Shown here one piece after another: positions 1 through 39,587 of a stretch of DNA of 39,587 bases (the first letter of the stretch is position 1; every line of letters begins with the position of its first letter). The notes below the pieces were generated by a model. The model worked only from the letters and a program-made list of their open reading frames with translations, did not search any database and had not been told where the DNA came from. The position numbers were made by a program, and so were the translations under genes. Source of the DNA: a virus; the IMG/VR virus record IMGVR_UViG_3300006790_000007, positions 1 through 39,587 of that record; one strand, given 5' to 3'.

Positions 1-118
1 AGTAAAAGATTATGCAGCTAAACATAATATAAGTGTTCAAGCTGTATATCAGAAGATAAAAAGAGGTTATTTAGAATCAACTAAAATAGGCTCTTATGTA
101 TTAGTAAAAACTAAGTAA
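1..118 (+). CDS. 3' part of the small HTH protein gene cut by the contig end
   Basis: Reading in frame from base 2 gives the last 38 codons of the 45-residue HTH protein that is complete at 39445-39582, ending in TAA at 116-118. It is the same gene seen twice because of the overlap of the two ends, not a second gene. Once the circle is closed it lies 35 bp upstream of the initiator-like gene at 154. Confidence 0.85.
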   Translation, partial: VKDYAAKHNISVQAVYQKIKRGYLESTKIGSYVLVKTK

Positions 119-123
119 AAAAA
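1..123. repeat. Direct terminal repeat, left copy
   Basis: These 123 bases are identical to the last 123 bases of the window (39465-39587), ending in the same run of seven A. An exact short overlap at both ends is what an assembler leaves when it closes a circular or circularly permuted molecule. It cuts through the small HTH gene that is complete at the right end, which argues for a linearisation artefact rather than physical phage ends. A true short direct terminal repeat cannot be excluded. Confidence 0.9.
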
Positions 124-153
124 TTTACCCTAAAACGTTTAAAATATTAAATT

Positions 154-678
154 ATGAAGCTAACGAAAAGAAAGGCTTTTAAATTTTTTAGAAGTTATTA
201 CGATGTGTATAATGAGTTAACTAAAGATTCTGATAAAATAGCTTTTATTGAGGCTTTATTAGATAAGCAGTTTCTAGGAGTTGACCCTGATAATCTAAAA
301 GGTATGGCTAAGTTTGCTTATATAAGTCAGATAAATAGTATTGATTCGCAAGTGTCTGGTTATGAGGCTAAAACAAACACTTCTCTAGGGGGTACGCAAG
401 GGGGTATGCTAGGGGCTGTGCAAGGGGCTTCGCTACAAGAGAAAGAGAAAGAGAAAGAGAAATATATTAACCCATTTAAAAAATGGGATGAAAAACAATT
501 TATAGAATCTATTAAATCTTTAAATGTTAGTTATGATAAGGATGATTTAAATGCTTTTGCGAATTATTGGACGGAGCAAGATTCTAAAGGTAGAATGAGA
601 TTTCAACTAAATAAAACTTGGGATACAAATAGGAGACTAAATACTTGGATGAATAATAAAAATAATTTTAAAAAATGA
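154..678 (+). CDS. Replication initiator / replisome-organiser-like protein
   Basis: A 174-residue protein. The N-terminal 75 residues (KFFRSYYDVYNEL near the start, then a helical segment) resemble DUF6291, a domain at the N-terminus of phage replication proteins in Bacteroidota. A low-complexity linker follows (about residues 78-103), built from LGGT/QGGM/LGAV/QGAS units and an EKEKEKEK run, then a C-terminal domain with conserved Trp/Asn (LNTWMNN). That order (N-domain, variable linker, DNA-binding C-domain) is like DnaD-type and lambda O-type initiators. The linker DNA holds four 12-bp tandem repeats (385-432) and four GAGAAA repeats (439-462), so the origin may lie inside the gene. The start ATG is preceded by an AT-rich leader. 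The stop overlaps the next gene's ATG (ATGA). The family call is from memory of motifs, so the function is probable rather than certain. Confidence 0.6.
   Translation: MKLTKRKAFKFFRSYYDVYNELTKDSDKIAFIEALLDKQFLGVDPDNLKGMAKFAYISQINSIDSQVSGYEAKTNTSLGGTQGGMLGAVQGASLQEKEKEKEKYINPFKKWDEKQFIESIKSLNVSYDKDDLNAFANYWTEQDSKGRMRFQLNKTWDTNRRLNTWMNNKNNFKK
385..432 (+). repeat. Four 12-bp iterons, candidate replication origin
   Basis: Four adjacent 12-mers: CTAGGGGGTACG, CAAGGGGGTATG, CTAGGGGCTGTG and CAAGGGGCTTCG. All share C-W-A-G-G-G-G at the start. They are G-rich in a strongly AT-rich genome and sit in the linker-coding part of the initiator-like gene, the same arrangement as the origin inside lambda gene O. 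AT-rich sequence follows. That this is the origin is inference. Confidence 0.55.
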
Positions 679-1088
679 TACCTTCAAGATTAATAGCTGA
701 ATACCAGCAAAAGAAAAACGCAATGATAGAAGATATTACTAATAACTTTGATATTTTCTATTCAAAAAATCATGATGATCTAGAAAAGATTATAGGATAT
801 ATCAATTATACTGATAGCCTTATAAGATTCTTAATTGATAAGGCAGAAACTAATTATACAAGTGAATTAAATGTATCTGAAAAACATCGCTTTATAGAGC
901 GTGTAATAGGTTACCATGCATCAGTAGCACCATTCAATCAAGAAAAAGCAAGAGAATGGGTAAAAACAGCCTTAAATATGATAATTAGTGACGGGTGGCA
1001 ATATAAGCCTCCAATGTTTATAAAAGGAGATAGAAAAATAATGAATAGTTTAACACAAATGAAAAAAGTATGTCAAGTAAGTATTTAG
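675..1088 (+). CDS. Hypothetical protein of the replication operon
   Basis: A 137-residue, mostly helical and soluble protein that I do not recognise. No signal peptide, membrane segment or metal motif is visible. It starts at an ATGA overlap with the initiator-like gene, and its end overlaps the helicase-methyltransferase gene by 19 bp, so the three are translationally coupled. Its place right after the initiator and before two helicases fits a helicase loader or a replication accessory factor (the position of lambda P or DnaI-like proteins), but nothing in the sequence proves that; no Walker A motif is present. Confidence 0.75.
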   Translation: MIPSRLIAEYQQKKNAMIEDITNNFDIFYSKNHDDLEKIIGYINYTDSLIRFLIDKAETNYTSELNVSEKHRFIERVIGYHASVAPFNQEKAREWVKTALNMIISDGWQYKPPMFIKGDRKIMNSLTQMKKVCQVSI

Positions 1089-3283
1089 AATTTCTGGAGA
1101 CAAAAAGAAAGAGCCATTTAGATTCTGGATTTGAAATTAATGAAGATCAATTATCAGATCATTTATTTGATTTTCAAAAGTACGCTGTTAAATGGGCGTT
1201 AAAAAAAGGTAGAGCAGCTTTATTTGAAGATTGCGGATTAGGTAAAACAGCTCAAATGCTAGAGTGGGCATATCAAGTAATGAATTATACTAACAAACCT
1301 GTTTTAATATTAGCACCTTTAGCGGTAGTAGGGCAAACAGAACAGGAAGCTATTAAGTTTGGTAATCTTTATGTTTCAAAATATACAGATGAAAATGAAG
1401 TATCTACTAAGTGTATAAAAATAACAAACTATGAGCAGATAGATAATATTGATATAAGTTTGTTTAGTGGGGTTGTATTAGATGAAAGCTCTATTCTTAA
1501 AGGAAAGGATAGTAAAACAAAAAATAAGCTGCTAGAATACTTTAAAAACACTCCATACAAGTTATGCTGTACTGCTACTCCATCACCTAATGACCATATG
1601 GAACTTGGAAACCATAGCGAATTTCTAGGATCAATGAGTTATTTAGAAATGTTGGCAATGTATTTTGTTCATGATGGCGGAGAAACTTCTAAATGGAGAC
1701 TTAGAAAACACGCTGAAAAGGACTTCTGGCAGTTTGTTTCTTCATGGGGTTTAGCAATGGATAATCCAGCTACATTAGGATTTACAGAAAAAAGCTATGA
1801 ATTACCTAATATAAATTATGTTGAGCATTTTGTAGATGTAGAAAGTGATGGATTAGATTTATTTGGTGAGGCTATTGTATCGGCTACTGAATTACATAGA
1901 GATTTAAAGAAGTCTCAAAAAGATAGATTACAAAAGGCTTTAGATATTTATAATGAGAAACCAGATGAACAGTGGATATTTTGGGTTTTAGGAAATGAAG
2001 AAGCTAAAGAGTTAGAAAAGATAATACCTAATTCTGTGAATGTTCATGGTGGATTAAAGCCACAACAAAAAGCAGATTATTTATTAGGGTTTGCAAATGG
2101 AGAAGTAAAAAACTTAATTACTAAAACTTCTATAGCATCATTTGGTATGAATTATCAAAATGCTTGTAATATGTGTTTTCCTTCTTATGATTTTAAGTTT
2201 GAAGCTTTTTATCAAGCAGTAAGGAGAGAGTATAGATTTGGTCAAAATAGAGATGTTAATGTACATTTAATCATACCTAAATCACAAGTAAATGTTAGGA
2301 AATCAATTTTAGAAAAAGAAGCTAAACATCATGAGATGATGCATAAAATGGCTTTACATAGTGCTGAGTTTAATCAATTTAAAAAAGAAAATATGAAACA
2401 CGAAGATATTAAAAATGATAATTACTGGTTAATGAATGGAGATTGCGTTCAAAGATCAAAAGAAATACCTACAGATTCAGTTGATTTATGTGTGTTTAGT
2501 CCTCCATTTGCTGAGCTTTATGTTTACTCAGATAAAGAAGAGGATATGGGTAATGTATCTAATTATGAACAGTTTAAAACTCATTTTAGTTATCTAGTTC
2601 CAGAACTTAAAAGAACTATAAAACAGGGTAGGATATGTGCTGTTCATTGTATGGACTTACCTATTCAAAAAGGTAAAGAAGGTTTTATAGGTCTTAGAGA
2701 TTTTAGTGGAATGATTAGAGAGATGTTTGAATCAGAAGGCTTTATATATCATGCTCGTACTACTGTTTGGAAGAATCCAGTAACAGAAATGCAAAGGACT
2801 AAAGCATTAGGTTTATTACACAAGACTATTAAAAAAGATAGTGTAATGAGTAGAGTAGGTATACCTGATTATATTCTTTTCTTTAGGAATGGTGATGGTA
2901 ATGAAACACCAATAACACACCAAGATACAGATCCAAGTAAACCAGATTATTTACCTGTTGATTTATGGCAAAAATATGCTTCTCCAGTTTGGATGGATGT
3001 TGATTATTCTAGAACTTTACAATACACAACTGCTAGAGATTCTAATGATGAAAAGCATATATGCCCTCTACAATTAGATACTATTGAAAGAATACTTCAT
3101 CTTTATTCTAATGAAGGAGAAACAGTATTAAGTCCTTTTGGTGGTATTGGTTCAGAGGGTTACCAGTCTTTAAAAATGAATCGTAAGAGCATTAGTATTG
3201 AATTAAAAGAGTCATACTTTGCTATTAATAAAAAGAATCATTCTAATGCAATTAAAGAAAACGCTGTATTAACATTGTTTTAA
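1070..3283 (+). CDS. SNF2-type helicase fused to a DNA methyltransferase
   Basis: A 737-residue two-part protein. Residues 30-400 are a superfamily-2 SNF2-like helicase: Walker A EDCGLGKT at 53-60, a DEAH-box equivalent VLDES at 136-140, TATPSPND near 168-175 (motif III), and the helicase C-terminal half ending in RREYRFGQ at 385-392 (motif VI). Residues 450-737 are an N4-cytosine/N6-adenine type methyltransferase with motifs in the beta-class order: catalytic SPPF at 477-480 first, then the SAM-binding PFGGIGSEGY near 689-698. The fusion is seen in phages and recalls the helicase-methylase protein DarB of phage P1, which protects DNA from restriction. Here it lies in the replication operon with a 19-bp overlap upstream and a 1-bp overlap downstream. 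It may methylate phage DNA or remodel replication intermediates; the target sequence is unknown. Confidence 0.85.
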   Translation: MSSKYLEFLETKRKSHLDSGFEINEDQLSDHLFDFQKYAVKWALKKGRAALFEDCGLGKTAQMLEWAYQVMNYTNKPVLILAPLAVVGQTEQEAIKFGNLYVSKYTDENEVSTKCIKITNYEQIDNIDISLFSGVVLDESSILKGKDSKTKNKLLEYFKNTPYKLCCTATPSPNDHMELGNHSEFLGSMSYLEMLAMYFVHDGGETSKWRLRKHAEKDFWQFVSSWGLAMDNPATLGFTEKSYELPNINYVEHFVDVESDGLDLFGEAIVSATELHRDLKKSQKDRLQKALDIYNEKPDEQWIFWVLGNEEAKELEKIIPNSVNVHGGLKPQQKADYLLGFANGEVKNLITKTSIASFGMNYQNACNMCFPSYDFKFEAFYQAVRREYRFGQNRDVNVHLIIPKSQVNVRKSILEKEAKHHEMMHKMALHSAEFNQFKKENMKHEDIKNDNYWLMNGDCVQRSKEIPTDSVDLCVFSPPFAELYVYSDKEEDMGNVSNYEQFKTHFSYLVPELKRTIKQGRICAVHCMDLPIQKGKEGFIGLRDFSGMIREMFESEGFIYHARTTVWKNPVTEMQRTKALGLLHKTIKKDSVMSRVGIPDYILFFRNGDGNETPITHQDTDPSKPDYLPVDLWQKYASPVWMDVDYSRTLQYTTARDSNDEKHICPLQLDTIERILHLYSNEGETVLSPFGGIGSEGYQSLKMNRKSISIELKESYFAINKKNHSNAIKENAVLTLF

Positions 3284-4215
3284 TGAAAGAGTTATTAGAG
3301 AAACTAGAAAGAAAACACAAAAAGCCTAGCGAGTTAGTCTCGCTTTGGGCTGAACGTGTTAAGAAGTCTATGGAAAGACCTTTAACTACTGGTTTTTCTA
3401 AAATAGATGAAAACTTAGACTTAGTATTACGAGGTGAGGTGTGTGCGGTTATTGGTTATGCTGGTACTAAAAAATCATTATGGACTTTAAACCAAGCAAA
3501 TCAAAACGCTATAAAATATAAGACTAGGACTATTTACTCTACTATGGAGATGTCACCAACAAGACTACTAGACAGAATTATAGATTATGCTTATGTAGAT
3601 GAAAACCCAAGTGTAGAAGAAAACATACACAAACTTTATAGACAGGCTATAAAAAACGGAAATATAGAGCAAGTAGTAGAAGAGCTAACAGGAATATTAG
3701 AAAGATACTACGGTGATAGGTTAATTATAGATTGGCAGCCCTCAATGAATAAAGACAAGTATCTAACCTTAATAGATTCTGTAGAGGGGCAATATGGAAC
3801 TGTTGATAGTTTAGTAGTAGATGGTCTTAGTATGATGGAAATGCTAGGAACAGAAACAGAAGCATACAGCACACATACAAAGCAATTAAAACAACTAGCA
3901 ATAGAAAAAGATATATTTATTCCTATAATTTGTCACTGCTCAAAAGGAGGTAACCCTGACGATAGAGATATTAAAAAATACGTTCGAGGATCGGAAAAGA
4001 TAATTGATAACGTAGACTTCTATATGATGTTTAGTAAGTGTTTTGATAATGGTGATGAATCTAAAGAATATGGATGGATAAGGTTTGTTAATAAGAGGGG
4101 TACAGGAGACACTATAGACCAGTTATTTAAATTCAATAAACCTAAGCTATGTTTAGAGGATTGTGATTTAGATCCTAATATATTTGAACCTAACAAAAAC
4201 AACGGTTTTTTCTAA
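3283..4215 (+). CDS. DnaB/RecA-like replicative helicase ATPase
   Basis: A 310-residue RecA-fold ATPase like the C-terminal domain of DnaB-family helicases. A Walker A variant GYAGTKKS lies at 58-65, with Lys in the place where DnaB has Gly. STMEMSPTRL at 86-95 matches the DnaB motif 'SLEMs..ql..R'. Walker B is LVVDG at 177-181. IICHCSKGG near 216-223 and VRGSEKI match DnaB motifs H3/H4. The DnaB N-terminal domain is missing, so it is shorter than the usual 450 residues, as for other phage helicases. The first base of its ATG is the last base of the upstream stop codon. It probably unwinds DNA at the fork with the initiator-like protein. Confidence 0.8.
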   Translation: MKELLEKLERKHKKPSELVSLWAERVKKSMERPLTTGFSKIDENLDLVLRGEVCAVIGYAGTKKSLWTLNQANQNAIKYKTRTIYSTMEMSPTRLLDRIIDYAYVDENPSVEENIHKLYRQAIKNGNIEQVVEELTGILERYYGDRLIIDWQPSMNKDKYLTLIDSVEGQYGTVDSLVVDGLSMMEMLGTETEAYSTHTKQLKQLAIEKDIFIPIICHCSKGGNPDDRDIKKYVRGSEKIIDNVDFYMMFSKCFDNGDESKEYGWIRFVNKRGTGDTIDQLFKFNKPKLCLEDCDLDPNIFEPNKNNGFF

Positions 4216-4245
4216 TTTAGAACTATTATAAATAGTAATTAAATA

Positions 4246-4275
4246 TTGTTACTTATAAATAAAGTAGTAGATTTA
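4246..4275 (+). promoter_or_regulatory. Bacteroidota-type promoter
   Basis: TTG at 4246-4248, 19 bp, then TAGATTTA at 4268-4275, one base from the TAnnTTTG consensus. The upstream 45 bp (4216-4260) match 9809-9853 at 37 of 45 positions, which is the promoter block of another operon. Downstream, ATTTACATTATAACAA is repeated after the promoter at 34931. Transcription should start near 4281 and run through the predicted RNA and small genes. Confidence 0.65.
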
Positions 4276-4281
4276 CATTAT

Positions 4282-4408
4282 AACAATTTAAGGGGGTCAT
4301 TCAAATTTATAAACAAAATGAATGTTTTAAGTCTAAATAATACGAGGTATGCCTCCACCTCACTAAAAAGCATATAATTAAAGGGGGTTTCATGCTTCCC
4401 CCGTTTTT
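4282..4408 (+). ncRNA. Predicted structured small RNA or leader
   Basis: About 125 bases between the helicase operon and the small genes hold no convincing ORF but several paired segments: CATTCA 4298-4303 with TGAATG 4319-4324; GAGGT 4344-4348 with ACCTC 4357-4361; and at the 3' end AAGCAT/ATGCTT interleaved with GGGGG/CCCCC, then a T-run. A promoter sits just upstream and a terminator-like end lies at 4408, 12 bases before the next ATG. It could be a free small RNA, or an attenuator leader for the MazG operon. No known RNA family was recognised. Confidence 0.5.
4368..4408 (+). terminator. Terminator-like G5/C5 hairpin, alternative pseudoknot
   Basis: GGGGG (4383-4387) pairs with CCCCC (4398-4402), followed by G and five T. 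AAGCAT (4368-4373) pairs with ATGCTT (4392-4397), which lies inside the G5/C5 loop, so both stems together form an H-type pseudoknot. The two forms could be alternatives (terminated or read through). Regulation is inference. Confidence 0.55.
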
Positions 4409-4420
4409 AACCTTAAGAAT

Positions 4421-4603
4421 ATGAAGATTATAACAGAACAAGAATTAAAAGAGTATTTAGATTTACATAAAGTAAACTGTGATAATAAAACAGCTAATTA
4501 TGTTGATGATCGTTTTGATGCTGTGTTGAATGCAGTTAATCATTTAGTAGAGGTTAAGATTTTTGATTATGTAACTACTGTTAGTGGTTGTAGTAAAAAA
4601 TAA
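4421..4603 (+). CDS. Small hypothetical protein
   Basis: A 60-residue acidic protein, unrecognised. It begins at the first ATG after the predicted hairpin (12 bases after the T-run), so its expression would depend on read-through. It lies 6 bp before the MazG-like gene. No membrane segment; two Cys only (residues 20 and 57). Codon use looks like that of its neighbours. Confidence 0.65.
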   Translation: MKIITEQELKEYLDLHKVNCDNKTANYVDDRFDAVLNAVNHLVEVKIFDYVTTVSGCSKK

Positions 4604-4609
4604 AATAAC

Positions 4610-4927
4610 ATGAATAAGAAAGTTTTTAGATTAATTAGAGAATGGGCTTATAAACGAGGTATTTATACTCATTCAGATTTGAAGAGTCAAACATTGAAAC
4701 TGCAAGAAGAAGTAGGGGAGTTATCTAAAGCTATATTAGAAAATAATAAACCTGATATAATAGATGCTATTGGTGATTGTGTTGTAGTATTAACTAATAT
4801 AGCTGAGACTTTAAATAATCAAACCAAAGAAACTATTAACATAGAAAGCTGTATTGAGTTAGCTTATGAAGTTATTAGTAAGCGTACTGGTAAAATGGAA
4901 AACGGAACATTTATAAAAGATGAATAA
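4610..4927 (+). CDS. MazG-like nucleotide pyrophosphohydrolase
   Basis: A 105-residue all-alpha NTP-PPase of the MazG superfamily. The metal-binding signature is visible: EEVGE with Glu33, Glu34 and Glu37, then Asp52 and Asp56 in DAIGD about 15 residues later. Family members hydrolyse (d)NTPs to NMPs and pyrophosphate; phage versions are thought to adjust nucleotide pools or lower the alarmone level of the host. The length is right for a single-domain phage MazG. It overlaps the next gene by 8 bp, so the two are probably co-translated. Confidence 0.8.
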   Translation: MNKKVFRLIREWAYKRGIYTHSDLKSQTLKLQEEVGELSKAILENNKPDIIDAIGDCVVVLTNIAETLNNQTKETINIESCIELAYEVISKRTGKMENGTFIKDE

Positions 4928-5222
4928 AGAAGATTTAATAAGATTAGCCGTAGTTCTTCATGTATTGCAAGAGAATATTATAATGGGGATAGAAGATGGA
5001 GGATTTAAGAGAGAGTTAAGAAGATGTTATAATGTTTTAAGAAGTCAATTTAAGAAGTTAACAGGATTGATTTTTAAAGATTCTAGCAAAGATCAGATAG
5101 ATAATTATGATGAATGGGCTAATCAGATCCTAGATTTAATAGAAAAAAGCCAAGATATAGGTATAGAAAGAAGTAACGCTATACTTAAAGCTTATATAAA
5201 TGGAGATATAAGAGAGGAATAA
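4920..5222 (+). CDS. Hypothetical helical protein
   Basis: A 100-residue charged protein, likely all helical, not recognised. It starts 8 bp inside the MazG-like gene. Its stop codon (5220-5222) lies within the left core of an attC-like palindrome (5218-5284), the position such sites have at the end of integron cassettes. Confidence 0.7.
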   Translation: MNKEDLIRLAVVLHVLQENIIMGIEDGGFKRELRRCYNVLRSQFKKLTGLIFKDSSKDQIDNYDEWANQILDLIEKSQDIGIERSNAILKAYINGDIREE

Positions 5223-5284
5223 CGATTAGTACATGCTATCGTGTGAAGCGGTAGCGAAACATGGAGTATGTGCCGTGTTATATG
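5218..5284 (+). repeat. attC-like palindrome, site A
   Basis: AATAAC (5218-5223) and GTTATA (5277-5282) form the outer inverted core. Inside, GTACAT (5229-5234) pairs with ATGTGC (5268-5273), one G-U, and GCTATCG (5235-5241) pairs with CGGTAGC (5249-5255), one G-U, over a 7-base loop. An inverted outer core, a long imperfect stem with unpaired bases, and a position right at a stop codon are features of integron attC sites. The core differs from the classical RYYYAAC/GTTRRRY. It resembles the sites at 27734-29673. Confidence 0.55.
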
Positions 5285-5305
5285 CTTTTTAAAACTTGAT
5301 AAATT

Positions 5306-5488
5306 ATGAGTGTAGTAAGAAATAGAAAATTAAAGAAAGTAGGTATTACAAGCAAAAGCAAGAAACGAGAAGCTCGTAAATACATAAAGACATTTGTAAA
5401 ATGCAACCGAGGATATGCGTACAACAATATTGCTTGTAACATGGGGTTATTACCTGAGTTTTGGCAGTATGGTGAGGTGATTCAATAA
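5306..5488 (+). CDS. Small basic protein, possible gene cassette
   Basis: A 60-residue protein with a very basic N-terminal half (many Lys/Arg in residues 5-35) and an aromatic C-terminal half, NMGLLPEFWQYGEV. It may bind nucleic acid, but no fold is recognised. It is bounded by attC-like palindromes on both sides (5218-5284 and 5494-5562), so gene plus site may form a mobile cassette of about 280 bp. It has the same direction as the phage genes around it. Confidence 0.65.
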   Translation: MSVVRNRKLKKVGITSKSKKREARKYIKTFVKCNRGYAYNNIACNMGLLPEFWQYGEVIQ

Positions 5489-5493
5489 TTGCA

Positions 5494-5562
5494 TATAATA
5501 CCTTTATAAAAGAGCTTGAGCGACTGCGCGAAGAATGAGCGTTGCTTTTATGAATTGTTATC
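5494..5562 (+). repeat. attC-like palindrome, site B
   Basis: The outer core is TATAAT (5494-5499) facing GTTATC (5557-5562). The inner stem is ATAAAAG (5506-5512) with CTTTTAT (5545-5551), and the long loop between contains GAGCG twice. It starts 5 bases after the stop of the small basic gene. The core is degenerate compared with the sites near 29 kb, so the call rests on its placement and shape. Confidence 0.45.
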
Positions 5563-5596
5563 TAATTAAGCAAAATTTTAAATACCCGTTTATGAT

Positions 5597-5630
5597 AGAA
5601 TAGTTTGTTATTTTTGTAGCAAACTATTCT
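5597..5630 (+). promoter_or_regulatory. Promoter -7 box inside an 11-bp inverted repeat
   Basis: AGAATAGTTTG (5597-5607) and CAAACTATTCT (5620-5630) are a perfect inverted repeat. The 12-base gap holds TATTTTTG (5609-5616), a full match to the TAnnTTTG box, though no TTG sits at the standard distance upstream. The palindrome could be an operator over the tail-fibre promoter or a hairpin in the leader just before the ATG at 5636. Confidence 0.5.
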
Positions 5631-5635
5631 TGTTT

Positions 5636-6385
5636 ATGGCTAATTATGTAATAACGTCTACAGATAACTCTTTTGAAGTTTCAAAAGATGGGTATGCTAA
5701 AACATTCCCTAAAGATATTTTTATCTTACAACTTAATGAATTAAACCCTCAAGAGTTAACTTTTTTTAATAAACATAAATCTCAAAACGAATATATAGTA
5801 TATACTGATACTGATTTCATAAATGTAAATGGGACTACCTCTTGGGCTAACGCTGAAGAGTTGAAGACAGCCTTAAGAACAATTATTTTTTTAACTAGTT
5901 CTGATTCTTCTACACAAGGGGGGTTTATAGATTATAATGATAATACAGGGAATATCTCATTAACAGCTAATACTTGGGTAGATATACCTAATGATGGACA
6001 AGGACCTTTTAGTAATTCTAGTTATAAACCTTCAGGAGTGAGTGAATTAATAGATGTGTCCACTGGATATATTGACACTTCAGAATTATCTTTAGGAGAT
6101 AGTATATTAATAAGAAACGATTATACTATAACACCAAGCACTAATAATTCATTGCTTGAGTTTAGGTATGAATTAGGGAACGGTTCAGGAGTTTATAATT
6201 TACAGAAAATTGTTGGAAGACTAGACAGCGGAAGTGGCGTGGCATATAGGTTTAGTTTAGAGCCTGATTTAATATATATGGGGGACACAAACACAAAAGA
6301 TAATCCTATAAAATTACAGGTAAAATTAAGCTCTAATGGTGTTTTAAATAATGCTGGTTCAGTTATTCAAGTATTAAAAAGATGA
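5636..6385 (+). CDS. Tail fibre / receptor-binding protein with shared N-module
   Basis: 249 residues starting at MANYVITST; the upstream in-frame TTG at 5630 lies in the inverted repeat and is unlikely to be used. Residues 1-85 are clearly related to the N-terminus of the tailspike at 7708, with YTDTDxINVNGTTSWANAEELKT in both. The DNA of 5821-5872 is also close to 7893-7944. Residues 90-249 are Gly/Ser/Asn-rich beta sequence typical of a jelly-roll or TNF-like head domain. I infer that the N-module attaches to the tail and the C-domain contacts the host. It overlaps the next gene by 4 bp. Confidence 0.65.
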   Translation: MANYVITSTDNSFEVSKDGYAKTFPKDIFILQLNELNPQELTFFNKHKSQNEYIVYTDTDFINVNGTTSWANAEELKTALRTIIFLTSSDSSTQGGFIDYNDNTGNISLTANTWVDIPNDGQGPFSNSSYKPSGVSELIDVSTGYIDTSELSLGDSILIRNDYTITPSTNNSLLEFRYELGNGSGVYNLQKIVGRLDSGSGVAYRFSLEPDLIYMGDTNTKDNPIKLQVKLSSNGVLNNAGSVIQVLKR

Positions 6386-7677
6386 GTATAAAAATATATA
6401 AAGATACGTCTGCTAATGCAATATTCATAGAAGACGCAAACGGTGTTCAGTTTTTAAACAGCTTACAGGCAACTATAGATGATCCTTTAGGTGATACTTT
6501 AAGTATTACAGATTTAGCTAAAGGATTAGAAATAGTATCACAAAAAGATTACACTGAGTTTGAAGATGAAAACTCTCAACCTTGGGGGGTGGATGCCACT
6601 ACTACCGTAAACACTTTAAATTCAATATTTCAAAGTTCAGGTACGCCTACTGATGAATTACCAAATATTACTAGCCCTTTGACTATAAGCTTAACAGAGG
6701 GACAAGTTTTAAATTATGAGCTTACAGCAGATTATGGTGTTGGTTATGAGTGGGATTTTTCAAGCGTTTCTGGAGTATCTAATGTTGAGGGAAACATTAG
6801 AAAAATAATAGGCGGTTCAAGTCTTGCTGTAGGAACTTATAATATACCTGTTAAAGCTATTAACTACAATGGTGAAGATAGTGAAACAATAGTTTTAACA
6901 GTTTCAGCACCTCCTTTTAGTAATACTAAAAGTATTAGGTTTTCAAATCAAGACTGGTTAGGCGCAAACGCTGCACAAGTTGAATCCACATTAGGAAGAA
7001 GTGGGAACGGATCGGGAGCTGGTGACGCTTGGACTATTAGCTTTTGGTATAAAGCGTCTAGTGACAGTCAAGGACAAACTATTATATATTTCGGTAATAA
7101 TGATGTAACAAATAATGGTTTCTTAGAAACAAGGCAAGTTGATGCTTCTGGTCAAAAAAGATTAAGATTTAGATATGGAAGTAATAATAATTATATACAA
7201 TTACTAACGCCATCAGGAAGTTTAACAGCTGGAGTTTGGCAGCATGTTATGATAACTTATGATGGAGGAACTACAGGATCAAGTTCTGGCAGCATATCTG
7301 ATTATTATAGTAGATTTAAAATATACATTGACGGAACTTTACAAACGACTAGTAATACGAATTCAAATTTTGGCTGGAGTAATTCTATTATAGGTCAAAA
7401 TTGGAGAGTAGGGAGATTTGCATCGGGTTCACACATGAGGCAAGCTAATGTTGACGAGCTAGCATTGTGGGATAGCGATCAGAGTTCTAATGTATCAGAT
7501 ATTTACAATTCAGGGGTTGTTTTTAATTTATCAACTTTAACCGATGAACCTAGACACTGGTGGAGAATGGGAGACGGTGATACATTTCCAAATTTAGAAG
7601 ACAGTGGAACTGAAGCTAATTGTGTTTTCGTTATGAATAACATGACTAGTTCAGATATAGTTAACGATGTACCATAG
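6382..7677 (+). CDS. Ig-like and LamG-domain tail protein
   Basis: 431 residues. Residues 1-90 form an N-terminal module with an attachment-like layout (ends WGVDATTTVNTLNSIF, recalling the end of the neighbouring modules). About 97-175 is an Ig/cadherin-like domain (TSPLTISLTEGQVLNYELTA to ETIVLTVSAP). About 183-420 is a LamG/concanavalin-like domain with the usual WTISFWYKA, GVWQHVMITYDGG, YIDGTL and DELALWDSD motifs. LamG domains bind glycans, so this is probably a receptor-binding or decoration protein. It overlaps the upstream fibre gene (ATGA) and ends 30 bp before the tailspike. Confidence 0.75.
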   Translation: MSIKIYKDTSANAIFIEDANGVQFLNSLQATIDDPLGDTLSITDLAKGLEIVSQKDYTEFEDENSQPWGVDATTTVNTLNSIFQSSGTPTDELPNITSPLTISLTEGQVLNYELTADYGVGYEWDFSSVSGVSNVEGNIRKIIGGSSLAVGTYNIPVKAINYNGEDSETIVLTVSAPPFSNTKSIRFSNQDWLGANAAQVESTLGRSGNGSGAGDAWTISFWYKASSDSQGQTIIYFGNNDVTNNGFLETRQVDASGQKRLRFRYGSNNNYIQLLTPSGSLTAGVWQHVMITYDGGTTGSSSGSISDYYSRFKIYIDGTLQTTSNTNSNFGWSNSIIGQNWRVGRFASGSHMRQANVDELALWDSDQSSNVSDIYNSGVVFNLSTLTDEPRHWWRMGDGDTFPNLEDSGTEANCVFVMNNMTSSDIVNDVP

Positions 7678-7707
7678 GCTTAAATTAAAATTATAAAATA
7701 ATATTAA

Positions 7708-9702
7708 ATGGCTAGTTTTGTAATAACAACTAATACGGCTTCTTTTGAAGTACAGCAAGGCACTTACACAAGGGAGTACCCTTTTAATGAGCTTATAGTT
7801 CAGGTTAATAGTGAAGATGTAAATTCTTTAGAGCTTTATAATAAAAGAACTCAAAGAGTAGATTATAGCATTTACACAGACACAGATACTATTAATGTAA
7901 ATGGGACTACTTCTTGGGCTAATGCCGAGGAGTTAAAAACAGCTTTAGAGACTGCTATATTTTCATTAGAAGGCGGGGGCGGTACTCCTGTTGATCCTGT
8001 TATTGAAACTCCTTTCGAAGAGTTAGAGCATACTAGAGTAGGAAATGTTTTAAATGCTATACTTGATTACAACGCGCCTAAACCAGATTTATCTATTACT
8101 AAAAATGATTATGAAGCTTTAGAAGAGTATGAAAACAGAAGGTATTTAGTAGATGATGGTTCTATATTCTTAGGGCCTAAAAAACTACAGGACTATAATT
8201 ATGTATTTGGTGGTTCTGATTTACTGGTTACAACTACTGGTAATGATACTACTGGAGATGGTTCTGAGGGTAACCCGTTTGCAACATGGGAGCATGCCAT
8301 TACTACTGTTGGTGCTGCTGGTGGTATTACTATCTGGGTTGAAGGAGGTTCTTATAATATGGATTCAGGTGGTGGTTTTGCTTCCATTACAGGTAACTTT
8401 ACAGATGATGTTATTATCAAGGCAAAGCCAAACGAAGTAGTAACTCTTACTCATACTTTAGGTACTGATGCTGTAGTTATAAATGGAACTAGTAAAAATA
8501 TAGTTTTCGAGGGATTAGTGTTTACTGGTTTAGCTGGAGATAATTCTGTATTTAAAGCTTCTGGAGCTGATTTTGTTTCAGAAATAGAATCAAGGGATTG
8601 TACATTTAATATGGTAGACTCTCCTTATATATTTGATTTTAGACATACAGGATTATGTACACTTCAAAAGGTTAAGAGGTGCACTATAAATGCCGGTTCT
8701 GGTAATGGAACGTGTTTCTTTGATGCTTCTTCTAATGATTCTTATATAGGTAACTACTATGAAAGTACTTCAACTACTGCTAGTGCTTTTAGAGTTGACT
8801 TAGGTTTGAATGATTACTACATTAGTAACAACACTATTGTAGCCGAAAACCAGACTACAAGTTTATCGCATCAGATATTCCAATTCTCTAGCAGAATGTT
8901 AAGCACAGGAGGCACTATTAATTTAAATAGAAACTACGCTAGAAAAGTTGGAGGAAGAATATTCTTTACTGATGGTGCTGCTGGAGTTGGTAGGGTACAA
9001 TTATTTATTAAAGGTAATGATTTTAAATCTGCAGGAGATAGAATTATTGCAACTACTATTAGTGTTGATGGTGGTGAGATTATGTATAATAAGCTGTGTT
9101 GTGCTAATGTACCTTTAGCTACTCCAGACGAAGCAACGCCTTCTGTAGGTCAAGAAACGGAAAACCTAGAGATAGCTTATAATTATGTGACAAGCGAAGA
9201 CCATACTGTATTATTTGGTGAGAATGGATTAAACAATTATTTACACGATAATGTACTAGATTCTACTAATGGTTTATTTGGAGCAGTTATTAAAGGCGGT
9301 GGTCATCAGATAGCTAATAATGTATTGTATGGAGGTAGTAGAAACTGTATATATTTTAAAAACGCGGAGAACTGTTTAGAGTGGGGTGATTTATTACTAC
9401 AAAGAGTAGCAGGAGGACAATGTTTAGAATATACTGAGGGTTCTGCTTTTGCTTCTCGTAATAATAATACTCAGTATTGCTTCATGGAATCAACTAAAGG
9501 AGCTATAATAAAAGCTGGTGAAGTTCTAACGCCTTTAGGTACTGGTAATGTAGTTGACAATAATAGATACTTTGTAGCAGACCAAGGAACATGGGGAATC
9601 TTATTTAATCCTGTTAGCTCTCTAGCAGATATGCAGGCTGAATGGTTAGCTAATTATCCATCAAATCCAAATAATGATGAAAACAGTATTGATTTATCAT
9701 AA
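7708..9702 (+). CDS. Tailspike-like parallel beta-helix protein
   Basis: 664 residues. Residues 1-86 are the N-module shared with the protein at 5636. About 90-165 is a linker. From GSDLLVTTTGNDTTGDGS (about 172) a DUF1565-like start leads into a right-handed parallel beta-helix, with repeated short strands and Asn-rich turns (NNTIV, NLNRNYA, IAYNYV, NYLHDNVLD, IANNVLYGG). Such folds occur in phage tailspikes and pectate lyases and often degrade surface polysaccharide. No catalytic triad is obvious, so enzymatic activity is unproven. The last bases of the gene contain a promoter reading downstream. Confidence 0.75.
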   Translation: MASFVITTNTASFEVQQGTYTREYPFNELIVQVNSEDVNSLELYNKRTQRVDYSIYTDTDTINVNGTTSWANAEELKTALETAIFSLEGGGGTPVDPVIETPFEELEHTRVGNVLNAILDYNAPKPDLSITKNDYEALEEYENRRYLVDDGSIFLGPKKLQDYNYVFGGSDLLVTTTGNDTTGDGSEGNPFATWEHAITTVGAAGGITIWVEGGSYNMDSGGGFASITGNFTDDVIIKAKPNEVVTLTHTLGTDAVVINGTSKNIVFEGLVFTGLAGDNSVFKASGADFVSEIESRDCTFNMVDSPYIFDFRHTGLCTLQKVKRCTINAGSGNGTCFFDASSNDSYIGNYYESTSTTASAFRVDLGLNDYYISNNTIVAENQTTSLSHQIFQFSSRMLSTGGTINLNRNYARKVGGRIFFTDGAAGVGRVQLFIKGNDFKSAGDRIIATTISVDGGEIMYNKLCCANVPLATPDEATPSVGQETENLEIAYNYVTSEDHTVLFGENGLNNYLHDNVLDSTNGLFGAVIKGGGHQIANNVLYGGSRNCIYFKNAENCLEWGDLLLQRVAGGQCLEYTEGSAFASRNNNTQYCFMESTKGAIIKAGEVLTPLGTGNVVDNNRYFVADQGTWGILFNPVSSLADMQAEWLANYPSNPNNDENSIDLS

Positions 9703-9718
9703 TTAATTATTATATTTG
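9689..9718 (+). promoter_or_regulatory. Promoter at the end of the tailspike gene
   Basis: TTG (9689-9691), exactly 19 bp, TATATTTG (9711-9718): a full match to the Bacteroidota consensus. The TTG lies inside the last codons of the tailspike. Transcription would begin near 9724 and reach a hairpin terminator at 9781-9808 after about 85 bases, with no ORF between. Confidence 0.75.
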
Positions 9719-9723
9719 ACTTT

Positions 9724-9808
9724 CTACTAGGGGGTTTTACTTCATATTTTCCTCCTTGCAACATGCTAAAGGTTACAAAGCCCTCACTCAAGTAGTGGGG
9801 GTTTCTTG
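9724..9808 (+). ncRNA. Predicted small RNA of about 85 nt
   Basis: A consensus promoter (9689-9718) and a good intrinsic terminator (9781-9806) enclose about 60 bases with no start codon followed by a useful ORF. The body contains an AGGGGGTTTT segment near its 5' end and a CCTCCTTG segment at 9751-9758 that could pair with it in part. The terminator also serves the tailspike operon, so a simple read-out promoter is possible, but promoter plus terminator this close suggests a discrete small RNA. Confidence 0.45.
9781..9806 (+). terminator. Intrinsic terminator after the tail-fibre operon
   Basis: CCCTCACT (9781-9788), a 5-base loop and AGTGGGGG (9794-9801) form an 8-bp stem with one G-U pair, followed by TTTCTTGTTT. 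It ends the tail-fibre operon and the predicted small RNA, just before the next promoter. Confidence 0.8.
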
Positions 9809-9838
9809 TTTAGAATCATTATTAATAGCAAGTAAATG

Positions 9839-9868
9839 TTGTTATGTATAAATCTTTTATTATATTTG
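9839..9868 (+). promoter_or_regulatory. Promoter of the small-gene operon
   Basis: TTG (9839-9841), 19 bp, TATATTTG (9861-9868). The block 9809-9853 matches 4216-4260 at 37 of 45 bases, including an extended TTGTTAnnTATAAAT around the -33 box. The expected start, near 9874, leaves a leader of about 17 bases before the ATG at 9891. Confidence 0.8.
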
Positions 9869-9890
9869 AGTGTAACAAAAAACAAATATT

Positions 9891-10145
9891 ATGGAAAGCT
9901 TAAATTTTAAAACAGTAAAGGCATTAGCAGAGGGATTCACCACTAAAGACGTTAATAACGTTGTTAATTCTTGGGCGGAAGGAACTACTAATGAGGATAA
10001 AGTTTCTTTTAATATGTTTTCTTCTCTTGTGAGATTAGGAGACACTAAAGAAATAGCGTTAGCAACTGTTTTAGAAGAAAAAAGAATCTATGAAGCAGTA
10101 GAAGAGGGTTATTTTGTTAAATTTAATAGCCACAGACTAAGATAA
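9891..10145 (+). CDS. Hypothetical protein
   Basis: 84 residues, not recognised, first gene after a strong promoter. The sequence is helical and mixed in charge, without membrane or metal motifs. Its stop TAA shares its last base with the ATG of the next gene (TAATG), so the two are co-translated. The five genes from here to 11407 form one operon that ends at the terminator at 11433. They precede the terminase genes but have no recognisable structural role; they may be host-takeover genes. Confidence 0.7.
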   Translation: MESLNFKTVKALAEGFTTKDVNNVVNSWAEGTTNEDKVSFNMFSSLVRLGDTKEIALATVLEEKRIYEAVEEGYFVKFNSHRLR

Positions 10146-10462
10146 TGAACCTACAAAAAACAATAGACTTACTAGAAGACTTAAAGAGTGGGAAGCTTCC
10201 GCATCCTTTTGTGGTGGAGGAGCATGTTGATGGGTTGAAGGAAGCTTTGAAAGTATTTGACACTATACTTAATGAATTAGATAAAGAAGATAATCTCAGG
10301 CTTAAGGAATCGCTAGATAAAAATATGCGTAATAGGTTTGGGGAATTAAATGTTGTTGAGTCTGAATGGTATCTTTTAGACAAAGAGGGCAATGTTGAGA
10401 AAATGGATGAAAACGGTGAGTTCATTCCTTACAAACCAAAAGACAACGAAAGACTAAAGTAG
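10145..10462 (+). CDS. Hypothetical protein
   Basis: 105 residues. The N-terminal 60 residues form a Leu-rich helix pattern with a possible coiled coil (residues 25-55); the C-terminal part is charged, with short beta-like stretches (EWYLLDKEGNVEKMDENGE). No family recognised. It is coupled to the upstream gene by a 1-base overlap and followed by the next ATG 2 bases after its stop. Confidence 0.7.
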   Translation: MNLQKTIDLLEDLKSGKLPHPFVVEEHVDGLKEALKVFDTILNELDKEDNLRLKESLDKNMRNRFGELNVVESEWYLLDKEGNVEKMDENGEFIPYKPKDNERLK

Positions 10463-10464
10463 TT

Positions 10465-10701
10465 ATGGAAAGACCAAAGAAAGAAGATTACTATTTCATA
10501 GATGGATCGTTTTGTTACGATGATTATTACCATGCTCTTGATGAATACATTGACCACCTAGAATCTAAAGAAGAAAACTTTAACTATAAATGGAGAAAGA
10601 TATTTGCGTCTAAAAGATATAACACTGACGGGAATATAGTTTTATCACCTTTAGAACAGCAAGAGTTATTAGATGATTCAAAACCACCAGTAAAGAAATA
10701 A
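10465..10701 (+). CDS. Hypothetical Tyr/Asp-rich protein
   Basis: 78 residues with an aromatic, acidic N-terminal half (EDYYFIDGSFCYDDYYHALDE) and a charged tail. The function is unknown. The short spacing to its neighbours (2 and 33 bp) places it in the same operon. An acidic surface like this occurs in some DNA-mimic inhibitors, but there is no direct evidence for that here. Confidence 0.65.
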   Translation: MERPKKEDYYFIDGSFCYDDYYHALDEYIDHLESKEENFNYKWRKIFASKRYNTDGNIVLSPLEQQELLDDSKPPVKK

Positions 10702-10734
10702 GCTGCACAACAGTATAACTAAAACAAAAGAACA

Positions 10735-11073
10735 ATGAAAGAGTTTAAAAGAGGCATTACTTTAGTGACTCCAGTAACAAGGAACTGGACAAAAGATATG
10801 ATTGAAGAAAACGATAAATTTGAGCGTAGGATTATTTTTACTGATTTTCATAAAAAGGATAACGGCAGAAGCAGGGAACAAGTTTGTGTTTTAAATCTAA
10901 ATCATTCAGACTATGAAGCAAACGCTAAATTAATAGCAGCAGCACCAGAGCTATTAGAGGCTTTGCAGGATTTAACTATGTCAGTTATGAACTCTGACTC
11001 AGAAATTGATGAATGCGTGTTTGATTCGATGAAAAGAGCAGAAAAAGCAATAAACAAAGCTTTAGGAGAATAG
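10735..11073 (+). CDS. Hypothetical phage protein with 'NAKLIAAAPELL' motif
   Basis: 112 residues. The stretch EANAKLIAAAPELLEALQD (residues 61-79) is a short motif found near the C-terminus of many unrelated small phage proteins; its role is unknown. The N-terminal half looks like a small beta domain. The gene is preceded by an A-rich leader (AAAACAAAAGAACA), the usual translation signal in Bacteroidota, where Shine-Dalgarno sites are weak. Confidence 0.75.
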   Translation: MKEFKRGITLVTPVTRNWTKDMIEENDKFERRIIFTDFHKKDNGRSREQVCVLNLNHSDYEANAKLIAAAPELLEALQDLTMSVMNSDSEIDECVFDSMKRAEKAINKALGE

Positions 11074-11086
11074 ATTAATTAATATT

Positions 11087-11407
11087 ATGGAAGGAACAGT
11101 AACATTATCGAAAGAAGAGTATGACCGTTTGAAAAAGATTCAAATGGAACATGAATTAAGTAAAAACTCACCAGAAGAGTTTGTTAAAATTGAATACCCA
11201 GATTATGACTGGAGAGAACATAAGCCAGTTTATAAAGAAATAAGGGTTTATTCAGGCGAAACAGCCGTATTAAGATTAAAAGAGAATTTTGAGCATAAAC
11301 TAGAAGAATTAGAAAATAGATATAAGCAAAGGTTAAAAGACGCTGAAGATATTCAAAATAAATATAAGGGAATTATTAGCGCAGTTGATAATTTTAAGAA
11401 GTATTAA
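11087..11407 (+). CDS. Hypothetical coiled-coil protein
   Basis: 106 residues, unrecognised. Residues 60-100 are a strongly charged coiled coil (LKENFEHKLEELENRYKQ onward). The N-terminus has TLSKEEYDRLKKIQ, a start common in small phage coiled-coil proteins. Last gene of the operon, 25 bases before a terminator hairpin. Confidence 0.7.
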   Translation: MEGTVTLSKEEYDRLKKIQMEHELSKNSPEEFVKIEYPDYDWREHKPVYKEIRVYSGETAVLRLKENFEHKLEELENRYKQRLKDAEDIQNKYKGIISAVDNFKKY

Positions 11408-11432
11408 AAAACTATAGCTGATAAAAGAAAGG

Positions 11433-11456
11433 CTATACTGATTCGGTATAGTTTTT
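11433..11456 (+). terminator. Intrinsic terminator
   Basis: CTATAC (11433-11438), a 7-base loop, GTATAG (11446-11451) and five T. An upstream CTATAGC (11412-11418) can compete for part of the same stem. It separates the small-gene operon from the terminase genes. Confidence 0.75.
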
Positions 11457-11485
11457 CTTGTTTATAATAATTCTAAATAATTTTG

Positions 11486-11493
11486 TATCTTTG
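11486..11493 (+). promoter_or_regulatory. Promoter -7 box of the terminase operon
   Basis: TATCTTTG is a full match to TAnnTTTG, 22 bases before the ATG of the small terminase gene and just after a terminator. No TTG lies at the standard 19-bp distance. An upstream ATTCTAAATAATTTT also occurs before the weak box at 15658. Confidence 0.55.
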
Positions 11494-11514
11494 AAAAGAA
11501 CAAATGTTTTCAAG

Positions 11515-11793
11515 ATGCCAAAGAAAGGTCATACAAACAATCCTAAAGGTAGACCTAAAGGAGTTCCTAACAAAGTAACTACAGAAATTAGAACAGCCTT
11601 AAAGGATTTAGCGGATAATAATTTAGATAAGGTTCAGACTTGGTTAGATAGAATAGCAGAGGATGATCCTAAAGGGGCTATGGGAATGTATTTGACATTA
11701 TTAGAATACGTTCAACCTAAACTAAGTAGAACAGAATTAGCAGGAGATAAAGATAATCCTGTAAGTGTTATAGATATGAGTAAATGGAAGTAG
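11515..11793 (+). CDS. Small terminase subunit-like protein
   Basis: 92 residues from the ATG at 11515 (MPKKGHTNNPKGRPKGVPNK); longer in-frame starts would run back into the promoter and terminator. The N-terminal KGRPKGVPNK segment resembles DUF5681, a basic DNA-binding motif at the N-terminus of proteins encoded just before large terminases. The rest (residues 25-70) is helical, with an oligomerisation-like pattern. It is likely to recognise the packaging site and stimulate the large subunit. It overlaps the next gene by 10 bp. Confidence 0.65.
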   Translation: MPKKGHTNNPKGRPKGVPNKVTTEIRTALKDLADNNLDKVQTWLDRIAEDDPKGAMGMYLTLLEYVQPKLSRTELAGDKDNPVSVIDMSKWK

Positions 11794-12038
11794 TTTTTTC
11801 AAATAGAGAAATAGCGGAAGGTTTAACATCTAGATTTATTCTTAACGAAACTTGGTCTAGATTTGACTGTTATGTTATTGTGTATAGCGATACATATCTT
11901 TCATATATATTAGAAAAAAGGTCTTCCAATTGTTTTGGTAATTTAATAGATTTCAAGTTTATAGATTCTGAATATATTTCTTCTAGCTTAGAGGATCAAA
12001 TTGCTTATATTGAATTGCTTTTAGAGGAATGGAAATAA
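11784..12038 (+). CDS. Hypothetical protein within the terminase operon
   Basis: 84 residues, not recognised. It starts 10 bp inside the small terminase gene and ends 1 base before a small membrane-protein gene. The sequence mixes aromatic and hydrophobic residues (CYVIVYSDTYLSYILEK) with an acidic C-terminus, as a small alpha/beta protein would. Insertion of two small genes between terminase subunits is not usual; they could be recent additions. Confidence 0.65.
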   Translation: MEVVFSNREIAEGLTSRFILNETWSRFDCYVIVYSDTYLSYILEKRSSNCFGNLIDFKFIDSEYISSSLEDQIAYIELLLEEWK

Positions 12039-12039
12039 T

Positions 12040-12219
12040 ATGAAAAAGAATAATTTATTAATACCTATATTTTTTAGTTTCTTTATGTATCTAATTATGT
12101 CTTTCGTATTAAAAGGAGAATTAAACCCTATGGAATGGGGTATTGGTGCTAGGGTTTTTTATTCTATATTCTTATGGATATCTGTTTTTTTCGCAATATT
12201 AAAAGATAGATTTGAGTAA
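12040..12219 (+). CDS. Small two-helix membrane protein
   Basis: A 59-residue ORF, MKKNNLLIPIFFSFFMYLI at its start, with two strongly hydrophobic segments (about residues 6-24 and 38-54) and Lys/Arg at the N-terminus and C-terminus. It fills the gap exactly, beginning 1 base after one gene and ending directly before the ATG of the large terminase. It looks like a small inner-membrane protein, possibly a superinfection-exclusion or holin-like factor; the role is not known. Confidence 0.7.
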   Translation: MKKNNLLIPIFFSFFMYLIMSFVLKGELNPMEWGIGARVFYSIFLWISVFFAILKDRFE

Positions 12220-13500
12220 ATGGAAATAACGCCACCTAAATTAACTTCTTATCAAAAGGCTATATTATTTAGCGATGCACGTTTTACTATTACCGAGGCT
12301 AGTACTAAGGTAGGTAAGACTTATTCCCATATCATATGGTTGTTTGGAAAGTCAATGGAAGCACAGCCTAAAGAAGGGTGTAACTATTGGTGGGTAGCTC
12401 CTGTTTATAATCAGGCTAAGATTGCTTTTAAAAGGTTAAGATCTTATCTAGCACCTACTAAGTTGTTTCAATTCAATGAGACTGACTTAAGTGTTAAAAC
12501 TCCTGTAGGTTCTTATATATTTTTTAAATCTGCTGAGAAACCAGACAACCTATACGGTGAAGATGTTTATGCTGCTGTATTTGATGAAGCACCAAGAGCA
12601 AGAGAGGAAGCGTATTTTGCTTTACGCTCTACATTAACCGCTACAAACGCCCCTTGTAAGTTTATAGGCAACTTTGGAGGTACAGCCAACTGGATGCATC
12701 AATTAAAGATTAAGAACGCTCAGAATCCAAATTACGAGTATTTTAAGATAACTTGTTATGATGCAGTAGAAGAAGGAATAATAAGTCAAGAGGAAGTAGA
12801 GCAAGCACAGAAGGATTTACCGCCTAAGATATTTAAAGAGCTTTACCTAGCTGAGGCTAGTGAGGATGAGGATAGATTAATAAGTAATGACAAGATTGCT
12901 GACATTTGGACAAATGATTATGTTAGTCGTGGTAACTATTACATCTCTGCTGATATTGCTAGATTTGGTAGGGATAAAACTGTGATAGGTGTTTGGGATG
13001 GTCTTAGGTTAATTAAAATGATTACAATGGAGTCAAGCAGCGTTAAAGAGTGTGCAGATATTATAGAGAATTTAATTTACGATTATGGTATTCAAAAGAG
13101 CAACGTGGTTATTGATGATGATGGTGTTGGGGGTGGTGTCGTTGATATCATTGGCGGGAGCGTTACTGGGTTTGTTAACAACTCTACAGCTTTAAAAGTA
13201 GAAGGTGATAAACAGAACTATCAAAACCTTAAAACACAGTGTTACTTTGAGTTAGTACAAGCAGTTAACAAGGGTAGAATATTCTTTGAGATAGACGATA
13301 ACAAAGCAGAGATAATAGAAGAGTTAGAGATGATTAGAATGAAAGGAGTGGATAGGGATAACAAGCTACAGATATACTCTAAGGAAGATATTAAAAAGGT
13401 AATAGGGCGATCTCCTGACTACTCTGATATGATAATGATGAGAATGTACTTTGAATTGTCATATAATAATACTAAATTCGACTTTGTAAGCTTTAGATAG
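12220..13500 (+). CDS. terL: Terminase large subunit
   Basis: 426 residues with both terminase domains. The ATPase has Walker A ASTKVGKT at 27-34 and Walker B VYAAVFDEA at 116-124, with the catalytic Glu123. The C-terminal RNase H-like nuclease has Asp245 in YISADIARFG, Asp299-301 in VVIDDDGVGGG and an acidic/His-free third site near DYSDMIMM (about 409-416). It cuts concatemers and pumps DNA into the capsid through the portal (31424). The length is normal and the start follows directly on the upstream stop. Unusually, the portal gene is about 18 kb away. Confidence 0.92.
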   Translation: MEITPPKLTSYQKAILFSDARFTITEASTKVGKTYSHIIWLFGKSMEAQPKEGCNYWWVAPVYNQAKIAFKRLRSYLAPTKLFQFNETDLSVKTPVGSYIFFKSAEKPDNLYGEDVYAAVFDEAPRAREEAYFALRSTLTATNAPCKFIGNFGGTANWMHQLKIKNAQNPNYEYFKITCYDAVEEGIISQEEVEQAQKDLPPKIFKELYLAEASEDEDRLISNDKIADIWTNDYVSRGNYYISADIARFGRDKTVIGVWDGLRLIKMITMESSSVKECADIIENLIYDYGIQKSNVVIDDDGVGGGVVDIIGGSVTGFVNNSTALKVEGDKQNYQNLKTQCYFELVQAVNKGRIFFEIDDNKAEIIEELEMIRMKGVDRDNKLQIYSKEDIKKVIGRSPDYSDMIMMRMYFELSYNNTKFDFVSFR

Positions 13501-13502
13501 TT

Positions 13503-14060
13503 ATGGATTATGTAAGTTTTCAAAATAGAATAATTAGTTCCTATAATCAAAAGTTTGGTTGGGGATTATGTAGTAAAAAAAATGGAGTTATGAACAAACA
13601 AGAAAAAATCAAAGAGCTTTTAAAAATGTCTAATTATCTTATTGATAAGGCTCAAAGATTAAGATTAGAAGCAGAGCAATTAGAGAACGAAAAAGAAGTA
13701 TTGAGGTGGGAGGACTTAGGTAATTTAGAAGGTTGGTTAATGAGTCCTTTTGGAAAACCTGTAGAAGCTACTTTTAGATATGATTACGAAGCATGCACAC
13801 CATTCAAAACAAAAGAACAAGCAGAAGCAGCTATAGCACTAGCAAAAATTAGTCAGTTGTTGCCTGTTTATAATGAAGGTTGGCAGCCTGATTGGAACAA
13901 TGTAAAGGAAAAGTATGTTATAAGATTTATTGATGATGAAACCAGTATAGATTCATGTATACGTAATCGATACTTTTTATCTTTCAAATCATCAGAAATA
14001 AGAGATAAATTCCTAGAACACAACAGAGACTTAATAGAACAAGCTAAACCTTTATTGTAA
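13503..14060 (+). CDS. Hypothetical phage protein
   Basis: 185 residues. From residue 30 a coiled coil (KIKELLKMSNYLIDKAQRLR) leads to a domain with FKTKEQAEAAIALAKISQL and NEGWQPDWNN...KYVIRF. This layout occurs in hypothetical proteins of many siphophages and Bacteroidota prophages; the function is unknown. The ATG 2 bases after the terminase stop is taken as the start, but the ATG at 13590 (MNKQEK), with a better A-rich leader, may be the true one. It overlaps the next gene by 1 base. Confidence 0.7.
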   Translation: MDYVSFQNRIISSYNQKFGWGLCSKKNGVMNKQEKIKELLKMSNYLIDKAQRLRLEAEQLENEKEVLRWEDLGNLEGWLMSPFGKPVEATFRYDYEACTPFKTKEQAEAAIALAKISQLLPVYNEGWQPDWNNVKEKYVIRFIDDETSIDSCIRNRYFLSFKSSEIRDKFLEHNRDLIEQAKPLL

Positions 14061-14659
14061 TGGATAGTCATGTTTTAATTACTGGAACAGGTAGAGCAGG
14101 GACTTCTCTACTTATGCAGATTCTAACAGAATTAGGTCTAGATACTGGATTTCCTAAAGGGTATAGATTAGACCCAAGGAATAGAGCAGGGATGGAGGTT
14201 CATTATAAGAACATCAATCACTGGCATTATATTGTTAAGAATCCTGAATTTTGCTATGAGATAAAGCAGATATTATCTGTTAAACCTATAGACCATGTAT
14301 TTATATTAATGCGTGATCCTTGGGAGGTTGTGTTAAGTAGAGAAGAAAACGAAAAGCAGAACTTATGTGGTGGTTACTGGTATGCTCACAACAAACAAGA
14401 GCAAGCAGAGATTAATGATTTAGCTATACATACTTTAATGCATGATGTAGCTAGTTATGATTTACCGCATACTTTGATTCACTTTGATCTTTTAGTTAGT
14501 GATCCTAATTATCTATGGGCAAAGTTAATGCCTTTATTGTTTGACTTCGAAGAGATTGAAGAAGAGGAATTAATACAATATGGTCCAAGAGTAGAATATG
14601 AAGACTTCTTAGAAGTTTACAATAGTTTAGTAGATACAAGTAAAATTAAGTTTAAATGA
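14060..14659 (+). CDS. Sulfotransferase-like P-loop protein
   Basis: 199 residues with the two PAPS-binding signatures of the sulfotransferase superfamily. The N-terminal P-loop GTGRAGTS at 9-16 corresponds to the 5'-phosphosulfate loop. ILMRDPWEVVLS, with Arg85 and Ser93 in R-x7-S spacing, corresponds to the 3'-phosphate site. Members move sulfate from PAPS to sugars or proteins. The protein is shorter than carbohydrate sulfotransferases (about 250-300 residues) but keeps the core. It lies between the terminase and tail-chaperone genes and could modify a virion glycan, a tail protein or a host polysaccharide. A plain P-loop kinase is a less likely alternative. Confidence 0.7.
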   Translation: MDSHVLITGTGRAGTSLLMQILTELGLDTGFPKGYRLDPRNRAGMEVHYKNINHWHYIVKNPEFCYEIKQILSVKPIDHVFILMRDPWEVVLSREENEKQNLCGGYWYAHNKQEQAEINDLAIHTLMHDVASYDLPHTLIHFDLLVSDPNYLWAKLMPLLFDFEEIEEEELIQYGPRVEYEDFLEVYNSLVDTSKIKFK

Positions 14660-14787
14660 AAAAGATATTACACAAAACACTATACTGGTGTACTATTGCA
14701 TCAATGGTTTATTTAGCTGGACTAGTCTGTTTACAGGTTTTCATCTGGTTAAGAGAATGGAGTACTCACATAATTAATAGTCTGTGA
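14656..14787 (+). CDS. Small single-helix membrane protein
   Basis: A 43-residue ORF with a hydrophobic stretch at about residues 12-31 (TIASMVYLAGLVCLQVFIWL), a basic N-terminus (MKKILHK) and a short polar tail. It starts with an ATGA overlap on the sulfotransferase-like gene and ends in a GTGA overlap on the tail-chaperone gene, which supports real translation despite the small size. Function unknown. Confidence 0.6.
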   Translation: MKKILHKTLYWCTIASMVYLAGLVCLQVFIWLREWSTHIINSL

Positions 14788-15428
14788 TAAAAGTAAAAGT
14801 AGATAACAAAGTATTCGAGGTAACTATTCCAGTTAAATGGAGTGAGGTTACTTACTCTAAGTATTTAGAAATGTGTGAGCAAGATAATGCTGATGATTTA
14901 TTTCTAACTACATTAGGTTTACCTCTTGAGATTAAAGGAAGTGATAAGATTCTTGAACTGTACAGTTTTGCCGAACAGTTGGAAAGTGAAGTATTTAATT
15001 CTCATCCTAACTTTGAAAGAACAGAAGTTAACCGATTAGTTAACATTAAACCTTATAAAGGTGAATTGTTAAATGGTTCTATAATGTTACCTAAAGATAT
15101 CACGACTAGATCAATAGCCCAGTACGAGGACTGCAAGACACTTCTAAAACCTTGTTATGATAAAGATGGTACATTGGATCAAAAGAAGTTTAATAATGTC
15201 TTAGGTAAGATCTTTGCTATTTACTTACAGGGCGAGAGAGATGGCGAATATAATTATGAGAAAGCAGAAGGACTAGAAGGTATGGTTAACAACTTGCCAT
15301 GTGAGCAAGTTATTAGTAATGCTAGTTTTTTTTTGAACAAATTATTCTCGAAGAAGACCAATTTCTTTCTAAACTTCCTCCACCGAATGAAGATGAAAAA
15401 AGGGATAGAGCTGGATATCCAAAGCTAG
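14784..15428 (+). CDS. Tail assembly chaperone, zero-frame product (G-like)
   Basis: 214 residues from a GTG start that overlaps the upstream stop (GTGA). The N-terminal 180 residues form the soluble domain typical of tail chaperones in Bacteroidota siphophages (IKVKVDNKVFEVTIP... WSEVTYSKYLEM). Near codon 181 the frame runs through nine T. Ribosomes that stay in frame read on into a basic tail of about 30 residues that looks like junk, and ribosomes that slip -1 read a well-formed 92-residue domain to 15613. This pattern is the G/GT system of lambda-like tails, in which both products load the tape measure. That a tape-measure gene follows is consistent. Confidence 0.75.
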   Translation: MIKVKVDNKVFEVTIPVKWSEVTYSKYLEMCEQDNADDLFLTTLGLPLEIKGSDKILELYSFAEQLESEVFNSHPNFERTEVNRLVNIKPYKGELLNGSIMLPKDITTRSIAQYEDCKTLLKPCYDKDGTLDQKKFNNVLGKIFAIYLQGERDGEYNYEKAEGLEGMVNNLPCEQVISNASFFLNKLFSKKTNFFLNFLHRMKMKKGIELDIQS

Positions 15429-15613
15429 CAAAGAACTTTGGAGCGTTTCATGACTTTCAGCAAACATCAAAAGAGCAAGGAGTTAGTATAACTGAGTTAA
15501 TGAAATGGGAGGTAAGCTTTTACCATATGATTGTTCTATACAACTCTTGGAGGGGAACTTATGATAGAAGGTATCAAAATATATTAAATGAGAAAGACGT
15601 AGGTAAGAGCTAA
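14784..15613 (+). CDS. Tail assembly chaperone frameshift product (GT-like)
   Basis: Produced by a -1 shift on the T-run at 15326-15334. The first 184 residues are the zero-frame protein. The second part (15335-15613) reads EQIILEEDQFLSKLPPPNED onward through MIVLYNSWRGTYDRRYQNI to a TAA stop, giving about 276 residues. The T-part has no suitable start codon of its own at the junction, and its composition is that of real protein, so a fusion is the best explanation. Such fusion proteins bind the tape measure during tail assembly. Confidence 0.75.
15326..15335 (+). other. -1 programmed frameshift site (T9-G)
   Basis: In the zero frame the codons are AGT TTT TTT TTG. Both T-TTT-TTT and T-TTT-TTG satisfy the X-XXY-YYZ slippery rule, and slipping one base back joins the frame to the 15335-15613 reading frame. 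The position near the end of the first chaperone frame is conserved in tailed phages. No strong downstream hairpin was recognised. Confidence 0.75.
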
Positions 15614-15637
15614 TTTATTTTCATTCTAAATAATTTT

Positions 15638-15665
15638 TTGTTATAAGGAAATTTCTTTATATTGC
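15638..15665 (+). promoter_or_regulatory. Weak promoter candidate before the connector genes
   Basis: TTG (15638-15640), 17 bp, then TATATTGC (15658-15665), which resembles the -7 box of the HTH gene (39434) more than the full TAnnTTTG. The gap between the GT stop and the next ATG (68 bp) is longer than elsewhere in this operon. Confidence 0.35.
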
Positions 15666-15681
15666 AACAACCTACTAGAGA

Positions 15682-16140
15682 ATGACAGTTAAAGCCTTAT
15701 ACCAGCTTATGAAAGATGCCTCAGAGTCCATGTCTTACGATGTGGACTTTGGTATTGGTACAGCTGTTCAATTAGAGTTAAAATTTACAGACGAGGATTA
15801 TCGTTTTCCTTTTTTATGGATATTCCCTGTAAGCTCTACGGCTACTCAGTATACGCAATCTATAGCAGATGGTAGATCATGGTCTATCGCTGGCTTCGTT
15901 GCCTTAGAAGATGATATAGATGCTACTGATGAAGAGAGGGTAGAGATGCAAGAGAGAGCTGATAGAATCATGAATGACTTTATTGGTCAACTAAGGTTAG
16001 CAGATGATACAGAAGGGAATTATTTTAACTCGGTTTCTTATTCTTTCCAAGCTGAGTTTAGAAATACGGATTATGTAGCTAGTGGTTATGGATTTAATAT
16101 AACAGCTAATTCTGATAATTTGTATGATTTCTGTTGCTGA
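15682..16140 (+). CDS. Probable tail-terminator / tail-completion protein
   Basis: 152 residues. The alternating beta strands and a helix (ATDEERVEMQERADRIMNDFIGQL) resemble the small alpha/beta tail-terminator and completion proteins encoded near connector genes. It starts after a possible weak promoter and overlaps the next gene, another connector-like protein, by 17 bp. The assignment rests on position and general shape; a conserved motif was not identified. Confidence 0.45.
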   Translation: MTVKALYQLMKDASESMSYDVDFGIGTAVQLELKFTDEDYRFPFLWIFPVSSTATQYTQSIADGRSWSIAGFVALEDDIDATDEERVEMQERADRIMNDFIGQLRLADDTEGNYFNSVSYSFQAEFRNTDYVASGYGFNITANSDNLYDFCC

Positions 16141-16588
16141 TATATTAGAGAAAGAACTTAATAAGATTAGTCAAGATGTTGCCCAGTCTATTAAAGACAA
16201 TGACAGAAGCGCAACAGGTAAAACAATTAGATCTTTAAAGGTAGAAGTAAAAGAGTCTGGTAACGAAACTACTGGTACTCTTTCTGGTCGTGGGTTTATC
16301 ACAACTCTCGAGACTGGTAGAGGTGCTTCTAAATCTAATGGCTCTGGTGGATGGAAAGAAGACTTACTAGAATGGATGAGGGCTAGAAGTATACCAGCTG
16401 AGGCGTTTTATCCTATATGGAAAACTATTCAAGAAAGAGGTTGGAATACATCTTTACCTAATAGAACTAATCCAAATGGAGGTACTAAAGGTATTATATC
16501 TGAACCTATCGAAAAGGGGTTACAATCAATAGAGCAACAAATAGCTAACAGGATAGCAGCTGTTTACACTAAATCTATAGAAATATGA
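16124..16588 (+). CDS. Probable head-tail joining protein (HK97 gp10-like)
   Basis: 154 residues. The layout fits the HK97-gp10/neck family: a helical N-terminus (ILEKELNKISQDVAQSIKD), then TGKTIRSLKVEVKE, a beta hairpin with FITTLETGRG, and a C-terminal region of a long helix (EPIEKGLQSIEQQIANRI). These proteins join portal and tail. It overlaps its neighbours by 17 and 4 bp. The real family needs profile comparison. Confidence 0.5.
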   Translation: MISVADILEKELNKISQDVAQSIKDNDRSATGKTIRSLKVEVKESGNETTGTLSGRGFITTLETGRGASKSNGSGGWKEDLLEWMRARSIPAEAFYPIWKTIQERGWNTSLPNRTNPNGGTKGIISEPIEKGLQSIEQQIANRIAAVYTKSIEI

Positions 16589-19500
16589 GTCTTAATATAA
16601 TTAGAAGACCTGTTAAATACCTATACTCTGATAATTCATCATTCACTAATAATAAATATATTTATGATGGTGCGGATGATTATGCTGAATATACTAATAT
16701 TGATTTCAACGGTGGTAATATTACTATATCCATAACTGTTAATCTTTCAGACAAGGATAATAGATTTATTTATTTATGGGATAACGGTACTCTATCATAT
16801 AATTTAGCTCTATGGTTTAATGGTGCTAATTTATTTGTTTCTGATAGTTCATTAAGTGGTATAATTAGTACTGGTGGTATTAATTTAGATGAAGATGTTA
16901 ATATAACTTTAACAATAAATAACGGTAATTGCAACTGTTATATAAATGGAGTTATCACTGCTGAAAGTCCTATATCATTAAATATTCCAGAATTTGACCC
17001 TGCTAGTAATGGTTTAGCTATAGGTTCTGGTTTTGCTCAAACTATGGAGGGAGTTTGGGATCAGTTCATTGTATACGATAGAGTTCTTAGCTATAATGAA
17101 ATTCAGGCTTTATACAACAACGGTAAACCTGTTAACACTGACTATATCAGAACTACTCAAGGATTCAAGTTTTTAGCTCTTAATAGAGAACTAGAAGAAG
17201 CTTATGGAGAATATGGAAGTTTAACCATTAATGGTAATCCAGATTTAGTTAATTATTCGTCTGATAATTTCTTTTTAAGTTCTGACGTATTGAGTACATG
17301 GAATGCGATAGGAGGTAATTTACCAGTTAGATATAAATTTCAATCTGATCTATTCCCTTTAAATACTGCTGACACTACTTTTACTGTAAGCTCAATTGAT
17401 AATTTCTTTGGGTTAGCAAAGGTTACTACATCAGCTTCTAGTAGCTATATAGTAGACAATTACGTTACTCTTAAAAACATGAGTGACGATAGATATAATG
17501 GAATATATCAAATAGATCAAACTATATCATCTACAGAGTTTGTTATTAAGACTGCTTATATAGGTGGTAGTACTGGAGAGGCTATAAGGTATTATAATAA
17601 TTATTCAGCTGTTGTTAAGGTTTATGGTGGGTTGCCTGATTATCATATATTAAGTGGCGATAGACCTATGCTAGAAATAGGAGAATTAAAAGTTTCTCCA
17701 GATATTAATAATGAAGTAGATGTAGATATTACTGGATTAGTTAATTCAGCTATTCGGAATGATAACGATTTATTTACTGGCTATGCTCCTTTAGATTTTA
17801 ATGCGTTCACATCTTTTTATATTGAATATGCAGAACAATATCAAGATAATGATGGATCAGGTTTAAGGGTGTTCACTGGTACATTTGAAAAAGATAATTT
17901 AGGCGGTTGTACTGAGGATGCAGAATTATTTACTAACCCAGATTTCTCTTCTGGTTTAACTGGTTGGAGTCAAACTGGAGGCGGTCAGATATGGTCTACT
18001 ATTGGTAGTGATGTAGAAGCTAACAGACCTGACCCAGCTACAGATAGAAGTAGAACGCTATCTCAGGATGTTGTAATGAGTAAGGGTGTTACATATACTA
18101 TTACTGTAAATGTGCCTAATGATAATAATACTGAGATAAGAATATTTGCTACAGCTTTCATGGTTTCTAAGGTTATTACTAACAGCCTAACTAAAGGAAC
18201 TAACACAATTGAGTTTACAGCGGATAAGGATTATACTAGGTTAAACCTAATAGGTATATACCAAGAAACAGGCGCGGCTTTTGATGGTCAATTAAGAATA
18301 GCAGAGTTTAGTTTAAAAGCTGGAGATTGTACTACTTATTTATGGGGTTCTAATTCGGTTCAACAGTTTAAATACTTCTTAGGGGGTAATATGGGTGAAT
18401 ATGTATGTCTACCTAATAATAATGCTAAACTATTAACAGATTTTAGTGAGTTGGTATACTTTAGGGGTAAAAAGTTTACTGTTAGTAGTATTATAGATAA
18501 TGAAGCTTTTACTAATTCTTATTTGAATGATTCTGTATTTTTTAGAATGAGTTCAGGTGGTACTTCTGTAGACCGTAAGATTAAAAACATGAATGATGGT
18601 GTTTACATGATTGGGAACACTGTTATAGAGGATGCTTTTGAAAGCATGGTATTAGAGTTGGAGGGGTTGATAGGGTCTTTTGAAAAAGGAACTATTGAGA
18701 TATATTCAGTTCCAGACAATTTATTTATAGATGCTAACACAGGTAACCACAATACCACTACTAATCAAGCTGGTAACCCTCCTAGTGATTGGGGTATTAC
18801 TATTACGCCTAATGTATCTGCTGGAGATGGTTTAATAGGCACTGCTTATAATTATGTTGATGTTGAAACTTTAAATAATCCATTAGAAGGTTTTGCTTTA
18901 GGTATCTTTGGGTTTAATACTGGATTTAGTGATAATGCAGGATTAAATAAAATATGTGATTTTACTAGCCCTGTAACACTGCCTGATAACACTGAATTTA
19001 CTGTTAGTTTTTTCTTTTCAGATCAACCTACTACAAGTCATGATCCTAGATTAGATGGTGTAAATGATGTATTCAGAATAATCCCTAGTAGTTATAGTTC
19101 TTATTCTAGTTCTTCAGATCCAATACCTGTAGATGGGGATAATAACTGGTATAAGTCTACTACAACATTCACTACTGATACTTCTGGAACTTACACATTT
19201 TCTTTATATATAGACTTAAAAAACGGTATATCTGGCGGTACTGGTGGGGCTTTTGGAATTGATCAGATAGAGTTGTTAGGGCCGTTTCAGTCATTAACAG
19301 AACAAAAGCCTTTTTGCTTAGATGATAGCTGTGCTAATCAAGAAATTTATTTAACATGGCTTAACTCATTAGGAGGAAGAGAGTATTGGAACTTTACAGC
19401 TATTAAAGAATATAAGACTAGAAATAGAAGCGTAGAGATTCAGAGAGATATATTTAATAATTGGGATGTAGACTTTATAGAGGGAGACACACAAGGGGAT

Positions 19501-19740
19501 GTAGCTTCTATAGATTCTGCTGATTCAATTACTGTTAGAAGTCAATTGTTAACGAAGGATCAAGCTAATGCTATCTGGAAGATTAAAGATAGTCTAAGAG
19601 TTCAACAGGTTAGGGATGATGATTCATTGATTACTGTATTAGTAGATAAAGGGTCTTTTACTAAGTATGAAGATAGAGATAGACTGTATGTGGTTGAATT
19701 TGAAATTACGTATCCTAATAATCAGATACAGACTCAGTAA
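16585..19740 (+). CDS. Large multi-domain tail adhesin (LamG and CBM-like)
   Basis: 1051 residues. About 30-195 is a LamG-like jelly roll (NITISITVNLSD, CYINGVI, GVWDQFIVYDRVLSYNEI, the usual end of the fold). About 440-580 starts ELFTNPDFSSGLTGWSQTG and reads as a carbohydrate-binding-module-like sandwich. A second similar sandwich at about 735-930 starts WGITITPN and ends FGIDQIELLG. The last 100 residues (KEYKTRNRSVEIQRDIF to the end) look like a tail-attachment domain. It is probably a baseplate or distal-tail glycan-binding protein. It overlaps the upstream gene by 4 bp. Domain limits are estimates. Confidence 0.65.
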   Translation: MSLNIIRRPVKYLYSDNSSFTNNKYIYDGADDYAEYTNIDFNGGNITISITVNLSDKDNRFIYLWDNGTLSYNLALWFNGANLFVSDSSLSGIISTGGINLDEDVNITLTINNGNCNCYINGVITAESPISLNIPEFDPASNGLAIGSGFAQTMEGVWDQFIVYDRVLSYNEIQALYNNGKPVNTDYIRTTQGFKFLALNRELEEAYGEYGSLTINGNPDLVNYSSDNFFLSSDVLSTWNAIGGNLPVRYKFQSDLFPLNTADTTFTVSSIDNFFGLAKVTTSASSSYIVDNYVTLKNMSDDRYNGIYQIDQTISSTEFVIKTAYIGGSTGEAIRYYNNYSAVVKVYGGLPDYHILSGDRPMLEIGELKVSPDINNEVDVDITGLVNSAIRNDNDLFTGYAPLDFNAFTSFYIEYAEQYQDNDGSGLRVFTGTFEKDNLGGCTEDAELFTNPDFSSGLTGWSQTGGGQIWSTIGSDVEANRPDPATDRSRTLSQDVVMSKGVTYTITVNVPNDNNTEIRIFATAFMVSKVITNSLTKGTNTIEFTADKDYTRLNLIGIYQETGAAFDGQLRIAEFSLKAGDCTTYLWGSNSVQQFKYFLGGNMGEYVCLPNNNAKLLTDFSELVYFRGKKFTVSSIIDNEAFTNSYLNDSVFFRMSSGGTSVDRKIKNMNDGVYMIGNTVIEDAFESMVLELEGLIGSFEKGTIEIYSVPDNLFIDANTGNHNTTTNQAGNPPSDWGITITPNVSAGDGLIGTAYNYVDVETLNNPLEGFALGIFGFNTGFSDNAGLNKICDFTSPVTLPDNTEFTVSFFFSDQPTTSHDPRLDGVNDVFRIIPSSYSSYSSSSDPIPVDGDNNWYKSTTTFTTDTSGTYTFSLYIDLKNGISGGTGGAFGIDQIELLGPFQSLTEQKPFCLDDSCANQEIYLTWLNSLGGREYWNFTAIKEYKTRNRSVEIQRDIFNNWDVDFIEGDTQGDVASIDSADSITVRSQLLTKDQANAIWKIKDSLRVQQVRDDDSLITVLVDKGSFTKYEDRDRLYVVEFEITYPNNQIQTQ

Positions 19741-19762
19741 TATAATTGAGTCTTATTACGAA

Positions 19763-19915
19763 ATGATTATGGGTAATAATAAAGAATTGATAAAAGAGCG
19801 TTTAAAAACTTGCAAAAAAGAGTGTAATGTTAGACATATTTGTCCTGTGTGTGGTTGTGTACTTCGTGCTAAAGCTGCTTCAAAAACTAATAGATGCCCT
19901 ATAAATAAATGGTAA
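19763..19915 (+). CDS. Small zinc-ribbon protein (DUF6171-like)
   Basis: 50 residues from ATG 19763 (19769 is equally possible); a longer reading frame extends upstream into the adhesin gene without a sensible start. The Cys pattern CKKEC, then CPVCGC and a final RCPINKW, matches small DUF6171-like proteins that occur in phage tail operons: two Cys pairs likely bind one zinc. The function is unknown. It overlaps the next gene by 7 bp. Confidence 0.7.
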   Translation: MIMGNNKELIKERLKTCKKECNVRHICPVCGCVLRAKAASKTNRCPINKW

Positions 19916-21930
19916 GAGTCCAGATAAATAACGAGTTCTTAGATAATAAAGAGTTAAACAATTTCGCTCTGACTTTAGGCGTTGGCGATATTGGACAGAT
20001 CAACTCTAGGCAAGGATCTTTTACTACTTCTTTTAAGATACCATCCACTAAGAAAAACAATAGGTTATTAGGTTTCCCTAACTTAGTTAATAATAATAAT
20101 CTAGCTTCATTTGTTACTAATAAGCTTGATTGCATTGTTTACCAAGGGGGTAATATATTGATTAGTGGATTCTTGAGAATTAAGGACTACGATTCTAAGA
20201 AAAAAGAATATAGTGCTACTTTTTTTGGTGATAATGTCGATTGGTTTGAAGAGATAAAAGATAAAAGTTTATTAGATATAGACTATACTCGTTTTAATCA
20301 TAACTGGAACGAAGCGGAGATAATAAACAGCTGGACAAATACTTGGCAGGATGGGTATATTTACCCTATTATTAATTATGGAGATAAAACAAGTACTACC
20401 AATTGGACTGTTGATCAATTCCCTGTAGCTATATTTAATAAGCAGATAGTTAAATTAATATTCGAGGATATCGGCTATACTGTTACGGGTTCTTTTTGGG
20501 ATAATAATGTAGATTTCGAAAAAGATATAACACCTTATTCTGGTAATGACTATTCTTCTAATGCTGTTTATTTAGATAAAGGAGAAGTTAAAAGGCAAAA
20601 CCAATTTTATTCACAAGGTTATATTAACGGAACAGAATTACTAGCTGGAGCAGAGGAAAAGATTCTTTTTGAACCTTTAAGTGAAGATTTTTTAAATGCA
20701 GGGTTCTTTGATTCTATAAGATATGATTATGTTGCTCAACAATATGTAGTAGCTAGAGATTTTCTATATAATGTTGATAGTTGGTGGGTTCAAAGAGATG
20801 GTGCAGCCCCTAGCGATATAAATAGAATTAGGCAAACAGATGTGTTTTTTAAGATTAACGGAGTAGAGCAGCCTTCTGGTAATTACAATTTAGTACAAGG
20901 GGATACTGTAGAATGGTTTATTAGAAATAATGGGCCTGATGATTTAGAGATTGAAACATTCTTTTTACCTAATGGGTATTTAAGAGAATTTTATATGTCT
21001 GGTCAAATAGATGTAGCTAATCAGTTCGTAGTAGGTGATGATGTTTCTATTTCTGCTGCTATTCCAGATATAAATCAAGGCGACTTTATAAAAGACGTTC
21101 TATTTAGATACGGAGTTTTTGTACAAACAGATTTTAATGCTAAAGAAGTAAGCTTATTTACTTTAGATGATATTGTTCTTAAAATACCTCAAGCGGTTAA
21201 TTGGGGTGATAAACTAGATTTAAAAGACGGCTTTAAGTCTTTATACGGTAATAATATTAAAGGATATGGTAGAGTAAACAAAATCGAGTATCAAGAAGAT
21301 GATAAGGATGATAAGCTAACTAACTTTAAAAGCAAAAACGGGTTTAATTTAGGTAGAGGTGATTTAGTTATTAATAATGAGTTTTACACTGGAGAGAAAA
21401 CACTATATACTTCTCCTTTTGCTCCTACAACAACAGAGCAAACAGCAAACCAATTTGATTATCAGTGTCCTTATATACCTAATAATCAAGATGACGGTTT
21501 AAAACCTAGGACATTAAGGATAAACGGTCTTTATAGCTTGCCTGATATAGGTGGCCCTGCTAGTATTACTATAGGTGCTACTTCTGGTATAGATGAGGTT
21601 GCTCACGCGTGGTTTATATTATATGATTTAGGTAATGGCAACGAGCTAACTGGAAGATCTCTATGGTATGAGCCTTTTGTAGAAGAGAAGAAAAGAAACT
21701 TTCCCAATGATTCTTTACTTATAAGAAACTACGAAACAATACGAGAGCTATTAAACAACCCTGTATTAACAAGGGCGAAGTTCAAATTAAACGATGTAGA
21801 TATTCTAAACCTAGATTTTAGTGTTCCTGTATATCTACCTCAAACACACAGTTACTACTATATTAATAAAATCACTCAATATAAGGCTGATGGTAGTACA
21901 ACTAGAGTTGAATTAATAAAAATTGCGTAA
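19909..21930 (+). CDS. Baseplate / tail-associated structural protein
   Basis: 673 residues. It lies between the large adhesin and the tape measure, a place of distal tail or tail-tip hub proteins. The N-terminal 100 residues (VQINNEFLDNKELNNFALTL, then FTTSFKIPSTKKNNRLLGFP, then GNILISGFLRI) match the beta-rich start of tail-tip proteins in Bacteroidota phages, which read like hub N-terminal domains. Later parts are Asn/Asp-rich beta sequence. No peptidase motif was found. The coding start is 7 bp inside the zinc-ribbon gene and the last base overlaps the tape-measure ATG. Confidence 0.6.
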   Translation: MVRVQINNEFLDNKELNNFALTLGVGDIGQINSRQGSFTTSFKIPSTKKNNRLLGFPNLVNNNNLASFVTNKLDCIVYQGGNILISGFLRIKDYDSKKKEYSATFFGDNVDWFEEIKDKSLLDIDYTRFNHNWNEAEIINSWTNTWQDGYIYPIINYGDKTSTTNWTVDQFPVAIFNKQIVKLIFEDIGYTVTGSFWDNNVDFEKDITPYSGNDYSSNAVYLDKGEVKRQNQFYSQGYINGTELLAGAEEKILFEPLSEDFLNAGFFDSIRYDYVAQQYVVARDFLYNVDSWWVQRDGAAPSDINRIRQTDVFFKINGVEQPSGNYNLVQGDTVEWFIRNNGPDDLEIETFFLPNGYLREFYMSGQIDVANQFVVGDDVSISAAIPDINQGDFIKDVLFRYGVFVQTDFNAKEVSLFTLDDIVLKIPQAVNWGDKLDLKDGFKSLYGNNIKGYGRVNKIEYQEDDKDDKLTNFKSKNGFNLGRGDLVINNEFYTGEKTLYTSPFAPTTTEQTANQFDYQCPYIPNNQDDGLKPRTLRINGLYSLPDIGGPASITIGATSGIDEVAHAWFILYDLGNGNELTGRSLWYEPFVEEKKRNFPNDSLLIRNYETIRELLNNPVLTRAKFKLNDVDILNLDFSVPVYLPQTHSYYYINKITQYKADGSTTRVELIKIA

Positions 21931-24467
21931 TGGCAGAGACTAGAGAAATATTAATTGAAATAGAGGTTGATAACAATAAGGCTCAACAAAACTTAGAGCG
22001 TACTACTAGCCAGCTTCGCGTATTACAGAATGAACGCAAAGAACTTAATAAGCAAGTACAACAAAGTTCAGCACAATTAAAAGCAGAAGGAACTACTAGA
22101 GCAGCTGTTAATAAAAGAATAGTTGAAAACGAGTTAGCTACTAAAAGATTAAGAGGGGAAAGAAACAAAGCTATAAAAGAAGTTAACTTAGAAAACAACT
22201 CTTTAAACGCATTGCGTAATAACCTTTCTAAATTAACAGCAGAAAGAAACAATATAAACACTGGAACAAAAGAAGGGGCTGCTAGATTTGCTGAATTAAC
22301 AGAGCAGATAAAGAACCAAAATGAAGAGATTAGTAAACTAGAGCAGGCTGGTGGAGACTTTAGAAGAAACGTTGGTAACTATGGTGCTGCATTAGATGGC
22401 GTTAAAGGTGTTATAGGTGGTGTTACTGCTGCTTTTGGTGCTTTAACAATTGCTGTCGGTGTTATTACTACTTTGTTTGAAGCTGTTAGAACCGCTTTAA
22501 GTAGATCTGAAAAAGGTAGTTTATTGTTACAAAAAGCTACTAATGCATTGAGTGCTACATTTGATGTTCTGGTTGGTTTATTGACTAAAGTAGCAGAGGG
22601 GTTGATATTTGCTTTTGAAGAGCCACAAACAGCACTACAAAATTTTGGAGATTCAGTACAATCTTTTGTATTAGATAGAATTAATGCCGTTGTAGATGGG
22701 TTAGGGCTTTTAGGTGATGCTATACAAAAAGTTTTTAAGGGAGACTTTGAAGGGGCTTTAGATGCTGCTGCTGAAGGTTCTAAGAAGTTGTTTATAGAGT
22801 CTAGTGTTTTATATGGTCTTTATGATGAAGCTACTGAAGTTGTAGGAGAGTTAGTTACAGAATTAAACACTCAAACAACAGCTTTAAACGCGGTTACTGA
22901 TGCTCAAAACGCATACGCTATTAGTTTAGCTCAGTCTACTGTAGCTTTAGCTCAATTATCTAAACAAGAGGAAGAGTATAATGCTATCGCTGATGATGCT
23001 ACGCTTTCATTCAAAGAGCGTACCGCTGCTGCTGATGAAGCCAGAAAAGCAAGTATATCAAGATCTGAGGTTGAATTAGATTTAGCTAGGCAAGAATTAG
23101 ATATTGTAAACAAACGTATTAAGGCAAATAGAGATTTAGGAATAGAAACTCAAAATGCTTTAAGACAAGAACAAGCTGAAGCTTTAGCAAAAGTAATTGA
23201 TGCTGAAAGAGAATTAACTTCTGTACAATTCGAAAACGATAAACTTAATAGGGAGCTAAGACAAGATACATTAGAAAAGAACTTAGATATATTAATTGAT
23301 GGTTTTGATGTTCAGAAGTCTATTAATGAAAGACTAATAGCAGATGAAAAGCTAACCTTAGATGAAAGACAAAAAATAGCTAATGAAACACAGCGATTAG
23401 GTCAAGAATCTTTTGATGCACAGATAGCAACTATTCAACAGTTTACAGATCAACAAGTAAATGCTAATGAATTAATAAGTGAATCTAATGCTACTGTTTT
23501 ACAAGAAAGAATAAGAGGCTTAGAGTTAAGTGAGGTTATTGAGGGTAGATTATTTGAGGTTATTAAAGAGCGTCAAATAGCTGAGCAGGATTTTGCTGAA
23601 ACACAAGCCACTTTATCTGATCAAAGAGCTGAAAGAGAACAGAGAGAAAGAGAAGCAGCTTTAGAGTTAAGAGAGTTTGAATTAGAGCAGAAGCAATTTG
23701 ACTTAGAGGCTGAGATACAGCTAGAAAGAGATAAATCAGCACTACTTTTAGAAAATGAAAGACTTACAGAAAGTGAAAGACAATTAATAAGAGAGCAGTC
23801 TGATAAAAGAATAGCAGAACTACAAAGAAGATTCACAGACGAAACAACAAGAGAGCAACAAAGACAAATACAACAAACTGCTGGAGTGTTTGGAGATCTT
23901 AACACCGCTTTAAACGCTATCGGTGTTGATTTTAAAGCCTTTGCTATTGCTCAGGCAGTAACAGACACATACGCAGCTGCGAATGCTGCATTACGTAGTG
24001 GATCAGGGTTATCTCCTATTGCTGGTATTGCTGCTGCTGCTGCTGCTATCGGTACAGGTCTTGCTAACGTTGCTAGAATCACTTCTACTAAGTTTGCTAA
24101 CGGTGGACTAGTTAACGGGCCTTCTCACGCTAATGGAGGTGTTAAATTCGCTGTAGGCGGTCAAGTAAACGAATTAGAAGGAGGTGAAGCAGTAATCAAT
24201 AAAAGAAGTACAGCAATGTTTAAACCATTACTATCTAGGCTTAATGTAGCTGGTGGTGGTGTTAAATTTGCTGATGGAGGTATAACTAAATTTCAAACAG
24301 GAGGGGTTACAGGTTTTGGTACAGCTAATCAGATATCAGCACAGAATGAATCTAACGCATTTATTCAAGATGCCTTGTTAAGCGCGCCAGCACCAGTAGT
24401 AAGCGTTACAGAAATAAATGACGTTCAAGATAGCGTCCAAGTTACAGAACAAACAGCTAGTTTATAA
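21930..24467 (+). CDS. Tape measure protein
   Basis: 845 residues, almost all helical. Coiled coils lie at 10-150 and again at about 380-640 (Q/E/R-rich with heptads, such as EREQREREAALELREFELEQ). A hydrophobic segment at about 158-185 (GVIGGVTAAFGALTIAVGVI) and another near 690-715 could insert into the host membrane. The C-terminal 100 residues are Gly-rich with repeated FANGG/FAVGG/FADGG units, usual in these proteins. Its length predicts a tail of roughly 125 nm (0.15 nm per residue, a known relation). It follows chaperones and baseplate genes in the normal tail order, although the major tail gene lies downstream. Confidence 0.88.
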   Translation: MAETREILIEIEVDNNKAQQNLERTTSQLRVLQNERKELNKQVQQSSAQLKAEGTTRAAVNKRIVENELATKRLRGERNKAIKEVNLENNSLNALRNNLSKLTAERNNINTGTKEGAARFAELTEQIKNQNEEISKLEQAGGDFRRNVGNYGAALDGVKGVIGGVTAAFGALTIAVGVITTLFEAVRTALSRSEKGSLLLQKATNALSATFDVLVGLLTKVAEGLIFAFEEPQTALQNFGDSVQSFVLDRINAVVDGLGLLGDAIQKVFKGDFEGALDAAAEGSKKLFIESSVLYGLYDEATEVVGELVTELNTQTTALNAVTDAQNAYAISLAQSTVALAQLSKQEEEYNAIADDATLSFKERTAAADEARKASISRSEVELDLARQELDIVNKRIKANRDLGIETQNALRQEQAEALAKVIDAERELTSVQFENDKLNRELRQDTLEKNLDILIDGFDVQKSINERLIADEKLTLDERQKIANETQRLGQESFDAQIATIQQFTDQQVNANELISESNATVLQERIRGLELSEVIEGRLFEVIKERQIAEQDFAETQATLSDQRAEREQREREAALELREFELEQKQFDLEAEIQLERDKSALLLENERLTESERQLIREQSDKRIAELQRRFTDETTREQQRQIQQTAGVFGDLNTALNAIGVDFKAFAIAQAVTDTYAAANAALRSGSGLSPIAGIAAAAAAIGTGLANVARITSTKFANGGLVNGPSHANGGVKFAVGGQVNELEGGEAVINKRSTAMFKPLLSRLNVAGGGVKFADGGITKFQTGGVTGFGTANQISAQNESNAFIQDALLSAPAPVVSVTEINDVQDSVQVTEQTASL

Positions 24468-24733
24468 TGGATTACAAGTACTATTACGAAATGTTTAAAA
24501 AGCATACTGATAACGATATCAGTAAAGAACAATTTAATGAAGTGGTTAACTTTGTAGACTCACGCGAGAAGTTAGCGCATACATGGAAGTTTTATCACAT
24601 GGTTTATTCTTTCTATCAAGAATTAGAAAAAGAAGGTAAACTAAAGAAGCAATTAATAGCTGAATGTGTTGACGAGTTTAGAGTAAGTGATGTTACTATT
24701 TTTGGAATACTTAAAGGATTCAGGGATAGTTAA
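24467..24733 (+). CDS. Hypothetical protein downstream of the tape measure
   Basis: 88 residues, helical and charged (MDYKYYYEMFKKHTDNDISKE). It resembles no family I can name. The ATG overlaps the tape-measure stop by 1 base, so it is co-translated with it. The end (RVSDVTIFGILKGFRDS) could be a small HTH-like or protein-binding segment. It is followed by a 69-bp gap and a new promoter box. Confidence 0.65.
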   Translation: MDYKYYYEMFKKHTDNDISKEQFNEVVNFVDSREKLAHTWKFYHMVYSFYQELEKEGKLKKQLIAECVDEFRVSDVTIFGILKGFRDS

Positions 24734-24788
24734 GAAAATGCTTAATTAGAATTAGTCTAAATAAATATAAAGTCTATGTTTTCATTTA

Positions 24789-24796
24789 TACATTTG
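24789..24796 (+). promoter_or_regulatory. Promoter -7 box before the capsid operon
   Basis: TACATTTG matches TAnnTTTG. The expected start of transcription, about 6-7 bases later, falls on the ATG at 24803, which would give a leaderless message for the protease. No TTG is found at the standard upstream distance. Confidence 0.45.
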
Positions 24797-24802
24797 AGGT
24801 GT

Positions 24803-25912
24803 ATGGAGAACTTAGATATATATATACTTCAAAACATTGGTGAGGATGGTGTTTCTGCTGCTTACATTCAGAAGCTATTAGTGCAAAATCCAGAAGCTAA
24901 GAAGGTAAACTTATACATTGACTCTCAAGGCGGTTCTGTCTTTGAGGGGTATTCTATTTACAATCAATTAAAAAACTCAGGTAAATCTATAGATGCTCAT
25001 GTAATCGGGTTCTGTGGTTCTATTGCTACAATGATAGCTTTAGCTGCTGATAACATTTACATGAATGAGCATGGTAGGTTTTTTATTCATAACCCATCAA
25101 CACAAGTACAGGGCGATATTCACGCTATTAATGCTGCTGCTGATGAGTTAGATAAAATTAAGAATGAGTTAGTAAGTCTTTATTACAGTAAAACAGGAAA
25201 AGACAAGGAGTTGATTTCTGATTTAATGGATAAGGAAAAGAACTTTACAGCACAAGAGGCTAAAGAGTTCGGTTTTATCACAAGTATCAAAGAGCCATCG
25301 AAGGCGGTGGCGTTGGTTGAATCTAAATCTAATATTTTAAACATGGACAAAAAAGAGTTAGACCTAACTGTTGAAAATAAAGTCAATAGTTTAGGTGAAA
25401 AGATTCTTGCTAAGATCCAAAACTTGATTTCACCAGAAAATGCGCCCGAAGGCGAAAAGATCATTTTAACCACCGCTGAGGGAGTTGAATTTGATATCTG
25501 GGTTGATGCTATCGAGGGAGAAGATCTAGCAGGGAGAAAGGTAATGAAAATCGTTGCTGGAGAGGTTTCTGAAGAACCAATCGAAGATGGTGAGTACGCT
25601 TTAGCTGACGGTTCAATGATCGTTGTTGCAGAAGGTATGGTAGAATCTATTTCTACACCAGAAGCTGAGGAAGATGTAGAAGCTTTAAAGAAAGAACTAG
25701 AAGAAGCAAAAGCAGCAGCAAACGCAGCTAATGAAGCTTTAGAAAACTTTAAAGCAGAAGCAGAGAAAAAAGAAGAAGAAAACAAAGCAGAGCTTAAAGC
25801 TTTAGCTGAATCAGTTAATGAAATGAAAAATTTAACTGTAGGTGCTAAAGATTCTTTCTTAAATGTAGCAAGTAAAAAACAAACAGATAAATCAGATAAA
25901 TTCTTTAAATAA
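24803..25912 (+). CDS. ClpP-like prohead protease with C-terminal scaffold
   Basis: 369 residues from ATG 24803. A longer frame from ATG 24776 adds MFSFIHLRC, but that stretch overlaps a promoter box and is not part of the fold. Residues 1-190 are a ClpP/SppA-like serine protease: catalytic Ser73 in GFCGSIATMIAL, His96 in FFIHNP, and an Asp in MDKEKNFTAQEAKEFGFI that takes the place of the third residue. From about 260 a charged coiled coil (ALKKELEEAKAAANAANEAL onward) is the likely scaffold, cut out during maturation. It directly precedes the major capsid gene with a 1-base overlap, the standard protease-scaffold-capsid order. Confidence 0.88.
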   Translation: MENLDIYILQNIGEDGVSAAYIQKLLVQNPEAKKVNLYIDSQGGSVFEGYSIYNQLKNSGKSIDAHVIGFCGSIATMIALAADNIYMNEHGRFFIHNPSTQVQGDIHAINAAADELDKIKNELVSLYYSKTGKDKELISDLMDKEKNFTAQEAKEFGFITSIKEPSKAVALVESKSNILNMDKKELDLTVENKVNSLGEKILAKIQNLISPENAPEGEKIILTTAEGVEFDIWVDAIEGEDLAGRKVMKIVAGEVSEEPIEDGEYALADGSMIVVAEGMVESISTPEAEEDVEALKKELEEAKAAANAANEALENFKAEAEKKEEENKAELKALAESVNEMKNLTVGAKDSFLNVASKKQTDKSDKFFK

Positions 25913-26901
25913 TGAGTGACGTAGTATTAAACGCAAATTTAAACTATACTTGGAATGGGGAAGTTCCAAGAGAAGTTTTTCTGGATCCAACGGTTCAGAC
26001 TCCAGATATTCAAAATCTATTTACAATCCAACAAAGAGTAAAATCTAAATGGCAAATCCATACGGCTGCTGCTCTTAATAAAGTAACTAAAGCTGATGAT
26101 GGTTGTGGGCTTTCTGATACTGGTACAGGTATCGATATTACAAACACAACTTTAGAAGTAGCTGACTTAGAAATTTATTTAACTCAGTGTGCGGATGTAT
26201 TCAAAGATGAAGTATGGGAAACTTCATTAAAAACAGGAACGGCTATCAATGACCTTTCAGGTACTGATATCCAAAGAAACATCATCCAGCCTTTAATCTC
26301 TGATGTGGCTGCTAGAGATATGTTTAGAATCCTTTCTTTTGGGGATACTGGTTCTGGTGATCCAGATATTAACCAATTAGATGGTCTTTGGACTAAAATG
26401 ATTGCAGGTGTTGCTTCTTACTGTGTTGATCAGTCTTCTGTTTCTTTCGGTGCAACTTTAACTGATGGTGAAGCGTTGAGTGGACTTAAAGCATCTTATG
26501 AAGAGGCTGCAATTGTGTTAAAGCAAAAATCTAACACTGAGAAGGCATTCTATGTAACTGGTTCTGTATTTGAGAACTACCAAGCATCTTTAGAGACTAA
26601 AGAAGGTACTGAAGCAGGATGGAAAGTTATCCAAGACGGTGTACAAAGATTATACTACAGAGGTATTGAGGTAATCCCTGTTTACGCATGGGATGAAACA
26701 ATTGCTGCTGATGGCTTATCTAACCCTCACAGAATCCTTTACACTACTAAGGCTAACCATATCGCTGGATTCGATGTATCAAGAGATGCAATGTCTATTA
26801 AAACTTGGTACTCAGATGATGACGATATCATGAAGTACTTGACTAGATATAAAATGGGATATCAATATATCCACTGTGATTTACAAATTATAACTATTTA
26901 A
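25912..26901 (+). CDS. Major capsid protein
   Basis: 329 residues directly after the protease/scaffold gene, so the role is strongly suggested by place. The mixed alpha/beta sequence (FTIQQRVKSKWQIHTAAAL, FKDEVWETSLKTG, EEAAIVLKQKSNTEKAFYVT, IEVIPVYAWDE) fits the HK97 fold. The codons look more optimal than in neighbouring genes (ATCC, GTATTC), as expected for an abundant protein. No signal of a separate N-terminal delta domain; the scaffold lies in the upstream protein. Confidence 0.75.
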   Translation: MSDVVLNANLNYTWNGEVPREVFLDPTVQTPDIQNLFTIQQRVKSKWQIHTAAALNKVTKADDGCGLSDTGTGIDITNTTLEVADLEIYLTQCADVFKDEVWETSLKTGTAINDLSGTDIQRNIIQPLISDVAARDMFRILSFGDTGSGDPDINQLDGLWTKMIAGVASYCVDQSSVSFGATLTDGEALSGLKASYEEAAIVLKQKSNTEKAFYVTGSVFENYQASLETKEGTEAGWKVIQDGVQRLYYRGIEVIPVYAWDETIAADGLSNPHRILYTTKANHIAGFDVSRDAMSIKTWYSDDDDIMKYLTRYKMGYQYIHCDLQIITI

Positions 26902-26902
26902 T

Positions 26903-27457
26903 ATGCCAGTTTGTTTAATTAATAATGGTGTAGAAGCGGATTGCGATGATCTTCGGGCAACTGGAGGTCTGCGAGCCGATCTATACGTTGCTAACCTAAG
27001 TGATATTTTGTCTTATACCGTTGATGTAGACGGTTATATTACAGCTATTACTTTCGAGCAATACGCAGGATTATATAAGTTTAGTTCTAAAAACAACTCA
27101 CATACTGCTGGTTATACCGCTGCTGTGGGGGCTGCTGGTGCTAACACTTATTTCAATCACAATGTTGTCGCTAAGTTCTTTGCTACAACTCCTACTGATG
27201 ATCAGGTTGTAGAAGATATGACTGTTGCAGATGTAGTATTTATTGTAGAGACTAAGAATAAACGCTTTAAAGCTTACGGAATTGATTCAGGTTGTCAAAT
27301 GACAGAGGCAGAGCAGAATTCAGGTCAAGAAGGAGCAAGTGATATTACTGATACGCTTACATTCTTAGGAGAGGAAAGAAAACTTCCTCAAAGAGTTTTA
27401 GACACAGATTACGCCACTACTAAGGCTTTGCTAGAGTCTTATGTTGTAACTCCATAA
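26903..27457 (+). CDS. Probable major tail protein
   Basis: 184 residues, 1 base after the capsid gene. It is a beta-rich sequence with conserved Ala/Gly strands (LSYTVDVDGYITAITFEQYAGLYKF, FFATTPTDDQVVEDM, VVFIVETKNKRFKAYGID) and a helix near the C-terminus, as in tail-tube proteins. Last gene before a terminator shared with the minus-strand genes. A head-decoration role is possible. Confidence 0.55.
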   Translation: MPVCLINNGVEADCDDLRATGGLRADLYVANLSDILSYTVDVDGYITAITFEQYAGLYKFSSKNNSHTAGYTAAVGAAGANTYFNHNVVAKFFATTPTDDQVVEDMTVADVVFIVETKNKRFKAYGIDSGCQMTEAEQNSGQEGASDITDTLTFLGEERKLPQRVLDTDYATTKALLESYVVTP

Positions 27458-27479
27458 TAATCCATAACTAGCGAAAAAA

Positions 27480-27506
27480 GGGCTATCCATTAGGGTAGCC
27501 TTTTTT
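27480..27506. terminator. Bidirectional terminator between converging operons
   Basis: GGCTATCC (27481-27488), loop ATTA and GGGTAGCC (27493-27500), one G-U pair, with T6 on the right and an A-run (27475-27479) on the left, so it works on both strands. It ends the capsid operon from the left and the minus-strand genes from the right. Confidence 0.85.
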
Positions 27507-27508
27507 GT

Positions 27509-27733
27509 TTAAAACGGTGTTTTTTCTTTAGGTATAAGCTCTAAGTGTTTTCTAAGTTTATCTAATGTATAAAACTTACCTTTAACAGTATACCCAATAC
27601 TATAACCTATCATACATTTTTTTAGTACTCTACCAGTTTTAGCATTTATTAATTTACCGCATTCAGTAAACTTATAATTATGAGCGAATTTTATACGCCA
27701 TTTTAAATTATAACTTATTGAGTATCTGTCCAT
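27509..27733 (-). CDS. Small phage protein with 'KFYTLDKLRKHL' end
   Basis: 74 basic residues. The N-terminal half (WRIKFAHNYKFTECGKLIN) and C-terminal GYTVKGKFYTLDKLRKHL match a family of small proteins seen in Bacteroidota phages. A similar end, GYYLDGKFYSLKKLKN, occurs in the gene at 37412, so two members exist in this genome. The function is unknown; the layout recalls small DNA-binding modules of homing endonucleases. Last gene of the minus-strand group. Confidence 0.7.
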   Translation of the reverse strand: MDRYSISYNLKWRIKFAHNYKFTECGKLINAKTGRVLKKCMIGYSIGYTVKGKFYTLDKLRKHLELIPKEKTPF

Positions 27734-27776
27734 TTTGATTAAGTAAAATTACACATACAGAACTGTTATAGGTCAT
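27734..27776 (-). repeat. attC-like site C (reduced)
   Basis: In the direction of the minus genes it reads GACCTATAACAGTTCTGTATG then TGTAATTTTACTTAATC. It has a TATAAC left core (27765-27770 on plus) directly after the upstream stop codon, and its right part resembles that of site F (CACAGTAATTTTAACG). The right core GTTRTA is lost. It looks like a decayed member of the same site family. Confidence 0.35.
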
Positions 27777-28109
27777 TTAAAACGCATCCATTAATTTTCG
27801 TAATTCGTTTTCTTCTCTCTGTTCTCTCTTTTGTATTGATTCCTTTCTTAGTTTTTCAGCTTCCTCTTCTTCATTTACCCATTCATCAATTTTGGATTCG
27901 ACAAAGTTTTTAATTTTCTTATTTGTTTTATCAAAACTCTGTCTACATCTATCGTTAGATATTTCCCATAAAATGTGGTGTCTTTTACCATTTTCATCCT
28001 TAATGTAAACCGATAAAGAGTCAGAAACATCACCAGTATCGAATGATATTTTTATCTTCTCGTTTTCAAAAACTTTATCTATCTTTAATTTTGAAATATT
28101 TACTCCCAT
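27777..28109 (-). CDS. Hypothetical protein of the cassette-like array
   Basis: 110 residues from the ATG at 28109 (MGVNISKLKIDKVF); a longer frame to 28145 only reads back into the palindrome upstream. The N-terminal 70 residues look like a small beta domain (IKISFDTGDVSDSLSVYIKD); the rest is a charged helix (EEEEAEKLRKESIQKREQRE). Not recognised. It runs against the direction of the surrounding structural genes and is flanked by attC-like sites C and D. Confidence 0.7.
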   Translation of the reverse strand: MGVNISKLKIDKVFENEKIKISFDTGDVSDSLSVYIKDENGKRHHILWEISNDRCRQSFDKTNKKIKNFVESKIDEWVNEEEEAEKLRKESIQKREQREENELRKLMDAF

Positions 28110-28120
28110 AATATAAAGTC

Positions 28121-28219
28121 GCCCTATAACAATATCTAAAACCAAGTAGGGCTTTTAAACTCGGCGGTAGACTTTAGGGTTATTACTGCCCTACCAGTTT
28201 TTAGATTAAGCGTTATGCC
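28121..28219 (-). repeat. attC-like palindrome, site D
   Basis: Plus-strand coordinates: outer core TATAAC (28125-28130) facing GTTATG (28212-28217). The stems are ATCTAAAA (28134-28141) with TTTTAGAT (28199-28206) and GTAGGGC (28146-28152) with GCCCTAC (28188-28194), with a 4-base internal loop between them. It lies between a stop codon and the next start. This is the longest and clearest of the set and has the two-stem shape of an attC site. Confidence 0.65.
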
Positions 28220-28223
28220 TAAT

Positions 28224-28520
28224 TTACATTTCACAAAAAGATGCTTCATCGACATACCACACAGAGTCATCAAGTTTTTCAGAAGCAAATACTGATTCAG
28301 CATCTTCTTCTTTCCAAAATAGAGAGTATACCTCATTATTAGAATACTTAAATATTCCATAAACACTAGGCATAACACTATGTATGTCGTTAGTTTTATT
28401 TCCTAACTCATATGCTTTATTCATCGCTTTCATTATTAAGTCAATTTGTGCTTGACTTTCTTGGTGGGCTATATCTGTACCCCAAATATTACCTAGTATT
28501 TCTAAAAACTTTTCTTCCAT
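28224..28520 (-). CDS. Hypothetical protein of the cassette-like array
   Basis: 98 acidic residues (MEEKFLEILGNIWGTDIAH...). The N-terminal half is helical; the C-terminal half has beta-like aromatic strands (VYGIFKYSNNEVYSLFWKEED, VWYVDEASF). No family recognised. It ends 4 bases before site D and starts just after site E, so gene plus site is about 0.4 kb, a usual cassette size. Confidence 0.7.
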   Translation of the reverse strand: MEEKFLEILGNIWGTDIAHQESQAQIDLIMKAMNKAYELGNKTNDIHSVMPSVYGIFKYSNNEVYSLFWKEEDAESVFASEKLDDSVWYVDEASFCEM

Positions 28521-28584
28521 TTCTTACTTATTTAACCGTAAATAAAACCACCGCATACACTTAACATTGTAGGCAATACCACTG
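28521..28584 (-). repeat. attC-like site E
   Basis: In the direction of the genes it reads GTATTGCCTACAATGTTAAG then TGTATGCGGTGGTTTTATTT. It aligns with site F over most of its length. Where F has TGTG paired with CACA, E has GCC paired with GGT, so base changes on one arm are matched on the other. The core is degenerate (CTACAAT). Confidence 0.45.
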
Positions 28585-28842
28585 CTAATCAAGGTTCATT
28601 GCTTTACAACCATCGCATTGTTTGTCGCAAGGCTTATTTTTTCTACCAAAGTCGTATAATTCGCAATGGTACTGTTCGCTTCGCCCTACAACATTGGCTA
28701 TACCCAATAATTTTAACTTAGCTTCGTGGTATAATTCCATTTGTTCAATCCATTGTTCTCCAGTGTAATATTGGTTGTGTACTTCTACGTCAACACCAAA
28801 CCTACTTCGAAGGTCTTTTGCTATAAATTCTTTTGCTGTCAT
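28585..28842 (-). CDS. Hypothetical protein with C-terminal Cys cluster
   Basis: 85 residues. The start MTAKEFIAKDLRSRFG is followed by a helical middle (EQWIEQMELYHEAKLK) and an end with clustered Cys (CELYDFGRKNKPCDKQCDGCK). The Cys group could bind a metal. Proteins with the MTAKEF start and similar size occur often in Flavobacteriia as small stand-alone genes. Function unknown. Attached to sites E and F on either side. Confidence 0.65.
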   Translation of the reverse strand: MTAKEFIAKDLRSRFGVDVEVHNQYYTGEQWIEQMELYHEAKLKLLGIANVVGRSEQYHCELYDFGRKNKPCDKQCDGCKAMNLD

Positions 28843-28901
28843 TGTTTCTGTCTTTTAAGTCGTTAAAATTACTGTGCATAGCCTTAGCGTTGTACACAAT
28901 A
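28843..28901 (-). repeat. attC-like site F
   Basis: In gene direction: TATTGTGTACAACGCTAAGG then CTATGCACAGTAATTTTAACG. The left core TACAAC (plus GTTGTA at 28889-28894) is intact. TGTG pairs with CACA. Its left half is nearly the same as the left half of site G, and its right half resembles that of site G. Confidence 0.5.
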
Positions 28902-29315
28902 CTACTCTGTACCTAACCTTTTAAGTTTCTGCACCAAATGTAAAGCAAGGGTCATATACTCTTTAACTTGTTCATCGGTTGGTAAGTCATAGTCGTAACT
29001 ACTAATCGCTTGAAGAGTATCGCAACCACTACAACTCCCATAGTAAGTATCAGTCATCACATAATCTTCTACACTAGGTTGGTAGGTGTCAGTTGGTATT
29101 ATAAATATTTGTGTGCCTTGATAATCACCATCATCAATTACAGTCATTTTATCTAAATCCCAACCGCTATAATCGGTTGCTTCAGGTATGCATAATTCAA
29201 ATACCTTTTTCACAATAGTTTCATAACTATCATATTCATCTTGTTTTGTCGTTTTGAAATACTCTTCAAGCTTATGCTTGTTTTCTTCCCATTGCTTTAC
29301 TAATTCTGTTATCAT
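28902..29315 (-). CDS. Conserved phage/cassette protein with 'YYGSCSGCDTLQ'
   Basis: 137 acidic residues. The segment YYGSCSGCDTLQAISSYDYD (about residues 91-110) is a conserved Cys-x-x-Cys region I have seen in small hypothetical proteins of phages and mobile regions; the tail EQVKEYMTLALHLVQKLKRL is also part of that family. GDYQGTQIFIIPTDTYQPSVEDYV is the strand-rich core. Molecular function is unknown. The start ATG comes after an A/T leader, and it is bounded by sites F and G. Confidence 0.75.
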   Translation of the reverse strand: MITELVKQWEENKHKLEEYFKTTKQDEYDSYETIVKKVFELCIPEATDYSGWDLDKMTVIDDGDYQGTQIFIIPTDTYQPSVEDYVMTDTYYGSCSGCDTLQAISSYDYDLPTDEQVKEYMTLALHLVQKLKRLGTE

Positions 29316-29345
29316 AATTTTATTTTTAGTTCATTAATTCCGTAC

Positions 29346-29406
29346 TGTGTACAACATTGTATATAAGCCATACAAGTACAGGCTCATATACTAAACGTTG
29401 TACACA
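29346..29406 (-). repeat. attC-like palindrome, site G
   Basis: Plus coordinates: TGTGTACAAC (29346-29355) and GTTGTACACA (29397-29406) are a perfect 10-bp outer stem; GTATATAAGCC (29359-29369) and GGCTCATATAC (29381-29391) form an inner 11-bp stem with one G-U on the gene strand; 3 and 5 unpaired bases separate the stems, with an 11-base loop. The outer stem contains the TACAAC/GTTGTA core. This is closest to the textbook attC shape (R box, spacer, L box, loop). Confidence 0.7.
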
Positions 29407-29409
29407 ATA

Positions 29410-29595
29410 CTATTTTTCAAGTTCTTGTCTTACCCCTTTCCAAAAATTTTGTCTTGCATTCCACATTTCCCAGTCATTGTCATACCCACAATAACAAATT
29501 TCATTTTCATACTCTTCTATTATTTCATCAACCACATTAACAGCATTTTTTCCGAATTTGTCATTTAAGTGTTTTGCTTTTTCTATTATATTCAT
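29410..29595 (-). CDS. Small hypothetical protein, first of the array
   Basis: 61 residues, acidic, with aromatic/Cys stretch CYCGYDNDWEMWNARQNFW. Not recognised. It is the first gene after the minus-strand promoter at 29734-29705 and lies between sites H and G, so it would be the best expressed cassette. The A/T-rich leader before the ATG (29593-29595) fits translation in Bacteroidota. Confidence 0.65.
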   Translation of the reverse strand: MNIIEKAKHLNDKFGKNAVNVVDEIIEEYENEICYCGYDNDWEMWNARQNFWKGVRQELEK

Positions 29596-29623
29596 AAGTT
29601 TTATTTATTAAGTCCGTACTGTT

Positions 29624-29673
29624 TACAACACGACCTAAACAGCATTAAAACTCAGTTTAGCCAGAGCGTTATA
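29624..29673 (-). repeat. attC/attI-like site H at the head of the array
   Basis: Plus coordinates: outer core TACAAC (29624-29629) with GTTATA (29668-29673), inner stem CTAAAC (29635-29640) with GTTTAG (29655-29660). It shares GTTGTAnACAGTACGGA in gene direction with site G. It stands between the minus-strand promoter and the first small gene, the place of attI in an integron. Confidence 0.5.
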
Positions 29674-29704
29674 TCGACTTGATTTTATTTATTTAGTTAC
29701 ATCA

Positions 29705-29734
29705 CAAACTTAACCAATTATTTATAAATAACAA
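29705..29734 (-). promoter_or_regulatory. Promoter of the minus-strand gene array
   Basis: On the minus strand: TTG (29734-29732), exactly 19 bp, TAAGTTTG (29712-29705), a full consensus match. The extended TATTGTTATTTATAAAT around the -33 box matches the promoter blocks at 4244 and 9837. Transcription should start near 29699, pass site H and read all six small genes to the terminator at 27480. Confidence 0.75.
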
Positions 29735-29758
29735 TAGTTAATCTTAATTATTTATTGT

Positions 29759-29766
29759 TATATTTG
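29759..29766 (+). promoter_or_regulatory. Promoter -7 box, divergent from the array promoter
   Basis: TATATTTG, a full match, 3 bases before the ATG at 29770. No TTG at 19 bp. The message would be leaderless or nearly so. It faces away from the minus-strand promoter 25 bp to the left. Confidence 0.5.
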
Positions 29767-29769
29767 CAT

Positions 29770-29955
29770 ATGGTTGAATTATTCAAGAAAATAAATCCTA
29801 ACTGCAACATGAAAGGAGATATGTTAAGAGATTATCATAAGTTAATAGTAGAGTTTAGAGAAGCTACAGGACATAAGTTAAAAGCTTCATCTTGCTCTTC
29901 AAAAGCTAACATGAAGATAATAGGGAGGTATTTAAAAATGACTGGTAAATTATGA
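29770..29955 (+). CDS. Small basic hypothetical protein
   Basis: 61 residues from ATG 29770 (MVELFKKINPNCNMKGDMLR); the in-frame TTG at 29755 lies in the promoter. The sequence is basic, with SSCSSKANMKIIGRYLK near the end. No family recognised. Its stop overlaps the next ATG by 4 bases (ATGA), so it is joined to the glycosyltransferase-like gene. Confidence 0.65.
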   Translation: MVELFKKINPNCNMKGDMLRDYHKLIVEFREATGHKLKASSCSSKANMKIIGRYLKMTGKL

Positions 29956-30557
29956 TAATATATCAAATACATTTTGATACAGACAGTTTTAACAGCTGCT
30001 TAAAGGATTATAGAGTTATACCTACGCCTAACTATAAGAATCCGCATCCCTATTTTGAGAATGATGTTATAAGTGAGTTAGTGCCAGAAACAGAAACAGA
30101 TAGAGTAGGTGTTTTTTCTCACGCTTATAGTAAAAAAATAGGTGTAGGTTTAGATAAAATTGAAGCTAGAAATGAAGATGTAGTAAGTTTCTTTGCTTTA
30201 AATTATAAGAATAACTATTGGGAGCTATTTGAGAGATGGCATCCTACAGGTTTGAGCGTATTAGAGATTTTAAAAGATAAATTTGATTGGACTATAGACT
30301 TTACTAAACAGCCTAAACACATTATTTATCAGAACGCTTTTGTAGCTAAAACAGAAATATATAAGAAATATATACAGGAATATTTAAATCCTGTTATGAG
30401 CTTCTTAAATGAAAACCCAGAACTAGTAAACAAAGAGCCTAATATACCTAAATATAAAGGCTATACTATGCATACTTTCCTTTGTGAAAGGTTGTTTACT
30501 ATTTTCTTGGAGCATAATAATTACAGTGTATATCAATTTAACAAACTATATGACTAG
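29952..30557 (+). CDS. Glycosyltransferase-like protein
   Basis: 201 residues. The C-terminal part (AKTEIYKKYIQEYLNPVMSFL, then YTMHTFLCERLFTIFLEHN) resembles the end of DUF4422-type glycosyltransferases, where an E-R-L-F motif lies near the C-terminus. VGVFSHAYSKKIGVGLD and VVSFFALNYKNNYWELFE would be the core strands. A classical DxD site is not evident, so activity is uncertain. It overlaps the methyltransferase gene by 8 bp and may act with it on the same glycan. It could also be a family of unknown function found with phage methyltransferases. Confidence 0.5.
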   Translation: MIIYQIHFDTDSFNSCLKDYRVIPTPNYKNPHPYFENDVISELVPETETDRVGVFSHAYSKKIGVGLDKIEARNEDVVSFFALNYKNNYWELFERWHPTGLSVLEILKDKFDWTIDFTKQPKHIIYQNAFVAKTEIYKKYIQEYLNPVMSFLNENPELVNKEPNIPKYKGYTMHTFLCERLFTIFLEHNNYSVYQFNKLYD

Positions 30558-31356
30558 AACAGAGATTATTAATGGAGTTATAAAAAAGAATGGTTATACT
30601 TCATACTTGGAAATTGGAATTTATGACGGTAAAAACTTTGATGCTATCGAGTGCCCTTTAAAAGAAGGCGTTGACCCTAGTGTAGACAAGGAAAGTGTTT
30701 ATAAAATATCTTCTGATGATTATTTTAACGGGAATGCTACAGTAAACACTTACGACCTTATTTTCATTGATGGCGACCATACATACATTCAGAGCAAGAA
30801 AGACTTAGAGAATGCTTTAGAATGCCTTAATGAAGGAGGTTTAATTTTAATGCATGACACTAACCCGAATAACTTACAAGAAATCACGCCTAGAAACAAC
30901 GGAAAGGCATGGTGTGGTGAAGTTTGGAAAACAGTATTAGAGGCAAAAGCTAAAGGTTATCCTGTAGTAACTATTCCAGATGATTACGGTGTTACTATCA
31001 TTAAAAATGATAAATTACCATTTGAAGAAGATTATAAAAACATTAGCCCAGAAGAGTTTTTAAAGAATAAATCTGAGTTAATGAATTTCATGAACTGGAG
31101 AGATTATATGAATATAACAGAAGAAGTAAAAGAGATACAAAACATAACAGCAAAAGAATCTGCTATTAATGATCTTTTAGTTGCTGAAGAATCTGTTAAA
31201 GCAGATTTTCAAGAAAGAGATACAGACGATGTTATTCAAGATGACTTAGAAAAAATGACAGATGAAGAGTTGAAAGAGTTTTATAAAACTATGTTTGGTA
31301 GTAAGCCAAAAGGCAAGTTTAATAGAGAAAAAATTATATTAAAGATTATTAGTTAA
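30550..31356 (+). CDS. SAM-dependent methyltransferase with HeH-like tail
   Basis: 268 residues from ATG 30550; a longer frame from GTG 30484 only reads through the upstream gene. A class I Rossmann methyltransferase of the Methyltransf_24/FkbM-like group: motif I YLEIGIYDG at 19-27, IFIDGDHTY at 71-79 (motif II), GGLILMHDT at 96-104. These often act on sugars or small molecules. After residue 190 an acidic helix leads to a C-terminal MTDEELKEFYKTMFG...KFNREKIILKI, a HeH/SAP-like helix-extended-loop-helix. Such a tail suggests nucleic-acid or capsid binding. A terminator follows. It is probably paired with the glycosyltransferase-like protein. Confidence 0.75.
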   Translation: MTRTEIINGVIKKNGYTSYLEIGIYDGKNFDAIECPLKEGVDPSVDKESVYKISSDDYFNGNATVNTYDLIFIDGDHTYIQSKKDLENALECLNEGGLILMHDTNPNNLQEITPRNNGKAWCGEVWKTVLEAKAKGYPVVTIPDDYGVTIIKNDKLPFEEDYKNISPEEFLKNKSELMNFMNWRDYMNITEEVKEIQNITAKESAINDLLVAEESVKADFQERDTDDVIQDDLEKMTDEELKEFYKTMFGSKPKGKFNREKIILKIIS

Positions 31357-31380
31357 GATTTTTCTTTATAAAGCATAATG

Positions 31381-31412
31381 AAAACACCCTTATTATTGGG
31401 GGTGTTTTTTTT
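31381..31412 (+). terminator. Intrinsic terminator before the portal gene
   Basis: AAAACACCC (31381-31389) and GGGTGTTTT (31400-31408) form a 9-bp perfect stem with a 10-base loop, followed by a T-run. It separates the glycan-modification pair from the portal operon. Confidence 0.85.
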
Positions 31413-31423
31413 ATTTTTACGTT

Positions 31424-32629
31424 ATGCTAAGTATGTATAACCAAGCTAACATTAACGAACCTCTAGACTCAACAGCTAGAGAAAATGAAGCTTTAGAAAT
31501 ATTAGATTACGGTACTAACAATGCTTTTCCAGCTAAGTTACTTGATAATGTTGAATATTCGCACGTTACAAATAGATGTATTGATGTTATCTATAAATTT
31601 ATTGTGGGGGATGGTTTTGAAGATCCTTCTTTAAATGACGTTATAATTAACTCTGATGGTCAAACATTAGGAGAATTACACCAAAGTCTAGCAATGGACT
31701 TAGCTTATTTTGAAGGGATTTATACTAATGCTAAATATAATTCTAACCTACAGACTACTGAGTACTTCCATCTTCCTTTCGAAAACTCTCGTTTAGGAAT
31801 GTATAATGAATTAGGCAAGATTACTAATATTAAATATAATCCTAATTGGGGGCAGACATCAGGAGTAGGAGAACAAGAATGCACTACTACATATCCTGTT
31901 TATAATATGTTTTCTGTTTCTAGTCAGATTCAAGAATTAGGAGCGGCTTATAGGGGTCAAGTGTTGTATTCTCACATACAAAGACCTCAAAAAAGATTTT
32001 ATCCTGTGCCTCAGTATTATAGTGCTGAAAATTGGATAAAAGTAGATTCTAAGATTGGTAATTTTCACGTTAACAACATTGATAATAATTTCCTTTTATC
32101 TGTTCTTTTAAAAGTTGTTGGTGATCCAGATGAGGCAGCAACTAAACTAGAAAAAGATGAAAATGATAGAGTGAAATCTGTGCCTATTAAAAAGAAAAAA
32201 GGTCAAGTTTTTAAAGATGAGATGGCTAAAAACTTTTCAGGCTCAGAGAACGGAGGAAAGGTTATGGTTCTATGGGCTAAGACTAAAGAACAATTCCCAG
32301 AACTAGAAGAGTTTCCAGCAAGCACTAACCATGATTTATTTATTGCTTTACAGAATTTAGTTACAGATAACTTAGTAATAGCTGCTGGAGTGCCAAGAGT
32401 TTTAGCTAATATTGGTACAGCTGGCAAGTTAGGTGACACTAACGAAATAACAAGCGCGGTTAAATACATGCAGGGTACAGTACAAAGCCAGCAATCATTA
32501 TTAGAAGACCATTATAAGAAATTATTTAAAAACTCTGCTATTCCAGAATTAAACGGCACAACGCCAAAGATTAAGAGATTTAGTTATGACTTTACTGATA
32601 ACATTACAGGACTTCCAGAACAGGGTTAA
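31424..32629 (+). CDS. Portal protein
   Basis: 401 residues. The start (GTNNAFPAKLLDNVEYSHVTN, then CIDVIYKFIVGDGFEDP) and later VDSKIGNFHVNNIDNNFLLS fit the HK97/SPP1-like portals of Bacteroidota siphophages. The C-terminal helix (LVIAAGVPRVLANIGTAGKL and EDHYKKLFKN) also fits. It forms the dodecameric ring at the capsid vertex and is the docking site for TerL. The gene overlaps the next by 44 bp. Portal genes are normally next to terL; here it lies after the capsid and tail genes. Confidence 0.75.
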   Translation: MLSMYNQANINEPLDSTARENEALEILDYGTNNAFPAKLLDNVEYSHVTNRCIDVIYKFIVGDGFEDPSLNDVIINSDGQTLGELHQSLAMDLAYFEGIYTNAKYNSNLQTTEYFHLPFENSRLGMYNELGKITNIKYNPNWGQTSGVGEQECTTTYPVYNMFSVSSQIQELGAAYRGQVLYSHIQRPQKRFYPVPQYYSAENWIKVDSKIGNFHVNNIDNNFLLSVLLKVVGDPDEAATKLEKDENDRVKSVPIKKKKGQVFKDEMAKNFSGSENGGKVMVLWAKTKEQFPELEEFPASTNHDLFIALQNLVTDNLVIAAGVPRVLANIGTAGKLGDTNEITSAVKYMQGTVQSQQSLLEDHYKKLFKNSAIPELNGTTPKIKRFSYDFTDNITGLPEQG

Positions 32630-33098
32630 AATATCTCAAAATCTTAAAGATAAGGATATTAACCCATCTATAATTTATGCTCAGGAAATGCATTTAGACG
32701 CTCTTTTATGTGGGCTATATGATATAATTATAGAACAAAAACAAAACTGTATTTTAGAAGATCGTTTTATATACCTTTTAGATAAATATATTAAACCTTA
32801 TTTGGTTTATGTTTCTTATAGTGATTATTTAACCGCTCACAACATCCAAGGCACTAGACAGGGCTTGGTTGAGATTAATGGAGATAATGCAACAGGAGCG
32901 GAAATAAAGCGCATAGGTGATATCTCTAGGGCTTCAGATGCTAAGGCTAGTGCTTATGAAGAAAAGATAAGAACTTTCTTAGAGTCTAGTGAAGATTACC
33001 CAGAATATAATTGCCCTTGCAGTGACAATAATATGTTGTTCGGGTTTGGGTTTAGTAGTATTGGAAAAGATTTAAACGGAAACGATTTATTCGTATGA
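32586..33098 (+). CDS. Probable head-tail connector (adaptor) protein
   Basis: 170 residues starting inside the portal gene (44-bp overlap). Helical N-terminus with QDFQNRVKISQNLKDKDINPSI then YAQEMHLDALLCGLYDIIIE, like adaptor proteins (gp6/gp15 type) where a short bundle follows an insertion at the portal ring. The C-terminal half is more variable and ends with a Cys cluster (NCPCSDNN). Place and shape support the call; no diagnostic motif is seen. Confidence 0.5.
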   Translation: MTLLITLQDFQNRVKISQNLKDKDINPSIIYAQEMHLDALLCGLYDIIIEQKQNCILEDRFIYLLDKYIKPYLVYVSYSDYLTAHNIQGTRQGLVEINGDNATGAEIKRIGDISRASDAKASAYEEKIRTFLESSEDYPEYNCPCSDNNMLFGFGFSSIGKDLNGNDLFV

Positions 33099-33442
33099 TA
33101 TTTATAAAGAAAAATGATACTAGCCGTATTACTGATGATATTGATCAGTATGAGAATTACCTTTTGGAGTTTTCTAATACAGCTACTTGCAGCTCTGTTA
33201 TTGCAGTTTTTGCTAACACTAGCTTTGATTGTGCTTATCCTGTATTTAGTATAACAGAAGTATGCTCAGGAGACGAAAATGTATTACTAGGAGAGATTAA
33301 TCTAGATTATATTGGCTACTGGTCTGTAAATATTTACGGAAACCCAGATAATGTTAATTTAGATCCTAATCTAGCTACGTTTATAAAGCAAGAAGAAGTT
33401 AAAGTATACATAGAGGGGTGCGATACATGCAAAACGTGTTGA
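33095..33442 (+). CDS. Hypothetical connector-region protein, Cys-rich
   Basis: 115 residues, beta-rich (FIKKNDTSRITDDIDQYENYLLEF... EINLDYIGYWSVNIYG). It ends in EGCDTCKTC, with three Cys. The ATGA overlap with the upstream gene couples them. It may be a small neck or head-completion protein, by position between connectors and lysis genes. No family recognised. Confidence 0.6.
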   Translation: MIFIKKNDTSRITDDIDQYENYLLEFSNTATCSSVIAVFANTSFDCAYPVFSITEVCSGDENVLLGEINLDYIGYWSVNIYGNPDNVNLDPNLATFIKQEEVKVYIEGCDTCKTC

Positions 33443-33807
33443 TAGAATTTAAAAACATAGCCTCTAAGTTTATACTGTTAGATGCTGAGATGGGAGTTTT
33501 ACAGCTTATGGGGTTGGCAGGTGAGTTAACAACAGGCAAAGACTTTGATTATGTTTATTATATAGGTTTAGTATATGCTTGTGTTAGATTAGGATGGTAT
33601 ATCTATTCCAGAATACATGAAAAAGCTAAAAACCAAATAGATAGAGAGAACGCAGAACTAGAGAAGCAGATAAAAGAGGAAAAGTTAAAAAGTTGGAAAA
33701 TATTAAACTCTCCAGACTTTAAATCTAGTTTAGGTAAAGAAAAGTTAGAAGAAATAAAAGGAATGTACAGTGAGGAAGATAAACAAGATAATAATTCATT
33801 GCGCTGA
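33427..33807 (+). CDS. Holin-like or lysis-region membrane protein
   Basis: 126 residues from ATG 33427 (GTG 33418 is possible). Residues 40-62 (DFDYVYYIGLVYACVRLGWYI) are a probable membrane helix; the C-terminal 60 residues are a charged coiled coil (IDRENAELEKQIKEEKLKSW). It comes before the amidase, with 38 bp overlap. It could be a holin partner or anti-holin. Confidence 0.5.
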   Translation: MQNVLIEFKNIASKFILLDAEMGVLQLMGLAGELTTGKDFDYVYYIGLVYACVRLGWYIYSRIHEKAKNQIDRENAELEKQIKEEKLKSWKILNSPDFKSSLGKEKLEEIKGMYSEEDKQDNNSLR

Positions 33808-34171
33808 TACTAGAGTGGATCAGGATTTTACTGCTGCTGATATTGATAAATGGCACAAGCAGAGAGGGTGGAATGGTATTGGTTATCATTATGTAATTCT
33901 TTTAGATGGAACTATTCAAAAGGGAAGATCAGAAGAAAGAGCTGGAGCGCATTGTAAAGGGCATAATTTGAACTCTATAGGTGTTTGTTTTATGGGAGGG
34001 AAAAATGAAGATGGTTCTAAATGGGAGAAACCACTAGAGGCACAAATAAAGTCTTATCTTGAACTAGAAGCAGAACTATCTAATAAATACCAAGGAATAG
34101 AAATCAAAGGACATTACGAATTGAGTTCTAAATCATGTCCAAACTTTGAAATTTGTAAGCTATATGATTAA
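33770..34171 (+). CDS. N-acetylmuramoyl-L-alanine amidase (T7-lysozyme-like endolysin)
   Basis: 133 residues, Amidase_2/PGRP fold. Zinc ligands His10 (IIIHCADTR), His115 (GHYEL) and Cys123 (SCPNF), plus Lys121 two residues before the Cys and Tyr39/41 in GYHYV, match the arrangement of T7 lysozyme (H17, Y46, H122, K128, C130). It cuts the amide bond between MurNAc and the peptide, so it lyses the cell wall. No signal peptide, so it needs a holin. The start is GTG, just upstream of RKINKIIIHC; there is no ATG in reach. It overlaps both neighbours (38 and 8 bp). Confidence 0.88.
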   Translation: MRKINKIIIHCADTRVDQDFTAADIDKWHKQRGWNGIGYHYVILLDGTIQKGRSEERAGAHCKGHNLNSIGVCFMGGKNEDGSKWEKPLEAQIKSYLELEAELSNKYQGIEIKGHYELSSKSCPNFEICKLYD

Positions 34172-34382
34172 CCCTAAAGATATAATAGAAAGCATAAAGG
34201 CAGGTTTGATATCTACTATTATAGGGATTATCTTTTTTATTGGTGGAGGTATCATGGTTTATGTTACTTATAAAGATACTCACGCTCTCGAATGGGCTTC
34301 TGTAGAGGTTGGTTTATTTCTTACAGGGGCTTGGTTTTTAAAGGCTAACGACGAATGGATAACTAATAAATTTAAAAAATGA
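34164..34382 (+). CDS. Holin-like protein
   Basis: 72 residues from ATG 34164. Two hydrophobic segments (about 14-36 AGLISTIIGIIFFIGGGIMV and 47-62 ASVEVGLFLTGAWFL) with a polar turn and a lysine-rich end (NKFKK), the shape of a class II holin. It overlaps the amidase by 8 bp and the spanin gene by 4 bp. It likely makes the membrane pore that lets the endolysin reach the wall. Confidence 0.65.
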   Translation: MINPKDIIESIKAGLISTIIGIIFFIGGGIMVYVTYKDTHALEWASVEVGLFLTGAWFLKANDEWITNKFKK

Positions 34383-34831
34383 TCAGGATACTTGTTTTAA
34401 CGCTCTGTGTTGCATTTTCTTCATGCTTTGTAGGTAAAGACCTTAGAAAGAAAAGAAAAGCCGATAAACTGGTTAAAAAAGCGCAGAAATTAAGTCCTGA
34501 ATTATTTAAAACTGATACCATAATTTATTATGATACTATCATAGTAGAAAACCATGTTACAGATACTATTACTAAATTAGAATTTCATGATACTACTACT
34601 GTAATTAATAATGATCGTTTAGTAGTTAAATATTTTTATGACACATTAAGACAGGAGATTTACCACGAAGCAGAGTGTAAAGCCGATACTATAAGATTAG
34701 AAGAGAAAATCCCTGTTACCAAATACGTCGGATTGTCTTGGTGGGATAAGCTACAGTTAAATGCTATTCCTTTACTTCTTTTGTTTGTTGGGTTCATATT
34801 CCTTATTCGAAAGCGGAATAATTATATTTAA
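34379..34831 (+). CDS. Single-gene spanin (u-spanin) candidate
   Basis: 150 residues. The N-terminus is a lipoprotein signal with the lipid-modified Cys at 16 in FSSC (13-16). The middle (20-120) is a charged, threonine-rich periplasmic region (DTIIYYDTIIVENHVTDTIT). The C-terminus has a membrane helix (about 129-143, AIPLLLLFVGFIFLI) and a basic tip (RKRNNYI). One lipoprotein end plus one transmembrane end is the topology of u-spanins such as T1 gp11, which join inner and outer membranes and fuse them at lysis. It is the last gene of the lysis operon. Confidence 0.7.
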   Translation: MIRILVLTLCVAFSSCFVGKDLRKKRKADKLVKKAQKLSPELFKTDTIIYYDTIIVENHVTDTITKLEFHDTTTVINNDRLVVKYFYDTLRQEIYHEAECKADTIRLEEKIPVTKYVGLSWWDKLQLNAIPLLLLFVGFIFLIRKRNNYI

Positions 34832-34843
34832 TTAAATATAATT
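34820..34843. repeat. 24-bp perfect AT-rich palindrome
   Basis: The two 12-bp arms centre on AA|TT; it includes the stop codon of the spanin gene (34829-34831). It could be a terminator stem without a GC core, an operator or a recombination site. No T-run follows directly, so an operator is favoured. Confidence 0.5.
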
Positions 34844-34889
34844 TAGCTTGTTTTAGTGTATTTTATATTTATTTAGATATAATTTGTTA

Positions 34890-34906
34890 TTTAGAATCAT
34901 TCTAAA
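34890..34906. repeat. 17-bp hyphenated palindrome upstream of the recombination operon
   Basis: TTTAGAAT, C, ATTCTAAA: 8-bp arms around one base, 25 bases before the -33 box at 34931. The left arm TTTAGAATCATT is also seen at 9809-9820 before another promoter. It may be the binding site of a dimeric regulator, for example the phage HTH protein. Confidence 0.45.
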
Positions 34907-34930
34907 ATATAAATATTTGCAACTTTTTCT

Positions 34931-34960
34931 TTGCTTTTAAAGTTTATATATATAAATTTA
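34931..34960 (+). promoter_or_regulatory. Promoter of the recombination operon
   Basis: TTG (34931-34933), 19 bp, TAAATTTA (34953-34960). The segment ATTTACATTATAACAA after the -7 box is the same as after the promoter at 4246, so the two probably share regulation. It starts the long operon 34984-39417. Confidence 0.65.
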
Positions 34961-34983
34961 CATTATAACAAAAACACAAAAAT

Positions 34984-35214
34984 ATGAACGCTACAATCAA
35001 AGGACAAGAATACGAAATTAGATACGATCACGATGGTATGAGTGTTACAGCCATTAGAAAGATTGTATTAGTTACTGGTTCTCCAGCTAACGAAGTAAGA
35101 AGAGAGATTAAAGAGCCTTCACAAGGGTTATATAATGATATCTTAGATAGATGTCAGAACCACCTAGATAAGGTTAATGAAGAAATGATGTACGACTTAA
35201 GAGAAGAAGAATAA
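34984..35214 (+). CDS. Small hypothetical protein, first of the recombination operon
   Basis: 76 residues, acidic and helical, with a beta start (MNATIKGQEYEIRYDHDGMSV). Not recognised. It starts 24 bases after the promoter and 1 base before the ERF gene, so it likely regulates or assists recombination. Leaders are A-rich (ACAAAAACACAAAAAT). Confidence 0.7.
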   Translation: MNATIKGQEYEIRYDHDGMSVTAIRKIVLVTGSPANEVRREIKEPSQGLYNDILDRCQNHLDKVNEEMMYDLREEE

Positions 35215-35215
35215 G

Positions 35216-35758
35216 ATGAATTTAACAGAATTACAAACTAAACTAAAAGCACCAAAGAATCAATATAACGCATTTGGTAAGTATAACTATCGCTCTTGTG
35301 AAGATATACTAGAAGCTTTAAAACCATTACTTACGGATGAATGTGAGTTAAGGATAACAGATCAAGTAAAAGATGTTTGTGGTATTCCTTATGTAGAATC
35401 TGCTGTAGTGTTACAGATCGGTGATAAGGTTTATACTTCTGTAGCTCAGGCTGGTATTAATCCAGATAAAAAAGGAATGGATATAGCTCAAAGTTTCGGA
35501 GCTTCTAGTTCTTACGCTAGAAAATACGCGCTAAACGCTTTGTTTTTAATTGATGACACAAAAGATTCAGATAGTTTAGATAACTCAAACCAAAACACTG
35601 GATCAACAGCACATGAAAACAGAGTTAAAGAATTAACTGATAAGATATACGATTCTAATTCTTTAGAAGAATTAAAACAAGCTTGGAGTAGTGTTCCTCA
35701 AGGGTTACAAAAAACCTTAGAGACAGCTAAGAATGAGCGTAAAGCACAATTATCATGA
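35216..35758 (+). CDS. erf: ERF-family single-strand annealing protein
   Basis: 180 residues. The motifs of the ERF superfamily are clear: LKAPKNQYNAFGKYNYRSCEDIL at 10-32 (given here in two parts: LKAPKNQYNAFGKYNY, RSCEDIL) and GASSSYARKYALNALF at 95-110, followed by LIDDTKDSD. These proteins anneal complementary single strands and circularise phage DNA. The C-terminus (from 120) is a linker and small helix that could contact SSB. It lies beside the SSB-like gene, NinG and NinB, so a full annealing-based recombination set is present. Confidence 0.85.
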   Translation: MNLTELQTKLKAPKNQYNAFGKYNYRSCEDILEALKPLLTDECELRITDQVKDVCGIPYVESAVVLQIGDKVYTSVAQAGINPDKKGMDIAQSFGASSSYARKYALNALFLIDDTKDSDSLDNSNQNTGSTAHENRVKELTDKIYDSNSLEELKQAWSSVPQGLQKTLETAKNERKAQLS

Positions 35759-35802
35759 GCGAAATTGATAAAGGAGTTCGACTTAATAAAAATTAATTAA
35801 TT

Positions 35803-36225
35803 ATGGAAAAGTTTATAGGGTTAAATAAAGAAGAATTAGAATTAGAAGCATTAGAAAGATGTGTTCCTGTAGATGAGGGTTATGAAAATGCTTTAGAATT
35901 ATATTTAGAGTGTAAAAAAGCCATTCATTATTACAACACAATACTTAATCATATAGGTGATACTGCTTTTTCTGAGAGGTCTGATTACCCAGAAAAAGAA
36001 CTAATTAAATATGGTGCTAAAGTTTCAATAAGCTCTACTGGAGATAGGTTAGATTATGATAAAGATGTTGAATATCTAAACAGGAAGAATAAATTAAAAG
36101 AAAGAGAGCAATTATTAAAACTAGCTTATAAATCTAGTGATGAAATAATAGATAGCGAGGGCATAGTGGTTGATAGAATACCAATTAAAAGTAAAGGTAA
36201 GTCAGTTTTAAAAATTCAACTATAA
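35803..36225 (+). CDS. Hypothetical protein next to the ERF gene
   Basis: 140 residues, acidic and helical (LNKEELELEALERC, LELYLECKKAIHYYNTILNH). A long helix and the RKNKLKEREQLLKLAYKSSDE segment suggest a coiled coil. No known fold. Its position between annealing protein and SSB suggests it is a recombination accessory. The next gene starts at its last base. Confidence 0.65.
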   Translation: MEKFIGLNKEELELEALERCVPVDEGYENALELYLECKKAIHYYNTILNHIGDTAFSERSDYPEKELIKYGAKVSISSTGDRLDYDKDVEYLNRKNKLKEREQLLKLAYKSSDEIIDSEGIVVDRIPIKSKGKSVLKIQL

Positions 36226-36383
36226 TGGATACTAACGCAGCGATAGACGTTTTAACTAAGGAGTTAGATGATTTGCAATTTAAGATAGAAGTATTGCCAG
36301 ACGGTAATTTAAAGGAATACTTAAATATTAAGAAAACAGAAATACAAGAAGCAATTACACATATAAACTTAATGATAAAATGA
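36225..36383 (+). CDS. Small coiled-coil protein
   Basis: A 52-residue ORF: MDTNAAIDVLTKELDDLQFK at its start, then IEVLPDGNLKEYLNIKKTEI, ending HINLMIK. It is leucine/isoleucine-rich with heptads, acidic, and fits exactly between two neighbours with overlaps of 1 and 4 bp. The tight coupling argues for a real gene. Function unknown. Confidence 0.6.
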   Translation: MDTNAAIDVLTKELDDLQFKIEVLPDGNLKEYLNIKKTEIQEAITHINLMIK

Positions 36384-36760
36384 TAAAAGGAACAATTAAA
36401 GAAATCAAAGAAAAACAGTCTGGAACTTCTCAAGCTGGTAAAGACTGGGTTAAGCAAACCTTTGTAGTAAGCAATAACGAAGGGTATGAAGGAAGGGAGC
36501 AGATATTTGCTTTTGAGTTATTCGGTGCTGAAAAAGTAGAGAACTTTAATAAGTATAATAAAGTAGGTCAGCAAGTAGAGGTTAAGTTTAATATTAAATG
36601 CAACGAATGGCAGGGTAAGTATTACACTACTTTAGAAGCATGGAATGTGTTTAGTGTTAATGAGCAAGTAACTGAGCAAGTAACTGAGCAAGTAACTGAG
36701 CAAGTAACTGAGCAAGTAACTGAGCAAGTAACTGAGGAAGAAAACGATTTACCATTTTAA
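36380..36760 (+). CDS. SSB-like OB-fold protein (DUF3127-like)
   Basis: 126 residues. An OB-fold domain at 1-92 resembles DUF3127 (IKGTIKEI..., DWVKQTFVVSNN, QIFAFELFG, VGQQVEVKFNIKCNEWQGKYYTTLEAW), a family of Bacteroidota that takes the role of SSB. Six repeats of EQVT (95-118) form the linker, then an acidic tip EEENDLPF, like the C-terminal peptide of bacterial SSB that binds repair and replication partners. It likely coats single strands for the ERF protein and helicase. It starts with an ATGA overlap. Confidence 0.8.
   Translation: MIKGTIKEIKEKQSGTSQAGKDWVKQTFVVSNNEGYEGREQIFAFELFGAEKVENFNKYNKVGQQVEVKFNIKCNEWQGKYYTTLEAWNVFSVNEQVTEQVTEQVTEQVTEQVTEQVTEEENDLPF
36662..36733 (+). repeat. Six perfect 12-bp tandem repeats in the SSB linker
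   Basis: GAGCAAGTAACT six times, exactly identical, coding for EQVT. Perfect identity at synonymous sites shows recent expansion by slippage or recombination. It sets the length of the linker between OB domain and acidic tip, and would be expected to differ between close relatives. Confidence 0.9.
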
Positions 36761-36769
36761 TTATAAATT

Positions 36770-37015
36770 ATGTTTGGATTTCATAAAACACCAGAAATTT
36801 ATAACCCTAGTGAAGACCGAGTAAAAAAGAAGAAAGTGTATAGATACGCAAGATTAGAAAAGGTTATAGATAAAAAGATTTACGAGTGTAATAGAGTTAT
36901 CGTAGATCATACATTAGAAAATAAATTTACAGAGCAGGATTATATAAAAGCCTGTTCTGATAAAGTAAGATTTGAAAAGATTAAAAACTACTTACATGAA
37001 AGAGCAAAAAGATAA
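36770..37015 (+). CDS. Hypothetical basic protein
   Basis: 81 residues, Lys-rich (DRVKKKKVYRYARLEKVIDKK), probably helical, could bind nucleic acid. Unknown family. It starts 9 bases after the SSB stop and its end overlaps the following small membrane-protein gene by 20 bp. Confidence 0.65.
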   Translation: MFGFHKTPEIYNPSEDRVKKKKVYRYARLEKVIDKKIYECNRVIVDHTLENKFTEQDYIKACSDKVRFEKIKNYLHERAKR

Positions 37016-37160
37016 CCTCTTATATGGGGTTTTAATATTAATAATTGTTTTAGTGTGTTGGGTTAAAGCGAAAGAAAATTATGAAAAAACAAAAGAGCGT
37101 ATACAGGTTCAAGGTGTTAGCAAACTTATCAGATATAAAAAAAGCGATAGACATTGTTAA
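36996..37160 (+). CDS. Small single-pass membrane protein
   Basis: 54 residues from ATG 36996 (MKEQKDNLLYGVLILIIVLV); the longer frame from 36972 lacks a good leader. A membrane helix at about 9-25, then a basic cytoplasmic tail (KAKENYEKTKERIQVQ). It overlaps the next gene by 80 bp, which is unusual; either both are translated or the last part is only tolerated read-on. Moderate confidence. Confidence 0.45.
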   Translation: MKEQKDNLLYGVLILIIVLVCWVKAKENYEKTKERIQVQGVSKLIRYKKSDRHC

Positions 37161-37440
37161 TAATTACTGCGAATACTTTGAATTAGATAAAGACCTATTG
37201 CTTACAACATCAAGAAAAGCTAATTTAGTTTTACACCGTAAAGCTTTATTACTTATATTAAAAGATAAAGGTTTTAACGAGCCTTTAATAGGTTTTATTT
37301 TAAGAAGAGACAGAACAACATTGATTAAACAATACTCTGAGCTAAGGGATTTGAAAAAGTGGGAACATAAAATGGGTTTGATTAGCAAAGAGTTTAGATT
37401 AGCAGAAGATTATGAAAAAAACTTTCAAAGAGCATCCTAA
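37081..37440 (+). CDS. DnaA-C-like DNA-binding protein
   Basis: 119 residues, basic. Residues 40-90 resemble domain IV of DnaA: LTTSRKANLVLHRKALLLIL then GFNEPLIGFILRRDRTTLIK (about 64-83), where RRDRTT stands for the GRDHTT signature that reads the DnaA box. DnaA domain IV-like proteins of phages bind an origin or inhibit host initiation. The first 35 residues are an additional helix. It lies within the replication/recombination operon, so it may act at the phage origin. Its start overlaps the preceding gene by 80 bp. Confidence 0.65.
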   Translation: MKKQKSVYRFKVLANLSDIKKAIDIVNNYCEYFELDKDLLLTTSRKANLVLHRKALLLILKDKGFNEPLIGFILRRDRTTLIKQYSELRDLKKWEHKMGLISKEFRLAEDYEKNFQRAS

Positions 37441-37645
37441 TTATTATATGGTTGATGATGAGGTTTATAAAGACTCCCATGAAAAAAACGGAAGATCTTA
37501 CAGAGCTTTTAAGCTTAGAAAAACCTATAGAAATAGGACAGAAAAATTCAAAGGCACAGAGGGATATTATTTAGACGGGAAGTTTTACAGCCTTAAAAAA
37601 CTAAAAAATATAGCGATATGCCACGAAACAACCAATATAGATTAA
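37412..37645 (+). CDS. Small phage protein with 'KFYSLKKLKN' motif
   Basis: 77 residues, basic, with several Tyr and Arg (KLRKTYRNRTEKFKGTEGYY). The motif GYYLDGKFYSLKKLKN (about 51-66) resembles GYTVKGKFYTLDKLRKHL in the gene at 27509. This could be a DNA-binding module as in homing endonuclease-associated regions, but no nuclease is attached. It overlaps both neighbours (29 and 28 bp). Confidence 0.65.
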   Translation: MKKTFKEHPNYYMVDDEVYKDSHEKNGRSYRAFKLRKTYRNRTEKFKGTEGYYLDGKFYSLKKLKNIAICHETTNID

Positions 37646-38544
37646 CTAGATTTGAAGTAGATTCTTTAGGTCTTAAATGGAAAGGTAAGGATGGTAAAAG
37701 AAATCCACGTTACAGACTTAAAAAAGAATTAATAAATAAGCTATATGAGATAAGAGGAACTAATAAAGGGGCTAAAGTTTTGATATTTGATATTGAGACT
37801 GCTCCACTAGCTGCTTATGTATGGAGTTTATGGAAAAATAATGTAGGAGGATCACAAATTATATCAAATTGGTTTATGCTTACATGGTCTGCTAAATGGT
37901 TATTTGATGATAAAGTTATGGCAGATAAATTAACATCTAAAGAAGCTTTAAAACAAAACGACAAAAGAATAGTTAAGAGCCTTTTTAAACTAATAGATGA
38001 AGCTGATATAGTAATAGCTCACAATGGAGACAAATTTGATCTAAGAAAGGTTAATACTAGGTTTTTACTTCATGGTTTAGGAACTCCTTCTAGTTTCCAG
38101 AGTATAGATACTTTAAAACACGCTAGAAAACAATTAGCATTTAGTTCTAATCGTTTAGACTATCTAGGGAATATGTTAGGGGTAGGAAGAAAAATAGACA
38201 CAGGAGGCTTTGATTTATGGGCTAGATGTATGGCTGGAGAAGATGAAGCTTTTCAAGAGATGGAAGATTATAATATTCAGGATGTTTTACTATTAGAGGA
38301 AGTTTATTTATTGATGCGCCCTTATATTAAGCCTCATCCTAATCTTGGGTTGTATATTGGTGATGGTGTTACTAGATGCCCTTCATGTGGATCTGATAAA
38401 TTAGAACCTACTGGAGAATATTACACCACTGTTAATGCTTACACAGAGCTTAAATGTAAATGTTGCGGAAGTAATAGTAGATCGAGACAATCTAGTATGT
38501 CACTAAGCAAAAGAAGACACGTTTTAAGTAGTTTACCACGATGA
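37618..38544 (+). CDS. DEDD-family 3'-5' exonuclease with zinc ribbon
   Basis: 308 residues. RNase H-like exonuclease: Asp58 and Glu60 in LIFDIETAP (ExoI), Asp141 in AHNGDKFDLRKV (ExoII), and Tyr218/Asp222 in YNIQDV (ExoIII, DEDDy type). N-terminal 50 residues are basic and HTH-like; the C-terminus has a zinc ribbon, CPSCG at 254-258 and CKCCG at 280-284. It would trim 3' ends in phage recombination or repair. Starts 28 bp inside the preceding gene and overlaps the NinG-like gene by 4 bp. Confidence 0.85.
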   Translation: MPRNNQYRLTRFEVDSLGLKWKGKDGKRNPRYRLKKELINKLYEIRGTNKGAKVLIFDIETAPLAAYVWSLWKNNVGGSQIISNWFMLTWSAKWLFDDKVMADKLTSKEALKQNDKRIVKSLFKLIDEADIVIAHNGDKFDLRKVNTRFLLHGLGTPSSFQSIDTLKHARKQLAFSSNRLDYLGNMLGVGRKIDTGGFDLWARCMAGEDEAFQEMEDYNIQDVLLLEEVYLLMRPYIKPHPNLGLYIGDGVTRCPSCGSDKLEPTGEYYTTVNAYTELKCKCCGSNSRSRQSSMSLSKRRHVLSSLPR

Positions 38545-38918
38545 GAAGAAGTAAAACAAAAGCTAAATCTAAAGAGAAGGCTGATAAATATTTCAGTCTT
38601 TTTATTAGAGAAAGAGACAAAGACAAGCCGTGTGTTACTTGTGGGGTTTATACAGACTCTAAAGATTGTGGTCATTTTATTTCAAGGCGTTTTGAAAGCA
38701 CTAGATATGATGAACAGAACTCTCATGGTCAGTGCCAGAAATGCAACCGCTTCGAATATGGTAATCAGTTTGAACATAGTTTAAAGATTGATGAAATGTA
38801 CGGCAAAGGAACTGCTGAAAAGCTACACATGAAAAGTAAAATGCTATGTAAGCGCAGCCAGAACGACTACGAAGAAATAGCTAAGTATTATAAAAACAAG
38901 TTAGGGGGTAATATATGA
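38541..38918 (+). CDS. ninG: NinG/Rap-like recombination endonuclease
   Basis: 125 residues, similar to lambda NinG (Rap), a structure-specific nuclease acting on Holliday junctions and D-loops. Cys31/Cys34 in PCVTCG, Asp-Cys-Gly-His (DCGHF with His45), SRRFESTRYDEQN and Cys65/Cys68 in QCQKCNR are the Zn-binding and core motifs of the family. Basic N-terminus (MRRSKTKAKSKEK). Length is shorter than NinG (about 200), with only the core retained. Overlaps upstream by 4 bp and downstream gene by 4 bp. Confidence 0.8.
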   Translation: MRRSKTKAKSKEKADKYFSLFIRERDKDKPCVTCGVYTDSKDCGHFISRRFESTRYDEQNSHGQCQKCNRFEYGNQFEHSLKIDEMYGKGTAEKLHMKSKMLCKRSQNDYEEIAKYYKNKLGGNI

Positions 38919-39013
38919 ACTATCAAGAATTAAAAGAACTCGTACAATTAATGGCTTTTGCCATGCTTTGTTTAATAATGTTGCTGTTTTTAAAGTGTTC
39001 AGGATGCTGCTAG
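38915..39013 (+). CDS. Very small membrane protein
   Basis: 32 residues with a hydrophobic C-terminal half (LMAFAMLCLIMLLFL), ending in KCSGCC. It starts with an ATGA overlap on the ninG-like gene and overlaps the ninB-like gene by 10 bp. Coupling supports it, small size weakens it. Function unknown. Confidence 0.45.
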   Translation: MNYQELKELVQLMAFAMLCLIMLLFLKCSGCC

Positions 39014-39417
39014 ATTTAAGTAAAGATATAGACCTAAACAAGTTTAAAAGATATACTGAGTATTTAATATCTAAGTCGCATAAGGTGGATATAAAAAAGG
39101 TTAACCATAAAAGAACTGTTAATCAGAATAAATATCTTCATGTATGCATATCCTTATTTGCAATAGAATACGGGTATACACTAGAAGAAGCTAAGACTTA
39201 TCTTAAAAGAATGTGTGACTTCATGGTGTACGAAAAGAATGGTCAGAAGTTTCTTCTTAAGACTTCCAAAATGGATTCAGCAGAGCTAACTAAATTTATT
39301 GAATGGATTAGATCATACGCTGGAATGCAGGGTTTATATATTCCTACCAGTGAAGAATACTTGACTAACTGGATGGAAGTAGAAAAAGAAATAGAAAAAC
39401 ATCGAGAATATTTGTAA
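39004..39417 (+). CDS. ninB: NinB-like recombination protein
   Basis: 137 residues from ATG 39004; a longer TTG-started frame would read over the preceding small gene. The motif RTVNQNKYLHVCISLFAIEYG, split here as RTVNQNKYLHVCI and SLFAIEYG, followed by TLEEAKTYLKRMC, is like the NinB family (lambda Orf), a recombination mediator that helps load annealing proteins on SSB-coated strands. It fits the neighbouring ERF, SSB-like and NinG proteins. Last gene of the long operon, near a promoter for the HTH gene. Confidence 0.75.
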   Translation: MLLDLSKDIDLNKFKRYTEYLISKSHKVDIKKVNHKRTVNQNKYLHVCISLFAIEYGYTLEEAKTYLKRMCDFMVYEKNGQKFLLKTSKMDSAELTKFIEWIRSYAGMQGLYIPTSEEYLTNWMEVEKEIEKHREYL

Positions 39418-39440
39418 GTTTAAAAAATTAAACTATATTG
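39412..39440 (+). promoter_or_regulatory. Promoter candidate for the HTH gene
   Basis: TTG (39412-39414), 19 bp, TATATTG (39434-39440): the spacing is as elsewhere in this genome, with one T fewer in the -7 box. It lies 4 bases before the ATG at 39445, so the message would be nearly leaderless. Transcription would run across the contig join into the initiator-like gene. Confidence 0.45.
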
Positions 39441-39444
39441 CATT

Positions 39445-39582
39445 ATGATTAACGGTTATATGCCAGTAAAAGATTATGCAGCTAAACATAATATAAGTGT
39501 TCAAGCTGTATATCAGAAGATAAAAAGAGGTTATTTAGAATCAACTAAAATAGGCTCTTATGTATTAGTAAAAACTAAGTAA
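39445..39582 (+). CDS. Small helix-turn-helix protein (excisionase/AlpA-like)
   Basis: 45 residues: MINGYMPVKDYAAKHNISVQ then AVYQKIKRGYLESTKIGSYV, ending LVKTK. The layout 'VKDYAAKHNISVQAVYQKIKRG' with a wing-like YLEST.IG.YVLV end (given only as parts) is a MerR/excisionase-type winged HTH domain, as in small phage regulators (AlpA, Xis). It precedes the initiator-like gene across the join and may control it or bind the palindromes upstream of promoters. The start at 39445 is the first ATG; 39460 is a second option. Its 3' part is repeated at 1-118. Confidence 0.8.
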   Translation: MINGYMPVKDYAAKHNISVQAVYQKIKRGYLESTKIGSYVLVKTK

Positions 39583-39587
39583 AAAAA
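39465..39587. repeat. Direct terminal repeat, right copy
   Basis: Exact copy of bases 1-123, see the left copy. It contains most of the HTH gene. Removing one copy joins the genome in a circle with the HTH gene followed by the initiator-like gene at the usual operon distance. Confidence 0.9.

Follow-up and report, generated by a model that had tools for sequence, protein, structure and literature searches.

Which role is played by the leader that separates a promoter from the mazG gene of an uncharacterised Bacteroidota phage? This leader (4282–4408, ~127–130 nt) is located between the promoter and orf60 and ends in an intrinsic terminator 12 nt before orf60-mazG. The window, i.e., the entire stretch of DNA analysed, comprises 39,587 bases (32.6 % GC) of a virus record; its first ~120 bases are repeated at its end (from 39467 on), and it therefore probably represents a complete genome. 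The region contains the following elements:

4216–4232, + strand: 17-bp inverted-repeat box TTTAGAACTATTATAAA, putative regulator site 5' of the promoter at 4246
4246–4275, + strand: predicted promoter of Bacteroidota type, TTG-N19-TAGATTTA (consensus match; TAGATTTA at 4268–4275)
4292–4296, + strand: GGGGG (G1), alternative partner of CCCCC at 4398–4402 (antiterminator-like) or of CCTCC at 4352–4356
4298–4324, + strand: hairpin CATTCA/TGAATG of the MFE fold
4318–4377, + strand: 19-codon leader ORF, stop at 4375–4377, 5 nt 5' of the terminator stem
4344–4361, + strand: hairpin GAGGT/ACCTC of the MFE fold with 8-nt loop ATGCCTCC
4352–4356, + strand: CCTCC, possible partner of G1 or G2
4368–4373, + strand: AAGCAT, complement of the terminator loop ATGCTT (4392–4397)
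4383–4408, + strand: predicted intrinsic terminator GGGGG-TTTCATGCTT-CCCCC-G-TTTTT (G2, 4383–4387; C2, 4398–4402; T5, 4404–4408)
4421–4603, + strand: orf60 (ATG at 4421), first gene 3' of the leader, no family, no Pfam or PHROG match
4610–4927, + strand: mazG, MazG-like nucleotide pyrophosphohydrolase (PF03819, phrog_1992)

The interleaved order of AAGCAT, GGGGG, ATGCTT and CCCCC followed by T5, as described in the earlier note, is correct to the letter; the second GGGGG (G1) had been missed, and the CCTCC segment and the hairpins at 4298–4324 and 4344–4361 have to be taken into account as well. Codon usage is gene-like in both mazG and orf60 (0.62 and 0.67 bits per codon, respectively). According to profile searches, a fusion of SNF2-helicase and N6-N4 methylase as well as a DnaB-like helicase are encoded 5' of the leader. 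The fusion corresponds to a single ORF (1070–3283; SNF2/DEAD-type helicase fused to N6/N4 DNA methylase) with homologues of 63–78 % identity on at least 80 IMG/VR contigs, and is rare in Bacteroidota genomes. Further downstream, an AT-rich 15-bp hairpin (AGAATAGTTTG...CAAACTATTCT, 5597–5630) precedes the ORF at 5630.

A promoter-like sequence is likewise present as proposed, its TAGATTTA element agreeing with the Bacteroidota −7 consensus TAnnTTTG (PMC7366714) save for the last base (1 mismatch), and transcription is likely to start near 4282. Similar promoters are found at 9839 and 34931 in the window, and the 17-bp inverted-repeat box TTTAGAAnnATTATAAA (4216–4232, 9809–9825, 11461–11477 and 34890–34906) lies 5' of all three. 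The distance from box to −7 element amounts to 52 bp for both the 4246 and the 9839 promoter. The box is concentrated in the window, with 5 matches in 40 kb as compared with 5 in 1.87 Mb of DNA from elsewhere, most of it from phages; it is also present in Olleya phage Harreka_1 and may resemble Fur/PerR-type 7-1-7 sites. Since the box-bearing promoters at 9839 and 34931 and the copy in Harreka_1 run directly into genes without a leader, the combination of leader and terminator is special to the 4246 copy. Directly 5' of the promoter at 9839, a stand-alone unit of promoter, hairpin (GGGGG/CCTCC) and strong terminator (9689–9815) represents a candidate small RNA of ~90 nt. On the − strand, a long leader (29605–29735) is located behind a TTG...TAAGTTTG promoter and contains TAAACTG, CTGTTTA and TAAACAG in series, by which alternative hairpins are possible.

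We read the region as the 5' leader of an orf60-mazG-orf100 transcript acting as a transcription attenuator, an interpretation to which we assign somewhat less than an even chance. RNA polymerase would initiate near 4282, transcribe the leader and reach the intrinsic terminator, where the fraction of read-through would be set by the partner of the single C2 segment. In the terminator state, C2 would be paired with G2, and in the antiterminator state with G1, the latter accompanied by an AAGCAT/ATGCTT hairpin burying the 5' arm of the terminator. Termination and switching between these states, as well as any factor shifting their balance, are presumed in this model. Promoter, leader, terminator and ATG follow each other in series directly before the operon, with no other promoter before orf60 and no space for a further one between terminator and orf60. 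Further support comes from the enrichment of terminator-like sites in this region (7 in 4 kb versus 1.1 in shuffles), from the single occurrence of CCCCC on the + strand, from the restriction of leader and terminator to the 4246 copy, and from the upstream complements of terminator loops in leaders of other Bacteroidota phages (see below). As this cassette lies directly 5' of orf60-mazG, control of read-through is possible, so that the anatomical part of the switch for read-through into the MazG operon envisaged by the earlier note is retained, whereas a metabolite switch is unsupported.

Constrained folding yielded G1:C2 together with the AAGCAT/ATGCTT hairpin as the antiterminator-like MFE structure (−26.1 kcal/mol), with the CCTCC (4352–4356):G2 fold (−24.4 kcal/mol) and the terminator G2:C2 (−23.6 kcal/mol) competing within 2.5 kcal/mol; G1:CCTCC combined with the terminator amounts to −21.4 kcal/mol. 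In these calculations, which covered nested structures without kinetics, C2 pairs with G1 at a probability of 0.73 in the ensemble versus 0.04 with G2, and the prefix folds proceed from G1:CCTCC via AAGCAT/ATGCTT to G1:C2 as the chain lengthens. By prediction, the leader is thus built like an attenuator, the states of which exclude each other, and not like a simple H-type knot.

Alternatively, an ordinary, partially efficient terminator may close the upstream replication operon together with weak transcripts from the 4246 promoter, in which case orf60-mazG would be expressed at a constant low level by read-through, and chance would account for the other pairings. We consider this unlikely, albeit of appreciable probability. 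It agrees with the folding statistics of the leader, the MFE of which (−24.5 versus −21.0 ± 3.4 for shuffles; z −1.04) was reached by 33 of the 200 shuffles and corresponds to a GC-adjusted z of −0.87 against genome windows; an unusual fold stability was rejected on these grounds, which also speaks against the attenuator. It likewise agrees with the marginal significance of the AAGCAT match: in dinucleotide shuffles, a match of at least 6 nt to the terminator loop arises with P 0.022 within the closest 30 nt and with P 0.095 over the whole leader. The 20 matches of GGGGG on the + strand of the window also point this way. However, CCCCC occurs only once on this strand, and it lies with two GGGGG inside 111 nt; moreover, the promoter sits within the gap, 5' of the terminator.

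Conservation of the leader was not found, which agrees with an ordinary terminator and counts against the attenuator. Searches of IMG/VR, phage and plasmid collections by exact motif, gapped terminator patterns (IMG/VR), promoter-box pattern, blastn (phages, plasmids) or the proteins of neighbouring genes revealed no homologue. The eight IMG/VR matches to the motif and gapped terminator patterns turned out to be plain terminators, and blastn in phages and plasmids matched the promoter/box part alone, in Harreka_1. Rfam 15 likewise contained no meaningful match to the leader at gathering and permissive thresholds, including riboswitches and the c4 antisense RNA (RF01695); within this collection, the region indeed fits no RNA family, as previously stated.

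A true pseudoknot, formed by AAGCAT with the loop of the terminator hairpin and serving either to strengthen the terminator or as a protein-binding site, appears improbable. The interleaved complementarity of AAGCAT and ATGCTT is real, and selection for upstream pairing with terminator loops is apparent in the phage leader class described below. In an H-type geometry, loop 3 has to cross stem 1, here of 6 bp; the loops derived from the sequence measure 9, 4 and 0 nt, and the classical H-type pseudoknot proposed earlier is therefore doubtful. Furthermore, AAGCAT is positioned outside any hairpin loop, a match is expected by chance at 2–10 %, and the nested G1 alternative is predicted to be more stable. 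The leader consists of ordinary parts, for which an attenuator is plausible and a pseudoknot unproven.

Similarly improbable, and rated slightly lower, is a discrete trans-acting phage small RNA of ~127 nt (4282–4408), from which orf60-mazG would be fed by read-through as in case of IsrK (see below). Promoter and terminator of its own would suit such an RNA, and the unit at 9689–9815 suggests that the phage makes RNAs of this kind; however, a gene begins just 12 nt past the terminator, and trans pairing with the 9719–9812 RNA was rejected as marginal (5 % of shuffles as good). Leader-peptide attenuation, i.e., a ribosome ending the 19-codon ORF would cover the terminator 5' arm (4383) and let polymerase pass, is very unlikely despite the position of this ORF, which the earlier note had overlooked in claiming 125 bases without ORF, and despite long 5' UTRs with sORFs reminiscent of attenuation in Bacteroides (PMC7366714), since its start codon stands in a poor context, equalled in score by 10 % of off-frame ATGs, and its codons are used in an apparently non-coding manner (−0.34 bits per codon) without any run of one codon or amino acid; it is probably not a gene.

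When phage loci were retrieved by means of the methylase protein, many of their leaders turned out to have a common layout, in which a promoter is followed by a 5'-terminal hairpin of the transcript, a terminator and an ATG, with the hairpin loop being complementary to the terminator loop; we refer to this class as kissing-terminator leaders. Among 73 leaders of the TAnnTTTG-terminator-ATG type, the hairpin of which was picked without regard to the terminator, 21 have a hairpin loop complementary over at least 6 bases to the interior of the respective terminator (mean 2.7, max 10 in 10,000 permutations). An upstream complement of at least 6 bases to the interior of the respective terminator is present in 24 of 34 intergenic leaders (9.5 permuted, max 20; 5,000 permutations). 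Loop letters vary between phages while pairing is kept. Pairing of a 5' segment with the terminator 3' arm (G1:C2 type) was dismissed as a general rule, as it is not enriched in the phage leaders (12 versus 12.3), which counts against the attenuator. In its loose form, the hairpin test showed but weak enrichment outside promoter leaders, and a loose scan of the whole window yielded mostly matches within AT-rich genes; promoter and ATG were therefore required. The strict descriptor (TAnnTTTG and a 6-bp terminator stem) matches 51 times (37 distinct genes) in 1.87 Mb of DNA, most of it from phages, and once, doubtfully, in 520 kb from Bacteroidota genomes. The density in the phage set is not an unbiased rate, since this set was assembled for the most part by means of two proteins. 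The 73-leader test implies that roughly an eighth of the matches are due to chance. Representatives are:

L115, 723–831; L120, 873–986; L187, 8999–9111; L173, 1557–1690; L194, 33650–33738; and others: strict descriptor
Flavobacterium phage 11b: leader at 33680
Polaribacter phage P12002L: leader before a gene annotated as 'replication protein'
Cellulophaga phage phi10:1: leader at 10290, two genes before primase/helicase

The leaders of this class stand mostly before replication genes. Profile searches downstream of them revealed replisome organiser, DnaD-like loader, replication initiation and primase-polymerase proteins, and further an AntA/KilAC antirepressor and an HNH endonuclease. ORFs of 726–750 aa follow in 10 of 37 cases and, judged by length and position, are at most loci likely to be the SNF2-methylase fusion by which they were fetched. 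By eye, many of the terminators contain a purine-rich internal loop (GAGUAG/CGAAA, GGAU/UGAA, GGA/AAA) between the outer stem and the kissing loop. The class has no matching Rfam family, and literature searches, from which most subscription journals were outside coverage, retrieved no description; it is apparently undescribed so far.

The window leader shares with this class the layout of promoter (TTG at 4246, TAGATTTA at 4268), leader, terminator (4383–4408) at most about 45 nt before the ATG (4421), as well as a segment further upstream that is complementary to the terminator loop. However, this complement is located in the linker 9 nt before the terminator instead of in a 5'-terminal hairpin loop, and an internal loop, as seen in many of the other terminators, is missing here. 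No 5' hairpin loop complementary by at least 6 nt to the terminator interior is present; by inspection, no more than 3–4 nt of the hairpin loops are complementary to the terminator loop. The strict descriptor, the rules of which (TAnnTTTG, 6-bp stem) partly bar the window leader, gave no match there, and neither did the loose scan. Because this defining pairing is missing, which also counts against the attenuator, the leader is filed as being of the same general kind and not as a member. With respect to the genes 3' of it, orf60 has no family, MazG belongs to nucleotide metabolism, and the DnaB-like helicase is encoded upstream. That the leader represents a divergent form of a widespread, undescribed class, in which a 5' element pairs with the terminator and sets read-through into replication and nucleotide-metabolism operons, is a tentative proposal, more doubtful than probable.

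Two other loci of the window are related to this class. At 5223–5292, ahead of the ORF at 5306, 8 base pairs, including two G-U pairs, are possible between GTACATGC and GTATGTGC, the latter being located in the loop of a hairpin further downstream (duplex −8.3 kcal/mol). No promoter is seen there and the MFE structure is a nested long hairpin; this locus is the better candidate of the window and, from its letters, possibly belongs to the kissing-leader class. The ORF at 154–678 is a relative of phrog_19415, with homologues placed behind kissing leaders in other phages (L193, L172, L016); no kissing leader was seen before the window copy.

Control of phage genes by leader RNAs has precedents. 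In phage P4, replication genes are held off by premature termination through RNA pairing (PMC4825925). The P4 CI RNA, with seqA-seqC and the c4 antisense RNA (RF01695), is alike in being a phage leader RNA with premature termination before replication genes; P4 uses a processed antisense RNA, whereas the window leader shows pairings in cis only and has no Rfam match. In case of the IsrK RNA of prophage Gifsy-1, read-through of the terminator of this RNA leads into a small ORF and the gene of an antirepressor (PMC4825925). The same order of promoter, short RNA and intrinsic terminator, with a small ORF and another gene to be reached by read-through, is found here, but both are unrelated in sequence, the window has MazG downstream instead of an antirepressor, and action in trans is putative in the present case. 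By our analysis, the parallels to P4 and IsrK are of function, not of sequence. As promoter-proximal phage RNAs possibly governing read-through of terminators, HK022 put and lambda nut are also comparable; there, polymerase is modified for all later terminators, whereas the window leader is predicted to pair with the local terminator itself.

The class is of more interest than the finding on the window leader. Bacteroidota phages are abundant, and the timing of their genes is largely unknown. If true, a cis-acting RNA attenuator before replication genes, with a loop-loop contact of varying letters but constant pairing, would represent a P4-like layer of RNA control directly testable by reporters. 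The window leader, in which two G-runs would compete for a single C-run, would be suited as a simple test case.

Follow-up and report, generated by a model that had tools for sequence, protein, structure and literature searches.

A probable integron-type cassette array without an integrase in a Bacteroidota phage, and arrays of the same attC family in Bacteroidia chromosomes

Why should a set of six small genes run against the surrounding structural genes of a phage, with hairpin-forming sequences between some of them? The question is raised by an IMG/VR virus record of 39,587 nucleotides (hereafter the window, i.e., the whole stretch of DNA analysed), a phage contig whose plus strand carries helicase/methyltransferase, terminase, head protease, portal and tail-like genes. 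In phage records, the capsid gene is matched only distantly, at best by a Bacteroides phage (22%), and two IMG/VR contigs match it at about 60%. The host of this phage presumably belongs to Bacteroidota. A preliminary description of the locus had proposed an integron-like cassette array, either captured through a host-encoded integrase or representing a distinct cassette system of Bacteroidota. Our comparisons indicate that the window very probably harbours an integron-type gene-cassette array devoid of an integrase, in a Bacteroidota phage, and presumably filled by a recombinase of the host. It is also probable that integrons of an overlooked type, with an integrase devoid of the IntI-specific domain, are widespread in Bacteroidia, and that their phages maintain a cassette pool of their own within the same attC family, with inverted genes and the attC site upstream.

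Table 1. Features of the two arrays of the window (R1, covariance model of the sites; see text)
Feature	Position	Strand	Basis
Candidate promoter of the array, TTG-N19-TAAGTTTG, Bacteroidota -33/-7 type	29705-29734	-	By-eye match to the Bacteroidota consensus; upstream of site H
Site H, full attC-like site upstream of gene 1	29615-29680	- (gene strand; classical attC orientation, +)	R1 22.4 bits, E 0.018
Gene 1, 61 aa, no assigned function	29410-29595	-	ORF; 92% identical protein in L144
Site G, complete attC-like site	29341-29409	-	R1 77.7 bits, E 1e-14; G in training set
Gene 2, 137 aa, no assigned function	28902-29315	-	Close proteins in L005, L006, L008, L010
Half site between genes 2 and 3, single arm	28872-28897	-	Sequence; the sequence after AACG also heads the gene-3 unit in L142 and L143
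Gene 3, 85 aa, no assigned function	28585-28842	-	ORF; relatives in L142, L143
Half site between genes 3 and 4	28551-28574	-	Sequence; folding gives no palindrome
Gene 4, 98 aa, no assigned function	28224-28520	-	ORF
Site D, full attC-like site between genes 4 and 5	28116-28224	-	R1 25.2 bits, E 0.0044
Gene 5, 110 aa, no assigned function; own ends complementary (GTTATAGG / CCTATAAC)	27777-28109	-	ORF from ATG; sequence
Half site between genes 5 and 6	27752-27773	-	Sequence
Gene 6, 74 aa, last in array, no site behind, no assigned function	27509-27733	-	ORF
Second array, attC-like site overlapping the stop codon of gene 4920-5222	5211-5291	+	R1 28.5 bits, E 8e-4; outside training set
One-gene cassette, 60 aa; start G|TTATATGC complementary to end GCATATAA	5306-5488	+	Sequence
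Weak attC-like site closing the one-gene cassette	5487-5571	+	R1 15.2 bits, E 0.69; sequence

The six minus-strand ORFs extend over positions 27509-29595 inside the plus-strand structural region, as first described, and site H lies between the candidate promoter and gene 1 (Table 1). A palindromic site had been reported in all five gaps between the genes and ahead of gene 1. Folding gave a strong two-stem hairpin at G, a clear hairpin at D and a weaker one at H, but the gaps between genes 2 and 3, 3 and 4, and 5 and 6 yielded no palindrome and contain one arm only (AAC, 6-8 nucleotides and TATG); these three are thus half sites. The two stems of G are separated by an asymmetric spacer, as described initially and as in attC hairpins. 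With three full sites (H, G and D) and no recombinase of the family in the window, the locus corresponds to a CALIN, i.e., a cluster of at least two attC sites without an integrase. The absence of an integrase, already pointed out for the window, extends, for this family, to the viral loci that we fetched. The cores of the window, GTACAAC/GTTGTAC and ATAAC/GTTATA, deviate from RYYYAAC/GTTRRRY at one or two positions; textbook cores (GCCTAAC/GTTAGGC) are found in L010 and L019.

On its own, a simple pattern scan restricted to the window gives little support, with four matches against two in shuffled sequence; the case is therefore built on comparison. The exact inner stem of site G is present in 48 other viral contigs, about 44 of which are laid out alike, the outer cores varying and the genes behind being different. 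Two of the 48 matches (L053 and L061), devoid of AACG/GTT, were dropped as chance matches. A stricter scan, which required AACG and GTT together with a helix of at least 10, identified 126 sites in 593 kb of viral loci, compared with four after shuffling, and also found sites in Polaribacter phage P12002L. The class 1 attC sites of a control plasmid escaped the pattern scan, which is thus tuned to the Bacteroidota type. Across 25 sites, 9 of the 15 base pairs of the stem have changed on both sides, a count favoured by the pre-selection of the set for a helix; none of 500 shuffles reached any of the measures, and the covariation score was 0.39, against at most 0.10 with slid partners. A covariance model, R1, was built from 25 phage sites and used to scan the window with filters off; as G is one of the 25 training sequences, its score is partly obtained by construction. 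BLAST searches with site G alone led to Cellulophaga phage phi13:2 among phages, and to chance matches only in plasmids. An initial degenerate pattern for the full site had a single match, in L004, which lies inside coding sequence and was considered as chance.

The genes of the array are found elsewhere in other company. Proteins 94-98% identical to the product of gene 2 are encoded in L005, L006 and L008, and one 85% identical in L010, in each case with attC-like sequence at the ends of the gene and with different neighbours. The relative of gene 1 in L144 (92% identical protein) stands behind an attC-like site, with no further homologue of the window in the 6 kb read around it, and the cassette start GTTGTAAACnGTACGG at site H is common to the window and to this unrelated phage contig. 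Gene 3 has relatives in L142 and L143, also with different neighbours, such that the unit that it forms with a half site is found in three phages in different surroundings. Identity is about 0.9 inside a unit, comprising the gene and the sequence directly upstream of it, and falls to a background of 0.48 within approximately 80 bases on either side, so that homology ends close to the sites. In L002, which contains structural proteins 60-75% identical to those of the window and a gene adjoining the array that is 74% identical to its counterpart, the array spot is occupied by small minus-strand genes that are all different from those of the window; an additional insert, bearing R1 sites of 69 and 63 bits, lies at another spot. 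DNA similarity over the whole region was limited, in phage records, to a 146-base match with a Clostridioides phage inside gene 2, and the only gene 2 locus in genome contigs is a prophage-like one in a MAG. At the level of sequence, these comparisons show units exchanged singly between unrelated phages and replaced wholesale at one locus in a relative. A fixed set of genes in a fixed order among relatives, with sites never found beside other genes, is the reverse of what was observed. The half sites show in addition that a unit whose attC is incomplete can endure and even acquire new neighbours.

An integron cassette spans from the TT of one crossover to the G of the next, and in the circular form its own core halves pair. 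Start and end match at 9 or more of 10 bases in 17 of the 52 viral cassettes analysed, compared with 0.9% when the ends are shuffled between cassettes, and in 5 of 17 chromosomal cassettes (0.6% after shuffling). The ends of gene 2 change jointly, with TTGTACACAGTACGG accompanied by AGTATTGTGTACAAC in the window, and TTAGGCGTAGTACGG by AGTATTACGCCTAAC in L010. In a tandem duplicate found in L132, the sites at 162 and 1107 are identical and that at 2052 is different, and the crossover falls where the classical orientation predicts. Cassette ends therefore show the covariation that a crossover at G|TT would predict. Together with shared units in different neighbourhoods, turnover in L002 and covariation within the stems, this supports the cassette array of the preliminary description.

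The orientation of the genes relative to attC distinguishes phage from chromosomal cassettes. In our class 1 integron control, aadA1, attC reads R''-AAC-AA...GC-GTT-R' in the direction of the gene; both R1 and the scan are written in the sense opposite to classical attC. Chromosomal cassettes have their genes in the classical direction in 29 of 32 cases and inverted in the other three, whereas those of phage cassettes run against attC in 53 of 53, from 24 loci, with the window in agreement. The phage unit is thus an inverted gene with its attC upstream, pointing opposite to the gene, which corrects the preliminary description. In chromosomal arrays the recombinase is upstream, in the same direction as the genes, and its 3' end adjoins the array. 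A recombinase convergent with the cassettes was also considered; the L132 duplicate and the aadA1 control ruled it out, as they showed that the sites had to be read in the reverse orientation. The median size of cassette ORFs is 105 aa in phages versus 246 aa in chromosomes, and a methyltransferase-like motif, [DNS]PP[YFW], is present in 8 of the 53 phage cassettes versus none of the 32 chromosomal ones. One possibility is that the attC strand sets the polarity of insertion and that expression in the phage needs the opposite strand, such that a separate cassette pool has been selected. Owing to the differences in gene orientation and gene size, direct traffic of cassettes between phages and chromosomes is hypothetical.

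Which enzyme could move such cassettes? R1 matches arrays in 42 of 395 genomes, all from the class of the MAG that bears gene 2 (an uncultured Bacteroidetes bacterium), which we read as Bacteroidia. These chromosomal arrays adjoin a gene for a tyrosine recombinase of 367-405 aa, composed of core-binding and catalytic domains and extended by some 90 additional residues at the N terminus. With the integron-integrase model TIGR02249, whose cut-off is 265, it reaches 194-228 bits, and with NF040815, 208-238; the nearest NCBIfam model is XerA-like. Its alignment with VchIntI4 (2a3v) is in two pieces, with a break over residues 180-240, and residues about 198-247 of IntI1 have no counterpart in it, which indicates that the additional domain of IntI is missing. 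In a phylogenetic tree, the recombinase clusters with IntI1, and two Xer-like recombinases from a single host genome stand apart (support 100/99); IntI1 has a long branch, and its exact placement is tentative. In a blind test, we picked 20 recombinase loci by recombinase score alone from genomes without an R1 match. On the 3' side of the recombinase, 38 sites were found, all in one orientation, and none in 173 kb of 5' flank; the only extras were one reverse reading of a palindrome and one match inside a recombinase gene. At least one site was present in 15 of the 20 loci, and in four of the five siteless ones the contig ends within 1.4 kb on the 3' side. A TIGR02249 match above the cut-off occurs in only one of the 395 genomes; more than 100 match the profile of the recombinase with E below 1e-100, their arrays having been checked in part only. 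This association shows that the same attC family resides in Bacteroidia chromosomes beside a divergent, integron-integrase-like recombinase. With the integrase adjacent to the array and in a fixed orientation, the Bacteroidia arrays appear to work like integrons, and the lack of the additional domain is why we do not file them as canonical ones. Both parts of the initial proposal, a host-encoded integrase or a distinct Bacteroidota cassette system, gain support from them. A site-like half also abuts the 3' end of the recombinase.

In the scenario that we favour, the phage would infect a Bacteroidia host that carries such a recombinase, which would join the folded, single-stranded attC of a circular cassette to a GTT spot (G|TT) or to an attC already present in the phage. 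The captured genes would then be transcribed from a phage promoter, for which TTG-N19-TAAGTTTG upstream of H is the candidate in the window. The host of the window phage presumably carries the Bacteroidia integrase; the enzyme that acts on the phage, the timing and the donor are elements that we infer. As half of the sites of the window are incomplete, its array may be partly frozen, and part of the exchange of units could be homologous recombination at the conserved site sequence.

An ordinary operon, with hairpins serving as terminators, attenuators or RNA-processing signals and gene differences stemming from phage mosaicism, would also place hairpins between genes and within the untranslated leader of each gene, could accommodate the decay that the half sites suggest, and would be in keeping with the general mosaicism of phages. 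We nevertheless hold it to be highly improbable. The stems are not followed by a T-tract, a model derived from phage sites detects arrays in bacterial chromosomes, and cassette starts and ends covary though hundreds of bases apart, a covariation that terminators would not require. Furthermore, our scan found sites in P12002L, a phage of which IntI1 has recombined a predicted attC (PMC9892861).

It is more difficult to dismiss a relic, in which capture took place once in the past and present exchange is homologous or illegitimate, at conserved site sequence and without an integrase. No integrase of the family was detected in the window or in the viral loci fetched, and three of the six sites are reduced to one arm; the unit of gene 3, which has such a half site, nevertheless differs in its neighbours among three phages. 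As many viral sites are complete, the covarying ends have been maintained and a fitting integrase is common in the host class, we regard a relic as rather unlikely. For the chromosomal arrays, the adjoining recombinase might be an unrelated Xer-like enzyme, the true cassette integrase being another one. Its nearest NCBIfam model and the absence of a domain held necessary for integron integrases point in that direction, but the location of the blind-test sites, only 3' of the recombinase and in a single orientation, and the grouping with IntI1 rather than with the two Xer-like enzymes, subject to the long IntI1 branch, make this quite unlikely. We thus retain a cassette array, presumably filled by a host integrase, as the reading for the window.

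Phage CALINs have been reported, for instance in Polaribacter phage P12002L, of which two attC sites were assayed, only one of them being recombined by IntI1 (Qi et al. 2023, PMC9892861). The view that phage integron cassettes are rarely described is correct as to their rarity, but the phenomenon is not new (PMC9892861). Like the window, this flavobacterial phage has attC-type sites between small genes and no integrase. What differs here is the larger spread, with one stem sequence in 48 viral contigs, the consistent inversion of the genes, the presence of half sites, the replacement of genes at one and the same locus in a relative, and a candidate integrase on the host side. The Bacteroidia arrays share one-gene cassettes, covarying attC ends and an integrase at one end with the sedentary chromosomal integrons of Vibrio, Xanthomonas and Treponema, and a reversed integrase is likewise the general rule in Spirochaetota (PMC9668308). 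However, their integrase has no IntI additional domain, has about 90 extra N-terminal residues and, unlike those of sedentary integrons, is read in the cassette direction, its 3' end being next to the array. The recombinase aligns with IntI1, VchIntI4 (PDB 2a3v) and XerA/XerC-like enzymes over its core-binding and catalytic domains, including the conserved R, K, H, R, H and Y residues, but it has no counterpart of IntI1 ~198-247 and falls below the TIGR02249 cut-off. The additional domain has been used as a survey criterion (PMC2426708), and a study of tyrosine recombinases found that the IntI insertion is not fully conserved in an integron-like subgroup (PMC8138268). According to IntegronFinder 2.0, Bacteroidetes carry In0 elements, and Bacteroidetes proper only one complete integron, that of Salinibacter (PMC9024848). 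Among open-licence papers, we found no description of the Bacteroidia integron type or of inverted phage cassettes; an earlier description elsewhere is possible. Integrons are regarded as scarce in Bacteroidetes, and most recombinase loci that we examined nonetheless adjoin attC arrays. If our reading is true, a gene-exchange system of large extent has gone unseen in a major phylum whose members live in the gut, the sea and soils, and the phages of that phylum exploit it to swap accessory genes, some of them DNA-methyltransferase-like. A recombinase devoid of the IntI additional domain would also question the need for that domain in attC recombination.

As for the cargo, Pfam, PHROG and PADLOC gave no informative match for the six genes of the array, gene 5 having a weak PADLOC match only ('Effector, endonuclease', E 8e-4). 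Gene 4 has no relative among the viral contigs, and the window has no Rfam match. A second cassette, at positions 5211-5571 on the plus strand, had been missed in the preliminary description.

The genes of all phage cassettes (viral loci L005-L072) are inverted relative to attC; among chromosomal cassettes (loci L073-L164), this orientation is found in only 3 of 32. In many Bacteroidia genomes, attC arrays adjoin a divergent IntI/XerA-like tyrosine recombinase (loci L130-L141 and L145-L164). These recombinase contigs often stop shortly beyond the 3' end of the recombinase gene, as is expected from assembly breaks in repetitive arrays. A recombinase of this family is also present on a Chryseobacterium oryzae plasmid; behind it come a gene of the VOC family and an attC-like hairpin, and this region is possibly a mobile integron with one cassette.

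Half sites, each consisting of a single arm of an attC-like site, recur in the window (see table) and are also found outside it, in L005, L142, L143 and the isolated Cellulophaga phage phi13:2 (L018). In the gene-3 unit, attC is cut down to one arm, yet the neighbours of the unit differ between contigs. In L144, a phage contig with a relative of gene 1, a tRNA-like sequence is present 3' of that gene, where the attC half would stand. Some attC loops, in L031, L142 and L018, contain start codons; translation from these would make an arm of the stem the coding sequence for the first residues of the following protein, e.g. YTLYILL. The attC-like sites of phi13:2 lie between small genes and on either side of a DNA methylase gene.

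The window harbours an additional single-gene cassette flanked on either side by an attC-like site and inserted at the stop codon of another gene. L002, a relative of the window phage, has cassette-like inserts at two places, one of which is empty in the window.

Coordinates of cassette-related features
Feature	Sequence	Position
Half site, single arm	Window	27752-27773
Half site, single arm	Window	28551-28574
Half site, single arm	Window	28872-28897
Additional cassette	Window	5211-5571 (+)
Gene with insertion at stop codon	Window	4920-5222
Empty insert spot	Window	24733-24776
Cassette-like insert	L002	737-1719
Cassette-like insert	L002	4621-6719
Region with attC-like sites	phi13:2 (L018)	2960-4860
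tRNA-like sequence	L144	3200-3330
Recombinase region	C. oryzae plasmid NZ_CP094530.1 (L165)	9986-11960
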